Of a stretch of 64,000 nt of DNA, positions 1-64,000 are shown in pieces. Every line of letters starts with the position of its first letter. Within the stretch, counting starts at the first letter, position 1. The position numbers and the translations under genes are program-made. Source of the DNA: a virus; IMG/VR virus record IMGVR_UViG_3300025012_000079, positions 1 to 64,000 of that record; one strand, written 5' to 3'. Below the pieces are notes generated by a model that saw nothing but the letters and a program-made list of their open reading frames with translations, was not told the origin of the DNA and did not search any database.

Positions 1-2
1 GA

Positions 3-248
3 ACGTTTAAGCCAAGTCATTATATTGCATATGCAGGTACTCATACCACTGTTGGTGGTGCAGCGGCTGAAGCAGTTACTATTTCTGGTGCTCTTGCAAC
101 TGATATTCCTATCGTCATTTATAATACTACGAATGATACGGATAGCATTCTCAAGGTAGTGATGACTGCTGATACTATGACTGTCACTTGTTCGGCTGAT
201 CCAAGTAACGCTCATGCATTCAGTTATATGTTGCTTCGGGCATATTAA
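3..248 (+). CDS. Small virion (decoration-like) protein, C-terminal part
   Basis: The frame is open from the window edge and ends at TAA 246-248, giving 81 residues without the N-terminus. The product is rich in Thr, Val and Ala with a beta-strand look and ends in a SYMLLRAY-type tail. From memory, similar small proteins sit next to phage major capsid genes. It lies just downstream of where the capsid gene would be expected if the genome is circular, because groES is at the far right edge of the window. A head decoration or fibre role is inferred from family resemblance and position. Confidence 0.6.
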   Translation, partial: TFKPSHYIAYAGTHTTVGGAAAEAVTISGALATDIPIVIYNTTNDTDSILKVVMTADTMTVTCSADPSNAHAFSYMLLRAY

Positions 249-254
249 AAAAGA

Positions 255-290
255 ACTTGTAATAATAAGGGAAACTTTATTATTACAGGT
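255..290 (+). terminator. Intrinsic terminator-like hairpin
   Basis: Arms 255-268 and 277-290 pair over 14 bp with one G-T wobble around an 8-nt loop, followed by a short T-rich run (TTTTGTG). The stem is AT-rich, so termination may be partial. It lies directly after the stop codon at 248 and before the next ribosome binding site. Confidence 0.6.
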
Positions 291-342
291 TTTGTGTTAA
301 TATAAACTTTCATATCATAACGATTAACATATAGGAGATATT

Positions 343-651
343 ATGAGGGCAAAAACATTAATAGCATCGACAACTGCTGCTGCAAATAAGATTTTAATTA
401 TTGATAACTTGAATCTTAATGGATCAGTTTCTATCATAGGACTTGTTACTACTGAATCTGTTGCTATTGAAATTCCTAAGGTAGAAAGTCCTGCCGTGGA
501 TACTGATACTGATTGGACTCCGCTTGTCTATGATGGTATTACGTATGTTTTAGATGTTAATAATAATCGAAGAAGTATTCCTTTTCGTGGAACATATAGA
601 ATAGCTAAACCTGAAAGTATTGGCAATGCCTTTGGAATAGGGTTTGAATAA
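343..651 (+). CDS. Hypothetical small structural-region protein
   Basis: 102 residues, start preceded by TAGGAGAT. It has no recognisable domain; the composition is mixed alpha/beta with no signal peptide or membrane segment. It ends in an overlapping TAATG with the tail fibre gene, so the two are probably translationally coupled. Its AT-rich codons match the phage backbone, unlike the next gene. A fibre-attachment or virion role is only a guess from position. Confidence 0.6.
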   Translation: MRAKTLIASTTAAANKILIIDNLNLNGSVSIIGLVTTESVAIEIPKVESPAVDTDTDWTPLVYDGITYVLDVNNNRRSIPFRGTYRIAKPESIGNAFGIGFE

Positions 652-3002
652 TGTTTAGTTCACCTCTTGTAGGGCCATTTAATAATTCTGTGATTGGAAT
701 GAATCGGTATGGTGGTCTCATGCCGGACGTTGCAAATTTGCTTGCTTGGTATAAAGGAAATATTGCGGATGGTAAGTTAGTTGCTTACTATCCGTATGCT
801 AATCACACCACCCAGCAAGTAAAGAGTTCAGGCTTCTCCGGCGCAGCAGGAGATTACCCAGTGCCCGGCCTGCTCACCACCGACACCATCACCTTCAGCG
901 GCCCGACTGGTCCCAGTTGCACGGTCAACGGCATCTTGAGCTTTCCAGCCGATCCAAATTGCTGGGACATCTGGGTGCATCGTGAGAGCGAGGACTGGGC
1001 GTACTGGCCGGGGATTAATGTTGGCCCTCCTGTTAAAGATCCTCCGATAACCACATGGACGGAGCTTGATGCCAGCGGTAATGGCCATCACCTGATCGGA
1101 ATCATGGGTACGACGATTACTGAGCGGTTGGATGGCAGCGGGACGAACTACGCCAATGAGGTTGGGTTCTCGGTTGCAGATGGGTCACAGTATCTGGATG
1201 ATGCTGGGGGGGATGTTATCGGGGCGGGGTGGAGAATACCTGCGCTGGTTGATGGCTCTGGGTGTGCTGCCTATATTCCAGTCCTGGGTGATTTCAAATT
1301 TGCTGAATATTTGCTGAATGAAGGATCAGGACAGACAGTAGTCAACCAAGTTTCTCCAACGATTGACGGAATAGCCGACATGGTTCCGTATATGGAGCCA
1401 ATTACTACTCTGTTCACATCCAACATCAATGCTACCCTGACGGCAAATTTCTCAGAAGACAAGCCAACGGGAATAAATACTACCGACCTATCCTCAAGGG
1501 TAATCTTTGTTGACGGAACATCGCGCATAGACATCGGTAGTAGCAAGGCAAGGTGTCCATCGGCAGGAACATATACAATATCATTGTATGTAAAATCAAA
1601 CACCGGGGCACCTCAAAGTTTTCGTTTTGTTGTCGGAGGCCCTGGATTGGGCTTCCCAACATCCCCTGATATAACAGTTACTGACTGGGAACTGGCAACA
1701 TTCACTTTTTCTTTGCTGGCTGTTGGTGATCTATCCGCGCTGAGGCTGATTACAAATGCGGCAGGAGAGAGCGCAGACCTATTATTTTTCCGTAGGCCAA
1801 TGCTTGTCGCCGGAGTAGTTGCAGCGACTTATGAAGCAAACGACTATAAGATGGTCCTCGGCAATGCTTACGGTGCATCTGTTGTCCCGGCATGGAATAA
1901 CTACGGGGTAAATTGCCAAGGGAATAAATTTTATTTATCTTCGTACTCTGACACGCCTAAGACTTTGGCCGCGTTCACAGCCTATTTTGTGGTGCGTAAA
2001 ACCGGAGTTGAGTATCTGGCAAACTGGGGGGCGATTTGCGAGGATACCGCGTTCTCAGGTCAGATCCCATTGTTCTATTTACTTACAAGGGAAAAGGCGC
2101 TTGAAGGAAAATTCTCAACGAAGACCTTCCGGTGCGACAACGAGATATCTGTGTATGACGGAAATTTCCACGTTGTCGGGTTTAAATACGATGGGACATA
2201 TTTGTATGTATTCACAGACGGAGTGGTTTACAGGAGCACGGCAGCGGCGGACCTAACGGTAACACTTAAAGCGCTGTACCTTTCGGTGCATATCGCTGCT
2301 ACGTACTGGCCAGGGGATTTTTCTTATGCTGCATTTTATCGGATAGCGCATAGTCAGCAGGATATTATAACGATGACCGAGCAGATCGGAACGGCCATGT
2401 CTGCAAGGTCGATAACCACAGGGATAAAACCTGCCCTATGCTCTGAGGGTGACTCGATAACAGCTAAAATTTCCGCTCCTGGAGGAGGCTATGTAACACT
2501 GGCTTATCTTGACGGATATTCCACAGCAGTCAACCAGACAAACATATCGACAGGCGGCAGTCATATAACGACCCTTGAAACACGCGCTGGCGTGACTGAT
2601 GCCTTCTTTTCCGCGAGGGAAAATTACAACAACATCCTCACTATATTAATCGGGGCGAATGACCTTAATTTATTGGGACTGACAGAGTGGTGGAGCCAAT
2701 TGACTTCATACATGCAAGATCGAAAGACGGCTATGAGCAACTTAAAAATAGTCGTCTGCACCTTAACCCCTCAGCAGAACGCTGCATATAATGTCAACCG
2801 CGCAGCAGCTAACACCCTCATCCGAAATAGTGTTGGAGGTGGACTGATTCACTCAGTGTGTGATTTTGCAGCAGATCCTGTAATGGGACCAGATGCAGCA
2901 GCCTACGATGTATCCCTGTACGCAGATGGATTGCATCCAACCTTACTCGGACAACAGACATTGATGCCGACATACAAAGCGGCAATTGAGGCATTGTTAT
3001 GA
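651..3002 (+). CDS. Tail fibre/spike with lectin-like domains and SGNH hydrolase
   Basis: 783 residues. The first about 45 residues have AT-rich backbone codons and probably attach to the virion. The middle (about 240-560) looks like carbohydrate-binding and concanavalin/LamG-type beta-sandwich modules. The C-terminal about 185 residues form a SGNH/GDSL hydrolase: GDSI at 600-603 (nucleophile Ser), GAND at 668-671, and D759 with H762 in a DGLHP motif. Such domains de-acetylate or cleave ester groups on surface polysaccharide during adsorption. Base composition rises sharply in GC from about nt 800, which marks a transferred module. The start codon overlaps the previous stop and the end overlaps the next start (ATGA). 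The hydrolase assignment is firm; the exact substrate is unknown. Confidence 0.85.
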   Translation: MFSSPLVGPFNNSVIGMNRYGGLMPDVANLLAWYKGNIADGKLVAYYPYANHTTQQVKSSGFSGAAGDYPVPGLLTTDTITFSGPTGPSCTVNGILSFPADPNCWDIWVHRESEDWAYWPGINVGPPVKDPPITTWTELDASGNGHHLIGIMGTTITERLDGSGTNYANEVGFSVADGSQYLDDAGGDVIGAGWRIPALVDGSGCAAYIPVLGDFKFAEYLLNEGSGQTVVNQVSPTIDGIADMVPYMEPITTLFTSNINATLTANFSEDKPTGINTTDLSSRVIFVDGTSRIDIGSSKARCPSAGTYTISLYVKSNTGAPQSFRFVVGGPGLGFPTSPDITVTDWELATFTFSLLAVGDLSALRLITNAAGESADLLFFRRPMLVAGVVAATYEANDYKMVLGNAYGASVVPAWNNYGVNCQGNKFYLSSYSDTPKTLAAFTAYFVVRKTGVEYLANWGAICEDTAFSGQIPLFYLLTREKALEGKFSTKTFRCDNEISVYDGNFHVVGFKYDGTYLYVFTDGVVYRSTAAADLTVTLKALYLSVHIAATYWPGDFSYAAFYRIAHSQQDIITMTEQIGTAMSARSITTGIKPALCSEGDSITAKISAPGGGYVTLAYLDGYSTAVNQTNISTGGSHITTLETRAGVTDAFFSARENYNNILTILIGANDLNLLGLTEWWSQLTSYMQDRKTAMSNLKIVVCTLTPQQNAAYNVNRAAANTLIRNSVGGGLIHSVCDFAADPVMGPDAAAYDVSLYADGLHPTLLGQQTLMPTYKAAIEALL

Positions 3003-3262
3003 TTAGAGCACCCCTGCAACATATCGGCCCACTCGGCATAGACGGCCCCTTCGACGGCACAGTCTTCCCGACCGGCAACTTCCAGGCCCCACTCGGCGCA
3101 GACTTCCAGCTCATCCCCGAGTTCACCAACAACGCCTCGGTCAATCTGGCTACGCTGGTGCCGACAGCGAAGATACGGGTCGGGCCACGCGGGATGATTG
3201 TTCGATCAGTGGACGGAAGCGCTGAGGGACAGGCCAGAGATGATCGGGTGGTGGGGGCATGA
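2999..3262 (+). CDS. Small hypothetical protein in fibre cassette
   Basis: 87 residues starting within an ATGA overlap with the fibre stop codon and ending in another ATGA overlap with the next gene, so it is translationally coupled on both sides. It is GC-rich like the fibre C-terminus and was probably acquired with it. The Gly/Pro-rich N-terminal half could be a fibre accessory or chaperone, but no family is recognised. Confidence 0.5.
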   Translation: MIRAPLQHIGPLGIDGPFDGTVFPTGNFQAPLGADFQLIPEFTNNASVNLATLVPTAKIRVGPRGMIVRSVDGSAEGQARDDRVVGA

Positions 3263-3399
3263 TCTGGCTGCTGCCTGAATGGCTGGGCAGGCGGTTTGAT
3301 CTGTGCATCCGGGACCGGCCGAATATCTGGCAACCGACTGTTGTGGATGGGGTTGAAGTTCCTAATATCTGGAAATGTAGTGAGGAGAAAACGATATGA
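3259..3399 (+). CDS. 46-residue hypothetical protein
   Basis: A short frame beginning at ATG 3259 in an ATGA overlap with the preceding gene and ending in an overlap with the ATG at 3396. It is Trp-rich, beginning MIWLLPEWLG, with no signal peptide. Double overlap in a tightly packed cassette is the main evidence that it is translated. Function unknown. Confidence 0.5.
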   Translation: MIWLLPEWLGRRFDLCIRDRPNIWQPTVVDGVEVPNIWKCSEEKTI

Positions 3400-3734
3400 A
3401 GAAATTCCTACTTATTTTGTTGTTTGTTCTGATCCCTTTTTCAATCTCTGCTGCTCCTGGATGGCAGCGCAATCTGACTGTTGAGTGGGAGTATGTTCCT
3501 CCTGCCGATATGTCGCACACTGGATTTAAGCTCTACCAAGATGGATCAGCGGTATGTACATGGGCTACAGCTATTGTCAGGATTGGTTCATGTGATGTGG
3601 TGTTGGTGAATAAGTCTACATCATTCACTCTGACGGCTACCTTCGCAGATGGTGGAGAGTCTCCACACTCAGCGCCTTATGTGCTGAATGACTGGGGTCC
3701 GAAACCGACGATTATTAAGGTTACGCCGAAGTGA
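3396..3734 (+). CDS. Secreted fibronectin type III-like protein
   Basis: 112 residues. Residues 1-19 form a classical signal peptide (two Lys, hydrophobic core, SAA before the mature Ala-Pro). The mature part reads as one FN3-type beta-sandwich: LTVEWEY at its start, then GFKLYQDGS and a final SAPYVLNDWG strand. Two Cys are spaced for a possible disulfide. It is the first gene of a run of exported proteins and overlaps the next start (GTGA). A periplasmic binding or accessory role is inferred. Confidence 0.65.
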   Translation: MKKFLLILLFVLIPFSISAAPGWQRNLTVEWEYVPPADMSHTGFKLYQDGSAVCTWATAIVRIGSCDVVLVNKSTSFTLTATFADGGESPHSAPYVLNDWGPKPTIIKVTPK

Positions 3735-4108
3735 CCTTCGCTGAGAAAGTCATATCAGGCATCCTTTGGAGTATTGCTATCCTGCTCGTTATCTCGCAAC
3801 TCCTTGGGTGCGCACCACTGCCTGGAGGAAAGTTATTCCCAGGACTCACACATGAGACACAGTTACAGAATATTCCAGATTTGAAAATCCATAAGCTACC
3901 ATTGCCAATGTCTGCAGCAGTTTGTCAGTGGGTGATGTTCAAGGAGCGGCCTATCTTTTCACTTATCTTTCTTGGTGGAATATGGGCCTGTGCTGATGTT
4001 AGACCGGACGGCAAGGGTGGCGTTCAATCCTGCGAAGTTTGGTCACCAGAGTTTTTGTTGAAGCACGAGCTTGAGCATTGCAAGGGATGGGCGGATAAAT
4101 GGTATTAA
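3731..4108 (+). CDS. Lipoprotein with HExxHxxGxxD metallopeptidase motif
   Basis: 125 residues from a GTG start overlapping the previous stop. A membrane-anchor helix (about 7-25) ends in a lipobox LLGC with acceptor Cys27, so the protein should be lipidated. The C-terminus carries HELEH at 112-116 followed by Gly119 and Asp122, matching the HExxHxxGxxD zinc site of metzincin-like peptidases. The protein is much shorter than typical metzincins, so activity is uncertain. Next to another lipoprotein and lysis genes, it may act on the envelope at lysis or as a spanin-like partner. Confidence 0.6.
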   Translation: MTFAEKVISGILWSIAILLVISQLLGCAPLPGGKLFPGLTHETQLQNIPDLKIHKLPLPMSAAVCQWVMFKERPIFSLIFLGGIWACADVRPDGKGGVQSCEVWSPEFLLKHELEHCKGWADKWY

Positions 4109-4133
4109 AAACCAACTTAATATGGGGGAAGAG

Positions 4134-4610
4134 ATGAAGAGATTTCTAGGAGTAGCCTTGACCGTTGGCTTGCTGACAAGTTGCACCATAAAGACAGCCG
4201 ATTATACTATCAATCAGGGCGTTCCTTCTACTTGTGTCCCACAGGTAGCCGGTCAGTATGGAGTAAGTCCCGGACAGAGTGGAGCCGGTTCAACAAATTC
4301 TGGTGGTGCAGGAAACACGGTCATCATCATCGAGGACTCTAAGCAGGACTCCAATGCTGACAGTGCACTTGGGGCCTACGGCGGGACAGCTGCAACTGGT
4401 GCGATCAAGGACGCGATCAGCAAATTTACGACTGATATGAGCAAAAAGGATTCTGAAAATCCCCAGACAACCACTACTACTACGACGACTCAAATCAAGG
4501 AAGAAGTCAAACCTGTAGAAGTCAAACCTGTAGAAGAAGTTACCGAACCTGAAGGGCTTGAAAATAAAAAACCTATTCCAGGGCAAGGTGAGTTTGAGGA
4601 GATTCCATAA
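4134..4610 (+). CDS. Low-complexity lipoprotein
   Basis: 158 residues. The start at 4134 is chosen because GGGGGAAGAG lies just upstream; an in-frame ATG at 4071 lies inside the previous gene and would bury the signal. The signal peptide ends in LLTSC with lipid acceptor Cys17. The rest is Gly/Ser-rich, then a Thr run (about 120-128) and repeated EVKPVE units, ending acidic. This looks like an extended periplasm-spanning tether. An outer-membrane spanin is possible but unproven. It overlaps the next gene by one base. Confidence 0.55.
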   Translation: MKRFLGVALTVGLLTSCTIKTADYTINQGVPSTCVPQVAGQYGVSPGQSGAGSTNSGGAGNTVIIIEDSKQDSNADSALGAYGGTAATGAIKDAISKFTTDMSKKDSENPQTTTTTTTTQIKEEVKPVEVKPVEEVTEPEGLENKKPIPGQGEFEEIP

Positions 4611-5293
4611 TGCCTACCTGTCCGAAGTGCAATCACACATGGTCTGACGTTCCAAGTCCTGATATCAAGCCATTTCCCTACAAGGTGACATGGGAGAACG
4701 ACAGCGATCAGGGCAACGGTGCAGCTTGCATTTTGTTTCGCACCCTGAAAGATTCAGATGTTACATCTGTTACGGTCAATAATGAATCGGCTCGGAAAGG
4801 TAAGCCATATAAGGGTTGTCCGGTATTTCTGATGAGTAAGCCTGGAGATCAGTATGAACGTCCATTAGTCATGGTGATCGTAATGGCAAATGGTCAGAAA
4901 TATTCTTTCGTAGCTGGAGCCTCAGGAGAAACACCATCAGGACCTATACCAACTGGCGAATACGAGCACAAGGCGACCTATACCAGTTACGGGGTTCGCA
5001 ATCAGGGTCGGCAGGCATGGCGAATTCCAAAGAGCGGCAAAGATTTAGGACCAGGTCCGATCAAGTTTGTTTTTACTTCTGGGAAAACCTTCAGCGTCAA
5101 GAACCCCTTGAAAAATTGCCGCGACCAAGAGAATTGTAGTCGAAACTCGAAAGCATCTATGTATGGTTTTGTTTATAAGCCTGGCATTGGGGCAAATGGA
5201 GATGGTGATGATAATACAGGAACCTCACATGGAGGTATTTATCTACATGCTCCATTTGGAGACAGCAGCAAGACTGTAACGATGTATTGGTAG
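4610..5293 (+). CDS. Putative cell-wall-acting protein, L,D-transpeptidase/Tlde1-like
   Basis: 227 residues. The N-terminus has one CPKC knuckle. Residues about 105-125 contain SGPIPTGEYE and the C-terminus has HGGIYLHAP, an arrangement recalling DUF2778/YkuD-type transpeptidase folds. The usual SxGC catalytic segment is not visible, so it may be inactive or a different fold. No signal peptide is seen, although neighbours are exported. Assignment is tentative. Confidence 0.4.
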   Translation: MPTCPKCNHTWSDVPSPDIKPFPYKVTWENDSDQGNGAACILFRTLKDSDVTSVTVNNESARKGKPYKGCPVFLMSKPGDQYERPLVMVIVMANGQKYSFVAGASGETPSGPIPTGEYEHKATYTSYGVRNQGRQAWRIPKSGKDLGPGPIKFVFTSGKTFSVKNPLKNCRDQENCSRNSKASMYGFVYKPGIGANGDGDDNTGTSHGGIYLHAPFGDSSKTVTMYW

Positions 5294-5332
5294 TTTGTGC
5301 CTAAGATTTACCTTTACTTTCTGGAGGGAGAG

Positions 5333-5521
5333 ATGAGGGTGATTGCGGAAGACAGTTTGCAGTTGTTCAAGAAAAATGACGAAGGTTTGCATTTTGTCAA
5401 GGATCGGTACTGCAAGGAACCTGGACCATGTTTCTCATTCGATGATCATGGTAGAGCCGGTATAAGTTGTGAATGCTTTCGTTATCAACCAACAGGTGTA
5501 AAGATATGTATCAAATTATAA
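5333..5521 (+). CDS. Small Cys-containing hypothetical protein
   Basis: 62 residues from ATG 5333, which has GGAGGG about 8 nt upstream. A GTG at 5297 is in frame but lacks a ribosome binding site. The protein has five Cys, including a CxC pair near 48, and could bind metal or form disulfides. The coding end overlaps the start of the nuclease gene by 16 nt. Function unknown. Confidence 0.5.
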   Translation: MRVIAEDSLQLFKKNDEGLHFVKDRYCKEPGPCFSFDDHGRAGISCECFRYQPTGVKICIKL

Positions 5522-5973
5522 TACTTTTTATTCTACTTGCTGTTTCAACTGCTCATGCCAAGCCTGCGACGGTCGTTAGTGTCATTGATGGTGATACAAT
5601 TAAAGTTGTTGATGAGACTGGCCTAACAACTGTTCGGCTTTATGGTATTGATTCTCCTGAAAAGAAACAAGCCTTTGGTCTTGCAGCCAAGGATTTTGTT
5701 GAGGTCATGATCAAGGGTAAGGTTGTTGCTGTTACTCCTGTTGATGTTAAGCATTATGATCGTTATGGACGAACAGTTGCAGTTGTTATGCTCGGAACGC
5801 AATGTGTACAGGAGCAGCTTTTGCTTGCTGGTTATGCTTGGGTTTATCCACAATATTGTAAGAAGTCATTTTGTCAAGCATGGGAAAAGCTTCAAGGTAT
5901 TTCTGCTGGCAATCGTGTTGGGCTGTGGTCTGGTCCTGCTCCGGTGCAGCCTTGGATATGGAGGAAGAAATGA
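5506..5973 (+). CDS. Secreted thermonuclease (SNase-like)
   Basis: 155 residues from ATG 5506, chosen because it begins a clean signal peptide (about 18 residues ending AHA). The staphylococcal-nuclease fold is shown by DGDT at 28-31, RLYGIDSPE at 44-52 and a downstream DRYGR, carrying the Asp, Arg and Glu catalytic residues. It would hydrolyse DNA/RNA in the periplasm, perhaps digesting host nucleic acid released at lysis or excluding rival phage DNA. Length is typical of the family. It overlaps the next start (ATGA). Confidence 0.85.
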   Translation: MYQIIILFILLAVSTAHAKPATVVSVIDGDTIKVVDETGLTTVRLYGIDSPEKKQAFGLAAKDFVEVMIKGKVVAVTPVDVKHYDRYGRTVAVVMLGTQCVQEQLLLAGYAWVYPQYCKKSFCQAWEKLQGISAGNRVGLWSGPAPVQPWIWRKK

Positions 5974-6518
5974 ATTTTGTCAAACTGTCTCATTATGGAG
6001 CTGACCTTACTGTTCCAGAGTTTTTAGTTCCACTCTGGCCACATGATTTACCTCCTGAGAAGTGGCCTTCATTTCTTGGTGCTGGACAAGGATGGGGAGA
6101 TAAGATAGTTCCTGATCATTTTGGCAAGGCTAGGCTTAATCCTGCAGGACTTTGTCATGATGTAGAATGGGCCTGTTCAGTAAAGAATTTGAGTGCTTTT
6201 TTGGGTGCTAATGGTCGGTTCTTCTTGAATTGTGTATCACTTATTCTTGCTTCAGATATGGATGTATGGCCAAAGATAAAGACTATGATTTTTGTCAGTG
6301 GACTGTATCTTACGGCAGTAAGTACAATGGGAATCTTGTTCTTTTCTTGGTTTATTAAGAATCGTGAGGAAGATGTTGATCCTTTGCAGAATCCTATTGT
6401 AAAAGATCGATTAAGAAGATTAGCGATAGCGAGGAATAATCACTGGGCGAAGATCCTTGACACTCGGTTACCTGATAATGAAGATGCTCTTTATAAAGAC
6501 GATGAAAGGACAATATAA
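5970..6518 (+). CDS. PLA2/DUF1353-like protein with membrane anchor
   Basis: 182 residues from ATG 5970 behind GGAGGAAG. A CHD motif (62-64) followed by ACS and GANGRFFLNC resembles the His-Asp centre of phospholipase A2-like and DUF1353 phage proteins. One strong transmembrane helix lies at about 103-129, then a charged cytoplasmic-like tail. Its place between a thermonuclease and a holin-like gene suggests membrane damage at lysis or DNA entry. The catalytic claim is an inference from a short motif. Confidence 0.45.
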   Translation: MNFVKLSHYGADLTVPEFLVPLWPHDLPPEKWPSFLGAGQGWGDKIVPDHFGKARLNPAGLCHDVEWACSVKNLSAFLGANGRFFLNCVSLILASDMDVWPKIKTMIFVSGLYLTAVSTMGILFFSWFIKNREEDVDPLQNPIVKDRLRRLAIARNNHWAKILDTRLPDNEDALYKDDERTI

Positions 6519-6871
6519 TGACTGAAGAAGTTGACATATATGCCGGACACAGTTATGGGGACCGAGCAGGATCTAGACGGAGATATAATCTTACAAATGA
6601 AGATCTTGAAGCAATCACTGCTATTATCGAGGCTGTAGTTTATAAACAGCAACATACTGATGAGCAATGCAGATTTGCGGCTATCCAGCCGGGTGATCTC
6701 AAGGCAATGGTTGATGCGCATAAGAAATTCACTCTCATGATGGATGATAATAGAACAGTAGTCAGAAGGTTTTTTCTTGTTCTTATTTTGACTGGAGTAG
6801 CAGGAACGACGGTATATGGATATTGGGCAAAGTTTGTTGATGCAGTTAAAAAAGTAACTACTGGCGGATGA
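6518..6871 (+). CDS. Single-pass membrane protein, holin candidate
   Basis: 117 residues. A soluble charged N-terminal part is followed by one transmembrane helix at about 85-108 preceded by Arg-Arg, then a short Lys-rich end. It overlaps the previous stop by one base and is two genes upstream of the endolysin candidate. Size and topology fit a pinholin or holin accessory; no family is recognised. Confidence 0.5.
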   Translation: MTEEVDIYAGHSYGDRAGSRRRYNLTNEDLEAITAIIEAVVYKQQHTDEQCRFAAIQPGDLKAMVDAHKKFTLMMDDNRTVVRRFFLVLILTGVAGTTVYGYWAKFVDAVKKVTTGG

Positions 6872-6874
6872 TAT

Positions 6875-7600
6875 ATGATACTTAAAGATGGTAGTGAAAC
6901 TCAAGATCCTCGTTGTGGCTTGATCTTTCAAGCTGATCCTACTGCACCGAATCTTCTTGCTGTCCCACCGATTGATGATGGTATTGATCTGCGATATCGA
7001 GAGTTAATCAGTAAGTATCGAGTAAAGAAATTCAAGGAGCCTTTGCTTAATCAGGGTGATTGGAGTGCTTGTGGTGGATTTGGATTTGCAGCATTTCTTG
7101 AGCATGAACCTGGGATAAGAACTCTTGGAGATGAATGGGCTCTTGAATTTTACTTTAGATGTCAAGATAATGATCAGTGGCCTGGTTCTGAACGGCCTGG
7201 ATCGAAGCCAATTAGTTATGGAACTTCTCTTGCAGCCGTAATGCAAACTGCAAAGCAGGAAGGATTAATTGAGTCGTATTGTCGAGCACGGACTGTTGAT
7301 GAAGTGATTCGCGGAATTGCTTATTATGGTTCAGCGATACTTGGGCTTGAATGGACTGAGGGTATGATGTATCCGCGAGAAGTGGATGGATTGAGTACTC
7401 CTGGTGGAGAAGTAGTTGGTGGACATTGTTCAGCAGCTACCTTTGTTAATCTATATCATCGAATCATCGGAGGCCCAAACTCATGGCCATTGTGGAATCG
7501 TATTCGTGGTGGATATTGGGTGATGGATCTTGATGACTTTGCTGAAGTGTTTATGAAGCGCGGTGGAGAATGTGCTTTTGCAAGGAAGGTGGTGAGTTAA
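6875..7600 (+). CDS. Papain-like (C1A) cysteine peptidase
   Basis: 241 residues. The catalytic pattern of papain-fold peptidases is present in order: Gln60 (oxyanion hole), Cys66 in WSACGGF, His184 in GGHCSA, and Asn202 in PNSW. No propeptide or signal peptide is seen. The protein could cleave host or virion proteins; in this lysis-gene neighbourhood it may attack envelope or wall cross-links. The stop overlaps the next start by one base. Confidence 0.8.
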   Translation: MILKDGSETQDPRCGLIFQADPTAPNLLAVPPIDDGIDLRYRELISKYRVKKFKEPLLNQGDWSACGGFGFAAFLEHEPGIRTLGDEWALEFYFRCQDNDQWPGSERPGSKPISYGTSLAAVMQTAKQEGLIESYCRARTVDEVIRGIAYYGSAILGLEWTEGMMYPREVDGLSTPGGEVVGGHCSAATFVNLYHRIIGGPNSWPLWNRIRGGYWVMDLDDFAEVFMKRGGECAFARKVVS

Positions 7601-8001
7601 TGGATATAACACAATCCCTGTTTTGGCTAACTTTGACAATCTATCATGAGGCTAGAGGTGAATCAGTTGTTGGCCAGAAAGCAGTTGCCAAGGTTATTCT
7701 CAATCGGGCGAAGAAAAATAACTGGCCAGTGTCAAATGTTGTGCTGTCGCGGAAACAATTCAGTTGTTTTAACTTGGGGCTAGATCATCCATCTGTTTGG
7801 ATTAGAAATGTTGTCACAGCAGCAAAGGTATTGGAAAATGCTCAGGCAGGACTCAATGAATGGCTGGCTGGTGATACACTTTATGGAGCAACACATTATT
7901 ACGCTTTATTGGGTATGCCTAATCATCAACCTCCATATTGGGTCAAAGGTATGAAATTCATTGTTGAGATCAAAGGGCATCGTTTTTATCGTGAAGGATG
8001 A
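7600..8001 (+). CDS. SleB-type cell wall hydrolase (endolysin candidate)
   Basis: 133 residues from ATG 7600, preceded by AAGGAAGGTGG and overlapping the previous stop. The hallmark YHEARGE motif at 15-21 (catalytic Glu17) and the following VVGQKAVAKVILNR segment identify the SleB/CwlJ hydrolase_2 family, which cuts peptidoglycan glycan strands. There is no signal peptide, so a holin would have to release it. This is the best endolysin in the window. Confidence 0.85.
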   Translation: MDITQSLFWLTLTIYHEARGESVVGQKAVAKVILNRAKKNNWPVSNVVLSRKQFSCFNLGLDHPSVWIRNVVTAAKVLENAQAGLNEWLAGDTLYGATHYYALLGMPNHQPPYWVKGMKFIVEIKGHRFYREG

Positions 8002-8039
8002 GTTGCTTAACTGGTTTTAATGTTTAATGAGAGTAAATA

Positions 8040-8279
8040 ATGTCATATAAACCTGGTGATTATTTAGTAATCTGTGATCAATGCGGCTTCCAAAGATATG
8101 CATCTGAATGCCGAATGACTTGGGATAAGTTGTTTGTTTGTGCTGATACATGCTGGGAAGAAAAGCATCCACATTATACTGATCCGAAGCCGTTAGGCGA
8201 GAAGCAAAGTGTTCCTGTGCATAGGCCTGAACCTGAAGAAAATTTTATAACTACACCAATAACTCCAGATGATCTTTAA
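8040..8279 (+). CDS. Small zinc-finger-like phage protein
   Basis: 79 residues with CDQC at 12-15, Cys24 and CADTC near 38. It matches a widespread family of short phage proteins beginning MSYKPGD with a CxxC pair and a WxxLxVC segment. The role is unknown; it is usually found among head-tail genes. It probably coordinates one zinc. Confidence 0.65.
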   Translation: MSYKPGDYLVICDQCGFQRYASECRMTWDKLFVCADTCWEEKHPHYTDPKPLGEKQSVPVHRPEPEENFITTPITPDDL

Positions 8280-8287
8280 GGCTACTT

Positions 8288-8956
8288 ATGACTACTTTTA
8301 GTGAATTAAAAAGTAAAGCTGATGTTCTTGTTGCTGATCCTTCTTTGACTGCTTCTTTAGGTGGTTTTATTAATCAAGGAGTTTCTGAGATTGCAGGTGG
8401 AATGCCATCATTGTTAGATGGAATTGAGAATCCAATACCGAATGCACTTACTCCACCATTACCAGAATTATTTACTATAGGTACTGTAGCAACTTCAACT
8501 ACAGCTGCTTATGTAGCTATGCCTACTAATTTTCATCGAGATTTGCAGTTAGTAGTTTCGCCTACAGGAAGTGAGATTGATATAGCACATTCGTTTATTG
8601 AGTTTGCAGAAACTTATCCGCTGCTGAATAAGGCAGGAAGAATTTCTGAGGCTATTGAACACGGACGGAAATTATATTATCAAGGTATTCCTACAAGTGC
8701 TGAAACATTAACATTGCATTATTATAGAAAACCTGTTGATATGGTTCTTGATGCTGATGTTCCTGATGGAATTCCTTCTCATTTACATATATCTTTGTTA
8801 GTGAATTTTGCTGCATGGAAAGCTTGGGAACATATTGAAGATGGTATTGAGGGCGAAACACCAAATACTACTAGATTTAAAAACAGTTTTCTTAGTGCTA
8901 TGAGAACACTTGAATTAACAATTCCATCTTATACTCGTGGATTAGCTCTTAGGTAA
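8288..8956 (+). CDS. Head-tail adaptor-like structural protein
   Basis: 222 residues. The N-terminal helix (TTFSELKSKADVLV), the central VATSTTAAYVAMPTNFHRDL strand region and the helical C-terminus resemble phage adaptor/neck proteins of about this size that follow small zinc-finger proteins. There is no enzymatic motif. Together with the next two genes it probably forms the head-completion/neck module. Confidence 0.5.
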   Translation: MTTFSELKSKADVLVADPSLTASLGGFINQGVSEIAGGMPSLLDGIENPIPNALTPPLPELFTIGTVATSTTAAYVAMPTNFHRDLQLVVSPTGSEIDIAHSFIEFAETYPLLNKAGRISEAIEHGRKLYYQGIPTSAETLTLHYYRKPVDMVLDADVPDGIPSHLHISLLVNFAAWKAWEHIEDGIEGETPNTTRFKNSFLSAMRTLELTIPSYTRGLALR

Positions 8957-8960
8957 TGTT

Positions 8961-9920
8961 ATGAAACTTTCAATAATCAAGGGTTCTTCTGGATTACGAA
9001 CACAGCCAGATCCATCGCGTTCTCCATATTCTCAGGGACAAGGTGGATTTCCTGGACAACTAGGGCTGGTTGATCTTGCTGCTTGCATGAACATCGACAT
9101 TACTGATGGCAACATGATCATGCGGAGACGAGGAACTGTTAAGCGTGTTCCTGAGAATGCTCATTCAATTTATCAGATTGGCCAGTATTGTTTGTTCGTG
9201 ATAGATAATGGTTTGTGGTTACTTAAGCCAGGGTTTTCTGGGTATGTGCAGATTGCTACCATTACGCCTGCTCCGGTCTGTTGTGAAGTGGTGGACGGTA
9301 TTGGTTATTGGAGCAATGGAATACAGAAAGGCAAGATTGTAAATGGAGTTAATCAGCTTTGGGTAAAAGCAGCAACAGTTTATTCTAACAATCAAACAAG
9401 AATATATGAAGACCCGCCGACTGGGAATATTCTAGGATATTGGAATGGTCGAATGTATGTGGCTGGTATAGCTGAAGATCGAAAGATTGTCAGGTATTCA
9501 GAAGCATATGGTCCTGATCTGTTTGCTCCGGCAGATGGATACTTGTCGCTTGAATCTGCAGTAACGATGGTTCGTCCTGTCGATGGTGGGATTTATATTT
9601 CTGAATCAGATAAGACACATTTTGTTTCAGGAGATCAGTTAAAACCAGATTGGAAAGTGGTTGATAATCATCCTGCTTTGTCGTGGTCAAGCAAGCCAGC
9701 AGTTGGGGCAATGTCCATGGGCCAGGATGGAAATTATGTTTGGCAGCCTGGAGGTAAGACTGAGGTTGCTTTCTGGTTGACTAATCAAGGCATTATGTTC
9801 GGTGATGCATCAGGCAATGTAACAAACATTACGGAGGGAAAAATTAACTTGATTCCTCCTTATACATCAGGTGCGATCCTCATTGATGGATCAACCTTAC
9901 TCGCGCAGTTCATCAAATAA
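8961..9920 (+). CDS. Tail stabilisation protein-like, beta-propeller
   Basis: 319 residues built of repeating beta-strand blades, with an N-terminal DGNMIMRRRGTVKRV segment typical of P22 gp10-like stabilisation/tail hub proteins. No transmembrane segment or signal is seen. It follows the adaptor gene, as in many podoviruses. The assignment rests on motif memory and order. Confidence 0.5.
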   Translation: MKLSIIKGSSGLRTQPDPSRSPYSQGQGGFPGQLGLVDLAACMNIDITDGNMIMRRRGTVKRVPENAHSIYQIGQYCLFVIDNGLWLLKPGFSGYVQIATITPAPVCCEVVDGIGYWSNGIQKGKIVNGVNQLWVKAATVYSNNQTRIYEDPPTGNILGYWNGRMYVAGIAEDRKIVRYSEAYGPDLFAPADGYLSLESAVTMVRPVDGGIYISESDKTHFVSGDQLKPDWKVVDNHPALSWSSKPAVGAMSMGQDGNYVWQPGGKTEVAFWLTNQGIMFGDASGNVTNITEGKINLIPPYTSGAILIDGSTLLAQFIK

Positions 9921-9932
9921 AGGAGATGTACA

Positions 9933-10664
9933 ATGGCAATTCGGTTTAGCACAGGTTTACGCGACAAAATGTATGGTACAGGTCGGGCAACCATTCATGC
10001 AGCAAAAGCAGCAAACACGATCAGTTTTGACAATGCAACCGGCGAGATTCGGGATTCTGGCAATGGTCTGCTGACCGCAGGCTTTCTTGTTGGCGATCTG
10101 GTCAAGGCATTTGGTACGGCTAATAACAATACCACGTTCACCATCACTGCTGCTTTAGCTGGCGCATTGACCGTTACTCCGGCACCGACTACGGAAGCAG
10201 CGGGTACGATCTTTGCTATCGTTGCAGCCTCTGGTGGAGCACTTCGTGATATTATGCGGAATTTCGTAATGCGTGAGTATTCCGGTTCACAACCTGTTAC
10301 CGCAGATGCCGCTGTCGGAACTGCGACACTACTGGTAGAATATACTAACAACGGCGGGACGTTTGCTCATGGTGCTGCTGCAAATGGATTGAACTTTGAT
10401 GTCTCGTCTGCTGGTGTTATCACGACTGCTGCTGCAGAGACTCCTAAAGGTACTGGGCTTGCAAATGGTACTGCTGGTTGGATTCGACTTTGTGCTAATC
10501 CCGCCGATAATGGCCTTCTCTCAACGACTCTTCCGAGAATTGATATGTCGGTCGGCACGACTTCAGGAGTTGACGCTTTGGTTGCCACGACTGCAATCCA
10601 GTTGGGCAAGACCTATTACCTCAACTCCGGTTCGTTCACCTTCCCGTATCAGTATGGGGTGTAA
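9933..10664 (+). CDS. Virion structural protein
   Basis: 243 residues behind AAAGGAGATG. Ala/Thr/Gly-rich beta protein with a segment ITAALAGALTVTPAPTTEAAG resembling the repeated domain of phage tail/decoration proteins that begin MAIRFSTGLRD. GC content is higher than in flanking genes, consistent with strong expression or modular origin. No catalytic motif. Confidence 0.55.
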   Translation: MAIRFSTGLRDKMYGTGRATIHAAKAANTISFDNATGEIRDSGNGLLTAGFLVGDLVKAFGTANNNTTFTITAALAGALTVTPAPTTEAAGTIFAIVAASGGALRDIMRNFVMREYSGSQPVTADAAVGTATLLVEYTNNGGTFAHGAAANGLNFDVSSAGVITTAAAETPKGTGLANGTAGWIRLCANPADNGLLSTTLPRIDMSVGTTSGVDALVATTAIQLGKTYYLNSGSFTFPYQYGV

Positions 10665-10667
10665 TCC

Positions 10668-11108
10668 ATGAGCGCTTCTCAATTTGCAGTATTCCACACA
10701 TTCAAGAACAGGTTAGGACAGAAGCTCATTGACCTCGACAGTGACGATATTCGGTGCGCTCTCATTGCTTCGTCCTGGACCCCCGATTTGGCGGCACACG
10801 CAAACTGGGCGGATATCTCTGCAAATGAGATTTCCAAGGATGGGTACACGGCTGGTGGCCTTGCGGTAACGAATGAGTCTTGGACAAATTCAGCAGGAAC
10901 GCAGACGTGGGACTGTGACGACCCAACCTGGACTGCAGGGGCTTCGGGGATTGCTGCTCGGTATGCTGTGTTCTACGACAACACCGATGCGAATAAAACC
11001 TTAATTTCTTACAGCCTTCTCGACACCACACCGGCAGACCACAGTGTTACCAGCGGGCAGGTATTTTTGATTACGTTGCCCGCTACTGGAATTTTCCAAA
11101 TGGCATAA
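10668..11108 (+). CDS. Virion structural protein
   Basis: 146 residues, closely spaced after the previous gene. It carries a pattern seen in common phage structural proteins: LIASSWTPD near the start, GYTAGGLAV mid-protein and ARYAVFYDN near residue 100. Probably a tail or fibre-associated protein. The exact role is not known. Confidence 0.55.
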   Translation: MSASQFAVFHTFKNRLGQKLIDLDSDDIRCALIASSWTPDLAAHANWADISANEISKDGYTAGGLAVTNESWTNSAGTQTWDCDDPTWTAGASGIAARYAVFYDNTDANKTLISYSLLDTTPADHSVTSGQVFLITLPATGIFQMA

Positions 11109-11117
11109 GAGGGTCTG

Positions 11118-12497
11118 ATGGGGCACAGATATTGGAGGATATATATAACTGCTGTCGTAGGAAGTTATTCTGCCATTGCGGAGGTGGAACTGCGTGAGAG
11201 CGTAGGAGGGGCGGACCAGACTGGCGCAGGGACTGCCTCTGCAATCAGCTCCTCGGGCGGTGCCGCTGCCAATGCTGTTGATGATAACACGACGACCTAC
11301 TGGCAGACCGCAGCGAAGACAATCGTGCTTTTGCCCCACTGGTGGAAGTATGATTTCGGCAGCGGTGTAGAAAAAGCCTTGCTTGAGGTGTCAATAACTC
11401 CAAGATCAACGGACTACAACCGCGCTCCCGCAGGGTTCAGCATTGACTGGAGTGATGACAATGTAAACTGGGAAACCGCTGCCTCATTCACTCATACATG
11501 GGTCAATGCCTCCGCGCAGGTCTTTTCTTGGATACCTGCCATTACCCCTGCAACTGCTGACTTAACGTTATCCGGGAACATCCCTGCAACTGCTGTCGCT
11601 CCGTCAACCGAAGACGTAACCATTACAACCGGGACCCCTGTAGCGACAACAGGGGTCGCTGTTTATCCCTCTTCAGAGGAACTTGTATTTACCGGGCAGA
11701 CTCCGACTGTTTCGGTTGACGTTTCGCCCCGCCCATCAACGGGGCTGATGCGGATTACCGCGCAGACTCCGCTTATCGAACAGTTCATGGAGATTGCCGG
11801 GACGACTCCGAATATGCGGGGGGCTTTCTTATTTGCCGATACCGTAGAGTTTTCCGGCAACACGGCGCAGATGCAGGGGGATTGGGCGTTTGTCTATCCG
11901 CACGACTTCGCCGGGGAGACTCCTGCTTCGGCTGGTGTATTTGAGTTCGGCATGGAAATCTCAGGGGAAACGCCTGCCTCGACCGGCGCGTTCGTCCTTG
12001 AGGAAATCCAGTATGCCGACTTCATGGGCAATACTCCGGTTATGCAAGGAGCTTTTGAATTTGGTGCTGAGTTTTCTGGTAAGACTCCAGTCATGCAAGG
12101 AGCGTTTGAGTTAGAAGAAGAAAACTGGGGATCATTCTCTGGCAAGTCTCCAGCAATGTTGGGCAGTTTTGATATTGAACAAGCGATAAACTTTGCAGGT
12201 TTTTCTCCTGCAATGGAAGGTGCGTTCACTGGTGATTATGAACAGTATGGATCTTTCTCTGGAACGACTCCTGCTATGGATGGATCGTTTGATTTTCTTG
12301 TCAGTGAATTTTCATTCTCTGGACTAACTCCTGAAATGGATGGTGCGTTTGTTATTGGAGAAGAAACAACAATGGTTTTCTCTGGTAATACTCCACCATC
12401 TGTAGGTGAATTTTTTATTGGAGTTGATTTGCCAACAGATTTTACTACAACCTCAGACGAAATAATCAGATATAGGCGCGGATATGACAACGGTTAA
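11118..12497 (+). CDS. Discoidin-like tail protein with FSGxTPxMxGAF repeats
   Basis: 459 residues. Residues 1-140 read as an F5/8 type C (discoidin) carbohydrate-binding domain: YWRIYITAVVGSYSAIAEV, then a DNTTTYWQT segment. The rest is an array of about 18-24-residue repeats of the form FSGxTPxMxGAF separated by variable linkers, at least eleven copies. It is likely a fibre or adhesin. GC-rich codons give way to AT-rich codons at about nt 12020-12040, in the middle of the repeats, which suggests recombination through the array. Confidence 0.6.
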   Translation: MGHRYWRIYITAVVGSYSAIAEVELRESVGGADQTGAGTASAISSSGGAAANAVDDNTTTYWQTAAKTIVLLPHWWKYDFGSGVEKALLEVSITPRSTDYNRAPAGFSIDWSDDNVNWETAASFTHTWVNASAQVFSWIPAITPATADLTLSGNIPATAVAPSTEDVTITTGTPVATTGVAVYPSSEELVFTGQTPTVSVDVSPRPSTGLMRITAQTPLIEQFMEIAGTTPNMRGAFLFADTVEFSGNTAQMQGDWAFVYPHDFAGETPASAGVFEFGMEISGETPASTGAFVLEEIQYADFMGNTPVMQGAFEFGAEFSGKTPVMQGAFELEEENWGSFSGKSPAMLGSFDIEQAINFAGFSPAMEGAFTGDYEQYGSFSGTTPAMDGSFDFLVSEFSFSGLTPEMDGAFVIGEETTMVFSGNTPPSVGEFFIGVDLPTDFTTTSDEIIRYRRGYDNG

Positions 12498-12981
12498 AGT
12501 TAATCTTAGAAATGGGGCAGTTACTCAGCATTCATATCCTGCTGCTTTCAACTCGTTTACCATGTTTGAAGGCAGACCATTAGGTGCAAGTCCTGATGGA
12601 ATATTTACTTTGGATGGTGGGTTGAAAGATGTTTATACTACCACTTCGGATGAACGAAGCATTTCGGCTTGGTTTGAACTTGGACCATCTCAACTTGGTG
12701 ATGATCATGTGAAGCAGGGCAGAAAGTTATATCTTGGAGGAGAATTTACTGGAAGTATGACAATCAAGGTGGATACCCCCAAGGCGTACGTTCCGACTAT
12801 GACTTATACTGTGACTCCAAGAGATACAACTCTCGTACAGCATACACTTGAAGTTCCTATAAGTAGCAAGCAGAAAGATGAATACTGGAAGATTACAGTC
12901 GCTAATGTTGCTGGGTCTGACTTTTCGATAGACTTTATTGATGGAATTTTTGTTCTGGTCAATCGTAGGCATGGTTTATGA
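12484..12981 (+). CDS. Tail-associated structural protein
   Basis: 165 residues overlapping the previous gene by 14 nt and the next by 4 nt. All-beta predicted, with no enzymatic motif. Its neighbours and size suggest a tail accessory or fibre-attachment protein. No family is recognised with confidence. Confidence 0.5.
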   Translation: MTTVKVNLRNGAVTQHSYPAAFNSFTMFEGRPLGASPDGIFTLDGGLKDVYTTTSDERSISAWFELGPSQLGDDHVKQGRKLYLGGEFTGSMTIKVDTPKAYVPTMTYTVTPRDTTLVQHTLEVPISSKQKDEYWKITVANVAGSDFSIDFIDGIFVLVNRRHGL

Positions 12982-14435
12982 ACAAGAATTGGGATGAGAT
13001 TCGAGGTAAGGCTGAGCGGGAACAAAATGTTCCAACGAAGAATTTTACTCATGACGGCACTCAGTACGCCTTGACCGGCGATCACGAACGGGCGCACTCT
13101 CATTTTCACGAAGCACGGGCGCACCTTGGCAAGATGAAGATGATCAACGTCAACAATCTTCCCATCATCTCAGGTATCAAATATTTTGATGATGGATCGG
13201 TAGCTACGTTCAAGGTCGTGCACGGCAAGGAAGATATTCACATCATTTCGCCAATGACACAACTGGGCGGTGAAGTTCCACCTGTACCAAAGAAGAGCGT
13301 TGATGAGGTTGAGAAGATTGTTCCGGTTATTAGGAGCGATGATAATCTGCACTGGATTGCTTGCCTATCTGGCACGTTTGAAGGGCCGTACTATTACTTC
13401 CCAAATATTCATGAGATACCGGCAACGGCGTTTGACGATAATGTCGAGGCCGATCTGGACAAACAACTCATTTCTGTTGGGGTCGATCTTATTGAAGATA
13501 GCATTGAACCCCCTGGATTGTTTTTCATCGCTCAGACCGGAATTATCCCTGATGAATATGAATGGGTAGACGGAGATTCAGGTGCAAGCGAGGTAATATC
13601 CCTGTTAGGGCAATCCTCGACAACGTGCGGGGGAGCAATGACCTGGTATGAATCTCTTACAGGTATCCACTCAAATTACAACACTCAAGACCTTCTGGTT
13701 CTTGGAACAGATATAGGCATCCCAAGTTATTCAAGCTCCACCGAAGATGTGAGGTCGAGAAAGTACATAACAAAATCTGGAGGCTCCGTGCCTCCCCCTC
13801 CGTGGACCGATACTTCCCTTGTCGATTCATTTTATTTTGACGATCCACTTTCATCTTTTAGCGAAGGCGATGATTGGATTAGAACGATAATTAATGAGAG
13901 TACAGTTCCTTGGAACTCTCAATATTCAGTAAGGATTGAGTTGGATGCATACGACAACCTTGCAGTCTGTTATAGGTATCATGCCTCTTCTTACTATTAT
14001 CACGGGGCAAGACCGTTTGAACCTTGTTCTGTCCCATTCCCCGACTACGATGTCTTGACGGAATCGATAACACACCAATATTGTGATTATTTCAGGGTTG
14101 ACACTTCAGTATTTCCTTTGCGCGAAGAGTCAGCAGACGCATATCCGCAGTATGAAGGCAACGGGTTGAAGTATTATGGGCCTGAAAACATGGCGGCTAT
14201 CACAGGTTTAATGGCGGCGGGGGTCAGGCAGTTCGACAACTTCAGCGACTATATGTACTGCTATGTCGGCCCTAATTCTGACAATGCGTTATCGACCACA
14301 CTATTTCCTTCTATTGATGGTTTGAGTCGGCACGAAATGTCAGGGGTTATGGGTATTTCTGACGCTGATCTTTTAGGCGTTTTATTTCAAGGTGAGATTT
14401 TCCTCGGTTTAATCAAATACGAGATAGAGGCATAA
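12978..14435 (+). CDS. Large hypothetical virion protein
   Basis: 485 residues. The His-rich N-terminal segment (about 24-50) contains GDHERAHSHFHEARAH, which could bind metal. The C-terminal half is Tyr/Asp-rich and beta-like. A PPPP run sits near residue 275. No family is recognised; position among tail genes suggests a virion protein. Confidence 0.5.
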   Translation: MNKNWDEIRGKAEREQNVPTKNFTHDGTQYALTGDHERAHSHFHEARAHLGKMKMINVNNLPIISGIKYFDDGSVATFKVVHGKEDIHIISPMTQLGGEVPPVPKKSVDEVEKIVPVIRSDDNLHWIACLSGTFEGPYYYFPNIHEIPATAFDDNVEADLDKQLISVGVDLIEDSIEPPGLFFIAQTGIIPDEYEWVDGDSGASEVISLLGQSSTTCGGAMTWYESLTGIHSNYNTQDLLVLGTDIGIPSYSSSTEDVRSRKYITKSGGSVPPPPWTDTSLVDSFYFDDPLSSFSEGDDWIRTIINESTVPWNSQYSVRIELDAYDNLAVCYRYHASSYYYHGARPFEPCSVPFPDYDVLTESITHQYCDYFRVDTSVFPLREESADAYPQYEGNGLKYYGPENMAAITGLMAAGVRQFDNFSDYMYCYVGPNSDNALSTTLFPSIDGLSRHEMSGVMGISDADLLGVLFQGEIFLGLIKYEIEA

Positions 14436-14436
14436 T

Positions 14437-16413
14437 ATGGCAGGATTAGGATACCCAGCAGACGACTACGTAACAGAAGACCCGTTGACTACAGAGGTCA
14501 CGCACAGCCTGGTGGCTGGCAGATTCGCGCTTTCACAAGATTATGCTGACCAGACATTCAGCACGGCACTAGGATATTTAGGAAGTGCAGGAGCAGGGAC
14601 TAGCGTTGACTTTAATTGGGGTCCACCATCTCCGATTACTATTGGCTCGCCAGCGGGCATATCAGGACTAGTGCCGATTACTCCAGTCAGTCCGACGATT
14701 ACACCAATTAACATTTCTCCAGTAATCTTTACTTCAACTGCTCCGGTACTTGAGGATTATGATATTATTCCTCTGAGTGTTCCTGAGTTTAATGTTCCGC
14801 TGCCGAACTTTTTTATACCAGCAGCGCCGACCACACTGCCACCAACCTTTACACAGACTCCACCGGCAGAACTGGCAATTAATCTTCCATCTGATGCAGA
14901 AATACCTGCAGCGCCACCTCTTCCAGTTCTCAGGGAAATCTTACCTCCTGATGAACCAGTATTTGCACTGCCTGAGTTTGCAGCAATCTTTCCAACTACT
15001 GATTTAACATCTCCTGATCTGGTCTATGTCTGGAATGAGGCGGCCTACGATACTGATTTCAATCGGATGCTGAGACTGAAGATTGAGGACGGGATTCTCA
15101 ACGGCGGCCAGGGAATGTTGCCGGAAGTCGAGCAGGCCATCTATGATCGAGCGATTACCCGGCTTGACGCGGAATTGCAGAAAAATGAATTGCTCGCCCT
15201 GAACGACTTCGCCTCCAGGGGTTCACGGCTCCCACAAGGAGCATTGGTTGCGAGATTGAGCGAGGCACAACTTCAGAGCGCGTTTGTCAGGGAGGATCTG
15301 ACCAGGGACATTATGGTCAAGTCCGCCGACCTCGCCTACCAGTATTCGACGTTCATCATCGACAAGGGCCTGGCGCTTGAGCAGTCATACATGACGTTAT
15401 TCAACAACGTCCAGCAGCGGGCCTTCGAGGCATCCAAGGTAACTCTTGAATTCCTCATTCAGGAATATGATATCCGGGTCAAAGCCTTCTCGGCGCGGCT
15501 GGAAGGGTACAAGACCGAAGCAGAGATTTTCAAAGCAAGATTACAGGCTGAACTTGCCAAGGCAGAACTTTACAAGGCAACCATCGAAGGAAGGAAACTT
15601 TCTATTGAGATGCAAGCCTTGACTGTTGATCTGTATGGTAAACAACTGGCTGCAATCGATACGATGTCGAAAATCTATCTTGCCAAAGTAGAAGGTCAGA
15701 AAGTCATTTCTGAAATTAATGGAATCAGAGTCGAGCAGTTCCGGGCATATGTTGAGGCATACAAAGCACAGATTGAGGGAGTTACTGCTGAGTACAATCT
15801 CTATCAGGCTAAGATTGCTGGAGAGTCTGAAAAAGCTAAGATGTATTCCTATCAAGTTGAGGGATACGGAAAAGTAGTTGAGGCATATAAGACTCGCAGT
15901 GAGATTGATGTTTCAGTACTTGATGCAAAAGTCAAGAAGAGTCAAGGTGAAGTTAATATCTTCATGGCTGAACTTGAAAAATATAAAACAGATATTTCAG
16001 CAAACGTCAGTCAAGCAGAAATTCAAGCTAAGGCTGAAGGATTGAAACTTCAGGTTTTTGATGGAGAGATTAAGAAATTTTCCTCGATTGTTGCTGCTTT
16101 AGTAGATAGTTATAAAGCTGAAACTTCAGTAGCAATAGCTAACTCAGAGATTCAGTTACGCTATGGTGATATGCTAGCGAGAATTGAGACAGCACAGGCT
16201 GAAATTAATGCAGAACTGATTAAGGCCAAGGCGCAGATTGCCAGTCAACTTGCAGCTGCGGCACTGTCCAGCGTTAGTGCAGGAGCCAACTTAGGCTATA
16301 GCCAGAGCAGAAGTGATAGCAGTGGCAAGAGTAAATCTTATGGTACTTCCGTATCTGATCAATATAGTTTCAGTCAGAGCATAACTGAACGCAACTGTTG
16401 TAATGGAGAATAA
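14437..16413 (+). CDS. Long coiled-coil virion protein
   Basis: 658 residues. Residues 40-200 are Pro/Thr-rich and extended. About 205-610 form an almost continuous charged helix with recurring VEAYKAQIEG-type repeats, ending in a Ser-rich tail and a CC pair. The architecture suggests a rod such as a tail needle, internal core or tape-like protein. In a podovirus an ejection or core role is plausible. Confidence 0.55.
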   Translation: MAGLGYPADDYVTEDPLTTEVTHSLVAGRFALSQDYADQTFSTALGYLGSAGAGTSVDFNWGPPSPITIGSPAGISGLVPITPVSPTITPINISPVIFTSTAPVLEDYDIIPLSVPEFNVPLPNFFIPAAPTTLPPTFTQTPPAELAINLPSDAEIPAAPPLPVLREILPPDEPVFALPEFAAIFPTTDLTSPDLVYVWNEAAYDTDFNRMLRLKIEDGILNGGQGMLPEVEQAIYDRAITRLDAELQKNELLALNDFASRGSRLPQGALVARLSEAQLQSAFVREDLTRDIMVKSADLAYQYSTFIIDKGLALEQSYMTLFNNVQQRAFEASKVTLEFLIQEYDIRVKAFSARLEGYKTEAEIFKARLQAELAKAELYKATIEGRKLSIEMQALTVDLYGKQLAAIDTMSKIYLAKVEGQKVISEINGIRVEQFRAYVEAYKAQIEGVTAEYNLYQAKIAGESEKAKMYSYQVEGYGKVVEAYKTRSEIDVSVLDAKVKKSQGEVNIFMAELEKYKTDISANVSQAEIQAKAEGLKLQVFDGEIKKFSSIVAALVDSYKAETSVAIANSEIQLRYGDMLARIETAQAEINAELIKAKAQIASQLAAAALSSVSAGANLGYSQSRSDSSGKSKSYGTSVSDQYSFSQSITERNCCNGE

Positions 16414-16414
16414 T

Positions 16415-17758
16415 ATGACACCTGAAGAGAAAAGAAAATTACTGTTAGATCAGGGATTTTCAAACACAGAAGACCTAGGGACAGATCGTCAACCAGTAGG
16501 ATTACAATATCTAGCTGCACCGGAAAATCAAACTGCTTCTTCTCTGCTTGGTCGTGGTGTTCGTAAGATAGGTGGGCCACTTGTATCTGGATTAGCAGGA
16601 ACTGCCATTGATACAGCTGCACTTATTCCTCGGGCACTTGAACGAGTTGGTAATAATATGTATCGAGGCTTTACTGGCCAGCCGGCAGATACAAGTCCTT
16701 TTGTGATGAATGCTACTACGCAAAGTTTTCTCAATGATGACAAGACAACTCCACTTAAAGACATTCCTGGGCAGGCATTTGCAGCAGATCCTAATGAAAT
16801 ATCAAGGGAGAAACAGAGAAGTCAATCAAAACTTTCTCAACTTTCAGATCGACCTATCACGCAGCCACAAAAACCAATATCACAAATTAATAATAGTAAT
16901 CCAGCTACTGATAATACTTCACCGAGCAGCATTCAGAAACCTGCCCAGTCTAACTTTTTGTATGCTGAAGATACAGAGAGAATGAATCGGTTAGGTGGAA
17001 TTAAGGAAATGCTCAGATCTCCGAATCCTGATATTAATTATTCTATGATGAAAGATGAAAAGACTGGTAAGTCTGTAGTCAGGGAAACTATTAATGGTTC
17101 AGGCAATAATAGTGCTCCTGCGCTTGAGCGTCCATTTGTCAGTGCAAAGAAGTTCAGACAGATTATAGGTTATGATGCTAATGAAAATCCAATATATAGT
17201 ACTGGAGCTGCAGAAATGGCTGCTGCTAATGCTGGAATAGTTAGTTACAACGCAGAACAGATGAATGGATATAATAATCGAAACAATGCTTGGGCAGCTG
17301 AAAATGGAACAGTTCCTCTTCAGAATGCTCAGACAAGTGAAGCAATTGCACATGCTAATGAAATACCATTAACAGGTAAATCATTACGTGATTATCAATC
17401 TGCACAGATTAAAAATATGGGAACTGGTGTAGATAAAGATAATTTTCTTAAAGTTGTTAATCAGGTTCCTTCTGGAGAAGTTGATCCAGCTACTGGAATG
17501 CAGAAGTTTATATCTGAAGAACAATTATATGATATAAGTGCTGGGAAGTTTATTAATCCAAGAAGACAACAAACAGGTCCGCAAAATGCTATACTTACTG
17601 ATCTGAATAGTGGACAAAAACCACAAATGATTTATGAGAAATATTTTTCTTCAATGCCTCATGAACAAGCAATTGCAACTCTTAATAGTATGCCTCCAGG
17701 AGAAGCGAGAAAGCAATTGGCAAAGATGCTTAATGACCGATGGAGTAGTGGTAATTAG
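16415..17758 (+). CDS. Hypothetical internal virion protein
   Basis: 447 residues. Two in-frame starts exist (16403 and 16415). The second is preferred because GGAGAATAAT lies immediately upstream and it no longer overlaps the previous gene. The protein has a hydrophobic Gly-rich stretch near 45-75 and a long Asn/Ser/Gln-rich middle. It precedes the giant polyvalent protein and is probably packaged and ejected with it. Confidence 0.5.
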   Translation: MTPEEKRKLLLDQGFSNTEDLGTDRQPVGLQYLAAPENQTASSLLGRGVRKIGGPLVSGLAGTAIDTAALIPRALERVGNNMYRGFTGQPADTSPFVMNATTQSFLNDDKTTPLKDIPGQAFAADPNEISREKQRSQSKLSQLSDRPITQPQKPISQINNSNPATDNTSPSSIQKPAQSNFLYAEDTERMNRLGGIKEMLRSPNPDINYSMMKDEKTGKSVVRETINGSGNNSAPALERPFVSAKKFRQIIGYDANENPIYSTGAAEMAAANAGIVSYNAEQMNGYNNRNNAWAAENGTVPLQNAQTSEAIAHANEIPLTGKSLRDYQSAQIKNMGTGVDKDNFLKVVNQVPSGEVDPATGMQKFISEEQLYDISAGKFINPRRQQTGPQNAILTDLNSGQKPQMIYEKYFSSMPHEQAIATLNSMPPGEARKQLAKMLNDRWSSGN

Positions 17759-17824
17759 TTATCGCTATACTTAATTAGTTTAATAAATGCACGTAAGTAA
17801 AAACTTTTCAGATGAGCGTGATAA

Positions 17825-20800
17825 ATGCCTGAAATAACTGAAAGTCCATATAAGCAGTTTCTTATTGATGAAAAAGAAGAAAGTCCTTATAAGCAATTTA
17901 TGGAAGATAGTTCTGCTTCAGCTACTGTTCCAGAAGATGCGCCTGATTTTATTCCTGGAGTGAAGAGAGGTCTACAGAATCTTCAGGCATCTGCTTATGG
18001 CGCTACTGCTCTTGCAGGGAAAGGACTTAAAGAACTTGGTGCAGAATCTGTTGGACAGTCTATTCAAGATTTTGGTATGGAAGGATATCAACGAAATATT
18101 GAAGAGGCAAAACAATATCCTGCAAAGCATTCCTTTAAAGATATCTATACCGGTAAGACTGGTATTGGTGGTGCTGTTGACTGGGCACAAGGAACCTTAG
18201 GTGAACTTGTTCCAAGTATGGCTGAAGCTGCGATTGGTGCTGGTATAGGATCTGTTGTTGCTCCTGGTCCAGGTACTGTTGCCGGAGGTTTGGCAGGTAG
18301 AACTTTGCTTAAGAAAGGAATTGATGAAACTGTCAAGCAGTCGATTAAGCGTGGAATTGGAGATTTGACAGAAGCTCAAGTAAGGAAACAACTTACGGGC
18401 CAAGCACTGAAGAAGTTTGGTGGTAAGGTTGGTATTGCCGGTTCAGTTATGCCTCTTGAGTCTGGTGGAATGTACTCAGAGATGCTGCAAGAAAAGGGCA
18501 TTGATGCTCCTGAGACTGCCTTGCTGTTCGGAGCTCTGGCAACATCATTAGAATTTGCTGGTGGTAATAGTAAGTTGGTAGATACTTTTGTTGATGCCTT
18601 GAGCAAGGGATCTACTGGAACAGTTAAGAGATCTGCAAAGGAGTTGCTTACAAATATTCCTCAAGAAGCATTGCAGGAAGGTGGCCAGGAGCTGCTTAGT
18701 GTACTTAATACTGTAGCGAATACAGATGAGAAGTTACTGACTGCTGATAATGTTGAACGAATTATTGAGAGTATGGCTGCAGGTGCAATAGGCGGTGGCG
18801 CCGGTGCAGCAGTTAATGCAGGATTCTCTGCACAAGCTAAAGATCCTGGACCTGAAAAGACTGATGCAGAGCTTGAGCTTGACCGAAGAGCAACTAATAT
18901 TCTCAATTTGAAAGAAGATGAACTTAGTAAGAGTGTTCAAACTTTAAATGATACTCTTAACTTGAATAAAGAAATTATTGATGATCCTTATAAACTTGAT
19001 CAGAAAGCAAGAGAGTTAAATGTTGATCCGGCTGAACTAATTAGAAAGACTGTTGAGGAGAATAAAAATAATCAAAGTCTCTTAGATCGGATTAATTCTG
19101 GAATCCAGAAGAAAGAAGAACTTGCTAAGAAAGAATATGAAACGCTTTCTCCTGAAGAGAAGCAGGTTAGAGATATTGAAAATAAATTATCTACTCATAG
19201 GTATGAATCTGCAAGCCAACTTAATGAAAGAATTACAAATATTGATAAGGAGATTACAACTCTCTCTGAACAATATAATAGTAAGTTTGATCCTTATGCA
19301 TTAGATGCTAAGACTTCACCAAGTGCAGAAGAAAGAAAAGTAATTGAAGATAAACTTATTACATTGAACAAAAGGCGTAATGAGTTACTTGATAAAGAAA
19401 CTCCTGAGGTTAAGAAGGCCTTTGCTCCATACACTACTAGAGATGGTAGGCAGAAATATCTTGAGGAACTTTTTGGTACAGTAAATGTAGGAGAGAAGGT
19501 TGGTATAGAAAAAGATGCTGCTAAATCAGCAGAAGTTATAGAAAGTGAAATAGTTCCAAAATCTATAGCTGATTATGCAAATCAAATAATTGCAAATAAA
19601 TCTCAAGATAGGGCAGCTTTAAATGATCAGGCACCTTCAAGAACTCCTGAAGAAGAACATAATCTAAGGCAAATTCAAGATTATGTAAATTATGTAAAGA
19701 CATATATAAATAATAGTTTTACTCCTGAAGAAAGAAAGATTATTGAAAATTATTGGCAGGGTGTTAAGAAGGAATTGAATCTTCGCCAGGAAGAAATGAC
19801 TCCTGGGACGGAAGCCTTTATGAGGAAGAAGTTCTTTGAGACGCAGCTTGCTAATATTGAAGGTAATGTCAAAAGTGATACAGCATCACAAGTTGGGGCA
19901 AAGCAAAATGTTGCTCCATCTTTAGCTGAACAAAACAAACGCCAGGCTTGGTTTCAACAAATTGCTAAAGATCTCGGAGATGTTCAGGCCACAAATAGGC
20001 AGGCAGTTCAAACTGAGGTTCCTAGAAACTTGCCTAGGGGTTTGCAGAGTGGGTTCACTAATGAACAACAAGTTGCAGGTGCTCCACAGTTTCAAGTAAG
20101 TGAATCAAAAGCTTGGACAACACCACAACAAGAAGTATCTAGTGCAGCCACTTCGATTTCATATCCTACTCCAGAGAAAAAAGCTCCTATTATTTTTAGT
20201 GCTTTTAAAGAAGGAAAAATTAAATTAGGTCCAATTAATGCTGATATAGGTGGAGGTAAATTTGATCAAATTACTAATTGGTTATTTAATAAGGGAATAA
20301 AAAATATTGTTTGGGATAGATTTAATCGAGATGATAAACATAATCTTGCAGCAGAATCTTCCTTACGTGGAGGCAAAGCAGATACAGCAACTATTAGTAA
20401 TGTATTAAATGTAATACCTACAAAAGAAGGTAGGATTGCAACTATTGCTACAGCATTTGATAGTATTAAGAATGGTGGTAATGCATTTTTTTCTATGTAT
20501 ACTGCGCCAAAGTCTGGAGAAGTTAAGAATCGTGATTCTTATCAGACTGGTATGAAGACAGAAGAGTATGTAGCAGAGATAGAAGAAGTATTTGGTAAAG
20601 GGTTAGTTATAAGAAAAGGGAATATTATTATAGCCACAAAACAACAAAATAATAATTCTCAGTTTCAAGCAACTGAAAATCAAGAAGCATTAGGTAAAGT
20701 AAGTCTTGATGATATTAAACTAGATTTCCCTGGACAAGAAATAACACAATCTCCTGATGGAATAATATCAGTTAAGTTCAAGAATGGCCAAGGATTAACA

Positions 20801-23725
20801 ATTAATAGCATTCAAAATGCTGGTCAAGGATTTGTTAAGTTAGCAATTGAAACTGGGCAAATGTCAAAGGATGGAAAGATCCTTGGCATTACAACGGGTA
20901 ATGAAATTCTTCTTGATGAGAACTTTGCAGACAATAAGACTCTTTGGCATGAAAACAAGCATGTCCTTGACAATCTTGGATTGATTACAGAAGCAGATGA
21001 TAGCGCTTTGAATAGGGAGTTTAACAAGCTGCGAAAGGCAGGTAAGCTTGATTTTGCTCTTAGTACTTATAATGATCCAAAGAAGAGTGAGAATGAGAAT
21101 AAGAAGCAGCGGATGGTTGAAAATCGTGCGAACATGTTTGCTCAGATTATGGTCAACAGAGCTGAATATCGCAACACTGCGTTTGGTAAAGTGATTCAAC
21201 GAGTAATGGACTTTTTTCAGCAGATGCTAAGCTTTGGTAAGCAGACTGTTTCTGGATTGGCTCGTGAAGTAGAAAGTGGAAAGCTTTATGATCGTCAAGC
21301 TGAGGCACTCCGTGAAGGTATGCCGATGTTCGAGGTTCGTGAAGAAACAGTTCAGAAGATCAGTGATGATGTTTATCAGCAAATGTTCAGCGAACGAAAT
21401 AGTTTAGTTCGTACAATCGGCCAGACTCTTCGTATGCGTGGGCATGAAATTAAGCAGCTCATTGACAAGGGATTGGGGTCTATATCAACTAGGCTTAAGA
21501 ACGTAGATCCTATGCTCCGTTCAGAAATTAGAAACCTAGACTTTCGGACTGCACAAAAGATTGTAACTGCATTACGGATTGCACATCCACTCCTGGAGAA
21601 GACTAAACAAATGAGTCCGCAAGACAAGTTTGTTTGGGATGCAGCTAGGAGAAACTCAGACGAGGTTAAGATAAAAGAAATTGCAGAAAAATACAACATG
21701 ACCGCTGATCAGGAAAAGCTGCGAGCAGTCTTAGATCAAATTAGACAAGATGCAATTGATGTTGGTTATGATGTTGGTTTTATCGAAGAATACTGGCCTC
21801 GCATAATTAAAGATCAGGAAGGATTCTTGCAGGCTACTAAAGGAATTTCTCAGCGACCAGTTATTACTGATGCAATCAAAGTTTATGCAGACAAACTTGG
21901 AATGACAGTTGAAAAGTTTGAAATTGAGTATCCTGAACAAGCAGCCGATATTGCAAGCAACACAATCCTTGGCAGGAACCTCGGTATTGGTGGACCAGGC
22001 AATATTCAAGCCAGGCAATATGAAACTGTTCCACCAGAATTGAATAAGTTCTACATGGATAGTGATGCAGCATTGATGCAATACATCTATAGTATGACAA
22101 AGAAAATTGAAGCTAGACGTTTCTTTGGTAAGGTTCCAGAAAGAATAGCAACACTAAAGACTGAGAAGAAACGAAAGCAGGTAATGCTCACAGAGTATGA
22201 AAAATCCAACAATGCTACGCGCATAGAAGATGTTTCTGGTGACTTATTGCGAATCGAACAAGAATTGGATAAGTACAAACTTCAGCGTGACTATACTGAG
22301 AATATTGGAACATATATTAATGATCTTCGAATGTCTGGTCGAATCCAAGCAGATGATGAAAAAGTAGTTAGAGATATTCTTGATGCTAGGTTCCATGAGC
22401 ATGGAGCTACAGGAATAGTTAATGCCTACAAAAATATGTCATACATCGACGTAATGGGTTCGCCAATATCTGCACTGACTCAGATCGGTGATTTGGCCTG
22501 GGCAATGTATGTAGGCAAGGTATGGACACCACGTGGCTTAGCTGATACAATTAAGAATGTCGGTAAAGCCATAACTAAGAAGTCTGAAATAACTAAGGAA
22601 GACCTCGGAATTGAAAGGATAGCTCAGGAGTTTGCAGACGGAACTACGTTGGGGAATGCAGTAAGTTGGGTATTCAAAAAAGTGCAGCTTGAACGTATTG
22701 ACTCGATAGGCAAAGAGACATTAATCAACAATGCGTTTAGCAACTACAAAGCTATGGCCAGTACAGAGGCTGGAAGGCAAGCATTGTTGAAGCAAATCAA
22801 ACCGATCTTTGGCACACAGTCTGAAAGTGTAATAAATGATTTGCTTGCAGATAATCCTACAGACAACGTTAAGATGTTACTGTACCATAGGTTGCTTGAC
22901 TTTCAACCTGTAGCACTTTCTGAAATGTCAGAGCAATATCTCAAGAGTGGAAATGGTCGAGTATTTTATATGCTCAAGACATACACACTTAAGCAGTTTG
23001 ATGTCTTCCGAAATGAGGCTTGGCACAAAATTAAAACGGGTGAACGGGATCAGGTTATTGAAGGAATTGGTAACATGATCAAGCTGGTAAGTTTACTTAC
23101 ACTTGCGAATGCAGGCGCGGATGAACTGAAAGACTGGATGTTGGGGAAAGAAACTAAGTTTGAAGATCACGTGATTGAAAACTTCTTAACCATGGGCGGA
23201 GCATCAAAGTTTGTAAGGATGCAAACTACTAGGGAAGGTCTTGGCTCTGGATTGATCGGACAGATCTTGCCACCCTTCAGATTTGTAAACTCCGTCAGTA
23301 AGGATCTTAACCAATTGTATGGATCTTACATTACTGGTGATACAATTGATTTTGATCATGCAAGAATTGTTGAATCCATTCCGATTGGGGGTAAGATTTA
23401 TTATTGGCACTACGGACGAGGAGAAGATTATAAAAAGTCTAGCAATGAACAAGAGTTTGGTAAGATCAGTAAGGAAGTAGATATATTCAAGAAGCAGCTT
23501 GAAAACTCGGAAGACAAGCGAACTTTCTTGAACTCAAACCTGGATGGATTCAAGCAAATGAAATTGCATGAAAACTTTCAGAGTGCTCTCAATCGGAATC
23601 AAGCGGTGATTAATAAGTTGAAAAAGATTGATCAGACAACAAATGTGAGAGAACGCTTGGGCCAGTTGCAGCAGCAACGAGAGGTGATCTTGAAAAGATA
23701 TTTTGACGTAACAAATATGGAATAG
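17825..23725 (+). CDS. Giant polyvalent ejection protein (methyltransferase-like and zincin-like domains)
   Basis: 1966 residues. The N-terminus repeats the motif ESPYKQF twice, followed by Gly/Ala-rich hydrophobic segments (about 110-170 and 320-335) that could insert in membranes. A Rossmann methyltransferase-like domain follows: DIGGGKFD at 807-814 and NVLNVIP at 859-865. A zincin motif HENKH lies at 1042-1046 with a downstream ENRANMFA helix that could give the third ligand. The last about 900 residues are helical. This layout matches phage polyvalent proteins thought to be injected with DNA to protect it or alter the host. Domain activities are predicted, not shown. Confidence 0.7.
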   Translation: MPEITESPYKQFLIDEKEESPYKQFMEDSSASATVPEDAPDFIPGVKRGLQNLQASAYGATALAGKGLKELGAESVGQSIQDFGMEGYQRNIEEAKQYPAKHSFKDIYTGKTGIGGAVDWAQGTLGELVPSMAEAAIGAGIGSVVAPGPGTVAGGLAGRTLLKKGIDETVKQSIKRGIGDLTEAQVRKQLTGQALKKFGGKVGIAGSVMPLESGGMYSEMLQEKGIDAPETALLFGALATSLEFAGGNSKLVDTFVDALSKGSTGTVKRSAKELLTNIPQEALQEGGQELLSVLNTVANTDEKLLTADNVERIIESMAAGAIGGGAGAAVNAGFSAQAKDPGPEKTDAELELDRRATNILNLKEDELSKSVQTLNDTLNLNKEIIDDPYKLDQKARELNVDPAELIRKTVEENKNNQSLLDRINSGIQKKEELAKKEYETLSPEEKQVRDIENKLSTHRYESASQLNERITNIDKEITTLSEQYNSKFDPYALDAKTSPSAEERKVIEDKLITLNKRRNELLDKETPEVKKAFAPYTTRDGRQKYLEELFGTVNVGEKVGIEKDAAKSAEVIESEIVPKSIADYANQIIANKSQDRAALNDQAPSRTPEEEHNLRQIQDYVNYVKTYINNSFTPEERKIIENYWQGVKKELNLRQEEMTPGTEAFMRKKFFETQLANIEGNVKSDTASQVGAKQNVAPSLAEQNKRQAWFQQIAKDLGDVQATNRQAVQTEVPRNLPRGLQSGFTNEQQVAGAPQFQVSESKAWTTPQQEVSSAATSISYPTPEKKAPIIFSAFKEGKIKLGPINADIGGGKFDQITNWLFNKGIKNIVWDRFNRDDKHNLAAESSLRGGKADTATISNVLNVIPTKEGRIATIATAFDSIKNGGNAFFSMYTAPKSGEVKNRDSYQTGMKTEEYVAEIEEVFGKGLVIRKGNIIIATKQQNNNSQFQATENQEALGKVSLDDIKLDFPGQEITQSPDGIISVKFKNGQGLTINSIQNAGQGFVKLAIETGQMSKDGKILGITTGNEILLDENFADNKTLWHENKHVLDNLGLITEADDSALNREFNKLRKAGKLDFALSTYNDPKKSENENKKQRMVENRANMFAQIMVNRAEYRNTAFGKVIQRVMDFFQQMLSFGKQTVSGLAREVESGKLYDRQAEALREGMPMFEVREETVQKISDDVYQQMFSERNSLVRTIGQTLRMRGHEIKQLIDKGLGSISTRLKNVDPMLRSEIRNLDFRTAQKIVTALRIAHPLLEKTKQMSPQDKFVWDAARRNSDEVKIKEIAEKYNMTADQEKLRAVLDQIRQDAIDVGYDVGFIEEYWPRIIKDQEGFLQATKGISQRPVITDAIKVYADKLGMTVEKFEIEYPEQAADIASNTILGRNLGIGGPGNIQARQYETVPPELNKFYMDSDAALMQYIYSMTKKIEARRFFGKVPERIATLKTEKKRKQVMLTEYEKSNNATRIEDVSGDLLRIEQELDKYKLQRDYTENIGTYINDLRMSGRIQADDEKVVRDILDARFHEHGATGIVNAYKNMSYIDVMGSPISALTQIGDLAWAMYVGKVWTPRGLADTIKNVGKAITKKSEITKEDLGIERIAQEFADGTTLGNAVSWVFKKVQLERIDSIGKETLINNAFSNYKAMASTEAGRQALLKQIKPIFGTQSESVINDLLADNPTDNVKMLLYHRLLDFQPVALSEMSEQYLKSGNGRVFYMLKTYTLKQFDVFRNEAWHKIKTGERDQVIEGIGNMIKLVSLLTLANAGADELKDWMLGKETKFEDHVIENFLTMGGASKFVRMQTTREGLGSGLIGQILPPFRFVNSVSKDLNQLYGSYITGDTIDFDHARIVESIPIGGKIYYWHYGRGEDYKKSSNEQEFGKISKEVDIFKKQLENSEDKRTFLNSNLDGFKQMKLHENFQSALNRNQAVINKLKKIDQTTNVRERLGQLQQQREVILKRYFDVTNME

Positions 23726-23733
23726 TAAATAAG

Positions 23734-23771
23734 AAAGCCAGAGCGCATGAAACAGTATGGGTTCTGGCTTT
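23734..23771 (+). terminator. Terminator between convergent gene blocks
   Basis: Stem 23734-23744 pairs with 23761-23771 (11 bp, one G-T wobble) around a 16-nt loop. A T-rich TTGTTTTC follows on the plus strand. It lies just after the giant late gene and before the 3' end of thyX on the other strand, so it ends the late transcript and may act both ways. Confidence 0.75.
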
Positions 23772-23789
23772 TGTTTTCATATAATTGTA

Positions 23790-24662
23790 TTATAAGAAAC
23801 TGTTCCAAGGCACCATACTCATGACACGCTGCATATCAGGATGAGCAGACTTAGCTGTTCGTAGTTTTCTGATATGCGTCCACTCAGCTGCATCTGCTGT
23901 GACTACGATCTCAGTCTTCAAGGCATTGGGCAGGACGGCTCTGGCTTGTTGTGGAAACAAGCCGAAAGATAACATCTTACTATAGTGTTCCTCAGATTTT
24001 CTACAGCTAGATATAAAAATGCTTCTGCAGAAATCCCAATCATCAAACCCAGTAGGCTCAATAAACTCCATATCCTTACCACCATAGTTTACATACCTTG
24101 TACTTTCTTGGGCAAAACTGCATGGTCTGTGGCGTACCAACTCATGACTGACCCCGCGATCACAGATGAATTTTGCTGCGTAGCGATGGAGAAGAGTAGG
24201 AATCTCATCATATGGACAGGAATCCCACGGAGTATAAATTGGATCAAGCAGCACTATATCAAACAGATCATCATATCTTTTTGCGAACGCTCGAAAAATT
24301 GGATCATCCCAACCAACTATGTTCCCTCTTTGATGCCAGGCAGTAAGACTTCCTCCAACATAAATATAGTCAGAGTTCTGAATAACATTTAAATATTTTC
24401 CAACAACACTGACTATCGTTGATATCAATCCCATAACAATCGTTTCTGGCTGCTTCATTCGTACTACAAAATTCGAGTGCTCAACCATAGCCAGATGCCC
24501 AGCCTTAATCAGTTTCTTGACGAATCCTTCAGCACTATCTTCAGTAATCTTGTCTTCTGACTTGTAGCATGTTCTGCCTGCCATTTCTATAAACTTGAGT
24601 GCTGCATTATATTCTGTCGGGACTGCTCCGAAAAACTCAACGCTTGGTTTGATTATTTTCAT
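23790..24662 (-). CDS. thyX: Flavin-dependent thymidylate synthase
   Basis: 290 residues from the ATG at 24662. This start is preferred over ATGs at 24683 and 24677 because GGAG lies 8 nt upstream, inside the end of the preceding gene. The ThyX signature RHRPCSFAQESTRY spans 177-190. The enzyme makes dTMP from dUMP with FAD and methylene-tetrahydrofolate and supports phage DNA synthesis. It is the last gene of the leftward block, ending by the convergent terminator. Slightly longer than many ThyX proteins. Confidence 0.92.
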   Translation of the reverse strand: MKIIKPSVEFFGAVPTEYNAALKFIEMAGRTCYKSEDKITEDSAEGFVKKLIKAGHLAMVEHSNFVVRMKQPETIVMGLISTIVSVVGKYLNVIQNSDYIYVGGSLTAWHQRGNIVGWDDPIFRAFAKRYDDLFDIVLLDPIYTPWDSCPYDEIPTLLHRYAAKFICDRGVSHELVRHRPCSFAQESTRYVNYGGKDMEFIEPTGFDDWDFCRSIFISSCRKSEEHYSKMLSFGLFPQQARAVLPNALKTEIVVTADAAEWTHIRKLRTAKSAHPDMQRVMSMVPWNSFL

Positions 24663-24666
24663 ATTC

Positions 24667-24921
24667 TTATTCTCCATCTTCATGATTTAAGGCTGCTATC
24701 AAATCATTATACAAAGCTTCTCTGGGATCAATTATGCAGTCTTTTGGGCTATTCATTAACTGTCCTTTTATTTCAGCTAAAACTTGTATCTGATAATTGA
24801 GATCTTTAATCTTTTCAGTAATTGAAATTATACTTGCTTCTGTTAAGTCTTTATGAAGAAATTCTCGAAGCAATGGAGCATAAATACCAGCTCTATCAAG
24901 TGTTTTCAGATGTGATTTCAT
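24667..24921 (-). CDS. Small helical hypothetical protein
   Basis: 84 residues, helical and charged. It overlaps the previous gene by 26 nt and its final codons hold the thyX ribosome binding site, implying coupling. No family recognised. Confidence 0.5.
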   Translation of the reverse strand: MKSHLKTLDRAGIYAPLLREFLHKDLTEASIISITEKIKDLNYQIQVLAEIKGQLMNSPKDCIIDPREALYNDLIAALNHEDGE

Positions 24922-25093
24922 TACTTATTCCTTCAACTATTTTAATACAATCTTTAATTGCCTGTATGGTTGCTGCTGCTGTAACTCCGTTAGGAATTAT
25001 TACATTGGCTGCATCTCTAGTTGGTTCGTTTTCACGATCAAGTAAGAAGGCTTGGAGTTTTTGCAGCACTTTATCTTTGAATAGCGTTGACAT
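24896..25093 (-). CDS. Small hypothetical protein
   Basis: 65 residues beginning MSTLFKDK. The start at 25093 is chosen because GGAG lies 9-10 nt upstream and the earlier ATG overlaps that site. Ala/Ile-rich helix in the middle. Function unknown. Confidence 0.5.
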   Translation of the reverse strand: MSTLFKDKVLQKLQAFLLDRENEPTRDAANVIIPNGVTAAATIQAIKDCIKIVEGISNEITSENT

Positions 25094-25117
25094 TATTACA
25101 TTCTCCACAGTCTAAGA

Positions 25118-25357
25118 TTAAAACCTTATAGACATTGGATCGATAGGTGGTTTGTAATCATAAATCCACTCTTCGATTTTCCTGATACGAGCTTCAATAG
25201 TGAGTTTCTCGAGATTCCCTAAATAGAGTATCCGTTTTGCTCTTATTGCTTTTTGTGTGCAGGATTCACAAATTGTTGGATCTGCCTTTCCTGCCTGGCA
25301 AAGCACCGTTGCCTCTTTTTTGCATTCTTTACAAATAATCGTTTCAGTGTATGCCAT
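25118..25357 (-). CDS. Small zinc-ribbon protein
   Basis: 79 residues with two Cys pairs (CKEC at 9-12, and CESC near 30) likely binding zinc, then a basic helix. Such proteins in phage replication blocks often bind nucleic acid or host enzymes. The partner is unknown. Confidence 0.55.
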   Translation of the reverse strand: MAYTETIICKECKKEATVLCQAGKADPTICESCTQKAIRAKRILYLGNLEKLTIEARIRKIEEWIYDYKPPIDPMSIRF

Positions 25358-25387
25358 TATGACACCCTCCAGGTGTAGTTAATCACT

Positions 25388-25624
25388 TCAGCTTTTGCAT
25401 GGAACTTCTGATTCAGTAGAATTGCCAGTTTTAATCACAGTTTGTTTTACAGGCTTAGTAAAAGCTTTGCCAAGTTTCTTCTCTGTTATATAGCCAAGCG
25501 TAGCATTTAATCTCTTAACCATGCCAGCTAGCCAGTCTCCATGAGATTTGAACTGTAATAATTCGCATTCGTCTAGAGCATTTTGTAAATCTAGTTCAGT
25601 TAGTTTTTTCATAAATTTATTCAC
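25388..25624 (-). CDS. Small hypothetical protein
   Basis: 78 residues overlapping the upstream stop by 4 nt. A second ATG at 25612 could also serve. Helical N-terminal half with LTELDLQNALDECEL; basic C-terminus. No family recognised. Confidence 0.45.
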   Translation of the reverse strand: MNKFMKKLTELDLQNALDECELLQFKSHGDWLAGMVKRLNATLGYITEKKLGKAFTKPVKQTVIKTGNSTESEVPCKS

Positions 25625-25818
25625 TTAGACTCTGTTACTAATTGCCATGATCTAATAGTTGCTTTAGCTCCACGTCTGGTTTTAAGTTTTAATTTATCAC
25701 ATCTTCCAGTATGATAAGCAACTAATTCTGCTGCTCGTTTTTCAGTTGCACAAGTAGATGCAACATAATGCATACCTTTTCCCCACTGGATAGTGATTAT
25801 AAACTTTTGAATTTCCAT
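25621..25818 (-). CDS. Small basic hypothetical protein
   Basis: 65 residues, Lys/Arg-rich C-terminal half (KLKLKTRRGAKATIRSW). Beta-alpha N-terminus. It may bind nucleic acid. Function unknown. Confidence 0.45.
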   Translation of the reverse strand: MEIQKFIITIQWGKGMHYVASTCATEKRAAELVAYHTGRCDKLKLKTRRGAKATIRSWQLVTESK

Positions 25819-25826
25819 AAATATCC

Positions 25827-26159
25827 TTATTCATGCATGATTATTTTATCAAACTCTTGGGTTTCTTCAGCTAATTTTGTATAAAGCATCCCTGCATAGT
25901 GTGCAATCTTTAGCAAGTCAAGCCTCTGTTGGCCTTCACGAGAGTTCTTTCCATAACGATTTAGATATTTTTTCATTTGGGTGATGAAATCAGATTCGCT
26001 AAATTCCGAACATTGATCTGATCCCTTATCTCCGTATTGTGGAACTGTGTAGGATTCAATATGGTTAAAGACGTTATTAGCAAATTTATGCCATTCAGCT
26101 GCTCGTAATGAAGGACCTGAATCATAATCTTCTTCTGATGGACAAGGATCAATTTGCAT
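25827..26159 (-). CDS. Conserved phage protein with nucleotide-metabolism context
   Basis: 110 residues with an acidic N-terminus and the segment FITQMKKYLNRYGKNSREGQQRLDLLKIAHYAGML. This pattern is familiar from many small phage proteins next to replication genes. No catalytic motif is visible, and the function of the family is not known to me. Confidence 0.55.
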   Translation of the reverse strand: MQIDPCPSEEDYDSGPSLRAAEWHKFANNVFNHIESYTVPQYGDKGSDQCSEFSESDFITQMKKYLNRYGKNSREGQQRLDLLKIAHYAGMLYTKLAEETQEFDKIIMHE

Positions 26160-26161
26160 AG

Positions 26162-26338
26162 TTAAGCTCCATTATTATGTTTTTCTATTTTTGCTACAAT
26201 ATCTTTCAAACCTTTTTCAATCTTATAAAGTCTTTCAAGCTCGTTGGCTGCTTGTAATCTTGCTGTACGTAATTCATGTTCATCAATACCGTATGGGTTT
26301 CGCAAGTAAGATAACATTATATTTCTATCCATATCCAT
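26162..26338 (-). CDS. 58-residue hypothetical protein
   Basis: Reads MDMDRNIML and then a charged helix with TARLQAANELERLYKIEKG. It lies end to end with its neighbours, filling an otherwise empty gap. A coiled-coil-like small protein; function unknown. Confidence 0.45.
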   Translation of the reverse strand: MDMDRNIMLSYLRNPYGIDEHELRTARLQAANELERLYKIEKGLKDIVAKIEKHNNGA

Positions 26339-26339
26339 C

Positions 26340-26531
26340 TTAATTATCCTCTATGATATCATCTAAACCAAAAAACTTATGGCCTAAGCAAGAATTTAAA
26401 ACTACTGTCCATAGTTGTCCATTCCATCTTATATGTGTAAAGCCTCCTTGACTAAATTCTTCTGCTGCTTCTGGTAAAAGGCAAAGAGATTCATTATCAA
26501 TATCACTACCATCTGTAATAAATATTTTCAT
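26340..26531 (-). CDS. Small hypothetical protein
   Basis: 63 residues, acidic at both ends, beta-like centre with FTHIRWNGQLWTVV. It is packed between neighbours with gaps of 1 bp. Function unknown. Confidence 0.45.
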   Translation of the reverse strand: MKIFITDGSDIDNESLCLLPEAAEEFSQGGFTHIRWNGQLWTVVLNSCLGHKFFGLDDIIEDN

Positions 26532-26532
26532 A

Positions 26533-27156
26533 TTAACCCTCTAAGTTCAGAGTAACAATTCCTCTATTCACCAACTCAAAAAAGCACCTCTTAGTTGCAC
26601 TGATATCTGCATATGCATCATGAGCGCCATCGAAGCATTCACCAAATAAGTGTTCATGCAACTCGGTCAGCTTGGGCCATTTTGGTTTGCCAGCCTTGTT
26701 TTTCAATCCACACATTTTTACCACATTCTTATCTTTCATAGTACAATGGTTTGGGAGATCCAAGTAGAAAGCAGACCTAGCTTCATCAGTTAGGTTATCA
26801 AGGTTGCGTTCCATCATCTGGTAAACGTAGCTCCAATCAAATGCAAAGTTATGACAGACAACTAAGTCTGCCTGCCTGAGCAGTAATCCAAATTGTTCGG
26901 CAGCTTCAAGTTCTTCAATACCTTCAGTGTCGGCTCTTTCAATGGTGATGCCATGCACTTCTTGAGCATAATAATTCATTGAACGGCCATTACTTTTTAT
27001 GATGACATTCATTTGATCAAATTCTTCTTCTTGGCTGGCAAGAATTGCTCCGATCTGTACTGTCCAGGCTTGCTCAGGGTCATTGGCAGGCAGAGCTTTT
27101 TTAATAAAGTCGGAAGTTTCTGTGTCGAAAAAGAGTACTTTAGTTTGTTCATTCAT
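26533..27156 (-). CDS. DnaQ-like 3'-5' exonuclease (DEDDh)
   Basis: 207 residues. The exo motifs are in order: FDTET with Asp11 and Glu13, HNFAFD with an Asp near residue 106, and the C-terminal HDAYADISATKRCF, which gives the catalytic His and Asp. It would remove 3' nucleotides from DNA or RNA, either proofreading for the phage polymerase or making single strands for recombination. Length is typical for a stand-alone phage DnaQ-type nuclease. Confidence 0.85.
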   Translation of the reverse strand: MNEQTKVLFFDTETSDFIKKALPANDPEQAWTVQIGAILASQEEEFDQMNVIIKSNGRSMNYYAQEVHGITIERADTEGIEELEAAEQFGLLLRQADLVVCHNFAFDWSYVYQMMERNLDNLTDEARSAFYLDLPNHCTMKDKNVVKMCGLKNKAGKPKWPKLTELHEHLFGECFDGAHDAYADISATKRCFFELVNRGIVTLNLEG

Positions 27157-27175
27157 TCAAATGCTCCTTTTTTAA

Positions 27176-27442
27176 TTATATTAATTTTCTAAGTGCTAAT
27201 GATATATCATGAAATGCTTCGGCTTCAATATAAAATTCCATACTAATACCTTCATTGTATGTAGTTCCTATAGACTCTCCTCGATCTTCATCAATTCCAT
27301 CACAATATTCTTTATAATAATTATCTAGTGCTTTACATGCTTGGATTAACTCTGCGAGAGCATTTTTCTCTGGAGTTTCATTTAATAAATCTATTGCATA
27401 ATCTATATATGCTTTTGCATTAGTTAATTTTTGTACGATCAT
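27176..27442 (-). CDS. Small acidic hypothetical protein
   Basis: 88 residues, helical, acidic (CDGIDEDRGES in the middle). It starts one base after the stop of the upstream ATPase gene. Function unknown. Confidence 0.5.
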   Translation of the reverse strand: MIVQKLTNAKAYIDYAIDLLNETPEKNALAELIQACKALDNYYKEYCDGIDEDRGESIGTTYNEGISMEFYIEAEAFHDISLALRKLI

Positions 27443-28714
27443 TTAGTTTTTCTCCATTTGATTTTTAATAACATTCCTATCCATCAATTTGAATATTGTT
27501 CTATCAAGATATGTTGGATCACGAATCTTTTGTTTCTTCTTAATGGTGGTATATCTACAAGTTGTGGCAGAATTCTCTGCTTTAAGTATCCCAGATTGTT
27601 CAGCCATTTCAACATAGCCACGTAGCTGAGGTATGTTGTCTACATCCAGGTGAAAGTTTCTAACCAGTTCTGTCCACTCAAAAGATTCGTGACTATCAAT
27701 AAATGAAAGTATCTTTGCATAGATGTTAGCCTGACTGGATAAACCAAGTCCATAGAAAGCGTTTGGCATCTCAAGTTCAGTTGCTTGCATTATTGCTAGG
27801 GCTTTCTCGAAGTGTTCAGCCGTGATGATCATGTTGTCAGATTCTGCGGCACAGACAAGCATGCAAACCTTATTCAAATGAAGTGGTCGCCTATGATTAT
27901 AGCCTAAGAATCGCTCACTAGGAACTCCTGACTCGTCATAATCTTGCTCATACCAGCGAACATAAGTTTTGAGAAAATCCTTACTTAGGGTGAACTGGCC
28001 AGATAAGTTTGCAATTTCTTGCAGGTCGTTTTCTAACTTTTTTTGTGTATCTTCCTCCTCTTCAGTCAAGAACTGCAAGGCTCTTCTCTGCTTTGGGCCC
28101 TGACCAACTACGAAAATAATCCGAGATATCAGGCCACCACCAACTGCGTCTTGACTCAGCTTAGATTGCAACAAACTAGGAGTTATACAACCAAAAAGCG
28201 TTAGCCAACAATTGGATATGTCTTCAGTCTTTCTGGCGAGAGTTTTATACTTCCAAGTATCCGCACAATCAAACAGGTCAGTCAGGGATGCGAGTAGCAT
28301 CTGATCTCTATCGTTCAAAAAGACTTGGAATTCTTCTGACCAGATTGATACGCTCTTATGCTTGCGAGTTAATCCAGCATGATCAACATAAGTATCTTCG
28401 CTGTCCATGAGTTCTTTGTACAATGCCTGGGTTGAGCCTAGCGAATCTGCACCAATATTAACATCTAGTTTCTGTACAAAGCTCTTTGCAATTTTCATGG
28501 CTGTGCCTTTCCGTCCTCCAGGTGGACCGACAAGAGATACGAATAAGTTAGGATAAACATAACCCCGAAGTGCGCCCCAGTTACAATAGCACTTTCTTCG
28601 CAAGGCAGAACTAATGGCTGTTAGTCCGCTCCACAAATGATATAGTTCTGGTGGCTCTGTTCGCTGTGTGTACTTCATGTAGTGTGATAACCAATTATCT
28701 AATTGCCTCGACAT
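27443..28714 (-). CDS. DUF3987-like P-loop ATPase (helicase/primase-helicase-like)
   Basis: 423 residues. A non-standard P-loop GPPGGRKGT lies at 63-71; a Walker B-like VSIWSEEF sits near 120; the C-terminal part is helical with a winged-helix feel. This resembles DUF3987 family proteins, which occur in phage and mobile-element replication modules and are thought to act as replicative helicases. It lies beside the polymerase and exonuclease genes. No primase motifs are seen. Confidence 0.6.
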   Translation of the reverse strand: MSRQLDNWLSHYMKYTQRTEPPELYHLWSGLTAISSALRRKCYCNWGALRGYVYPNLFVSLVGPPGGRKGTAMKIAKSFVQKLDVNIGADSLGSTQALYKELMDSEDTYVDHAGLTRKHKSVSIWSEEFQVFLNDRDQMLLASLTDLFDCADTWKYKTLARKTEDISNCWLTLFGCITPSLLQSKLSQDAVGGGLISRIIFVVGQGPKQRRALQFLTEEEEDTQKKLENDLQEIANLSGQFTLSKDFLKTYVRWYEQDYDESGVPSERFLGYNHRRPLHLNKVCMLVCAAESDNMIITAEHFEKALAIMQATELEMPNAFYGLGLSSQANIYAKILSFIDSHESFEWTELVRNFHLDVDNIPQLRGYVEMAEQSGILKAENSATTCRYTTIKKKQKIRDPTYLDRTIFKLMDRNVIKNQMEKN

Positions 28715-28779
28715 GAAAAGGTTCCTTGAATAGCGACATACGATTGTTGAATGGGCTTTCCCATTTTATTATCTCTTAA

Positions 28780-28974
28780 TTAAAAACCTATCTTCTCAAT
28801 TGCTTTATCACATTCTTTATAACATAATAAACAACCTATTCTACAATCAAAATAAATATTATGCTTTTTACAGAAGATATGAAATATTCCTTTAGTAGTT
28901 TCATTTCCAAAGTCATCTTTAATATTTGTGTTTAAATTTTTAATATTTTCCTTTGTAATTATTGGTATAAGCAT
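28780..28974 (-). CDS. Small protein ending in a copy of the polymerase tail
   Basis: 64 residues. The C-terminus ECDKAIEKIGF is identical to the last eleven residues of the polymerase encoded immediately upstream. Four Cys (CKKH, CRIGCLLC) may bind zinc. The duplicated DNA also carries the AGGA-containing leader, so this short gene probably arose by tandem duplication. Function unknown. Confidence 0.5.
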   Translation of the reverse strand: MLIPIITKENIKNLNTNIKDDFGNETTKGIFHIFCKKHNIYFDCRIGCLLCYKECDKAIEKIGF

Positions 28975-28976
28975 AA

Positions 28977-31499
28977 TTAAAATCCTATCTTCTCAATAGC
29001 CTTGTCACATTCTTCCTGAGTAAACTTGCTGATTTCAGCCGTGTTACCGGCCCATTGAGTACCCACCTTAGCATCCAAGCCAATTGTGAAACTCTTTCCC
29101 TTATACGTGAATGTATGTGTCAAGTGATCTTTAATAATTAACAAAATTTGAGGTAAGTTTGAAATCTGGCTTTTATGAAATCTAAATACAAACGAATCAT
29201 GAACAGTTGTCATGCAACGAATGTCAAAACCATCTTTGCCGAGCCTGGGATCATTCACTACTTTAATCATTCCACGATTGAGCAACTCTGCTACGGTTGA
29301 TTGAGGCTTGTAACTATAGGCATTTCTGAATAGTGCTGCATTCATTTCACCTAAGAATCGGCGAGGCCGGCCAAATAAGTTGTAAAGAACCCTGTTTTTC
29401 TGTACTTCTTCTTCGATTGATCTATGCCAGCGTTTGAGTCCAGGAAAGCGATCAGAATAATTATCGAGAAGTCGTTTACATTCTGATTGAGACATAAAAA
29501 CTTCTTCTTTTGCAAGATTGTCAGAGAATGTTTGAGGTCCCATGCTATAGTTAGATGCGTGTACAACCTTCTTGCCCATGTAACGCATGGTAGATTTCTG
29601 ATCAGCCTTTTTATTCTTTGCCTCATAAATAACTTCTTCAATTGGAACGCCAAAAATTTTGCTTGCATTAAAACTATGCACATCAATCCCTGATTCGAAT
29701 GATTGAATCATGTTGGCATCTTGAGTAAGGTATGCAACTACATGAGCTTCAGCCTTAGCAAGATCACACTCACACATAATCCAATCAGGATCAGCAATGA
29801 GATAATATTTAAACATATAAGGCTGGTTTTGCAGATTTGTTCCTGTACCTTGGTAAGTCTGTTCTGTAGCAATACGTCCTGAAACTGTGCCAGTTATTTT
29901 ATGATTACATCTAATTTTATCATCTTCATCTACAGTAACATTAAAGTAAGTAGATAAAAGCTTTTGATATTTTCGCATTTTAATAATAAGTCTAGCTTCT
30001 TCAGAACCCTTAATGCCTTTCTTTGCTATTCTATGCATGGCTACAGCATCACAAGAGATCGCTCCAGTTTTGCGATTAACATATGGCTTGATCATGCAAA
30101 TGCCATAAAAATACGCAATCATTTGCTTTGATGAACCTTGGTTAAGTTCTTTACCAGTTAATTTATTTAACTTATATTGAAGAAGTCTAAGTATTCTTTC
30201 AAGGGCTTTTTTTCTTTTACTAATTTCTTTCTGATCAGTCAGGATTCCGTTGAATTCCATTTCTATGAGTGGCTTATGGAGGTTCATTGTATAATCCATA
30301 GCATCCATAGAATCGAATTCACTTAACTCTTCAAGGAGTTTCTCAGTTATTGGCAATAAGTAGGCTGAGTCTTTGGCATTATAAGTCCAGTATTGTGGCC
30401 AGTTTTTGATAGCCTTAAGGTGCGATTGCTTACCTTCGTCCTTATAGTATGGAAAGTATGTGTAGGTCGAAGTTAGATAATCAAGCCCCTTTGGAAGTTC
30501 AGTATAGCATATATGTTGTGCAAGCATTGTATCAAAATAAAAGTTATCTGTTTTAATCATCATGGTACGGAAAGTAAACATGATGTCGAACATTCCATTT
30601 TGACAAATCTTACCGATAGCTTCATCATTAAGTATTTCGGCTAGGCCAATCCATATCTTTATCTCTTCTGCTGTTGCCCAATAGTTGCCCTGGTTGTTCA
30701 TTAGAGGCACAGACATGGAGAGGATCTTGTTATCGTGATATACAGCCAATGAGTAGCAGGTAATAAATTCTGGCGTAGCCTCGATGTCAAATGCTACATA
30801 TTGCTTTGTCTTAATCAATGCGTAGAACTGCATGATTTCTTCAAAGCTAGGCTTGATTTTTATTTCTACATTATCAACTAGCAATTCTGGATCTTCAATG
30901 ATCCGCAGAGCTTTTGTAAAGTCTGCAATCATTGTATAGAAGTGAATAGGCTGCCCGTATGGGAGGGTGAAAGATGGATGATAAGACAAACCGATTATCT
31001 TGCCTGCCAGTTTTTCTTTTAAGTGTGGGAAGTCTTCAGCATGGTAGAATGAACCGCGATACTTTGTGATTGAATCAAACTTAGGTTCATCCAGCAATAG
31101 TCTCATTGGAGTTGCACCGAGCAACATTATGACTTTGCCTGGAAATTGAGCAAGCTCATCAATTAATGCTGCTTGCAACTTGCTCCAGTTTGGATGGCGG
31201 TAGCCTTTATCTGTCCATAAGACAGCGGTATTGTTTTTTGGAAACTTGGCTTTGCAAGCATTAGTTAGATAGATTTTATATCTTGCTAGTCTGACGGCTG
31301 CACAGATGCGATTAAGCTGAGATCCTGTCGGCCCGACGAATGGTTCGTTCTTCAGGACTTCGATTTCGCCTGGAGCTTCGCCAACCATGGCGATTTCGGC
31401 AGTAAGTATGTTATCAGTTGGAGCGCACTCTACAGCTAATGCATTGAAAGAACCTTCTTTCTGCGGAGATGCTGTAGTTGATATGCTTGGGATTATCAT
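28977..31499 (-). CDS. Fused uracil-DNA glycosylase - family A DNA polymerase
   Basis: 840 residues. Residues about 30-200 are a family 4 UDG-like domain: GEAPG at 40-44, PFVG at 53-56 and a later SYHPS. A DEDDy 3'-5' exonuclease follows with D238 and E240 in FDIEA, NGMFD and YNAKDSAYL. The polymerase domain has motif A with D579 (DLAKAEAHVV), an O-helix KKVVHASNY, and motif C VHDSF with H767-D768. This is the replicative polymerase; the fused glycosylase domain may sense or remove uracil ahead of synthesis, or may be structural only. No 5' nuclease domain is present. Confidence 0.9.
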   Translation of the reverse strand: MIIPSISTTASPQKEGSFNALAVECAPTDNILTAEIAMVGEAPGEIEVLKNEPFVGPTGSQLNRICAAVRLARYKIYLTNACKAKFPKNNTAVLWTDKGYRHPNWSKLQAALIDELAQFPGKVIMLLGATPMRLLLDEPKFDSITKYRGSFYHAEDFPHLKEKLAGKIIGLSYHPSFTLPYGQPIHFYTMIADFTKALRIIEDPELLVDNVEIKIKPSFEEIMQFYALIKTKQYVAFDIEATPEFITCYSLAVYHDNKILSMSVPLMNNQGNYWATAEEIKIWIGLAEILNDEAIGKICQNGMFDIMFTFRTMMIKTDNFYFDTMLAQHICYTELPKGLDYLTSTYTYFPYYKDEGKQSHLKAIKNWPQYWTYNAKDSAYLLPITEKLLEELSEFDSMDAMDYTMNLHKPLIEMEFNGILTDQKEISKRKKALERILRLLQYKLNKLTGKELNQGSSKQMIAYFYGICMIKPYVNRKTGAISCDAVAMHRIAKKGIKGSEEARLIIKMRKYQKLLSTYFNVTVDEDDKIRCNHKITGTVSGRIATEQTYQGTGTNLQNQPYMFKYYLIADPDWIMCECDLAKAEAHVVAYLTQDANMIQSFESGIDVHSFNASKIFGVPIEEVIYEAKNKKADQKSTMRYMGKKVVHASNYSMGPQTFSDNLAKEEVFMSQSECKRLLDNYSDRFPGLKRWHRSIEEEVQKNRVLYNLFGRPRRFLGEMNAALFRNAYSYKPQSTVAELLNRGMIKVVNDPRLGKDGFDIRCMTTVHDSFVFRFHKSQISNLPQILLIIKDHLTHTFTYKGKSFTIGLDAKVGTQWAGNTAEISKFTQEECDKAIEKIGF

Positions 31500-31534
31500 A
31501 AAATTCCTATTAACTTGTATTAAATTATTGTATT

Positions 31535-31717
31535 TTAATATCCATCTTCATCCATCAAGTACATTGTTTGAATATCCATATCACTAAAGGATTCATCATC
31601 ACCCTTAAGATCAATATAAATAAAAGAAGCTTCTTTATTTAATCTTTTATTTAACTTTTTATAGATATTTAATTCTTTATCCTTAGTTGATATAGTTAAT
31701 ATACTAGGAATTTTCAT
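31535..31717 (-). CDS. Small acidic hypothetical protein
   Basis: 60 residues beginning MKIPSILTI, start chosen for GAGGA 7 nt upstream. Lys-rich centre and an acidic end (DEDGY). No family recognised. Confidence 0.45.
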   Translation of the reverse strand: MKIPSILTISTKDKELNIYKKLNKRLNKEASFIYIDLKGDDESFSDMDIQTMYLMDEDGY

Positions 31718-31719
31718 AT

Positions 31720-31923
31720 TCAATCCTCATATGTTTGCTCATAATGAGTAGCACATTTTTCAACATCATACCATGTATTAAAATCACCAATAGGTTTTCC
31801 ATTATCTTTAAATTTAAATCCGGCAGCTTTTAAAATAAATCTTATATGTACAGCCAGTGATGTATGAGGTACAGTAATATTTTGTATTTCATAATCTGTA
31901 ATAACTTTATGAACTGTTTTCAT
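31720..31923 (-). CDS. Small phage protein, MKTVHK family
   Basis: 67 residues beginning MKTVHKVITDYEIQNITVP, a pattern like short phage proteins that begin MKTVxKY with a following beta pair. It starts 4 nt inside the upstream stop. Function unknown. Confidence 0.45.
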   Translation of the reverse strand: MKTVHKVITDYEIQNITVPHTSLAVHIRFILKAAGFKFKDNGKPIGDFNTWYDVEKCATHYEQTYED

Positions 31924-32189
31924 ATCCTATCCTTTGTCAATGCTCCTGGGTTCGGAGCTTTTATTTCCTGTTTACAGTCTAAGCAAAGATAAGAACGAAC
32001 CCGGATAACATTTGCACTGATGATGTTGATAGCAAAGTTATAGTTTGGCTCATTTTTATAGCCGTTTGGCCAGCTCTTGGAGGCAAATCCTATTTCGAGT
32101 GGCACGATGTTTTTGTGTAGGCAACAGTTAGAACCAGGCGTGATGGGAGCTTTCTGTTCGGATAGTTGGCCTACTTTATATTTTGTCAT
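31920..32189 (-). CDS. Small Cys-containing hypothetical protein
   Basis: 89 residues with CC at 22-23 and CLDC near 70, a possible zinc site. Mixed composition, no known family. Confidence 0.45.
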   Translation of the reverse strand: MTKYKVGQLSEQKAPITPGSNCCLHKNIVPLEIGFASKSWPNGYKNEPNYNFAINIISANVIRVRSYLCLDCKQEIKAPNPGALTKDRI

Positions 32190-32202
32190 AACTTAATCCC
32201 AT

Positions 32203-32382
32203 TTAACTCTTGTATTTAGCCCATGGAAGTAATTCAATAAAATGTTTATTATGCATTTTCCAATATCTCCAATCACTATCAACACTCATAAACTCAATTA
32301 AAGCAGTTCCTATAATTGGTATTATAATAAATGGAAAAAATATTATTCTTAATAAAAACATAATTATATATTTTATAATCAT
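32203..32382 (-). CDS. 59-residue membrane protein
   Basis: The first about 27 residues are almost entirely Ile/Phe/Leu (MIIKYIIMFLLRIIFFPF), a transmembrane or signal-anchor helix, followed by a Trp/Lys/His-rich tail. It fills the gap before the ParB-methyltransferase gene. One of several micropeptides of this type in the block. Confidence 0.5.
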   Translation of the reverse strand: MIIKYIIMFLLRIIFFPFIIIPIIGTALIEFMSVDSDWRYWKMHNKHFIELLPWAKYKS

Positions 32383-32383
32383 A

Positions 32384-33814
32384 TTAAAGTCCTTCTACTT
32401 CAGCAGTTATCCCAAGATAATTTTCAAGCCGCTGATAAAATTCTGGAATATACTTCTGGCTCTTATCACAACCAACTGGCATCATTTTTTCTTTAGCTGC
32501 ACTAATTAAGCAGTTACCAGATCCAGCAAAGAGACTCATAAATAATGTGCCAGGCTTACCTAATGCTTTTAAGAAATGATCATAAAGCTCTATAGGCTTT
32601 TCCCACTGGTGAATGCGTTGACTAGAGCTGACTGTACTTATGTTAATTGAAGATGATAAGCTAGGAGTATTGAACTGTGCATTTCCCTTACGCAGCAAGA
32701 GGAACATTTCCCAGTTGCTCACCATGTTTGTTTTCGGCTTATTGGTGCTGCCACCAACTTTGTTCCATGAACCGGGAGACTGAACGCCAAACCCGATCTC
32801 TCGTGCAATATTGTTAATCTGTATAAAATGTTCTTTGCCTGTCCAGACTAAAGCCCAACTACAGTCAAGCATCTTTTCATATACTAAGGGAAGATAATTG
32901 AAGTAGAAATCATAAAGTTCTTTTTCATCCCAGTCTTGGGCTTTGCATTCGATCTTGTTTGTCTTACCATAGTTATCGTTAAAGTCAATCGCATATGGTG
33001 GATCGAGTTCTACCATTCCCACAGAGTTGTTAGGAATCTTGTCGAGGAAAGTTTTGTAATTTTCAGCTACATAAATTACTTGGATGTTAGATCTGATTGG
33101 TTCTTGCTCATCGTTAAGGTCTTCATCATCTTCATCAAACTCGGTGAGTCTTTCCTTGGCTTGCTTGGTTTTCTCAAACACATTCTGAGTTACAGTATTT
33201 TTTATCGGTGCTGTCATGGTTCCGTTTTGCAGAGCAACTAAACGCCCTTTTTCAGCATCGGTAAAACTTCCCATTCGCTGAAGTGCTTTAGCTTGTTCAC
33301 CAAGAGCTTTGTAGGCTTCTTTAGCTCGGCCTTTAGTAGACTGTTCTTTCAGGATTGGAAAGACTTTTAGGGCTTCTGCGAAGGCAAGATCAGTAGATAA
33401 TCCACCGAGACTGCACTTGAGCCTCTTGGCTGTTTCTCTATAGCCCCAAGATTTGTTTTCCTTGCCTGCGGCTTCTACCCAATAGTTGTGCAGTTTATAC
33501 TTGAGGTCTATTTCCTCATGCCATAGAAATTCCTTTCGGTCCATATTACTAAGGAGTTCGATCAAGAAATGATCATCTTCAGTAATGCCGTCAAATACTC
33601 GGACTTCAATGGTTTCTCGCCCAAGCTTTTTAAATGCTTCAATGCGGTGAAGGCCATCGATTAGGACGTTATTTGAATCTATGAGAATCGCATGAAGTTG
33701 GCCGACCATTGAGATTGAATCAGCTAAGCTGGAGATGTCACCGACTGCTGAACGTGCGCGATCTTTGATGATAATGTCTGAAATGTTACGTTCTTCTATC
33801 TGGAAGAGTTGCAT
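32384..33814 (-). CDS. ParB nuclease-like / DNA methyltransferase fusion
   Basis: 476 residues. Residues 1-95 form a ParB/Srx-type domain with DGLHR at 53-57. A helical linker (about 95-220) follows, then an acidic hinge. The C-terminal domain is an amino-methyltransferase in beta order: DPPY at 271-274 (catalytic motif IV) precedes the AdoMet motif FAGSG at 429-433. It would methylate N6-adenine or N4-cytosine, probably to protect phage DNA from host restriction. No cognate endonuclease is seen nearby. Confidence 0.85.
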   Translation of the reverse strand: MQLFQIEERNISDIIIKDRARSAVGDISSLADSISMVGQLHAILIDSNNVLIDGLHRIEAFKKLGRETIEVRVFDGITEDDHFLIELLSNMDRKEFLWHEEIDLKYKLHNYWVEAAGKENKSWGYRETAKRLKCSLGGLSTDLAFAEALKVFPILKEQSTKGRAKEAYKALGEQAKALQRMGSFTDAEKGRLVALQNGTMTAPIKNTVTQNVFEKTKQAKERLTEFDEDDEDLNDEQEPIRSNIQVIYVAENYKTFLDKIPNNSVGMVELDPPYAIDFNDNYGKTNKIECKAQDWDEKELYDFYFNYLPLVYEKMLDCSWALVWTGKEHFIQINNIAREIGFGVQSPGSWNKVGGSTNKPKTNMVSNWEMFLLLRKGNAQFNTPSLSSSINISTVSSSQRIHQWEKPIELYDHFLKALGKPGTLFMSLFAGSGNCLISAAKEKMMPVGCDKSQKYIPEFYQRLENYLGITAEVEGL

Positions 33815-33834
33815 AGCTTTACCTTATTGTAAAA

Positions 33835-34092
33835 TTAAAATTTATTCCATGGAGTACTTAATGCAATTCTTAAAACTTCTTTTAAAGCTCTATATTCTTT
33901 TACTTCTTTTACCAATGATTGAATCTCTCTTGCCATTGAATAAACAGCATTATCATATTCTCCAGCATCACCACAATTATAACCCCAAAAATATGAATGA
34001 TTTCTATCTTCTAGAGCTTTATTAATTTCCTCTAAGGCTTTTACAGCTACTCGTTTGGATATCATATGCCTATTAAATTGAGGATCTCTCAT
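33835..34092 (-). CDS. Small helical hypothetical protein
   Basis: 85 residues, mostly helical with a Gly/Tyr-rich loop (FWGYNCGDAGEYDNAV). No family recognised. Confidence 0.45.
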   Translation of the reverse strand: MRDPQFNRHMISKRVAVKALEEINKALEDRNHSYFWGYNCGDAGEYDNAVYSMAREIQSLVKEVKEYRALKEVLRIALSTPWNKF

Positions 34093-34101
34093 AGCTTTAA
34101 C

Positions 34102-34392
34102 CTAGTTTAAATTTTGAAACTGCCTCTTGATTAACTCTATTTGAGCTGCTGAAAGTTTGCCAAGCAAGTCTGTTGCATTCTTGGTTGGATCAGCCAGCAT
34201 CTTCTTGCCTTTCTTTGTTCCAGAGTTCTTAGAGATGTTCTTCATGGCAGACTTGGTAATCTTTTGAGACTTAACAAGTGCTGCATTCAGCGCAGATGTT
34301 CGCATAGTCCGAACGCGTTCAATCAGTCTGGCTTGCTCTGGATAAGACATTTCTAAGAATGATCGGCAGTAAATACGATCCATTAGTGGCAT
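34102..34392 (-). CDS. Small basic phage protein
   Basis: 96 residues from the ATG at 34392, with GGAG 7-10 nt upstream. The segment RSFLEMSYPEQARLIERVRTMR followed by a Lys-rich middle is common in small phage proteins. The basic charge suggests nucleic acid binding. Confidence 0.5.
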   Translation of the reverse strand: MPLMDRIYCRSFLEMSYPEQARLIERVRTMRTSALNAALVKSQKITKSAMKNISKNSGTKKGKKMLADPTKNATDLLGKLSAAQIELIKRQFQNLN

Positions 34393-34403
34393 AATTTGCT
34401 CCA

Positions 34404-34646
34404 TTAAAATGGATAAACTTCTAACTTAGAAAAGATTCTATTGAAATCTTCCTTTGACATCCAGTAAGAAATTGATTTAATTCCTTCCATAAAACCTTTA
34501 AGCATTTCTTCTGGAGTCATATCGTCAGTAGATGTAATAACTCCATATCCTGGGGCATAAATAGTAAGTTCTAATCTATTAGACATTTCACCGATAGACA
34601 CTTCTGTTCCTTTTGAATCTGTTAATATTATATATTCAGATCCCAT
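34404..34646 (-). CDS. Small hypothetical protein
   Basis: 80 residues; beta-rich first half and a helical end with MTPEEMLKGFMEGIKSISYWM. No family recognised. Confidence 0.45.
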   Translation of the reverse strand: MGSEYIILTDSKGTEVSIGEMSNRLELTIYAPGYGVITSTDDMTPEEMLKGFMEGIKSISYWMSKEDFNRIFSKLEVYPF

Positions 34647-34658
34647 AACTATTCTCCT

Positions 34659-34868
34659 CTATTCCTCAATTCCAGGCAAAGTTAATGCCTTTCCCTTGTA
34701 CATATAATCAAGAATCTCATTCAGCTTGCCCCCATTAATGATGCTTTTCAGCGAAAGGAATATTTGCCTGAACAGTTTTGTCTGCTGTCCATGATGGAAG
34801 TGTTCCTGGACTTGTTCATACAAGTCTTTATCTATTCGTGCAGTTACTTTACATTCTTCTTTAAGCAT
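34659..34868 (-). CDS. Ribbon-helix-helix-like small protein
   Basis: 69 residues from ATG 34868 (a GTG at 34877 is also in frame). KVTARIDKDLYEQVQEHFHHGQQTKLFRQIF fits an RHH strand followed by two helices. Could be a DNA-binding regulator. Moderate uncertainty. Confidence 0.45.
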   Translation of the reverse strand: MLKEECKVTARIDKDLYEQVQEHFHHGQQTKLFRQIFLSLKSIINGGKLNEILDYMYKGKALTLPGIEE

Positions 34869-34896
34869 TTTGTTCACCGTAATAAGTTAAAAAGAA

Positions 34897-35106
34897 TTAA
34901 ACTTCTATATAGTTATCTTCAAAAAACTTTTTTGCAACATACCATTTATCATTTGGATTATTTGGATTAATTGCAATCATTCCTCCTTCTTCTGGAGTAT
35001 CTTCAGGACTAACTGAAATACCTGCTAAATCTTCTCCAAGTATATATGGGCGCATAGGCTGAACATTCTTTTTTCTGTAATTTTTAAATTGGCTACGATT
35101 TTCCAT
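34897..35106 (-). CDS. Small hypothetical protein
   Basis: 69 residues with a basic N-terminus (NYRKKNVQ) and acidic C-terminus. It is separated by 1 bp from the ligase gene. No family recognised. Confidence 0.45.
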   Translation of the reverse strand: MENRSQFKNYRKKNVQPMRPYILGEDLAGISVSPEDTPEEGGMIAINPNNPNDKWYVAKKFFEDNYIEV

Positions 35107-35107
35107 T

Positions 35108-36874
35108 TTAATTTTGCTCCTTTTGCAGTAATGTAAAAAGTTGTTCCTCAGTTATTTGAGGGATGTTGTAACGAGTTGCCTTTTCTATCTTGGTTCTGCC
35201 TGGCTCAGTACCAATGACTAAGTAATTTGTTTCCCTTGTTACTCCAGATGAAAATTCATATCCATAACCATTCAAAATTTCTACCATAGTCTCTCGTGAC
35301 TGGCTTAATGATCCTGTAATGCAATAAATTGCTTTCGCTTCACTAGGGAGTGCTGCAAAAGAGAAGTTTTTCATCTCTTTAATTGCTTTAGTATAAATAG
35401 TAGCTGCTTCAATAAAGCTGCGTTTGGCATTATCAGTTATGTGAATGTTAATCTGGCCGGTCTTTAAATATTGACAAAGCCGCAGAGATGACTTATAAGC
35501 TAATCCTGGTAAGCCAAGTCCAGCTACAAAGTGTGCCATTGTGCATTGATTATTCATTGAAAATACTTGCTCAGCGATGTTGCTATAAATTGTTACTCCG
35601 ATTGTATTTATTATGTCTGGTACAAGATCATAGCTAAGCGGATCAAGTAAGGCCCAAGGCTTGGTGCTAAGAACTGAATAACATTTTTCATTCTGAAGTA
35701 GTTTTTCTATAATGCCTTCGCCAACTCCGTCGATTTTTATTCCCTTTTGAGAATAGAAATATGCAATAGATACGATCAACTTAGCTATGCAGTTGTTTCC
35801 ATTACATACAAGATGTACTCCCGCAAACTGAAGAATTTCATTACATTTTGGACATTTTTTTGGAAGTTGTTCTAATGTAAGATGTTCATAAGAATTTTTT
35901 ACTTCTATAATTTTTGGAATAATCTCACCTGCTTTACCCACAGATATAATTGCTCCAGAATGTATTTTCTTTTTAATAAGCCACTCTGCATTATTACCTG
36001 TTACTCGATTATTAGTTGTGCCACAAAGCTCGATTGATTCATAAACAACTGTTGGTATTGCCCTGCCGAGCCGTGATATATTCCATTCAATATTAACAAC
36101 TTTTGTTTCCTTGACTTGGATAGGAGGCTTCCAAGCTATACTCCAGTTATTGGTCTGACCATTATTACCGGCAACCAGCCTAACTTTTTCATCTGCAACC
36201 TTGATCATCAAGCCATCCATAGGATAGATCTTTGACCAGTTACTATATGTCTCAAGTAGAAATTCTCCCATAGCTTCTAAGCTACCGGAGTAGGTATACT
36301 CTTCGAATAGGTTGCCATGATTATGTGGGATCGCTGTCATCATTGCAGAAGGCTTGTCATATTTGCGGTCTAGCCAGCCAGCAACTACATTACGCGGGTT
36401 GGCTCCATAGGATGGATTCCACTCGCTCAGAGGGATAAGAATCTCGACTGGTTGGAAATGCCTAAGCTGGAATGGAAACGTAATGTATGGCATTAAGTGA
36501 GTTATATCTCGTCCACATCTACCATCGCCTTCAAGAGTTATGTTTATTCCAGTATCTGTAAGTGTTACAACTGCTGCACAGCCATCGTATTTGGGCTCAA
36601 TCTGAAGTTTGTAACTGCCAAACCTTGTAAGAAACGGTTTAAGATCGAGCATGTTAAATGCTTTGTTCGTTCCATAGATTGGGTGCTTATGCCAGGCTTT
36701 GCCTGTAAGAGCAGTCCGGCCTTGCGCGGTATGGTAAAGGATATTATTATGTGGGTCTATTGCATAAAGTTGTTGCCAAAGCAAATCATATTCAGAGTCT
36801 GTCATGAATGGTATGCCAGATGCATAGGCCATGTTTGCTTGGGAGATTTCTTTTATGAGTTGTTCATGAGTCAT
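35108..36874 (-). CDS. ligA: NAD+-dependent DNA ligase
   Basis: 588 residues. The N-terminal Ia-like helices are followed by the adenylation domain with the active-site Lys95 in PKYDG. An OB fold region comes next (KAGEIIPKI), then a Cys4 zinc finger (CPKC, then CNGNNC), helix-hairpin-helix segments (IDGVGEGII, AGLGLPGL) and a C-terminal BRCT domain (CITGSLSQSRETM). Domain order is that of bacterial LigA, slightly shorter than the usual about 670 residues. It seals nicks during phage replication and recombination. Confidence 0.92.
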   Translation of the reverse strand: MTHEQLIKEISQANMAYASGIPFMTDSEYDLLWQQLYAIDPHNNILYHTAQGRTALTGKAWHKHPIYGTNKAFNMLDLKPFLTRFGSYKLQIEPKYDGCAAVVTLTDTGINITLEGDGRCGRDITHLMPYITFPFQLRHFQPVEILIPLSEWNPSYGANPRNVVAGWLDRKYDKPSAMMTAIPHNHGNLFEEYTYSGSLEAMGEFLLETYSNWSKIYPMDGLMIKVADEKVRLVAGNNGQTNNWSIAWKPPIQVKETKVVNIEWNISRLGRAIPTVVYESIELCGTTNNRVTGNNAEWLIKKKIHSGAIISVGKAGEIIPKIIEVKNSYEHLTLEQLPKKCPKCNEILQFAGVHLVCNGNNCIAKLIVSIAYFYSQKGIKIDGVGEGIIEKLLQNEKCYSVLSTKPWALLDPLSYDLVPDIINTIGVTIYSNIAEQVFSMNNQCTMAHFVAGLGLPGLAYKSSLRLCQYLKTGQINIHITDNAKRSFIEAATIYTKAIKEMKNFSFAALPSEAKAIYCITGSLSQSRETMVEILNGYGYEFSSGVTRETNYLVIGTEPGRTKIEKATRYNIPQITEEQLFTLLQKEQN

Positions 36875-36877
36875 AAC

Positions 36878-37117
36878 TTATTTCTCCTTATCTGGCCAAT
36901 CAAGGCTATTAGCATAATCTATAGCTGCTTTAGTAGAATTTTCAATTTCAGTATCTATTTTATTAGAAATTTCTACTGTAACTCTGAGATTACCAGTATC
37001 GTGATTAAAAACAACTTTACGATTATGATTATTGGTAAACAGCCACTTTAGATAAGATTGTTCAAAATCAGTTTCTGGAAGTATTGTTACACCATTTACT
37101 ATCGACTTTATTTCCAT
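36878..37117 (-). CDS. Small hypothetical protein with switch-like leader
   Basis: 79 residues. No domain recognised; acidic C-terminus. Its upstream region (37141-37188) can form two mutually exclusive hairpins, so expression may be attenuated. Confidence 0.45.
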   Translation of the reverse strand: MEIKSIVNGVTILPETDFEQSYLKWLFTNNHNRKVVFNHDTGNLRVTVEISNKIDTEIENSTKAAIDYANSLDWPDKEK

Positions 37118-37140
37118 TGATTCTCCCTTAAGAGATATTT

Positions 37141-37188
37141 ATCTTTGCTAAACATTAATATTTTAGCAGATTAATTCTTAGTAAAGAT
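37141..37188 (-). promoter_or_regulatory. Alternative hairpins in leader of small gene
   Basis: The segment TGCTAAA (37146-37152) can pair with TTTAGCA (37162-37168). Alternatively 37141-37151 can pair with 37178-37188 over 11 bp with one wobble. Only one can form at a time, an arrangement typical of attenuators. Inferred from complementarity only. Confidence 0.35.
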
Positions 37189-37194
37189 AAATAA

Positions 37195-37267
37195 AAATAA
37201 AAGTTGTCGTTCAAATACTTGCGAACCATTCAACAGGTTGTTCATAAGTGAACGACAAGTTTTATTT
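37195..37267 (-). terminator. Strong terminator-like hairpin ending the 37-kb RNA
   Basis: Arms 37195-37213 and 37249-37267 match over 18 of 19 pairs (one G-G mismatch). The outer part is A/T and the core is TTGTCGTTCA. On the minus strand the stem runs into a U-rich tail. The symmetric A/T flanks mean it could stop transcription in either direction. Confidence 0.6.
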
Positions 37268-37279
37268 GTTAAAATAAAT

Positions 37280-37661
37280 GGGGGCCTCGCCAGAGAATAA
37301 TAGCTGAATCTACTATTCCCTGACTAAAATATTCCCCCGACCGCGAGGTTGTCACCAATAATACAGTTGAAGTGTGCACCTTCATTCAGTTTACCATATT
37401 ATGGTCAAGAACTTTCTTGCTTAATCCAATATCTTGTAGGCGTCACATCAGCGCCTCGTTCAGAATGACATTGTTCCGGCAATGCCAGACCTAGCTAACT
37501 GAAAGTGGTAACTAGACTCTAATATCGAATTAAACTTGATCATAAATCTCCTTAGTTAAAATGAGTGGATAGTCTGTAGTTTCGTATCACTTAATCTCAG
37601 CCTCGGTTAGACATCACGGCCAGGTTCTACTGGTAGCAGACTGTTTACCTATTCCACTCAT
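37280..37661 (-). ncRNA. Structured RNA region with apparent pseudoknot
   Basis: This 550-bp gap between genes holds no long gene. From 5' to 3' on the minus strand: a 101-nt domain closed by 37561-37572 with 37649-37661 and an inner AGTCTG/CAGACT helix; a 27-codon ORF; several hairpins; and a 3' element. In that element CCTCGC and GGGGG pair with GCGAGG and CCCCC as crossing stems, with a 13-bp hairpin between them. A stretch AAGTGATACGAAAC recalls the T4 td group I intron core, but the match is short. The class of RNA is unknown. Confidence 0.5.
37460..37543 (-). CDS. 27-residue peptide ORF within structured RNA
   Basis: ATG at 37543 has AAGGAG 5 nt upstream and opens a 27-codon frame (MIKFNSILES...) ending in TGA. 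It sits immediately 3' of the closed 101-nt domain, as a leader peptide or regulated ORF might. Translation is plausible but unsupported by homology. Confidence 0.35.
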   Translation of the reverse strand: MIKFNSILESSYHFQLARSGIAGTMSF

Positions 37662-37672
37662 AACTTTATTAA

Positions 37673-38095
37673 TTAAACTACTCTTGCAATTTCATTTCTC
37701 GGCTGACCAACTCGAACCGGATTACCATCATCGTCTGTGCTCATGCCATCGTTATAACTGAGTTCAGCCGTAAAATTGAGGCCGACCAAATCAGATTCGT
37801 CAGTTTCCTGGTCTGGATCAAGCCCAAGTGCACGGAGAAAATCTTTTACCATTCTCCACATTAGGTTGTTTTTTTCCTCATCATCGCCCTGATAATCTTT
37901 GTAGTTACCATACCAGAGAGTGTGAAAAATAGTTGATGCATTATCCTCTCCGTCAATGTTAATAATCAGCTGACAACCATATCTGCCAGTTCGCTGAGAC
38001 TTGGTCTCTTTGACCTTAGAGATAGTCAAGTCATACTCGCCAGCTTCAATGGGTGCTTTGTCAGGAATTTCGGACAGATTAGGAATCATAGACAT
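37673..38095 (-). CDS. Putative single-stranded DNA-binding protein (DUF669-like)
   Basis: 140 residues from the ATG at 38095, chosen for GGAG 8 nt upstream. IPDKAPIEAGEYDLTISKVKETKS opens an OB-like fold, followed by INIDGE, an IFHTLW segment and a helical FLRALGLD region. It resembles DUF669-type phage proteins that lie beside Sak4/Cas4 genes and are thought to coat single strands. The acidic C-terminal third fits an SSB tail. Confidence 0.55.
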   Translation of the reverse strand: MSMIPNLSEIPDKAPIEAGEYDLTISKVKETKSQRTGRYGCQLIINIDGEDNASTIFHTLWYGNYKDYQGDDEEKNNLMWRMVKDFLRALGLDPDQETDESDLVGLNFTAELSYNDGMSTDDDGNPVRVGQPRNEIARVV

Positions 38096-38221
38096 AGTTA
38101 GTACTCCTTTAAATTGATTTTTTTTTTGCTGCTTGATCAAAGAACTATTCTTCGATCAAAAGTTAGTTGATTTGATTTAATTGTTAGTTTTTGTTTTCGC
38201 TGTCTTGTTTTCTCCTTTTAT

Positions 38222-38425
38222 TTATTTTTGATTTTTTTGGTTAACGTATTCATCTGTATTAGGCTTTTTGCCTGTGACCGTTACTACAAAGTCAAGCTCT
38301 CCTTCTGAGTTTACTGAAATAGAATTAAAAATTGCACTCATAAATTGATCTTTATCTACATACTCATCATTAATGTCAAAACATATAATGTCGTTATAAC
38401 TTTTTGGTTTGAATCCAATTTTCAT
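38222..38425 (-). CDS. Small hypothetical protein
   Basis: 67 residues behind the recurrent AAAGGAGTTTTAATT leader. No family recognised. Confidence 0.45.
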   Translation of the reverse strand: MKIGFKPKSYNDIICFDINDEYVDKDQFMSAIFNSISVNSEGELDFVVTVTGKKPNTDEYVNQKNQK

Positions 38426-38456
38426 AATTAAAACTCCTTTAATTAATCTAATTTAA

Positions 38457-38900
38457 TTACTCATTCACATTAGCAATCATTGCAGCTTCGAAATGCTTTG
38501 TAAAGTTATCTAAAAAATAATTTTTCTTCCGAATCAAATCTTCTACTTCCTTCTCCTTTGCTGCAATTTCACGATCCATCTTGACAATAACATCACTCTT
38601 ATTAAAGATCAGGTCTGATTCACGACATGGGGCAATGTCAACTTCTTTTGAATCACTATTAAAATATACAAACTTAATAGATGCTTCATTGTAGCTAATT
38701 TTGAGATAAGCTACAGTAATGGTTGGCAAATCTTTGAAGTTATCAAATCCTACAATGATGCCAGGACATACAACTTTTTCAGCATATTCTTTGATTAGAA
38801 CATTTACCTTAGCCCCGATTCTGTACTCGGAAATAATTTTCGCACTGCTCATATCAACTTCAAACTTTACACCATTAATTTCCACGATTTGCTTTTCCAT
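38457..38900 (-). CDS. Hypothetical protein with C-terminal coiled coil
   Basis: 147 residues. The beta-rich first 100 residues include an SH3-like IGAKVNVLIK segment, then a charged helix (MDREIAAKEKEVEDLIRKK). It shares the same strong leader as its neighbours. Possibly a recombination accessory; unknown. Confidence 0.5.
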   Translation of the reverse strand: MEKQIVEINGVKFEVDMSSAKIISEYRIGAKVNVLIKEYAEKVVCPGIIVGFDNFKDLPTITVAYLKISYNEASIKFVYFNSDSKEVDIAPCRESDLIFNKSDVIVKMDREIAAKEKEVEDLIRKKNYFLDNFTKHFEAAMIANVNE

Positions 38901-38927
38901 AATTAAAACTCCTTTAATTAAGCTGAT

Positions 38928-39137
38928 TTATCTATCTTCATTGAAGTCAATTACTTTCATATCTTTGACAGTTTCGTCAACAAAGCCATTTACTACTGGA
39001 TCTGATTGAAGATTAATAACAGTTATTTTTATTTTTCCACGATGATGCATTCCTTCACATAATGAATTAGCCATTTGATGCGCTAAGTTTACATCAGAAT
39101 CAGCTTCATAAATTATAAGACGTGAGATTCTTGGCAT
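38928..39137 (-). CDS. Small hypothetical protein
   Basis: 69 residues with alternating beta and helix (ISRLIIYEAD, HQMANSLCEGMHH, KIKITVINL). No family recognised. Located between the Sak4-like gene and a coiled-coil gene. Confidence 0.45.
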   Translation of the reverse strand: MPRISRLIIYEADSDVNLAHQMANSLCEGMHHRGKIKITVINLQSDPVVNGFVDETVKDMKVIDFNEDR

Positions 39138-39153
39138 AATAACATACCTCTAG

Positions 39154-39960
39154 TTAAGCTGAAATTGCTTGTGGAATAACTGTTTTGCCTGCCAAATATG
39201 CTGCTGCCAGCTGATCCATTGAAATGCCTTCAACCTTTGGCATATCAAACACTCGAGACTTTGCTTCAAATGCAAGTTTTTCTGTAAAGAATATCTGCCT
39301 CTTAGTTCCTTGTGTCGTCAGCAAGTAGGCTTCGTCAAAATCAGCAGCCAATAACTGCCTGAATTGCCCATTTACTGCTGGATATCTTGCTACTACTTTT
39401 TGATCAGAATTCATGAGCGTGTGCAGATGGACTGTGACTGCAACTGCACAAGGAAGTTCCTGGAGTGAACTTACCAAAGTACTCATCCAGTTCAATAATT
39501 GGCCCCAATGAGCAGGTGACATGCCCATCTTCATGTCGATCTTTTTACCGATGCCGCTTGGAGTAATACCAGACTTCTTTTCAATTTCATGGATTGCCTT
39601 CTTGTTTGCATTAGTAAGTGAGTCCAGAACTAACATGCCTGACTGTTCCTTCAGCCACTGGAATAAACCATTCTTTTCATCCTCCTGGAATGTCCGCCAA
39701 AAATCGGAAAAGAGCAAAGAGTCAGCGGAAAAGTTATCAATTGTAATGTCATTCCTGCTGCCCATGATTTTTTCAACTGTTTTTTCACCTCCCTTATCAA
39801 AAAGATAATAATGAAGCGGGCCTTTAGTATATGTTGCCGTGAAGTGAGTCTTCCCTGAACCTGAGTTTCCAGTCAGCAAGAATTTGAGGTTAAAATATCG
39901 TTTCTTCTCAACTAACTTTGTCTTGTTGAAATTTGGTGGTGTCGCTACTTGTGGGTTCAT
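39154..39960 (-). CDS. Sak4-like RecA-fold ATPase
   Basis: 268 residues. Walker A GNSGSGKT lies at 31-38 and a Walker B-type GMLVLDSLT near 105-113, with a RecA-like core following. Sak4 proteins are short RecA/Rad51 relatives that promote strand annealing with an SSB. Beside it are the DUF669-like protein and the Cas4/RecB-like nuclease, a typical phage recombination module. Confidence 0.75.
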   Translation of the reverse strand: MNPQVATPPNFNKTKLVEKKRYFNLKFLLTGNSGSGKTHFTATYTKGPLHYYLFDKGGEKTVEKIMGSRNDITIDNFSADSLLFSDFWRTFQEDEKNGLFQWLKEQSGMLVLDSLTNANKKAIHEIEKKSGITPSGIGKKIDMKMGMSPAHWGQLLNWMSTLVSSLQELPCAVAVTVHLHTLMNSDQKVVARYPAVNGQFRQLLAADFDEAYLLTTQGTKRQIFFTEKLAFEAKSRVFDMPKVEGISMDQLAAAYLAGKTVIPQAISA

Positions 39961-40014
39961 TTAAAACTCCTTTAAATGACTGTTAATAAAGAAATTACTT
40001 TTTTAATTCTTCAC

Positions 40015-40485
40015 TTAAGGTAATAAGTGAATTTTTGGATTCCTTTGAGGTGACTCAAAGCTTCCAAGTCTTACTGTTACTTGTACAAGCCAATTATCTG
40101 GAGCATTATTGTCAGGTGCATTTTTTCCTGCTTCAAACCATCCAGGATCTTTATTATTTTCTTCTTTAGCTTCTGGTCTACGCCTCCATATTACCAAATC
40201 TCCTGGATTCCATGCTTTTTGAACATCATTCCACACATGTTTAAATAGGGTATAAACAATAGCAAGATCTGACAGTCTCCCTTTAGTTACATACCCAAAA
40301 ACAACATGATAAATATTTTTAATTGATCCATCATCCATTTCAAAACTTTCATACGCCTTATTTGACATTACTGGATATACAAAATATTGATTGGCAATTT
40401 TTTGTTCCAAATCTTGTATCATTGTACCAATATGAAAATTATCAATTTTTTGTGGATCATCAAGTATTGGAATAATTAATTTCAT
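40015..40485 (-). CDS. Hypothetical protein
   Basis: 156 residues, mixed alpha/beta, with a Pro/Asn-rich region near 120-135 (NAPDNNAPDNW, two copies of APDN). No family recognised. Confidence 0.5.
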   Translation of the reverse strand: MKLIIPILDDPQKIDNFHIGTMIQDLEQKIANQYFVYPVMSNKAYESFEMDDGSIKNIYHVVFGYVTKGRLSDLAIVYTLFKHVWNDVQKAWNPGDLVIWRRRPEAKEENNKDPGWFEAGKNAPDNNAPDNWLVQVTVRLGSFESPQRNPKIHLLP

Positions 40486-40511
40486 AATTAAAAATCCTTT
40501 ATATGTTATTA

Positions 40512-40619
40512 TTAACTTAATATATGCATATCTATATATAAATTAATACGTATAATAATAAGTATTATAAATAAACTTAATGTTATTCCAGACATTAAAA
40601 TAATAATGTAATTAATCAT
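40512..40619 (-). CDS. 35-residue membrane micropeptide
   Basis: Behind AAAGGAGTTTTAA. It is one hydrophobic helix (MINYIIILMSGITLSLFIIL and beyond) with a short polar tail. Same leader as neighbouring genes supports translation. Confidence 0.5.
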   Translation of the reverse strand: MINYIIILMSGITLSLFIILIIIRINLYIDMHILS

Positions 40620-40643
40620 TTAAAACTCCTTTAAATGAATTAA

Positions 40644-41195
40644 TTAGGCTTTCTTGTAATCCAAAACTAGCTTAACAAGTTCAGGATCAGCCTCTATGAT
40701 TTTAATTAACTGTTTTAAATTTTCAGTTAGCTTTTCCAGACTCCAATTGTTAATTTTTGTAAGTTTTTCCTCAACAGCAGAGAGTTTTTCTATATGAGTT
40801 TTGATACTCTCAGAGGTTGAAAGCATCTTATCTTTAAAACGTTTTTCTGTATCTGAGAACTTCTTTTCAATCTCTTCATACTTAGTCTCTGCTTCGTTAG
40901 AAATAGTTGAGAGAATTTCGTATGCTTTGTCAGCATGAACTTTTGCTTGAACAGCCATATCGTCCATACTTTCAAGAACTGTCTGAATCTCTCGTTTCTG
41001 TGCTTCAGCAATGGTTAGGATTAATTTATCTGGTTCAAGAACAGCAGCTTCTTTTTTGAGATATTCTACAAGACTTTCAGAGAGCTTACATTCAAGCATT
41101 TTATCATCTGCAAGATTGCTTTTGATATTGATACTGTTCTTGTCTCTCCAAGAATCTCCAGGTTCAATTCTGTAAGATATGGTGAATGTTTGCAT
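40644..41195 (-). CDS. Coiled-coil hypothetical protein
   Basis: 183 residues. After a short beta segment, about 55-165 are continuous charged helix (EAETKYEEIEKKFSDTEKRF and similar). Possibly a scaffold for the recombination proteins. Function unknown. Confidence 0.5.
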   Translation of the reverse strand: MQTFTISYRIEPGDSWRDKNSINIKSNLADDKMLECKLSESLVEYLKKEAAVLEPDKLILTIAEAQKREIQTVLESMDDMAVQAKVHADKAYEILSTISNEAETKYEEIEKKFSDTEKRFKDKMLSTSESIKTHIEKLSAVEEKLTKINNWSLEKLTENLKQLIKIIEADPELVKLVLDYKKA

Positions 41196-41283
41196 TTAAA
41201 ACTCCTTTAAATGATAGTAATCTTAGACTTCACTCAACCTTTGTTTAGCATTTCTTTAAAACATTTTAAATCTCCAACCTTAT

Positions 41284-41385
41284 CTACCAATTATAATTAT
41301 CAGTAAACACTACTACTAAAATAATAATAATTGCTGCAATTGCCATAGTAATGTAAAATCCTTTTGCAGTTCCTGGAAATAACAT
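41284..41385 (-). CDS. 33-residue membrane micropeptide
   Basis: ATG at 41385 has GGAGGTG 6 nt upstream, within the end of the Cas4-like gene. Sequence is a single hydrophobic helix (YITMAIAAIIIILVVVF). Function unknown. Confidence 0.5.
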   Translation of the reverse strand: MLFPGTAKGFYITMAIAAIIIILVVVFTDNYNW

Positions 41386-41387
41386 AA

Positions 41388-42359
41388 TTACACCTCCATC
41401 AATCTCTGTTTAGTCTTTGCCTCGTGGAGTTCCGGGTCCCATTCAGAATAAATAAAACCTTGAGGCGCCTTTTCCATCCAATGAAGCGGATTATTTCGGA
41501 GCCGACAAAGATCGTAATAAGGACAAACTGAGCTAAAAGTCGTACAAGCATAGCCTGGATTCCTGTGGAAGGATTGCAATACATCCGAGCGTTCTCGGCA
41601 GTTGATTTTATCTTCTTCAAGTAGGTTTAAGTTATGCTGAATCTCATTTGCATAATGACAAAGATCAGACAGGAAGTGTTCAATCGCAGCGGATCGTTTG
41701 TTGATCGTAATTGGGACGAAGTCAATCTTGCTTTTCTGGCAAAGAGCTACACGATAAGTAATGGTTGGGATTTTATCATAAAAAATTCTGCCAGCGGTTA
41801 AGTAACCGTCTGACTGGAATGACATTTCAAAAGTTTGTGGTGTCGTAGAGTAGATAGCTTTAGCGGTTTTATGGTCGAGAATATCGATTCCGTTGTCACC
41901 GCTGGAAAAGATTAAGTCAATGCGGCCAATATAATTTGGCAGCTTCAAGCCTTTTACAGATAGGTCAATAGAAAATGGTGCTTCAACAGCCAGGATGGAA
42001 CGATTTTTTACATCACTTACGAGAAAGCGATCCCAATAACCCTTGTACATGTTAGCTGCATGTCCGGGAGACTTTGGGAAAATTGCATCTTCATTCTTCC
42101 AAAATGGTTCGCCGTCAAGCTTCCAGAGCTTATGGAATGCTTTGATAGAGATTTCAGTTGCATCAAGAACAGATGGTGAAGAATCCTTAATTAAGATGTT
42201 ATAAGTAGCTTCTAGGCCGTAATGCCAGCAGCTTCCAAACACAAGATGAATGGATTGTCCGGCTGGTTTGAGGTTCATTACATATTGAAAAAGGAACCTG
42301 CGTGGACACGTGAGATAGGTTGATAATGCACTGTAGTCTATTTTTTCGTAAAAATTCAT
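41388..42359 (-). CDS. Cas4/RecB-like PD-(D/E)XK nuclease
   Basis: 323 residues. An early CPRRFLFQY (Cys18) resembles the first ligand of a Cas4-type iron-sulfur cluster. GRIDLIFSS and DILDHKTAK give the Asp-Asp-Lys active site, and a C-terminal cluster CTTFSSVCPYYDLC supplies three more Cys. It would process DNA ends for recombination. No cas genes or CRISPR array are present in the window. Confidence 0.8.
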   Translation of the reverse strand: MNFYEKIDYSALSTYLTCPRRFLFQYVMNLKPAGQSIHLVFGSCWHYGLEATYNILIKDSSPSVLDATEISIKAFHKLWKLDGEPFWKNEDAIFPKSPGHAANMYKGYWDRFLVSDVKNRSILAVEAPFSIDLSVKGLKLPNYIGRIDLIFSSGDNGIDILDHKTAKAIYSTTPQTFEMSFQSDGYLTAGRIFYDKIPTITYRVALCQKSKIDFVPITINKRSAAIEHFLSDLCHYANEIQHNLNLLEEDKINCRERSDVLQSFHRNPGYACTTFSSVCPYYDLCRLRNNPLHWMEKAPQGFIYSEWDPELHEAKTKQRLMEV

Positions 42360-42394
42360 TTGAGAAATCCTCTCGTTGAACTTAATGAAAAAGT

Positions 42395-42424
42395 GGGGCT
42401 ATAAGATATCCTTCCTATAGCCCC
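42395..42424 (-). terminator. Intrinsic terminator after permuted tRNA
   Basis: On the minus strand GGGGCTATA (42424-42416) pairs with TATAGCCCC (42403-42395), 9 bp around a 12-nt loop, then ACTTTTTC. A textbook intrinsic terminator. If the flanks are group I intron halves, this stem also occupies the place of P6. Confidence 0.85.
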
Positions 42425-42473
42425 GGGATTGTTTTCGTATACAAACGAAATTTTCCTAGGATAATATTTTCAT
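42425..42473 (-). ncRNA. Structured 3' flank of permuted tRNA (possible intron 5' half)
   Basis: On the minus strand this segment holds a hairpin TTTCGT/ACGAAA with a 6-nt loop, framed by AGGAAAA and ACAATCCCG. The layout and the CAATCCCG string recall the P4-P5-Q region of phage group IA introns (compared from memory). It leads directly into the terminator stem. Confidence 0.35.
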
Positions 42474-42633
42474 TTAATATCAGATGTTAAACTAAATACT
42501 TGCCACTCTACCACTGAGTTACCTTGCCTTAATTAATAAGATAAATACATTTAGTTGTTATTTACCTTATCAATGGAGGCAAGAATAGGAATTGAACCTA
42601 TGACTGCAAGTTATATTTTAGATCTGATATAAA
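42473..42633 (-). other. Long-range helix extending the anticodon arm
   Basis: The sequence before the 3' half (TTTATATCAGAT, 42633-42622) pairs with ATCTGATATTAAA (42485-42473) after the 5' half, with one bulge. Between them CTAAAATA can pair with TATTTAG. The result is a long helix with a 3-nt bulge (TAA) next to the anticodon stem and a 6-nt bulge further out, which brings the two tRNA ends together. Confidence 0.55.
42499..42610 (-). tRNA. Circularly permuted tRNA (3' half before 5' half)
   Basis: On the minus strand the 3' half comes first (42610-42574): anticodon-stem strand CTTGC, variable AGTC, T arm ATAGG-TTCAATT-CCTAT, acceptor strand TCTTGCC, U73 and encoded CCA. A 45-nt spacer forming a 15-bp hairpin follows. 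The 5' half then runs 42528-42499: acceptor GGCAAGG, T8, A9, D arm ACTC-AGTGGTA-GAGT, G26 and GCAAG. Acceptor pairs 7/7 (one G-U) and anticodon stem 5/5, and all invariant residues (T8, A14, G18, G19, A21, T54, T55, C56, A58) are present. The anticodon lies at the junction and cannot be read, so identity is open. No splicing protein gene is seen. Confidence 0.85.
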
Positions 42634-42729
42634 CTAATAATTATTTCCTCTATGGAACATACTGAAGGGTCAATAAACTTTTGCCATATATACTCTACTG
42701 ATGACTCTACTAACACTGGCCCTTATAAA
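42634..42729 (-). ncRNA. Structured 5' flank of permuted tRNA (possible intron 3' half)
   Basis: On the minus strand, after the stop codon of the upstream gene, AAGG...CCTT and GCCA...TGGC can pair and enclose AGAGTATATATGGC, somewhat like the P7/J8-7 region of a group I intron. No protein-coding potential. The assignment is tentative. Confidence 0.3.
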
Positions 42730-43479
42730 TTAGTTATTAATAAATTTAAAAATCTCTTCTCCAATATTAATGTTTAGTGTTTCAGTTGTATTAGCCCGCT
42801 GACGGGCTTTTTTAAATGCTCGAATAAGTTTGTCGATCTTTTCAAGCAAAATTGATTTTTCTGCTGGTGAAATCATTCCAGACCAAGAATTGGTTATATA
42901 CTTACCAATATTGTTTACTTTAGATACTTCTTTTACTTGTGCTGGATGCTCTTTTGTTGCTTCATATAAAACAACTGGTTCTACGACAGTCTCAGTTCTT
43001 AGTTTCTCAATTGGCTTTGCTGCCTTATAGATGTTTTTTCCTATTGATGTATCAAGTTCCCAAGAAATTCCAGGAGCTAATGTTGGAATGGCTTCATAAA
43101 CAGTTCGAAGATATTTTAATCTTGTTTCCATTCCAAGTAAGAATGTTGCTGGTAAGTTAGTACCAAGTGTAATTCCATCTACGATCAAATCTGCTTTAGC
43201 AACTTGATTTGTAGCTTCTTTCTGGAGAATAGCATCAAAATAACGTACTTCAGTTTTCTGCATATGAGATAATTTATCTTTTACAGTAGTATCGATTGCT
43301 TTTTCTTCTTCTGGATAATCAATACCGTCTTCGATAAATGCTTCATATCGTCGATGCTGTCCCAGGAAGTGATCTGACTTCTTGGTAAAGGTATTCTTAG
43401 TTTCTTCAATAATCTTTTTATGTGCCCCTTCAAGATCACCTTCAACAGCAAGTAACTCATGCAATAATGACTTTTTCAT
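42730..43479 (-). CDS. Conserved phage protein (DUF7873-like)
   Basis: 249 residues with the features of a widespread phage family: FLGQHRRYEAF near 40, then ADLIVDGITLGTNLPATFLLGME, a GISWELD segment, KEHPAQVKEV, and a C-terminal helix KARQRAN. Its function is unknown. It is often found in early or middle gene blocks and can be abundant. Behind a good GGAGA site. Confidence 0.65.
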   Translation of the reverse strand: MKKSLLHELLAVEGDLEGAHKKIIEETKNTFTKKSDHFLGQHRRYEAFIEDGIDYPEEEKAIDTTVKDKLSHMQKTEVRYFDAILQKEATNQVAKADLIVDGITLGTNLPATFLLGMETRLKYLRTVYEAIPTLAPGISWELDTSIGKNIYKAAKPIEKLRTETVVEPVVLYEATKEHPAQVKEVSKVNNIGKYITNSWSGMISPAEKSILLEKIDKLIRAFKKARQRANTTETLNINIGEEIFKFINN

Positions 43480-43500
43480 TCTAATCTCCTATACTAAAAC

Positions 43501-43620
43501 TAAGCTGGTATTAAGAAGCCGATTCCAACATCGTCATGCTGGCGATACCTGTCAATTCAGGTCGAATGGTGCGCATGGACTTGCTATCCAATGCGTTTCC
43601 GGCAGTAGAAGTTAAAAACT
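43501..43620 (-). ncRNA. Three consecutive stable hairpins
   Basis: On the minus strand: CGCA-T-TGGA with TCCATGCG (7-nt loop), CGACCTG with CAGGTATCG (6-nt loop), and CCAGCAT with ATGTTGG (4-nt loop). They follow the tRNA-like RNA directly and precede the ribosome binding site of the next gene. Frames across this stretch look non-coding. Confidence 0.4.
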
Positions 43621-43791
43621 TTAGTGATGCAGGACTCGAACCTGCATCCACTCGGTTAATACGACTTGTATCTGTGGCAAAGTCTACTTCCACATAACTA
43701 CTAACCTCATCTCTTGGCCTTGGCAGTAGCTTGCTGTACCTCTCGATTGTGGCCTAACGTCTCGGGCGTCTACCAGTTTCGCCACTCACTA
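43621..43791 (-). ncRNA. Leu-type tRNA-like RNA with about 85-90-nt insertion
   Basis: The 5' part (TAGTGAG-TG-GCGAAACTGGTAGACGC) has T8, A14, G18, G19, A21 and the tRNA-Leu style D arm. The 3' part has T arm GCAGG-TTCGAGT-CCTGC, acceptor strand ATCACTA pairing 6/7, and A73, but no encoded CCA. GTTAGGC after GAGAC could be an anticodon loop with UAG. A normal class II tRNA is about 85-90 nt; here 171 nt separate the ends. The extra part forms two arms, GGTTAGTA/TATTAACC enclosing GTGGAAG/CTTTGCCAC, and TTAGGCC/GGCCAA. It could be an interrupted tRNA or a tRNA-like regulator. Confidence 0.55.
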
Positions 43792-43803
43792 AATTAAAAC
43801 TGA

Positions 43804-44166
43804 TTACCGATTGTTGAACTGGGCCAGAACTGCATCACGAACTTCCGGAGGCAGATTGCCAAGTGCTTCCAAAGCTTTCTCCTCGGGAGTCTTAGTAATC
43901 CGCAGGGTCGGCTTCCAGTCGCTGAAATCCTCGGCTGCGATAGCCTCGTCAGTATTGCTGAACTCGTTATTGTCGTCTTTCTCTTCCAGCTTACGACGAA
44001 TAACTGCGCGGAAACTGACCTTCAGCTGGTTCTTTACCATGTTCACGGTAAGATCCTCACCGAGAGCCTGTACCATCTCCTCGATAGTTCCGAGGTTAAG
44101 AACTGCCGGCTCAGTTACAGTAATTTCCCTGCTGGCCTGGTTGCTAACTACTTTGATCATGCTCAT
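43804..44166 (-). CDS. GC-rich conserved early protein
   Basis: 120 residues. N-terminal beta segment, central KVSFRAVIRRKLEEK, then DWKPTLRITKTPEEKALEALGNLPPEVRDAVLAQ. The C-terminal helix parallels that of the 137-residue protein at 56723-57136 (EQKAIEAMAKLSPEQLAAI), so the two may be distant paralogues. Codons are much richer in GC than neighbours, as expected for a strongly expressed gene. It has its own promoter and a structured leader. Confidence 0.55.
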   Translation of the reverse strand: MSMIKVVSNQASREITVTEPAVLNLGTIEEMVQALGEDLTVNMVKNQLKVSFRAVIRRKLEEKDDNNEFSNTDEAIAAEDFSDWKPTLRITKTPEEKALEALGNLPPEVRDAVLAQFNNR

Positions 44167-44302
44167 TTTTGAATCTCCTAATTAGGGGTTTGTAGAATGG
44201 GCGATATGCCCGACTTGAAAACGGCTTTTTACGGCCCTTGGTGCTTTCCGGTAAAATCCGGTATTGTTCGGTAACAGTAACATAAAGAATCGCCCTTGTC
44301 AA
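44167..44302 (-). promoter_or_regulatory. Sigma70-like promoter and structured leader
   Basis: On the minus strand TTGACA (44302-44297), a 17-nt spacer and TACTGT (44279-44274) form a promoter for the gene ending at 43804. The leader of about 100 nt contains CCGG-ATTTTA-CCGG and GGGCATATCGCCC hairpins before AGGAGA. Confidence 0.65.
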
Positions 44303-44381
44303 CAGATTTCTTTATTTTTTTAGCCTTTTTACTATTTCATAAAATCCTTAAACACTTATTCAATCTATAGGTAAAGCTAAG

Positions 44382-44540
44382 TTATTTATCCAAACTTGTA
44401 ATAACATTTCTATTAGAGAATGGTTGCAAAGCTGCTTGGTCAATCGGAGGTGTTGGATACAATTGATCGATGAGAAGTACAAATAATCCTATGATTATAA
44501 AAGATGTGAGAAAAAGCAAAGTATTTTTTATTGTCTTCAT
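44382..44540 (-). CDS. 52-residue membrane-anchored protein
   Basis: ATG at 44540 behind GGAGGGTAAA. One hydrophobic helix at about 7-25 (LLFLTSFIIIGLFVLLI), then a polar tail. It lies before the promoter at 44.3 kb. Function unknown. Confidence 0.5.
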   Translation of the reverse strand: MKTIKNTLLFLTSFIIIGLFVLLIDQLYPTPPIDQAALQPFSNRNVITSLDK

Positions 44541-44580
44541 TTTACCCTCCAAATATGTAATCTAGCTATTCGCATTATTT

Positions 44581-44685
44581 TTATATCATTTTCGTAAGAG
44601 CTTTTACTTTTTCGTGTAAAAAAAGAATTAATGTTACACAAGCGAGTAAGAATAGCATGAAGTATTCGAGTAATCTTTCGCACAT
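44581..44685 (-). CDS. 34-residue membrane micropeptide
   Basis: ATG at 44685 behind GGAGGTATCA. Hydrophobic helix (YFMLFLLACVTLILFL) with a basic tail. Function unknown. Confidence 0.5.
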   Translation of the reverse strand: MCERLLEYFMLFLLACVTLILFLHEKVKALTKMI

Positions 44686-44720
44686 TGATACCTCCGTTAG
44701 TTTAGCTGCTTATTGAATTA

Positions 44721-44918
44721 TCAAGTACGAGTATTCCATTTCTTAAGCATTACAGTACGAAACTGCTCAATTGTATCATCATCTTCTTCACACTCAAAAT
44801 GCATATTGCAATTACGACAATGAATATGATCACAGGTATGTGGTTCCCATCCTTCCCAGCCATCACCGCACCATTGAACATCTGCTCCACAGAATGGACA
44901 TGGCTTTAGATCATTCAT
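44721..44918 (-). CDS. Lar-like restriction alleviation protein
   Basis: 65 residues. LKPCPFCG at 4-11, a later CRNC pair and the C-terminal WNTR match the Lar zinc-ribbon family, whose founder reduces host type I restriction by enhancing methylation. A phage with its own DNA methyltransferase would benefit. The family is broad, so the specific activity is uncertain. Confidence 0.65.
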   Translation of the reverse strand: MNDLKPCPFCGADVQWCGDGWEGWEPHTCDHIHCRNCNMHFECEEDDDTIEQFRTVMLKKWNTRT

Positions 44919-44921
44919 AGT

Positions 44922-45185
44922 TTATTTATCCTTATTAACTTTTTGTACAACTTCATCAAGTGCTTTCGTCTCATTAGTAACATCAATCAACATGTAGGAT
45001 TTTCCTCCTTGAACTACTTTACAAATGCCTAAAGCATCAACAGTTACGACAGGCACGAGGTTTGCTCTTTCTTTCAGTTCGGCTATCATCTTATTCTTTT
45101 CTAAATCAGCCTTAGCTACAAAGAATATTATAACAGCCCAAAAAAGGATCTTAATAGTCAAATCTATTATTTTATCTTTATGCAT
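44922..45185 (-). CDS. Membrane-anchored hypothetical protein
   Basis: 87 residues: N-terminal helix (IKILFWAVIIFFVAKA, about 11-26), then a coiled-coil/soluble part ending in Lys/Asp. Single-pass anchor topology. No family recognised. Confidence 0.5.
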   Translation of the reverse strand: MHKDKIIDLTIKILFWAVIIFFVAKADLEKNKMIAELKERANLVPVVTVDALGICKVVQGGKSYMLIDVTNETKALDEVVQKVNKDK

Positions 45186-45186
45186 A

Positions 45187-45471
45187 TTAATCTAATCCCT
45201 TATCTGTGGGTAGTACTTCCTTAATGATCGGATCAATGATTTGAAGACTACCAACAAGCTCAGCAAGTTTTTTAGATATGCTAGAAATAGTATCGGCTTT
45301 AGAGGCTAAAGTATAAAGTTGATCATACATCTCAGACACTTTAATGAGTTGGCCTACTTTTAACTTTGCTGTTGAATCAGCAAATTCTGAATAATAACCA
45401 GTTAAATTAGAAAGTTCTTTTCTTGATGCCTCTAGTATAAAACCATTTTCTGTTTTACCTATAATTCTCAT
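45187..45471 (-). CDS. Hypothetical protein
   Basis: 94 residues, helix-rich C-terminal part (ISSISKKLAELVGSLQIIDP). No family recognised. Confidence 0.45.
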   Translation of the reverse strand: MRIIGKTENGFILEASRKELSNLTGYYSEFADSTAKLKVGQLIKVSEMYDQLYTLASKADTISSISKKLAELVGSLQIIDPIIKEVLPTDKGLD

Positions 45472-45497
45472 TTTATAAGTTCTCCTTTTAATTTAGG

Positions 45498-45659
45498 TTA
45501 TTTGTTATCTAAGTTAATTAACTCAGCTTTATAACATTGAGCATTTATATAAACTCCGCCTAAAGCATTACATTTAGATATTCTTTTATCTGTATAAAAG
45601 ATACTAAAAATTACTAATACAATTAAGAAAATCATTGTAGCTGTCAACAACTTTTCCAT
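45498..45659 (-). CDS. 53-residue membrane protein
   Basis: Hydrophobic helix at about 4-22 (LLTATMIFLIVLVIFSIFY) followed by a short polar domain with two Cys. Fits the micropeptide pattern of this block. Confidence 0.45.
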   Translation of the reverse strand: MEKLLTATMIFLIVLVIFSIFYTDKRISKCNALGGVYINAQCYKAELINLDNK

Positions 45660-45675
45660 AGCTTATTTCTCTAAG

Positions 45676-45846
45676 TTATTTGTTAATAATTAATATTCTT
45701 CTATTAGTATCTGTAACAAAATAAATCAGTTCGTTTGGCCGCTTGTTGATGGCATGTTTATGATTCCAGGCATAAAAAGTTTCGCCGCGAGAAGTCTGGT
45801 AAAGGTTCATTCCGAGGAGTTCTGGCAAGAATTTGCGCTTTATCAC
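45676..45846 (-). CDS. 56-residue basic protein (GTG start)
   Basis: GTG at 45846 behind AAGGAGG with 8-nt spacing. The product is basic with an N-terminal VIKRKFLPELLG and a beta-like end (LIYFVTDTNRRILIIN). The strong ribosome site supports the GTG. Function unknown. Confidence 0.5.
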   Translation of the reverse strand: MIKRKFLPELLGMNLYQTSRGETFYAWNHKHAINKRPNELIYFVTDTNRRILIINK

Positions 45847-45849
45847 CTT

Positions 45850-46023
45850 TTAAGCCTCCTTCTCAGTTAGAATAAATATTGATTCATAGAAAGCATGAAT
45901 TGCCATTGCTATCTCAATAGTGCTTTTACCTTTCATTAGGTCAAGCATAACAGATATGCAGATTTCACAAGATAAGCCTTCTCGATATAGTGTAATTATT
46001 TTCTTGAGTTGTCGTTTGTTCAT
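45850..46023 (-). CDS. 57-residue hypothetical protein
   Basis: ATG 46023 behind AAGGAG; helical (MNKRQLKKIITLYREGLS...). Its last codons contain the ribosome site of the next gene, suggesting coupling. Confidence 0.5.
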   Translation of the reverse strand: MNKRQLKKIITLYREGLSCEICISVMLDLMKGKSTIEIAMAIHAFYESIFILTEKEA

Positions 46024-46044
46024 AGGTTAGGCTCCTTAATTGTT

Positions 46045-46341
46045 TTAGCTAAGCTGGCGAATAAGCTGCTGTCGTGCAACTTTCAGTATTTCGCCCTTCT
46101 TTTCTTCCGAGAGTTTCCAGTAATAATAATCATCAGCATGACAGATGGTTGTCCACCAACCAGTTTGAAGGTAATTGTTAGTAAATTGGCAATACCTGCC
46201 ACTATATTCTAAGGCATGATAAAACGAAACATAGGTATAACCAACAGGCCAGCCTCCTGTATTATCAATTGCTTGCATGAAATCTTCCATTTTCATGCCT
46301 GGATGTGTGTGAATCAACTCTATTCGAATTAAATTTTTCAT
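46045..46341 (-). CDS. Hypothetical protein
   Basis: 98 residues, Tyr/Trp-rich, with HTHPGMKMEDF near the start. It follows the helicase gene by one base. No family recognised. Confidence 0.45.
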   Translation of the reverse strand: MKNLIRIELIHTHPGMKMEDFMQAIDNTGGWPVGYTYVSFYHALEYSGRYCQFTNNYLQTGWWTTICHADDYYYWKLSEEKKGEILKVARQQLIRQLS

Positions 46342-46342
46342 A

Positions 46343-47893
46343 TTAATGACCCTCCTTAAACCCTAATTCAAGTATATTTGGAATATCTTCATCAAAATTA
46401 GAATTAATATTACGTTCAGTCATTTGATCTACTTGCCATTGTTCATAAGCAACCTTTCGAGCCTTATCAAAAGTGTGAGGCCAACAAGCTTCACATTTGC
46501 TCACATCGAGTTGATGCAATGCTCGACTGGCAGCTACATATAATATGTTGGTTTCTTCAGTTGTTGGATTCCCCTGATCAGACGGAATTTTGAAATCATT
46601 TGCCAGCCTCACTCTAGACCATTCTAAACCTTTTGCTTTATGTGCAGTAGTTATAGTTACATCGGCTTCGTTTGGATCTTCTACAGTTGATTCAAGAATA
46701 GATAGTAAGCGCTCCCTGCCATAGAGTTCGATTAATTTGAGGATAGGCTTAATATCCCCGCCCATCGGAGAATTGGCATATTCAACAAGATCAACAAAGT
46801 TCTTAAAAAGGAATAGGTCTGGATGATTTGAATATCCCTGGAGCTTGAGCTGAATTATAGAGTTGATAAGGTATGTAAGTTGTTGCGTTCCTCCAAGGAT
46901 GTGGACTGATAGATTTTTTCCAAGAGCTTCGATTGTTTCTGCAATAATTCCTTTGTTTGTCCTGCATAGGATGGCATCCACAGCTGGAAGTGGCTCGTAA
47001 TGAATTGAAGAAGTAACATCATCGTTGCCGTGAAATGGAACATAGTCAAATTGATATGGATAGTAGCCAGTAATTATGGTGTTTGCCATACTTGCGATGT
47101 TTTCCCCAAAACGGAAACTTCTAGTAATGTAGAGCTTTGCCAGATTGTCATCCTGGAGTGCATTAACGGCTCCACGCCAACTGTAGATTTGCTGGAAACA
47201 GTCGCCAACAAATATTTTCTGGCAACTTTGATTCTTGATAACTTGTGCAATAACTGGGTTGCTGTCTTGATATTCGTCAAAGAAGATAAAATCTTTGTTA
47301 ATTATTGGATTTGTGAGTGCCCAGATTTTCAAATACACATCATGGGTGATTGGCATAGGCTTATTAACATTTGCCATTTCGTTAAATACAAGATTTGCGT
47401 GTTGCACAAGATCCTCACGCATAATATCTAGGTCGGCATCCTGAAGAATTGTTAATCTGGGCAAATGTTTGTACTGAATAACTTCGTCGCTGGAATAGCA
47501 ATATTTGCGAATCGTATTGAGAATGAGATAACCCTTGTTGGCTGGACTATTATAAAGTTGCCATTCACCGATATCGAAAGTATCCGCTAGTTGTTTACCT
47601 GTCAATTTGCTAAGCTTCTTCTTGTATTTGTAGCCGACTGCTCCATAGGCAAGCGCATGGCCAGTTTTGCACATTATGTTGCTGGAAAACTTGGTTGCAG
47701 CTTCTTGAGCGAGAAGCTTGTTGAATGAAATGGACAAGCCATATCCTGACATTTTGCGAGCCATTGCAAGCAACAAGAAGGTTTTGCCACTTCCAGGAGG
47801 AGCCTGGATAGCATAATTGTTTCCGTCAAGAATTGTGTTGACATGTGCTTCTTGTTCGGTGGTAAGAGTTTTACCTTTGTATTTCATTACCAT
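46343..47893 (-). CDS. UvrD/Rep-family superfamily 1 helicase
   Basis: 516 residues. Motif I APPGSGKT at 31-38, motif II FFDEYQD, motif III GDCFQQIYSWRGA, motif V TAHKAKGLEW and motif VI ILYVAASRA are all present in order. It would unwind DNA 3' to 5' during replication or recombination. It is shorter than UvrD (about 720), lacking much of the 2B domain, as in many phage forms. Confidence 0.88.
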   Translation of the reverse strand: MVMKYKGKTLTTEQEAHVNTILDGNNYAIQAPPGSGKTFLLLAMARKMSGYGLSISFNKLLAQEAATKFSSNIMCKTGHALAYGAVGYKYKKKLSKLTGKQLADTFDIGEWQLYNSPANKGYLILNTIRKYCYSSDEVIQYKHLPRLTILQDADLDIMREDLVQHANLVFNEMANVNKPMPITHDVYLKIWALTNPIINKDFIFFDEYQDSNPVIAQVIKNQSCQKIFVGDCFQQIYSWRGAVNALQDDNLAKLYITRSFRFGENIASMANTIITGYYPYQFDYVPFHGNDDVTSSIHYEPLPAVDAILCRTNKGIIAETIEALGKNLSVHILGGTQQLTYLINSIIQLKLQGYSNHPDLFLFKNFVDLVEYANSPMGGDIKPILKLIELYGRERLLSILESTVEDPNEADVTITTAHKAKGLEWSRVRLANDFKIPSDQGNPTTEETNILYVAASRALHQLDVSKCEACWPHTFDKARKVAYEQWQVDQMTERNINSNFDEDIPNILELGFKEGH

Positions 47894-47903
47894 AGCGTTA
47901 CCT

Positions 47904-48119
47904 TTATATTTTATGGAGCTGTATTCCTAAAGAAGCACAATAAGACATTAACTGTATAACAGCTAATTCTTTAGCTCTCTTATGCTGGCATTCTTCCTCA
48001 GTCATGTTAGCTATTCTTTCTCGCTCTTTTTGAATACGATTTTCACGTTCAATGATAGTCTTTTCAATTGCAACTGCTTTTCGATGATCAAAAGTTCCAC
48101 GTCGTTTAGCTTGCCCCAT
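47904..48119 (-). CDS. MGQAKxRGTF-type small phage protein
   Basis: 71 residues beginning MGQAKRRGTFDHRKAVAIEK, a start shared by many small phage proteins of unknown role. Charged helix in the middle. One-base overlap with the upstream gene. Confidence 0.6.
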   Translation of the reverse strand: MGQAKRRGTFDHRKAVAIEKTIIERENRIQKERERIANMTEEECQHKRAKELAVIQLMSYCASLGIQLHKI

Positions 48120-48358
48120 TAAATATCTCCGTAGTCATAATAATCTGGTTCATCCATCTCAGCATCCGGCACATCTACCTCGCAGCAATCCGTTACAGGT
48201 GAGCCATAATCAGATGGATAGTGAATGCCTGCTTGGCCAGCTGTGCAATGAGTGCCAGAATAGCTAAATGAGTCGTCTAAGGCAATTATGCGACAGGGCT
48301 GATGGCAAGCTGGGCAAAGAAAGTTAGTTGGTGTCTTATAATGTGGAAGGTTTTTCAT
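48119..48358 (-). CDS. Small zinc-finger-like protein
   Basis: 79 residues with CPACHQPC at 15-22 and further Cys/His (THC, DCC), then an acidic Tyr/Asp tail. Probably binds zinc. Function unknown. Confidence 0.5.
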   Translation of the reverse strand: MKNLPHYKTPTNFLCPACHQPCRIIALDDSFSYSGTHCTAGQAGIHYPSDYGSPVTDCCEVDVPDAEMDEPDYYDYGDI

Positions 48359-48363
48359 GGTGA

Positions 48364-48639
48364 TTATTTATTACTTAACCAGTTGTTAAACTTCTTTTCA
48401 CTTCCCCAACAGGGACTTGGTGCTTCATTATATAAGAAGCCTATGTAAGCTGGCAGATTTTGAATGTTTTCGTCATCTGCATGTTCAATAGCACCACGAA
48501 GATCATTTTTAAGAACTGCTGAGAGAAAACCTCCTGGTTTAATGTGTCCTTCAATGTAACGCTCCAATCCATGCATCATACGTTCAGGGATGTAAAAAGT
48601 ACGAAAAGAATATTGTTCATTCTTAGTGAAGTCCCACAT
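48364..48639 (-). CDS. Conserved phage protein
   Basis: 91 residues. IPERMMHGLERYIEGHIKPGGFLSAVLKNDL followed by NLPAYIGFLYNEAPSPCWGS matches a recurrent small phage family of unknown function. Confidence 0.6.
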   Translation of the reverse strand: MWDFTKNEQYSFRTFYIPERMMHGLERYIEGHIKPGGFLSAVLKNDLRGAIEHADDENIQNLPAYIGFLYNEAPSPCWGSEKKFNNWLSNK

Positions 48640-48653
48640 AATAGTGCCCCTTT

Positions 48654-48842
48654 TTACATTAGATCGGTTAAATAATCTGGCTCTAGGCCAAAGTATTCTT
48701 CACATATATTTTCAGCGGATTCAAGAGCATTAAAAGCTATGTATTCTTGCAAGGCTTCCCTGGCTTGCTTGATTATGCCTTGTGCTTCAAGTGAAGAGAT
48801 GCCATCACGTCGCATTAGAACTTCTTTAATAGATTCGCACAT
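48654..48842 (-). CDS. Conserved small phage protein
   Basis: 62 residues, helical, ending in FGLEPDYLTDLM, a signature of a common small phage family with unknown role. Confidence 0.55.
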   Translation of the reverse strand: MCESIKEVLMRRDGISSLEAQGIIKQAREALQEYIAFNALESAENICEEYFGLEPDYLTDLM

Positions 48843-48877
48843 AACAACCTCCGTTAGTATTGAACTACTGGTTCTTG

Positions 48878-48970
48878 TTATGAGATGGTGTGTTGATAAT
48901 CCATTTCTCCTGCAATACCAAATAAGACTAAGATTATAATGTATGCAAGGAGTTTGAATATTAATTTCAT
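48878..48970 (-). CDS. 30-residue membrane micropeptide
   Basis: ATG 48970 behind GGAG. Hydrophobic helix (LIFKLLAYIIILVLFGIAG) and a short polar end. Function unknown. Confidence 0.45.
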   Translation of the reverse strand: MKLIFKLLAYIIILVLFGIAGEMDYQHTIS

Positions 48971-48974
48971 TGAT

Positions 48975-49235
48975 TTACTCCAGATCAGTTAAATGCATTC
49001 TCCTGGTTACTTTGGTTTGGCTGAATTTCTGCCTTACAAAGTCTATAGATTCTTGACTTGGTGGAGATTTTGGATCTTGGCAAAGATAAATAATTCCGTA
49101 GTAAAAAGTAAGTTTGATAAGCTGACTAGTTGTTGTTAATTCAGCTGGATCAATGCCTTTAGCCAGTAGGCCGTCACGTGCTTTGGCAAGGTCTTCAATA
49201 GTCATGCGAGTTGAAACTACGCGGGCTTTACTCAT
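48975..49235 (-). CDS. Ribbon-helix-helix-like protein
   Basis: 86 residues. VSTRMTIEDLAKARDGLLAKGIDPAELTTTSQLIKLTFYYGI follows the strand-helix-helix layout of two related proteins at 49573 and 54764. Possible DNA-binding regulator; paralogy is inferred from pattern, not alignment scores. Confidence 0.5.
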   Translation of the reverse strand: MSKARVVSTRMTIEDLAKARDGLLAKGIDPAELTTTSQLIKLTFYYGIIYLCQDPKSPPSQESIDFVRQKFSQTKVTRRMHLTDLE

Positions 49236-49262
49236 GGGTGGGTTCCTTTAATTGATTGATTG

Positions 49263-49571
49263 TTAGTATTTACCAAAAGAACATAGATTCCAGTGCTGTT
49301 CTAAATCTTGTTTATATTCTTCAGTGCTTATCCAACTCCTAGCCTCTTCTTCTGTTTCAAATACTCGATTAAGATTGTTTACATAGGATTCATTTTCATA
49401 TTCAATACCAATATCAGACAAGTACCAGTCATAAGTGAAATCTGTTCTGAAATTATGTACTGTAGCTTTAGGTATCATTATAGCTTCAAATTGTATTGCT
49501 GATATTGAACCAACACATACTGCATAATATGTTTTACAAATAACAATGTTGTTTACGTGTATTCTTTTCAT
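49263..49571 (-). CDS. Hypothetical protein
   Basis: 102 residues from the ATG at 49571 (AGAGG upstream); the longer frame to 49604 is rejected. Contains VFETEEEARSWISTEEYK. No family recognised. Confidence 0.45.
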   Translation of the reverse strand: MKRIHVNNIVICKTYYAVCVGSISAIQFEAIMIPKATVHNFRTDFTYDWYLSDIGIEYENESYVNNLNRVFETEEEARSWISTEEYKQDLEQHWNLCSFGKY

Positions 49572-49572
49572 A

Positions 49573-49854
49573 TTATACCTCTTGATGAGTGACTTTTTCC
49601 TCATCTGCTAAGGATGCCAGGTTGATTTCTTTCTTTTTTGGATTGATGATAAAGATCTGGATTTCTTGCATAATGTCTTGGTCAACTTCATCTGTTTGAC
49701 CAATGGTCATTTTTGCCAGGTAATCTGTGTAGAGGATCTTAACCAGTTGGCTAAGGCTTGTAAGTTGGAAGTTCGGCTCCAGGCTGCGAACAATCTGAAG
49801 GCCACGAGCAAGCTGATGGTTAGTGAGACGAAATGTTATGATTGGACTGCTCAT
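49573..49854 (-). CDS. Ribbon-helix-helix-like protein
   Basis: 93 residues beginning MSSPIITFRLTNHQLARGLQIVRSLEP. The N-terminus is close to that of the 192-residue protein at 54764-55342 (MSSPHMSFRLNHYQLAKALRI), so they are likely paralogues. Expected to dimerise and bind DNA. Confidence 0.55.
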   Translation of the reverse strand: MSSPIITFRLTNHQLARGLQIVRSLEPNFQLTSLSQLVKILYTDYLAKMTIGQTDEVDQDIMQEIQIFIINPKKKEINLASLADEEKVTHQEV

Positions 49855-49856
49855 GA

Positions 49857-50303
49857 TTAATTACCAATAGTTTGAGTTGCTTTAAAGGTTTGGATGATAG
49901 CTTGTTGTTGTTCTTTACTTAGGGTTGAAAGAATCTGCTGGCAAAGCAGTTCAATATTGACTGGTTCACTGGTTTTTGGCACCCTAATTTTGGTTGATTC
50001 CTTCATTTTGATTGCATGTTTATTCATGTTGAGATTGTAATCTATGGCCTGGTAAATGCTGGCTACTTCTTTCCAGGCTTCATAAGCTTTATGGTATGTG
50101 GCCTGAGTAGTTTCTTTTTCCTTATTCAGGGGGATGAGTTTAGCTTTGGTAGATTCTAACAATGCGGATAGTTCTTTCTGGTAGCAAGTCTTGCAAAGAT
50201 GTTCGGACAGTCCAATCTTGCTAATGTTATGAATTTCTTTTTCTGTTAAGTTGAAGCCGATTGCTTCATTGAGAGTGTTGCAAACTGGACAGAGTTTTTT
50301 CAT
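49857..50303 (-). CDS. Zinc-ribbon coiled-coil protein
   Basis: 148 residues. CPVC at 5-8 and CKTC near 38 form a likely zinc ribbon, followed by a long charged helix. Possibly a nucleic-acid or host-protein binder. Unknown. Confidence 0.5.
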   Translation of the reverse strand: MKKLCPVCNTLNEAIGFNLTEKEIHNISKIGLSEHLCKTCYQKELSALLESTKAKLIPLNKEKETTQATYHKAYEAWKEVASIYQAIDYNLNMNKHAIKMKESTKIRVPKTSEPVNIELLCQQILSTLSKEQQQAIIQTFKATQTIGN

Positions 50304-50314
50304 ATTTAAGCTCC

Positions 50315-50638
50315 TTAAAATGGACAGCCTTCGAAATCTCCAAGACCTCTTTGTTTATATAATATTATTCCAGTAGTTTTTATTTCTTTAATAATCTCAA
50401 AGATTTCATCTAAGCTCTCTGCAAAACCTAAGCAACAAGCACCTTCAGTTTTTTCTTCTTCATTTAAGGGAGCAAATTTATATCCATTATTTGTAACTAA
50501 TGAAAAGCTCCAGTAAGATATTATATTTTTATCTAAGTCTATTTTCTTAATATATGCTGGCATTGTATCACCATTTCTAAATACATAGATAAACTCGTGA
50601 CCTTGGAAAGACATAATATCTTCTGCTGTCATTGTCAT
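50315..50638 (-). CDS. Hypothetical protein
   Basis: 107 residues, beta-rich first half (YVFRNGDTMPAYIKKIDL), helical middle. One-base overlap with the upstream gene. No family recognised. Confidence 0.45.
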   Translation of the reverse strand: MTMTAEDIMSFQGHEFIYVFRNGDTMPAYIKKIDLDKNIISYWSFSLVTNNGYKFAPLNEEEKTEGACCLGFAESLDEIFEIIKEIKTTGIILYKQRGLGDFEGCPF

Positions 50639-50874
50639 TATGACCTCCGTAAGACTGCAAATATTTCATTACTGTGGGATTGCTTAGTCAGGGTTTGTTT
50701 CTGAAATTTCAAGGTGTTGCCAGCTTTGAGCCAGTTAATCAGTTCAAAGTATGTCACATTGGCAAGATACTTCCATCCCATATGGGTTCCAAATCTGTTG
50801 TAGAAACGAATCGTTTTGCCTTTCATAATTGTAACATGGCCTCCTAAGTGTGAATTTATGTAATGGGCGTTCAC
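50638..50874 (-). CDS. Hypothetical protein
   Basis: 78 residues, basic, with INSHLGGHVTIMKGKTIRFYNRFG. No family recognised. Confidence 0.45.
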   Translation of the reverse strand: MNAHYINSHLGGHVTIMKGKTIRFYNRFGTHMGWKYLANVTYFELINWLKAGNTLKFQKQTLTKQSHSNEIFAVLRRS

Positions 50875-50889
50875 AGATGAACAGCGAAA

Positions 50890-51450
50890 CTAAACATTTG
50901 GTAATATGACAGGGTCAGAAATTTTTTTTATTTTCTTCATTTTGTAGTGATAACAATCATTTGGAAGATATTCAGTTTCTATTTCAACAAATTTTAATAA
51001 CTTGTTATTAAGTATACAAGGACTACAAGTTATATCTGATGCAACTGGTGCAGGGATATGCTTTTCAGGTGTGAATTTGTATGCTTCTTTCCATGAAGCA
51101 ATTGAAAGTTCGTGAAGCTTACTATCAATACTATCTTTCCAACAACTGTCATGATTACTTGCATTTGTAAAGTTTTCTACAATTAGAGCATTTATTTCAG
51201 AACTCCATCTAAAAGTATTATCTATTGAAATAAATACTTTATGTGGTTTAACTACAATAATATGAACATTATTTCGATCACTATTTTTCCATTTTTCATG
51301 GTAAGTATTTCCATTCTTTTCATATCCATGCTGATTGCATGATATTTCTATTTTAAAATAAATACCTTGGTTATTTTTCATATTACGATTATCTATTACC
51401 AATTGTTGAGCTAAACAATAAATCCAATTATAAGTTGCTCGATTTTCCAT
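50890..51450 (-). CDS. Hypothetical protein
   Basis: 186 residues, mixed alpha/beta, including HIIVVKPHKVFISI and a CSPC pair near 143. No family recognised. Confidence 0.5.
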   Translation of the reverse strand: MENRATYNWIYCLAQQLVIDNRNMKNNQGIYFKIEISCNQHGYEKNGNTYHEKWKNSDRNNVHIIVVKPHKVFISIDNTFRWSSEINALIVENFTNASNHDSCWKDSIDSKLHELSIASWKEAYKFTPEKHIPAPVASDITCSPCILNNKLLKFVEIETEYLPNDCYHYKMKKIKKISDPVILPNV

Positions 51451-51462
51451 TTTATAATCTCC

Positions 51463-51615
51463 TTACTGAATGTTGATCTTAATCTCTATGTCATCAGCAA
51501 GCACTATGCCCATATTAATTGCTGCATAAACTTCATCTTCGCCGAACAGAATAATTGCAATCAATAAGAAATCATGCTTGAATGGATCAGTTATAAGCCA
51601 GTCGATGATGTTCAT
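51463..51615 (-). CDS. 50-residue hypothetical protein
   Basis: MNIIDWLITDPFKHDFLLIA start, hydrophobic middle, acidic end. Weak AAGAAG site. Supported mainly by filling a gap with good codon use. Confidence 0.4.
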   Translation of the reverse strand: MNIIDWLITDPFKHDFLLIAIILFGEDEVYAAINMGIVLADDIEIKINIQ

Positions 51616-51635
51616 GTTTGCTTCTTGGTTGAATA

Positions 51636-51836
51636 TTACATTTTGGATGGATGAACTTGCAGAGCCTCAACAATTGGCTGGAATACTTCCTTTGCTTCGT
51701 TAATTCCAAAGAAGACTAGCAAAGCAACTGTAGCTATTGCACCAATTGCCCAAAGAATTCCCAGACAAATAGACTCAGTATGCATGGCTTCAAGAGGTGT
51801 GAAATGGTTCTTATTGCTACTTGGATTAGATTTCAT
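51636..51836 (-). CDS. Small membrane protein
   Basis: 66 residues from ATG 51836 (GGAG upstream; the ATG at 51848 overlaps that site). One helix at about 25-45 (GILWAIGAIATVALLVFFG). Function unknown. Confidence 0.5.
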   Translation of the reverse strand: MKSNPSSNKNHFTPLEAMHTESICLGILWAIGAIATVALLVFFGINEAKEVFQPIVEALQVHPSKM

Positions 51837-51878
51837 GTCTGTCTCCATTGTTGAGGTTATTAAATTGACTAACTCATA

Positions 51879-51919
51879 ACCAGGTCAAAACATTAAAATT
51901 GCAAGGGCTTTGACCTGGT
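51879..51919 (-). other. 11-bp perfect inverted repeat between genes
   Basis: ACCAGGTCAAA (51879-51889) is repeated inverted at 51909-51919. There is no U-rich tail on the minus strand, so it looks more like an mRNA processing or protein-binding element than a terminator. Confidence 0.5.
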
Positions 51920-51929
51920 GATTAGGTAG

Positions 51930-52322
51930 TTAATTTAAAGAAGAAAGCTCTTTTTCAAGATCTTCCAAAGATTTGCCTTTATCAATATCTCCTTTCTTTT
52001 CAGTGATTAAAGACTTCAAATATTGCTTTCTCTGAATAAGGGCAAGCTCATTTTCCCTGGATTCAATTTCTGCTTGCTTAGTAGTAATAATATCTTTTAC
52101 CAATTCAAGCTTTTCACGCAAAACATTGGTAACATTATTACTGGTGGAAACGAAATCCTCTTCACCTGCATCTTTGATTTGTTTGTTAATACTTTTTGCA
52201 ACATCATTAAGATTTGCTCTGCGTGAAGTGAGAGGAAGATCAAATAAATCTTCAACCATAACTGAACCTTGAATAGTCTCAAAACGCCACTTTTCAATTG
52301 CTGCTTTCTTGTACAGTTCCAT
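51930..52322 (-). CDS. Hypothetical phage protein with coiled coil
   Basis: 130 residues. The N-terminus ELYKKAAIEKWRFETIQGSVMVEDLFDLPLTS is a familiar start of phage proteins found beside a gene like the next one. The second half is a charged coiled coil. Role unknown. Confidence 0.55.
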   Translation of the reverse strand: MELYKKAAIEKWRFETIQGSVMVEDLFDLPLTSRRANLNDVAKSINKQIKDAGEEDFVSTSNNVTNVLREKLELVKDIITTKQAEIESRENELALIQRKQYLKSLITEKKGDIDKGKSLEDLEKELSSLN

Positions 52323-52337
52323 AATGTTCTCCTTGTA

Positions 52338-54347
52338 TTAGAATTGTACCTTGATGGTACGGTTGAAAGATCCGCTTACCTTAATGATTATTTCATCAGG
52401 CTGAGTGAATGAAAAACCAAGTCCAGAAAGCTGATTATTTGAGCTTGATACTGTCATTTTATTGCCAAGGACTTCGAAGACTTTTCTATGGGTTTTTAAA
52501 TCCCCCTTAAGGAATTCATTGAAAAATCCTCTTGGGGTTTCTAAGTTTAAACATTTATCCAATATAAAGAATATATGCTTGTTTCCGTGCATAGAAGAAT
52601 TTTCCCAATAATTTGGTGAGTACATAATCATTTTGGTTTTGTGAAACTTGGTTGTTTTAATTCCCCATACTGTTACTTCTGATTCTTGGTGAGGAAGACT
52701 ACTTATTATTGAAAAAGTTCCATTTTCGTCAAGCCTAACTTCTACAAAAGTGACTTCTTCATCATTTCTTAATCCTTTAGAATATGAAAAGGTAAAAAGC
52801 TTTCCCTCAAGTTCAAGCTCTGCTCTGATTGGATTCAGCATATTGTCTCTTTGCTGATAGTTGTGAATGTAAAACTTATAAGTACCTGGAAGCATTTTGC
52901 ATTTATTTGTATAGATGATGTTTTCTACTGGCTTTTCTCTATGTCCATCTATACCATTAGCATCTACGTCGAGTATTCCAGATGATGGAAAGCACAGTCT
53001 AACGGAAGTATAATAAATATGATTTTTTGGTTCTTGGCAATGTATATCTAAATCTGTTTTTCCATCCCAGGCAGCTGAAAATCTCATTATTACGTTCTCT
53101 GTCCTCCCACCGGCAATTTTAACTCTTTCTTTTATTGAATCAGTTACATTACCATTATATACGTGACAAAAGTTATTTTCCCACTGAAACAAAGATGGTG
53201 CAGAAGCATCTTCTGGAGCAATTAAACTCATAAGTTTGTTTTGATGTTTGTTTTCAAACAAAATTTCTATACTTTCTGCATTTGGAATTACTCCAGATAC
53301 GAAATCTTCTATTGATATTTTGTCAATCTTATTTAGGTTTTGTGGTAAATTTGAATGATCACTTAATAGTAAGTCAAATGGACTGCTTTTCATTACAGAC
53401 TTGATTGAACGGTCGGCAAAGATAACATCATTAATACTTATATCTTCAGCAACTGCAAATCTTCTTTGTAATGAGTTTTCTAAGCCAAGTTCAATAATTT
53501 TCTCTTGTGCTTGTTTGATCATTTTTGGTGTTATAACTGCTGAAGGTCTCTGATAGTTTTGTGGAGCAACTTTTGATTCGTAAGCACTTACGGCAATGTT
53601 AATATCTTTTCCTTCAGAAAGATCAACTAACAATGTTCCAATTACTGTGTTTCTTATTCTTACTGAAGATGCTTTGATATTTTGCCAAGGAAAGATTGCT
53701 TTGTTTTCTGTAGCAAGATATTGTTTTTGATAAATATCAAAATCTTTTACTAAGTTAAGGAATTCTGAGCCTCTGTATATTGAATTTTGATTAATTAGGT
53801 CAATTACAGTTTCTACAGCATCGGGATTGATTTCTGTTAATGCTCGTTTGAACATTTCTGCATTTGTATTTGATTCACTAAATTTGGTTCCAATAATTGA
53901 ATCTTTGCAAACAAGTTGTTTAGGCATAGCTGAATAGAAGTGATGCCAAGTTATAGCCTCATTATAATTGTCTTTATTTGGCTTTCTTCCAGCACTAGAT
54001 TCTGTAGTAAGAAAAATACTTTCAATTGTACTGGCTTCTACGAGTATTGCTAGTTTTGATGCCACTTGATTGTAAGGAAATTCAAGGTTTGGAAGATTCC
54101 AGATTGATATCTGCTTTTCATCTTGAATTGCCACAACATTGCCGATTGCTTTAATGAAGCTGCGGCAAGCCTGGCAATCATGTTCTGATCTTTGTCGAAA
54201 TATTTTATTTGTACCTTCAGGAAAAGCTTTTAAGTATTCAGAATAAAGAGTTTCTCCAGATATTGTTGTGCGGAAAAGGTTTGATTTGTTAGAGAGAAGT
54301 TGAAAGTTGCTATTTATTGCTTCTGCAAATGGTGAAAAGTCACTCAT
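52338..54347 (-). CDS. Large conserved early protein with YfaP/DUF2135-like domain
   Basis: 669 residues. The first about 150 include FPEGTNKIFRQRSEHDCQAC and GNVVAI, a signature of a large uncharacterised phage protein. Near residues 430-510, WDGKTDLDIHCQEP, GILDVDAN and PVENI followed by PGTYKFYIHNY resemble the DUF2135/YfaP beta-sandwich. No signal peptide or enzymatic motif is seen. It has its own promoter at 54.5 kb and is the largest protein of unknown role in the early block. Confidence 0.6.
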   Translation of the reverse strand: MSDFSPFAEAINSNFQLLSNKSNLFRTTISGETLYSEYLKAFPEGTNKIFRQRSEHDCQACRSFIKAIGNVVAIQDEKQISIWNLPNLEFPYNQVASKLAILVEASTIESIFLTTESSAGRKPNKDNYNEAITWHHFYSAMPKQLVCKDSIIGTKFSESNTNAEMFKRALTEINPDAVETVIDLINQNSIYRGSEFLNLVKDFDIYQKQYLATENKAIFPWQNIKASSVRIRNTVIGTLLVDLSEGKDINIAVSAYESKVAPQNYQRPSAVITPKMIKQAQEKIIELGLENSLQRRFAVAEDISINDVIFADRSIKSVMKSSPFDLLLSDHSNLPQNLNKIDKISIEDFVSGVIPNAESIEILFENKHQNKLMSLIAPEDASAPSLFQWENNFCHVYNGNVTDSIKERVKIAGGRTENVIMRFSAAWDGKTDLDIHCQEPKNHIYYTSVRLCFPSSGILDVDANGIDGHREKPVENIIYTNKCKMLPGTYKFYIHNYQQRDNMLNPIRAELELEGKLFTFSYSKGLRNDEEVTFVEVRLDENGTFSIISSLPHQESEVTVWGIKTTKFHKTKMIMYSPNYWENSSMHGNKHIFFILDKCLNLETPRGFFNEFLKGDLKTHRKVFEVLGNKMTVSSSNNQLSGLGFSFTQPDEIIIKVSGSFNRTIKVQF

Positions 54348-54763
54348 GATGTTTCTCCTTGTCTAGGAATGTTGATCTAAAGGCTAATTAAAATACTTTT
54401 ATTTAATACTTACCAGAATGACATCCTTCATCACGCCCTGGCCATACCATTTGTGAGGTTCTGGATAGTGTATAGTATAGTGTACCGTATACAATAGGGT
54501 TTGTCAACGGAAAAACACGTGTACGGTTTACGGTTGTGGCGGGTGCTACGTTGTGGTAGTTGGTCGGTGGCGTGTATATAGTATGGTGGCTGGGCTGAAT
54601 AGGGCCAGGAAAGGCGTAGGATGCCCGTAGCAGGCCGGACCGGGAAAACGGGTATGGTGGTATGTCCGTGTAGCGGATGGCGTGTTGGTCGTTCTGGCGT
54701 GTTGGCGGGCATAACGGAAAAACTGTGTAATTTCACTACGTTATGCCCGTCCATTCGTTGTGC
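54348..54763 (-). promoter_or_regulatory. GC-rich intergenic region with early promoter
   Basis: This 416-bp gap has no credible gene. On the minus strand TTGACA (54507-54502), 17-nt spacer and TACACT (54484-54479) form a promoter for the 669-residue gene. The plus strand is G/T-rich with repeated TGGTGG- and GCGTGTTGG-like strings. The composition contrasts with the AT-rich genes. Confidence 0.55.
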
Positions 54764-55342
54764 TTATTCCTCGCTATCAATCCAATCTTTCGGCGGGCTG
54801 AAATCAGTTATAGTTGATATTTCTGACTCTGTGTTATTCGGATCATGAAATTCTGATGGTTTGAGGCGAGTTTGTCTTGTTTGAAAAGATAACTCTATTT
54901 GGGTATCAATCTCTTTTTCTTTTAATTCTTGTGCTTCTTTTAATGCATGTTCACGTCTGAGCTGCTCGAAGAGTCTGGCGTCTTCGATATCTCTTTGTAT
55001 TTGTTGGGCTGATTTCTGTGCCTGTTCTTTTATCTGAAATTCTTGCTGTGCCTGGAATGGTTGAGATTGTGCCTTTGCTTGTGCCATAATCTGCCGAATG
55101 GTTGTATATGGGTCGATTCGATCTACAGGCAGAGAGATGATTGTCTCAATGGCTTTTATGTCTGCTTGAGCACATTCTAACGATGTGTGGATTGAATGCT
55201 TTGATATCCAGTCGATGATTATTAGCTTGGCTGCCTGGGATAATGATGCTATTGGTTGGTCGGGTTCAAGAGTGACGAGTATTCTTAATGCTTTGGCGAG
55301 TTGGTAATGGTTTAGGCGAAAGGACATGTGAGGGCTTGACAT
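54764..55342 (-). CDS. Ribbon-helix-helix-like regulator with coiled-coil tail
   Basis: 192 residues from ATG 55342 (ACGGAG upstream); a frame open to 55591 is rejected because the extra part is encoded by the GTCACC repeats. MSFRLNHYQLAKALRILVTLEPDQPIASLSQAAKLII is an RHH-like strand-helix-helix. The C-terminal half is Gln/Glu-rich coiled coil. It lies directly downstream of a phased GTCACC array and promoter, suggesting autoregulation. Confidence 0.6.
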   Translation of the reverse strand: MSSPHMSFRLNHYQLAKALRILVTLEPDQPIASLSQAAKLIIIDWISKHSIHTSLECAQADIKAIETIISLPVDRIDPYTTIRQIMAQAKAQSQPFQAQQEFQIKEQAQKSAQQIQRDIEDARLFEQLRREHALKEAQELKEKEIDTQIELSFQTRQTRLKPSEFHDPNNTESEISTITDFSPPKDWIDSEE

Positions 55343-55385
55343 AATGGTTGCTCCGTTAGTTGAGGTTGTGGTGCGTTGGTCGGTT

Positions 55386-55517
55386 GGTGACCTGTGGTGA
55401 CGCTTGGTGACAGTATAGCACGGGTTGGTGACGTTTGTCAAGGGTTTGGTTACGGGTGGTGACATTTTTTGGTGACGGATGGTTATGTTTTGGTGCCGTT
55501 TGGTGACGTTTGGTGAC
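55386..55517. repeat. Helically phased GGTGAC array
   Basis: Exact GGTGAC (plus strand) begins at 55386, 55396, 55406, 55427, 55458, 55471, 55502 and 55512. Near matches fill 55448, 55482 and 55492. Spacings are 10-13 bp or about twice that, so the sites share one face of the helix. They overlap the promoter of the RHH gene. Likely an operator array; a replication-origin iteron set is the alternative. Confidence 0.7.
55412..55441 (-). promoter_or_regulatory. Sigma70-like promoter within GGTGAC array
   Basis: On the minus strand TTGACA (55441-55436), 18-nt spacer and TATACT (55417-55412). It drives the RHH gene ending at 54764 and is covered by the GTCACC repeats. Confidence 0.75.
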
Positions 55518-55785
55518 AGGTTGCTTGTGTAAGTGGTTGATATTGTTGGGGAATTTGAGGGCTGTGTACGGTTGGCGTCAAAAGAGTCCACGCGTACACC
55601 TCCCCCCCGTCTCTGGACCTCGTATTTAAGTATTTAATAAAAAAATTAAATACTAAAACAGACACCCCTCTCCCTTCATGACACAGGGGGGTGGTGTACG
55701 GTTGGACACTATTGGCCACTTTTGGACACACAGGTTCGTAACTCTTTGAAATAATTACCTTTTTCTAGCTTACCTGTGGCCATGT

Positions 55786-55960
55786 GGTGCCAATACGGTG
55801 ACAGCCGGTGCCAATTATGCGTGTCCAGCCGGTGCCTACTGGTGACAGGTGTATACGTTTAGTGTCCGTTTGGTGCCATTTATGTGTGTCCAAGTGTCCA
55901 CCTTTGGACACCTTTGGTCACGTTTGATTACGGTTGTCACCACCTGGACACCCTTGGTCG
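55786..55960. repeat. Second GGTGMC/GTGTCC repeat array
   Basis: GGTGCC or GGTGAC begin at 55786, 55797, 55807, 55831 and 55841, with GTGTCC at 55821. Spacings are 10-11 bp. Looser TTTGGACAC and GTGTCC copies continue to about 55960. There is no gene in 55518-56060 apart from these repeats; open frames there lack ribosome sites. Confidence 0.55.
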
Positions 55961-56024
55961 TGTTATTCCTGTTCACCATCGAACAGCCATACAACCATCA
56001 TATAATCGCTAGTCATGCAAGCAA

Positions 56025-56125
56025 GGTTGTTAGGCATTTTACAGGTTGTTAGGCATTAGCAATAAGAAAAGCCCGAAAAGGTTACAGGAACCTAATCGGG
56101 CTAGACTGATAACAGGTTGTTAGGC
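56025..56125. repeat. Three direct repeats GGTTGTTAGGC
   Basis: Identical 11-mers at 56025-56035, 56044-56054 and 56115-56125. Their role is unknown; they flank the terminator at 56070. Confidence 0.6.
56070..56102 (-). terminator. Intrinsic terminator
   Basis: AGCCCGA (56070-56076) pairs with TCGGGCT (56096-56102), with an inner GGTT/AACC stem. On the minus strand TTTTCTTATT follows. It ends the short transcript carrying the genes at 56138-57408. Confidence 0.8.
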
Positions 56126-56137
56126 TTTTTTATTGTT

Positions 56138-56317
56138 TCATTCTTTAGTTAAAATTCTTATTACTATATCACAAATAACCTTTTCCAATTCACTATCAGT
56201 GTAGAACATTTCATCTGCCCAATTATTAGCCTCAATACGTTTTTTGTCTGGATGCCAGTCTTTAGATTCCTGGATAACCTGTACAGCTACTTCAATCATC
56301 TTTTCATAAGTTGTCAT
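56138..56317 (-). CDS. 59-residue hypothetical protein
   Basis: MTTYEKMIEVAVQVIQESKDW start, helical, acidic centre (NNWADEMFYTDSELEKV). It shares the MTT start and layout with the small gene at 57232. Function unknown. Confidence 0.5.
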   Translation of the reverse strand: MTTYEKMIEVAVQVIQESKDWHPDKKRIEANNWADEMFYTDSELEKVICDIVIRILTKE

Positions 56318-56327
56318 TATATCACCT

Positions 56328-56543
56328 TTATCTAGTCAGTTCAATACAAATGCCCGTCTGAATGGCCTTGTTGTATCGTTCAGGCATCAGGCCAAGATAT
56401 TGTAAGACCCGGCTAACATTATGGCAGTCTTGACATAAGATGCACCGGACAATTTTCATCTCCTCACGATCTGAAGTCAACTTAATTGCTTTAGCAAAAC
56501 TAATGCCATAAGAAACATCCTTTGCAAGCTTAGTAATTTTCAT
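56328..56543 (-). CDS. Small Cys-containing protein
   Basis: 71 residues with CILCQDC near 34-40, possible metal site. It overlaps the upstream stop (ATGA). Function unknown. Confidence 0.5.
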   Translation of the reverse strand: MKITKLAKDVSYGISFAKAIKLTSDREEMKIVRCILCQDCHNVSRVLQYLGLMPERYNKAIQTGICIELTR

Positions 56544-56665
56544 GGTTTCACCAGGTGGAAGTCAACTTCATTAAATTGCTGATACCATGCTTCGATAACC
56601 CATTCAGGCAGATAAGGGGCTGATTTACGATTAAAGAAAGCTATGAATCGTTTAGAATATTGCAT
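56540..56665 (-). CDS. 41-residue hypothetical protein
   Basis: ATG 56665 behind GGAGGTG. Basic N-terminus (MQYSKRFIAFFNRKS), aromatic middle. Ends in an ATGA overlap with the next gene. Confidence 0.5.
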   Translation of the reverse strand: MQYSKRFIAFFNRKSAPYLPEWVIEAWYQQFNEVDFHLVKP

Positions 56666-56722
56666 GGCTACACCTCCAGGCTCGGGCACAATCGCATGGA
56701 CTATGCCCGAGTTGAATGGTTG

Positions 56723-57136
56723 CTAATTGTTAGCCGACATACCTGCGATAATTGCCGCAAGTTGTTCCGGGCTAAGTTTGGCCATTGCCTCAATTGCTTT
56801 CTGTTCGTCACTCTTGGCGCTTGCCGGACGTTCAGCAGCTTCCCATTTCATCTTGTCCACGTTTTCTTGACCAAGCTCAGGCGACCATTCGGCACCTTTC
56901 TTTGTTGCCTTAAAGGTTGCTCGTGCATCAATAAGTTTTGCCTGTACACCTTTCTGCAAACATGCATGAAGGCATCCGCTTTCCTTTGCCCAAGCAACCA
57001 ACTTTTCCTCGTCGCTAAATTGTTCGCTTGTCGGAAAGATTCTTCTTGGCAAAGTGTGCTGTACCATGATGCCAACCGCCGGGACTGAAGTCTCTGTTTT
57101 CAACGTATCCAGTGTTACAAAAATAGATTGTGCCAT
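56723..57136 (-). CDS. GC-rich conserved early protein
   Basis: 137 residues, start behind AAAGGAG. Beta-rich N-terminus, then ARATFKATKKGAEWSPELG and a C-terminal helix EQKAIEAMAKLSPEQLAAI, which resembles the end of the protein at 43804. High GC relative to neighbours and a position next to the main early promoters suggest strong expression soon after entry. Function unknown. Confidence 0.55.
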   Translation of the reverse strand: MAQSIFVTLDTLKTETSVPAVGIMVQHTLPRRIFPTSEQFSDEEKLVAWAKESGCLHACLQKGVQAKLIDARATFKATKKGAEWSPELGQENVDKMKWEAAERPASAKSDEQKAIEAMAKLSPEQLAAIIAGMSANN

Positions 57137-57200
57137 GATAAAACTCCTTTATGATGGTTAGACTACGAGTGGCCAGAACCATTTCCAGCCTGACAATTAC

Positions 57201-57229
57201 TGTTTATCACCTGTGGAAAGGTATGTCAA
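57201..57229 (-). promoter_or_regulatory. Early promoter 3
   Basis: Minus strand TTGACA (57229-57224), 17-nt spacer, TAAACA (57206-57201), directly upstream of the gene starting at 57136. The -35 region shares the AAATAAA-CTTGACA context with the two promoters further up. Confidence 0.6.
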
Positions 57230-57231
57230 GT

Positions 57232-57408
57232 TTATTTATCCAAAAGTTTACCTATAAGTTTTGTCAATTCTCTATCTGTCTTTTCACCATAATCTTTAAC
57301 AAATCTTTCCCTTTCTTCTTTTGGTAATACAGCGCAATGATGAATACAAGCAAATATTACCATCTGTTCAAGTTGTGGTAATTGGTTCAATATTTCTCTT
57401 GTCGTCAT
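57232..57408 (-). CDS. 58-residue hypothetical protein
   Basis: ATG 57408 behind AACGGAGAATATC. MTTREILNQLPQLEQMVIFACIHHC start and a charged helical end. It is the first leftward gene after the main promoters. Confidence 0.5.
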   Translation of the reverse strand: MTTREILNQLPQLEQMVIFACIHHCAVLPKEERERFVKDYGEKTDRELTKLIGKLLDK

Positions 57409-57482
57409 GATATTCTCCGTTGCAAAGGTTTGACCGCTCTAACTATCCCGTTTCAGCCAACTATAAATCTTAATCATGTTTA

Positions 57483-57511
57483 CTTGTACCAAACGGGGAA
57501 AGTCTTGTCAA
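57483..57511 (-). promoter_or_regulatory. Early promoter 2
   Basis: Minus strand TTGACA (57511-57506), 17-nt spacer, TACAAG (57488-57483). Preceded by TGCAAAATAATTC, an AT-rich upstream element shared with promoter 1. Confidence 0.6.
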
Positions 57512-57562
57512 GAATTATTTTGCACCTTGTTTCATTTCCCAATTGCTTGACCTTTCCCAATT

Positions 57563-57591
57563 ACAATACTTCCCCATGTTCAGGCTGTCAA
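57563..57591 (-). promoter_or_regulatory. Early promoter 1
   Basis: Minus strand TTGACA (57591-57586), 17-nt spacer, TATTGT (57568-57563). Upstream TGCAAAATAAATC nearly repeats that of promoter 2. The rest of 57605-58040 holds no gene; it contains several GCCTGG/CCAGG strings and separates the leftward and rightward blocks. Confidence 0.65.
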
Positions 57592-58043
57592 GATTTATTT
57601 TGCATGTCCATTCTGCCTGGTACACCTTGCCTGGTCATTGGCAATATAGCCTGGTACAACTTGTATGATGCTCGACAGTCTGCCAGGACCATCATGTTAA
57701 AATATTTCCCTTGTTGGATTGTTCCACAGTTTGCCAGGATTACCTGCTTGCCTGGTGTAACTCTTGTATGATTGCGACGTATGTCGCGGGAACAATCTTT
57801 CTTGTGTGTAACCTGCTTGCGTGTGGATGCCTCGATCTCTCTGTAGTGGATTAGGCTTTCTATATAGAGTTGCAGAAATAACCAACTTCACATTGCCGTC
57901 AATCCGGACAATTACCAACCTCGTTCATAAATGAACATCAAGTAGGGAACAATTAAACTGGCATAAGTAATCAACTTGGTTTACATAGAAACTTGGTAGC
58001 CTTAGCAAAACAGCCAGCCCTTAGATATTATAGGAGGCTCAAT

Positions 58044-58097
58044 ATGTTTGCCGGCATTATGGAAAAAGCAGGAAAATTAAGTCCTTATGCATTTTAA
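58044..58097 (+). CDS. 17-residue leader-like peptide
   Basis: ATG 58044 has AGGAGG 6-7 nt upstream, the strongest ribosome site nearby, and opens a 17-codon frame (MFAGIMEKAGKLSPYAF). It lies 98 bp before the small terminase gene, which has a weak site. Could be a leader peptide or a remnant start. Confidence 0.4.
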   Translation: MFAGIMEKAGKLSPYAF

Positions 58098-58195
58098 TAT
58101 TGACCTTTTCACTATAATATGTCAACGTAAAATAAGACAATTCCAAAAGGTTCACAACATCCATTTAACCCACTTCACCTGTAAAGCTGTCAACC

Positions 58196-58882
58196 ATGTT
58201 GAAAGAACTCAAATCTCAGCACCGCAACATAATTCAGATGGCCTTTAATGGTTATAAGAATCAGGAAATCGCTGAGCGTCTTGGCATGGCACAATCATCC
58301 GTATCTACAATTCTGCGTTCACCGTTAGGTCAAGCTTACTTAAATGGCCTTCAAGACAGGGCGCACGAAGCAACTTTGGACGTTCGTAAAAAGCTAGTCA
58401 GCCTCAACAAGGAGGCGCTAGCAACCTTCGAGCATCTTCTCAACTCGAGTTCCCGCAAAGCTGTTCCAGCATCCGTACAGTTTAATGCAGCCAAAGATGT
58501 GCTTGATCGCAATGGTTATAAGGCTCCAGATCGTTTGAACATCGACATGACGCTGCAAACCAAAACTGATGAAGAACTCGATGCTGAGATAGCTGCAATC
58601 GAAGAAGCTATCAACCGTACTGGTGGTAAAAATCTTCCAGAGATTAAAAAATCCTTACGACAAAACTTATCATTTACGACCATTCCTCTTACTTCAGATC
58701 ATGCTGTTGTCACGAATACTGCCAACGAGGATGATTTATCTCTGGAAGATTTGTTCTGTACTGAAGAACAAGCTGGCCTATTTATTCCTGACGAATCTTT
58801 TGAAGAGCCCCTTCTGATGGAAGACACCTCAATTTTAGAAGACCTATCATTTGATCCCTTTCACAATATTAAAAGGTCATAA
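58196..58882 (+). CDS. Small terminase subunit
   Basis: 228 residues. The N-terminal helix-turn-helix (NQEIAERLGMAQSSVSTILRS, about 22-42) would recognise the packaging site; the middle is helical for oligomerisation; the C-terminus is acidic and likely contacts the large subunit. It overlaps the large subunit start by one base, which supports the pairing. Confidence 0.75.
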   Translation: MLKELKSQHRNIIQMAFNGYKNQEIAERLGMAQSSVSTILRSPLGQAYLNGLQDRAHEATLDVRKKLVSLNKEALATFEHLLNSSSRKAVPASVQFNAAKDVLDRNGYKAPDRLNIDMTLQTKTDEELDAEIAAIEEAINRTGGKNLPEIKKSLRQNLSFTTIPLTSDHAVVTNTANEDDLSLEDLFCTEEQAGLFIPDESFEEPLLMEDTSILEDLSFDPFHNIKRS

Positions 58883-60351
58883 TGATGGATCTTTCCCACC
58901 TTGATAGAGACCGCAAAGAGCAATACCTCAAACTATTGCAAGCCAAAAACATTCGGATCAAGCAAAATAAGATAGTCCAGTATTATCCAGATGACGGCGA
59001 GCTGAGTCGGCATAACTACCCTAAGCACATGCAGTTCTTTGCAGCCGGCAGCACATTTAGTGAACGCTGTATCATGGCTGCAAACCGAATTGGAAAAAGC
59101 GAAGGAATTGGTGCATACGAAACAACTCTTCATGCCACCGGAAGATATCCTGCTTGGTGGACTGGAAAGCGTTTCACCAAACCAGTTTCCATCTGGGCCT
59201 GTGGAACAACCAGTACAACTGCCAGGGACATCGTACAATATAAGCTTATTGGCAATCCTGAAGAGTATGGTACTGGACTCATACCAGAAAAGTATATAAT
59301 AAAGACATCTCCTAAGGCCGGCGGAGTTGCGAACGCCATAGACATGATATTGGTCAAGCATATCTCTGGTGGCATATCTCGGATTAAGATCAAGTCTTAT
59401 GCAGAAGGCCGCAAGTCTTTTGAAGGCACAGAGCAGGATTTAATTTGGCTGGATGAAGAATGTCCATTGCCAATCTATACTGAATGTATAACCAGGACCA
59501 TGACAACGAATGGTCTAATCATGCTTACCTTCACACCGTTAGAGGGCCTAACTGATACTGTTCTTCAGTTTATGCCAAACGGAAAGATTGAGGATAATCA
59601 AGAAGGCAGTAAGTTCCTTATTCAAGCTACATGGGATGATGCTCCACACTTAACCAAAGAACAGAAAGACAAACTCTGGGCAGCCTTACCACCACATCAA
59701 CGTGACGCCAGGTCGAAAGGCGTTCCGCAGTTGGGAGCTGGTGCAATTTATCCAATCCTCGAAAGTAATATTACAGTCGCTGATTTTGCCATCCCAGATC
59801 ATTGGCTCCGTTGCTATGCGTTGGATGTAGGCTGGAAGAAGACTGCAACTGTTTGGGCAGCCACAGATCCTACCAGCAACATAACTTATCTGTATTCCGA
59901 ATATTATCAGGGCCAACAGTTGCCACTGATCCATGCGGATGCTATTAAGGCTCGAGGAAATTGGATTCCAGGCGTAGTTGATTCAGCTGCACATGGACGC
60001 AGTCAAGATGATGGTAAGCAACTTTTTGAACAATACCTAGGATTAGGTCTTGACCTCGAAAATGCTAACAAATCTGTTGAAGCCGGCTTATATGCTGTAT
60101 GGCAAATGCTTAGTACCAACCGATTGAAAGTATTTGGTTCGTTGGTTAATTGGTTTTCAGAGTTCAGGATTTATCGCCGGGATGAGAATGGGCAGATAGT
60201 TAAAGATCGCGATCACCTTATGGACTGCACTCGATATCTAGTTATGTCTGGCCTCAAGCGAGCGATCGCCAAGCCATATTGGGAATTTCAGGCATGGGAA
60301 GAAAGCGAACTTTACAATCATCAAGAAGCAAGTCTGGTTACAGGTTATTAA
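58882..60351 (+). CDS. Large terminase subunit
   Basis: 489 residues. The ATPase domain has Walker A ANRIGKS at 67-73 and Walker B LIWLDEE with Asp191-Glu192. The RNase H-like nuclease begins with ALDVGW (Asp315) and ends with the DHLMDC segment. It powers DNA packaging and cuts the concatemer. The length is typical of the family. Confidence 0.92.
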   Translation: MMDLSHLDRDRKEQYLKLLQAKNIRIKQNKIVQYYPDDGELSRHNYPKHMQFFAAGSTFSERCIMAANRIGKSEGIGAYETTLHATGRYPAWWTGKRFTKPVSIWACGTTSTTARDIVQYKLIGNPEEYGTGLIPEKYIIKTSPKAGGVANAIDMILVKHISGGISRIKIKSYAEGRKSFEGTEQDLIWLDEECPLPIYTECITRTMTTNGLIMLTFTPLEGLTDTVLQFMPNGKIEDNQEGSKFLIQATWDDAPHLTKEQKDKLWAALPPHQRDARSKGVPQLGAGAIYPILESNITVADFAIPDHWLRCYALDVGWKKTATVWAATDPTSNITYLYSEYYQGQQLPLIHADAIKARGNWIPGVVDSAAHGRSQDDGKQLFEQYLGLGLDLENANKSVEAGLYAVWQMLSTNRLKVFGSLVNWFSEFRIYRRDENGQIVKDRDHLMDCTRYLVMSGLKRAIAKPYWEFQAWEESELYNHQEASLVTGY

Positions 60352-60365
60352 GCAATGAGAACATT

Positions 60366-60746
60366 ATGAAAGGTGAAAAGATTCTTGGAGAGTTCGAGCT
60401 TGGTCTTAGAAGAGTAAAACTAATTGCTATGCAAGAAAGTGGTGGGAGTCTTACTTGTTTACCAAAATCAGGATCAGCTGAAATTAGAGTGGGTATTAAA
60501 ACTAATAAGTGGCATGAATGCCTTTCTGTTTTAATGCATGAATCTATTGAATTTGTTTGTATTGAAATGGGTTTCAGATTTTATCCAAACTTAGATATGT
60601 CAAGAGATTCTAATAGACTTTACTTCTTTTTTCAGCATAGTGACTTTTCAGAAATCATAGCAAGAGCAGGTGAGTTTGTTGCTTCTGCAAGTAAGCCACT
60701 TAAAAAGTTTTGGAGAAAAGAAAATGACAAAAGTAATCAGAGTTGA
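60366..60746 (+). CDS. Hypothetical protein with HESIE motif
   Basis: 126 residues from ATG 60366. LMHESIEFVCIEMGF resembles a minimal HExxx zincin-like helix but lacks the second His, so catalysis is doubtful. It lies between terminase and portal and is probably a late accessory protein. Confidence 0.5.
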   Translation: MKGEKILGEFELGLRRVKLIAMQESGGSLTCLPKSGSAEIRVGIKTNKWHECLSVLMHESIEFVCIEMGFRFYPNLDMSRDSNRLYFFFQHSDFSEIIARAGEFVASASKPLKKFWRKENDKSNQS

Positions 60747-60828
60747 GAAAGCAGACACAAGCGACGAAGTCGCCTACACATATTTTCACTCTACTTGCTC
60801 TTTACGGAATACTAATAAAATAATTTAA
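60724..60828 (+). CDS. 34-residue ORF carrying a REP-like repeat
   Basis: ATG 60724 overlaps the end of the previous gene. The frame (MTKVIRVEKADTSDEVAYTYF...) reads through the first copy of the 22-bp palindromic repeat. The original small gene may have been altered by its insertion. Confidence 0.35.
   Translation: MTKVIRVEKADTSDEVAYTYFHSTCSLRNTNKII
60758..60779 (-). repeat. REP-like GTAG palindrome, copy 1
   Basis: Core GCGAC-GAA-GTCGC with CTAC on the plus strand; read on the minus strand it is GTAG followed by a hairpin, the layout of bacterial REP sequences moved by RAYT transposases. It is identical over 22 bp to the copy at 61180. Confidence 0.6.
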
Positions 60829-60894
60829 AATTTTTAACAGGTAAACCAGGTTCCTGAATAAATCTGGTATTAAAATTCTTTGGAGGTAAAACCC

Positions 60895-61062
60895 ATGGAA
60901 AAGAAAATTGAAGAGGCAATAAAATTATTGGCTGAAAGAATTACTAAAGATGTAAAATCAGATGATGCATTAAAACTTACTCAAGCAGCATCGAATCTTG
61001 CTCATGTATTAGCGATAAAAGCAGATATTACACAGACACAAAGTAAATTAAATTCTAAATAA
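60895..61062 (+). CDS. 55-residue helical protein
   Basis: ATG 60895 behind GGAGGTAAAACCC; an upstream TTG at 60880 is rejected. Fully helical and charged (MEKKIEEAIKLLAERITKD). Possibly a portal or scaffold accessory. Confidence 0.5.
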   Translation: MEKKIEEAIKLLAERITKDVKSDDALKLTQAASNLAHVLAIKADITQTQSKLNSK

Positions 61063-61089
61063 TATATTTGACTCTGCAGGAAATTAATA

Positions 61090-63300
61090 ATGGCTAATAA
61101 TGGTTTTGAATTTCCTGTAGAGGAACTTGTTGATCCAGGCAATCCAGCGACTCCGATGGCGAATGCAATTATAGCTGGCCAAGCGACGAAGTCGCCTACA
61201 CGAACCAACTCAACCCTTAATACCGGCAGTAATCTACCAGACGATGAACAGGCAAGCTTAATGGGTCAAGTTCCATTTTGGGCAACTGAAGAACCCATCG
61301 AAGATATTATAAATCCAGTTCAAGTTGATCCTATGATGACTGCTCTGGTTGAGAAAGAAGCCCTGCGTGCTGAAGCAGTTGTCCTCATCACAAACTTGGC
61401 AGATAAACAAAATAAGGAAACCTTAGCAGATATTACGACAAAAGTACTAGAAGGCTACAAGCTCGATCTAGCTAGCCGCACAGAATGGGAAGCACTTAAT
61501 GTGCAGATCATTGACCTAGCGAAGCTGCTCGTAAAGAAAAAGGTTTATGCTGGTGAGGTCGTTGCCAATGTTAAGTACCCCTTAATAATTAATGCATGTA
61601 TCCAGTTTGCTGCCAGAGCATATCCAGAACTTATCAAAGGTAACGAAGTTGTCAAAGGTAAAGTAGTTGGATCTGATCCGGACAATATTAAGTTCGACAA
61701 AGCTCAACGAATTTCGCAGTTTATGTCTTTCCAGCTTCTGTCACTAATGGAAGATTGGGAAGAGGGCGTTGATCAGCTACTTTTTACGTTACCAGCAATT
61801 GGTTGTGTATTTAAAAAGAGTTACTTCGATGCAATTGAACGGAAGTCAGTATCTCAGATAGTCTTCGCTGATGATTTGGTTGTAAATTATTTTGCCGAAT
61901 CACTTGAGAGGGCTCCACGAGTTACACATAGAATCTATTTGTATCATAATGAAATCGTTGAGCGCATCAATTCTGGGATCTTTATCAAGTTTGATGTAGC
62001 AGAACTTGGACAAGCAACTAGCGATAAGACTGCCGATGTAGATGAAGATACTCCACATTTGTTTCTTGAACAACATCGGTGGTACGACCTAGATGGTGAT
62101 GGCTATCAAGAACCGTATGTAGTAACTGTCCATGATCAATCACAGAAGTTAGTTCGCATATCACCTCGGTTTGCTACGGATGGAATTATTCGTAAGTCTG
62201 ATGAAGCTGGAGTAGTTGATCCGAACGGACCGATTGTTAAGATCATCCCGGAGCAATATTTTACTCGATTTATTTTCATGCCTGCGATTGATGGCGGCTT
62301 TTATGGTATGGGGTTTGGCTCTCTTTTGATGAGCAGCAACTCTGCTATAAACACAGTTATTAATCAGCTTCTCGATGCCGGGACGTTATCAAATCGACAG
62401 TCTGGTTTCCTAGGGAGAGGACTTAAGCTCGGTAGTGGCAAATCCATTCAAGTCAAATCTGGCGAATGGAAACCAGTTGATGCTACCGGAGATGATCTGC
62501 GCAAGAATATCTTCCCCATGCCAGTACGTGAGCCCAGTAATGTTCTCTTCCAATTGCTCGGCCTGTTAATCGAGAGTGGCAAAGAACTTGCCGGCATGAC
62601 AGAGATTCTTGCTGGTAACTCTCCAGGCGCAAATGTTCCGGCTGAATCGGTACTTGCATTGATCGAGCAGGGACTGCAAGTCTATAGTGCAATCCACAAG
62701 CGGTTGTATCGTAGCCAGTATAAAGAGTTCATAAAGTTACGGAGGTTGAATGCTCTTTATCTAGACCAGATGACTTATAGTGTTGTCCTGGATGATAGTG
62801 CTGCAATTGTTCAGGCTGACTTCTCTAGTGCCGATTTCGATGTTGTTCCGGTTAGTGATCCGAACAGCACGACAATGATGCAGAGGTTGCTCAAGGCAAA
62901 AGCTATGCTAGAGTTGCGAGGCCAAGGACTTAATGATCAGGAAATCTTGCGGCAATACTTACTTGCACTTGATATCGAAGATGTTGAGCGGTTCTTTCCT
63001 GTAGAAGATCAATCTGATCCTGAGAAAGAATTAACTGTGAAGAAATTGCAAGTCGAAGTTGATGAACTGAATGCGAAAATTGAAAAGCTTAGAGCAGAAA
63101 CTCAAAAGATTTTAGCAGAGATTCCAAAGGCTCAACTTGAACAAGAGAAGACCATTGAAGAAATGGATAATGATAAGATAGATTTAGCTCTTAAAGATAA
63201 GCAAATTTCTGGGCAACTTGAGCTTGGGCGAAGTCAGCAAAGCTTAGGCAAAGCACCTGGTGGATTAAAAGAAAGCACGGTGAAACGTGAATATAGTTAA
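61090..63300 (+). CDS. Portal protein (P22 gp1-like)
   Basis: 736 residues, the size of podovirus portals. Features include the DDLVVNYFAESLERAPRVTHR core, EQYFTRFIFMPAIDGGFYGMGFG, and the helical MTEILAGNSPGANVPAES segment that lines the channel. A long coiled-coil C-terminus follows (about 650-715). The ring of portals is the DNA entry and exit gate and the terminase docking site. Residues about 31-38 are encoded by the REP-like palindrome, apparently tolerated in a flexible N-terminus. Confidence 0.9.
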   Translation: MANNGFEFPVEELVDPGNPATPMANAIIAGQATKSPTRTNSTLNTGSNLPDDEQASLMGQVPFWATEEPIEDIINPVQVDPMMTALVEKEALRAEAVVLITNLADKQNKETLADITTKVLEGYKLDLASRTEWEALNVQIIDLAKLLVKKKVYAGEVVANVKYPLIINACIQFAARAYPELIKGNEVVKGKVVGSDPDNIKFDKAQRISQFMSFQLLSLMEDWEEGVDQLLFTLPAIGCVFKKSYFDAIERKSVSQIVFADDLVVNYFAESLERAPRVTHRIYLYHNEIVERINSGIFIKFDVAELGQATSDKTADVDEDTPHLFLEQHRWYDLDGDGYQEPYVVTVHDQSQKLVRISPRFATDGIIRKSDEAGVVDPNGPIVKIIPEQYFTRFIFMPAIDGGFYGMGFGSLLMSSNSAINTVINQLLDAGTLSNRQSGFLGRGLKLGSGKSIQVKSGEWKPVDATGDDLRKNIFPMPVREPSNVLFQLLGLLIESGKELAGMTEILAGNSPGANVPAESVLALIEQGLQVYSAIHKRLYRSQYKEFIKLRRLNALYLDQMTYSVVLDDSAAIVQADFSSADFDVVPVSDPNSTTMMQRLLKAKAMLELRGQGLNDQEILRQYLLALDIEDVERFFPVEDQSDPEKELTVKKLQVEVDELNAKIEKLRAETQKILAEIPKAQLEQEKTIEEMDNDKIDLALKDKQISGQLELGRSQQSLGKAPGGLKESTVKREYS
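61180..61201 (-). repeat. REP-like GTAG palindrome, copy 2
   Basis: Second identical 22-bp copy, lying in frame inside the portal gene and adding residues ATKSPT. The perfect identity with copy 1 suggests recent movement or conversion. Confidence 0.6.
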
Positions 63301-63309
63301 GGAGACAAT

Positions 63310-63477
63310 ATGGATGAATTAGGAAAGAAAAAGAAGAGCACGTTTTCTTTTTTACGTGCACTTGGTTTGGGTAAAAACAAGAATGATGCTCCAGACAAGA
63401 ATGTTTTTTATGCTGGGAATGTAACAACTGCTGCAAATAAGAGAAAGAAAGAATTGGAGAAAGCTAATCAAGACTAA
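63310..63477 (+). CDS. 55-residue basic protein
   Basis: ATG 63310 behind AAGGAGAC. Lys-rich at both ends (LGKKKKSTFSF, NKRKKELEKAN). Located between portal and groES; probably a minor head or scaffold-associated protein. Confidence 0.55.
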   Translation: MDELGKKKKSTFSFLRALGLGKNKNDAPDKNVFYAGNVTTAANKRKKELEKANQD

Positions 63478-63487
63478 GGATATCACG

Positions 63488-63742
63488 ATGCTAACCAGTG
63501 AACAATTCCAAGAGTGGAAAAATCATCCAGTAACGAAAGAGCTTTTTGCTGAGCTTAAAAAGACTAGGCAGTCCATAGTTGATCAGCTTGCTAATGGAAA
63601 TAGCATAGGTCCAGATGCACAGGCAACACATGGATTTACTAACAGAGCAGTTGGCCAAATAAACGGCCTGGATCAGCTTCTTAATATTTCTTTTGAAGGT
63701 GACTCTGTAGAGAATGAAGTTGATGAGATAAGTGGTTATTGA
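63488..63742 (+). CDS. Small helical head-cluster protein
   Basis: 84 residues: MLTSEQFQEWKNHPVTKELFAELKKTRQ then an acidic end. This pattern is common in small proteins between portal and capsid genes of phages. Function unknown. Confidence 0.55.
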   Translation: MLTSEQFQEWKNHPVTKELFAELKKTRQSIVDQLANGNSIGPDAQATHGFTNRAVGQINGLDQLLNISFEGDSVENEVDEISGY

Positions 63743-63772
63743 GAATAACAATTATTTAAAAGGGTAATAATT

Positions 63773-64000
63773 ATGAGTGACGAACACATTATGGATATTA
63801 ATCAATCTGGTATTATTCCGACTGGCGGGCATTTGTTAGTACTTCCTGAAAAGGTTGAAGAAAAGACTAAGGGCGGAATCTATTTGCCTGAGACAATTCG
63901 GGAAAAAGAACAGCAAGCAGCTACAGTCGGCACCTTGATTGCCATCGGCCCCACTGCCTGGAAAGACCTTGATGACGGAGTAGCCTGGGCGGAAGTAGGC
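63773..64000 (+). CDS. groES: GroES-like co-chaperonin, N-terminal part
   Basis: The frame runs off the window after 76 residues. PTGGHLLVLPEKVEEKTKGGIYLPET contains the GroES core strand and mobile-loop region, and TLIAIGPTAWKDL matches the following roof strand. It would cap host or phage GroEL for folding of the capsid protein, as T4 gp31 does. No groEL is present in the window. Preceded by AAAAGGG. Confidence 0.88.
   Translation, partial: MSDEHIMDINQSGIIPTGGHLLVLPEKVEEKTKGGIYLPETIREKEQQAATVGTLIAIGPTAWKDLDDGVAWAEVG

What the first reader, a model, noticed from the sequence alone, without database searches (positions are those of the whole stretch)
42499..42610. A circularly permuted tRNA gene in a bacteriophage
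Two halves of one tRNA occur in swapped order on the minus strand: 3' half with encoded CCA first, then a 45-nt hairpin spacer, then the 5' half. Every cloverleaf stem pairs and every invariant residue is in place, and the anticodon-stem strands GCAAG/CTTGC match perfectly across the permutation. Permuted tRNAs are established in some algae and archaea with a splicing endonuclease. A bacterial phage would need another way to join the halves.
Basis: seen in the sequence. Interest (0 to 1): 0.95.

Follow-up and report, generated by a model that had tools for sequence, protein, structure and literature searches.

The report
Phage Y-RNA-like permuted tRNA mimic
A phage makes an RNA whose parts fold into a tRNA written in swapped order and lacking an anticodon; the same kind of RNA follows a gene of unknown function (DUF7873) in dozens of unrelated phages, so it is most likely a tRNA-mimicking partner RNA of that protein, like bacterial Y RNA, and not a tRNA that must be spliced together.

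Summary
Window 42499-42610 (-) folds as a circularly permuted tRNA: 3' half with CCA, 45-nt hairpin spacer, 5' half. The gene directly upstream is Pfam DUF7873. All 79 evaluable DUF7873 loci that I fetched from metagenomic contigs, and the 11 from named phages and actinobacterial replicons, have such a permuted tRNA downstream. Acceptor sequences differ, and all seven acceptor pairs covary. The flanks form a long stem carrying the tRNA fold at its tip. The junction has no anticodon loop (U33 is not conserved), so a splicing route to a decoding tRNA is unsupported. The covariance model built here also recognises bacterial Y RNA (YrlA, Rfam RF02553), whose tRNA-like module has the same permuted order and a CCA-like end, and Y RNA arrays beside Ro60 genes in phages. 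This RNA differs from YrlA in its partner protein (DUF7873, not Ro60), a YAG-every-6-nt 5' domain, an often present second tRNA-like domain with an anticodon but no CCA, and a conserved 3' hairpin. It is below the YrlA cut-off. Best reading: a new Y-RNA-like tRNA-mimic ribonucleoprotein of phages. Its effector is unproven.

The parts
42730..43479 (-). DUF7873 protein gene (249 aa), inferred protein partner
   Evidence: Pfam PF25283 E 1e-71; always next to a permuted tRNA; no structural relative with E below 0.001
42661..42724 (-). 5' domain: AAGGG...CCCTT hairpin with YAG repeats
   Evidence: across loci YAG spacing of 6 nt has z = 29
42622..42630 (-). 5' strand of the extended stem (ATATCAGAT), pairs with 42477-42485
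   Evidence: in-cis flank pairing across loci P = 8e-22
42574..42610 (-). 3' half of the permuted tRNA (tRNA-1): anticodon-stem strand, T arm, acceptor strand, T73, CCA
42529..42573 (-). Spacer hairpin between CCA and position 1
   Evidence: spacer 2-94 nt in relatives, longer in L240 and L200, and holding an HNH endonuclease ORF in L226
42499..42528 (-). 5' half of the permuted tRNA: acceptor strand, D arm, anticodon-stem strand
42477..42485 (-). 3' strand of the extended stem (ATCTGATAT)
42433..42450 (-). Small hairpin TTTCGT-TTGTAT-ACGAAA at the place where relatives carry a second tRNA-like domain or an anticodon-stem-loop-like hairpin; its own loop is not a standard 7-nt anticodon loop
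42395..42424 (-). 3' hairpin with conserved loop GGA-AGGATA-TCT followed by a T run (terminator-like)

Best explanation
It is a structured noncoding RNA of about 330 nt (roughly 42724-42388, minus strand) encoded just downstream of, and probably co-transcribed with, DUF7873. SHOWN: a permuted, anticodon-less tRNA fold sits at the tip of a long stem formed by its flanks; a YAG-repeat 5' domain precedes it; an optional anticodon-bearing second tRNA-like domain or hairpin and a terminator-like hairpin follow it; DUF7873 is always next to it; the tRNA module has the same order and core as the tRNA-like module of bacterial Y RNA (YrlA). INFERRED: it works like a Y RNA. DUF7873 binds the RNA, perhaps through the YAG repeats and stem, as Ro60/Rsr binds the stem of YrlA. 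The tRNA module is the effector end that attracts a tRNA-binding host factor, such as PNPase (as in the Rsr-Y RNA-PNPase machine) or another tRNA-handling enzyme. RNase P and 3' trimming may remove the spacer and leave a two-piece RNA with a free CCA end. No anticodon is assembled.
For: Permuted tRNA at every evaluable DUF7873 locus (named records), against 0/82 shuffles and 2/79 upstream controls. Covariation: 349 two-sided changed cells against 105 +- 8 in shuffles; acceptor 100% paired with 4-6 pair types per position. In-cis pairing of flanks, -24.3 against -16.8 kcal/mol for mismatched loci. In 20 whole records each has a match, and for nearly all the top match is the DUF7873-adjacent one. 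The model matches above-threshold YrlA loci at 53-59 bits and Y RNA arrays beside TROVE/Ro60 genes in phages. Reverse test: the YrlA model gives several of these RNAs 33-41 bits. YrlA described as long stem plus D, T and acceptor arms, bound by Rsr and PNPase (PMC8394870).
Against: No binding data. DUF7873 has no detectable similarity to Ro60 in Pfam or among the listed PDB fold matches, so the protein analogy rests on position only. None of these RNAs reaches the YrlA gathering score, and the window RNA gets no YrlA match at this place. The 5' domain, second tRNA-like domain and 3' hairpin have no counterpart in the published YrlA descriptions read here. The shared tRNA order could be convergent.
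Confidence: 0.6

Rival explanations
1. Decoy: the RNA protects phage or host tRNAs by binding host anticodon nucleases or acceptor-modifying toxins. tRNA-1 offers an uncleavable acceptor and elbow; the second domain offers an anticodon arm.
For: tRNA-1 lacks an anticodon while the second domain, where present, has one but lacks CCA. Identities differ even between close relatives, as in an arms race. PMC7790460 proposes that YrlA may competitively inhibit the anticodon nuclease in its operon.
Against: No linkage to a known defence system was shown. DUF7873 has no PADLOC match. The window RNA carries only a small hairpin in place of the second domain.
Confidence: 0.2
2. Two-piece, tmRNA-like RNA: RNase P and 3' processing excise the spacer; the CCA end is aminoacylated and the nicked RNA acts on the ribosome.
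For: NCCA encoded in 64/78, canonical T and D loops, variable spacer often ending TAT. The spacer tolerates a whole HNH gene. Permuted tmRNA genes are known to give two-piece RNAs (PMC10085705).
Against: No conserved tag reading frame was recognised, a full D stem is present, position 3-70 is C-G or G-C in most, ARAGORN calls no tmRNA in the window, and discriminator bases are mixed. CCA-like ends also occur in YrlA.
Confidence: 0.12
3. A permuted tRNA gene as in algae and archaea: the halves are joined at the anticodon and the spacer is cut out.
For: Cloverleaf pairing is perfect in the window and flanking helices hold the ends together.
Against: No conserved anticodon-loop residues across 78 relatives. 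No RtcB or RNA_ligase (PF09414) gene in the record. The anticodon stem is paired in only 70% of cells. YrlA shares the order and is not described as spliced.
Confidence: 0.05
4. Relic of a tandem tRNA array whose outer halves were lost, or chance.
For: tRNA arrays are common in phages and can resemble this order.
Against: Conservation with compensatory change across unrelated phages, cis-pairing flanks, and no tRNA called in this window.
Confidence: 0.02

Closest known systems
Bacterial Y RNA YrlA (Rfam RF02553) with Rsr/Ro60
   Same: Permuted order T arm, acceptor hairpin, D arm at the tip of a stem made by the two flanks; no anticodon; CCA-like end; model R1 matches it at 53-59 bits
   Different: Partner is DUF7873 (not TROVE); YAG-repeat 5' domain, optional second tRNA-like domain and a conserved 3' hairpin; longer variable spacer; below the RF02553 cut-off
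Permuted (two-piece) tmRNA
   Same: Acceptor part with CCA precedes the 5' part, with an intervening segment in the gene
   Different: Complete D arm, no Ala-type G3-U70 rule, no tag frame recognised
Circularly permuted tRNA genes of algae and archaea
   Same: 3' half, intervening sequence, 5' half in one gene
   Different: Those mature into decoding tRNAs (PMC10085705); here no anticodon loop is conserved at the junction

Membership tests
YrlA (RF02553) | Score above the Rfam gathering cut-off (69 bits) | tested here: not met
   Best of these RNAs 41.3 bits; no match at the window RNA
YrlA (RF02553) | tRNA-like module with T, acceptor and D arms in permuted order on a basal stem | tested here: met
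YrlA (RF02553) | Ro60/Rsr (TROVE) protein encoded nearby | tested here: not met
   No TROVE match in the window record; in 3 of 20 records at a separate place
YrlA (RF02553) | Binds Rsr and PNPase | not testable with these tools
   needs biochemistry
Permuted tRNA gene (decoding tRNA) | Anticodon loop with U33 formed across the junction | tested here: not met
   T at position 33 in 40/78
Permuted tRNA gene (decoding tRNA) | Spliced circular precursor | not testable with these tools
   needs RNA sequencing
tmRNA | Called as tmRNA, with tag frame | tested here: not met
   ARAGORN calls none in the window
tRNA (RF00005) | Score above gathering in genomic order | tested here: not met

The most novel reading that the evidence does not exclude
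DUF7873 and its RNA form a new ribonucleoprotein in which the two working ends of a tRNA are put on separate tRNA folds of one RNA: an acceptor-CCA fold without anticodon and an anticodon fold without CCA. It would be processed into a chargeable two-piece RNA that acts on translation or on tRNA-targeting defences.
Probability: 0.15. Interest if true: 0.95.

Novelty: new variant of a known kind. Interest (0 to 1): 0.75.

Why it matters
Permuted tRNA folds escape ARAGORN and the Rfam tRNA model, so this cassette has stayed hidden behind hypothetical proteins in phages of Rhizobium, Vibrio, Klebsiella, Gordonia, Arthrobacter, cyanobacteria and many uncultured hosts. It gives DUF7873 a likely RNA partner, extends the Y-RNA idea beyond Ro60, and offers named cultured phages in which the function of a tRNA-mimic RNA can be tested.

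Tried and rejected
First viral-contig pattern CTTGCCTCCA-N-GGCAAG was too loose (chance hits only); a stricter one found only the near-identical contigs. Natural permuted group I intron: no Rfam group I match. Splicing junction or anticodon: no conserved U33. tmRNA: not called. RNA ligase in cis: absent. Solved-structure sequence search and fold searches for DUF7873: nothing significant. PHROGs, NCBIfam and PADLOC: no match. Papers on DUF7873: none held. Searches of the held library did not surface a phage or bacterial permuted tRNA. The primary YrlA papers are not held, so their wording on permutation could not be checked.

Full report
OBSERVATION. On the minus strand, 42610-42499 reads as a tRNA cut in the anticodon stem and re-joined at the acceptor end: anticodon-stem strand, 4-nt variable loop, T arm, acceptor strand, T73, CCA; a 45-nt hairpin; then acceptor strand, TA, D arm, G26 and the other anticodon-stem strand. 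All stems pair and the T and D loops are canonical. ARAGORN and Rfam miss it. The region folds far better than dinucleotide shuffles (z = -6.4; -6.1 for the whole RNA).

CONTEXT. The gene upstream (42730-43479) is Pfam DUF7873 (PF25283, E 1e-71); the one downstream is a PD-(D/E)XK nuclease. Relatives found through the nuclease show that the place between is a variable cargo spot; only near-identical contigs carry this cargo.

RELATIVES. Searching with DUF7873 changed the picture. Seven diverged loci at about 50% protein identity all had a permuted tRNA right after the gene. So did Rhizobium, Vibrio, Klebsiella jumbo, Pseudanabaena, Arthrobacter and Gordonia phages, a Streptomyces plasmid and a Nonomuraea replicon. 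Of 82 further loci, two end too early to judge. My scanner found the element in 73 of the other 80, against 0/82 shuffled and 2/79 upstream controls. Of the remaining seven, L190 ends about 180 nt after the gene; L198, L240, L243 and L248 score 49-62 bits with the covariance model; L200 and L226 have both halves, with 7/7 acceptor pairs by eye, separated by a long spacer, which in L226 holds an HNH endonuclease ORF. That makes 79 of 79 evaluable loci. DUF7873 itself is rare in cellular genomes: 1 of 398 in one phylum sample, the centre genome itself.

IS IT REAL STRUCTURE? On an alignment of 51 sequences with the structure written down beforehand, 92.3% of cells pair; 349 cells show two-sided change against 105 +- 8 in shuffles; sliding the partners drops pairing below 50%. 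Caveat: the scanner required T, D and acceptor pairing to select loci, so the percentage paired is conditioned for those helices. The anticodon stem was only weakly favoured by the score (any register) and still covaries in a fixed register. The flanks beyond the anticodon stem, which the scanner did not use, pair with their own partner better than with those of other loci (-24.3 against -16.8 kcal/mol, P = 8e-22; the loci are not all independent).

ANATOMY ACROSS LOCI. 5' domain: a hairpin with YAG every 6 nt (z = 29). Then the long stem with the permuted tRNA (tRNA-1) at its tip; NCCA is encoded in 64 of 78. Then, in many loci, a second tRNA-like domain: in normal order (acceptor pairs 1 and 2 mostly broken, no CCA except in one outlying hit, anticodon loop with U33), or permuted, in some loci at the variable loop, or only an anticodon-stem-loop-like hairpin. 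Last, a GC hairpin with loop consensus AGGNNA and a T run. In the window the second domain is only a small hairpin (42450-42433).

WHAT IT IS NOT. The junction carries no conserved U33 or purine 37, so a decoding tRNA made by splicing is not indicated. The record has no RtcB or RNA_ligase (PF09414) gene; RtcB is in 4 of 18 carriers. tmRNA is not called in the window.

WHAT IT RESEMBLES. The covariance model R1 of tRNA-1 also found permuted tRNA modules with CCA in arrays beside TROVE (Ro60) genes in three carrier genomes. It matched above-threshold YrlA loci from bacterial genomes at 53-59 bits, with the same order and a CCA-like end. YrlA is described as a long stem joined to a tRNA-like domain with D, T and acceptor arms; the stem binds Rsr and the tRNA-like end binds PNPase (PMC8394870). 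The RF02553 model in turn gives several DUF7873 RNAs 33-41 bits, under its cut-off of 69, and does not match the window RNA. So the tRNA module is of the Y RNA type; the whole RNA and its protein are not YrlA and Ro60.

MECHANISM. Best supported: a Y-RNA-like RNP in which DUF7873 holds the RNA and the tRNA mimic recruits a tRNA-binding factor. The RNA fold and the gene association are shown; binding, effector and processing are inferred. AlphaFold gives DUF7873 a confident fold (pLDDT 89) with no significant match in PDB or the viral library. The decoy and two-piece rivals remain open.

NOVELTY. No Rfam family covers the RNA. The held literature gave no mention of DUF7873, and searches for bacterial or phage permuted tRNAs surfaced none. 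A 2023 list of natural RNA permutations does not include one (PMC10085705). The library is open-access only, so this is not proof of absence.

Noticed in passing
window 43791-43617 (-); L004 3398-3551; L009 3650-3783; L010 1340-1507; L019 3749-3862 and 5240-5407: A tRNA-Leu-like frame in normal order (acceptor, D arm GGTAGACGC, T arm, acceptor) whose anticodon region is replaced by a different 45-120 nt sequence in different relatives; not called as tRNA. It may be another tRNA-scaffolded RNA of this phage group.
   Followed up: partly
window 43603-43517 (-): Conserved element of about 90 nt (TGCCGGAAACGC...GAATCGGC) that borders the variable cargo spot in the relatives; its fold is not significant on its own (z = -1.2).
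   Followed up: partly
L226 3419-4010: An HNH endonuclease ORF sits in the spacer between the two tRNA halves, like a homing element in a spacer.
   Followed up: partly
L253 1350-2320; L252 580-950: Arrays of Y RNA-like units beside a Ro60 (TROVE) gene in phages; several units carry permuted tRNA modules with CCA and others do not.
   Followed up: partly
L230, L234, L246, L184 downstream of tRNA-1: The second tRNA-like domain is permuted at the variable loop, so its anticodon arm stays whole.
   Followed up: partly
L198, L200, L240 spacers: Spacers of roughly 130-170 nt that are long inverted repeats with structured interiors, possibly small mobile elements.
   Followed up: no
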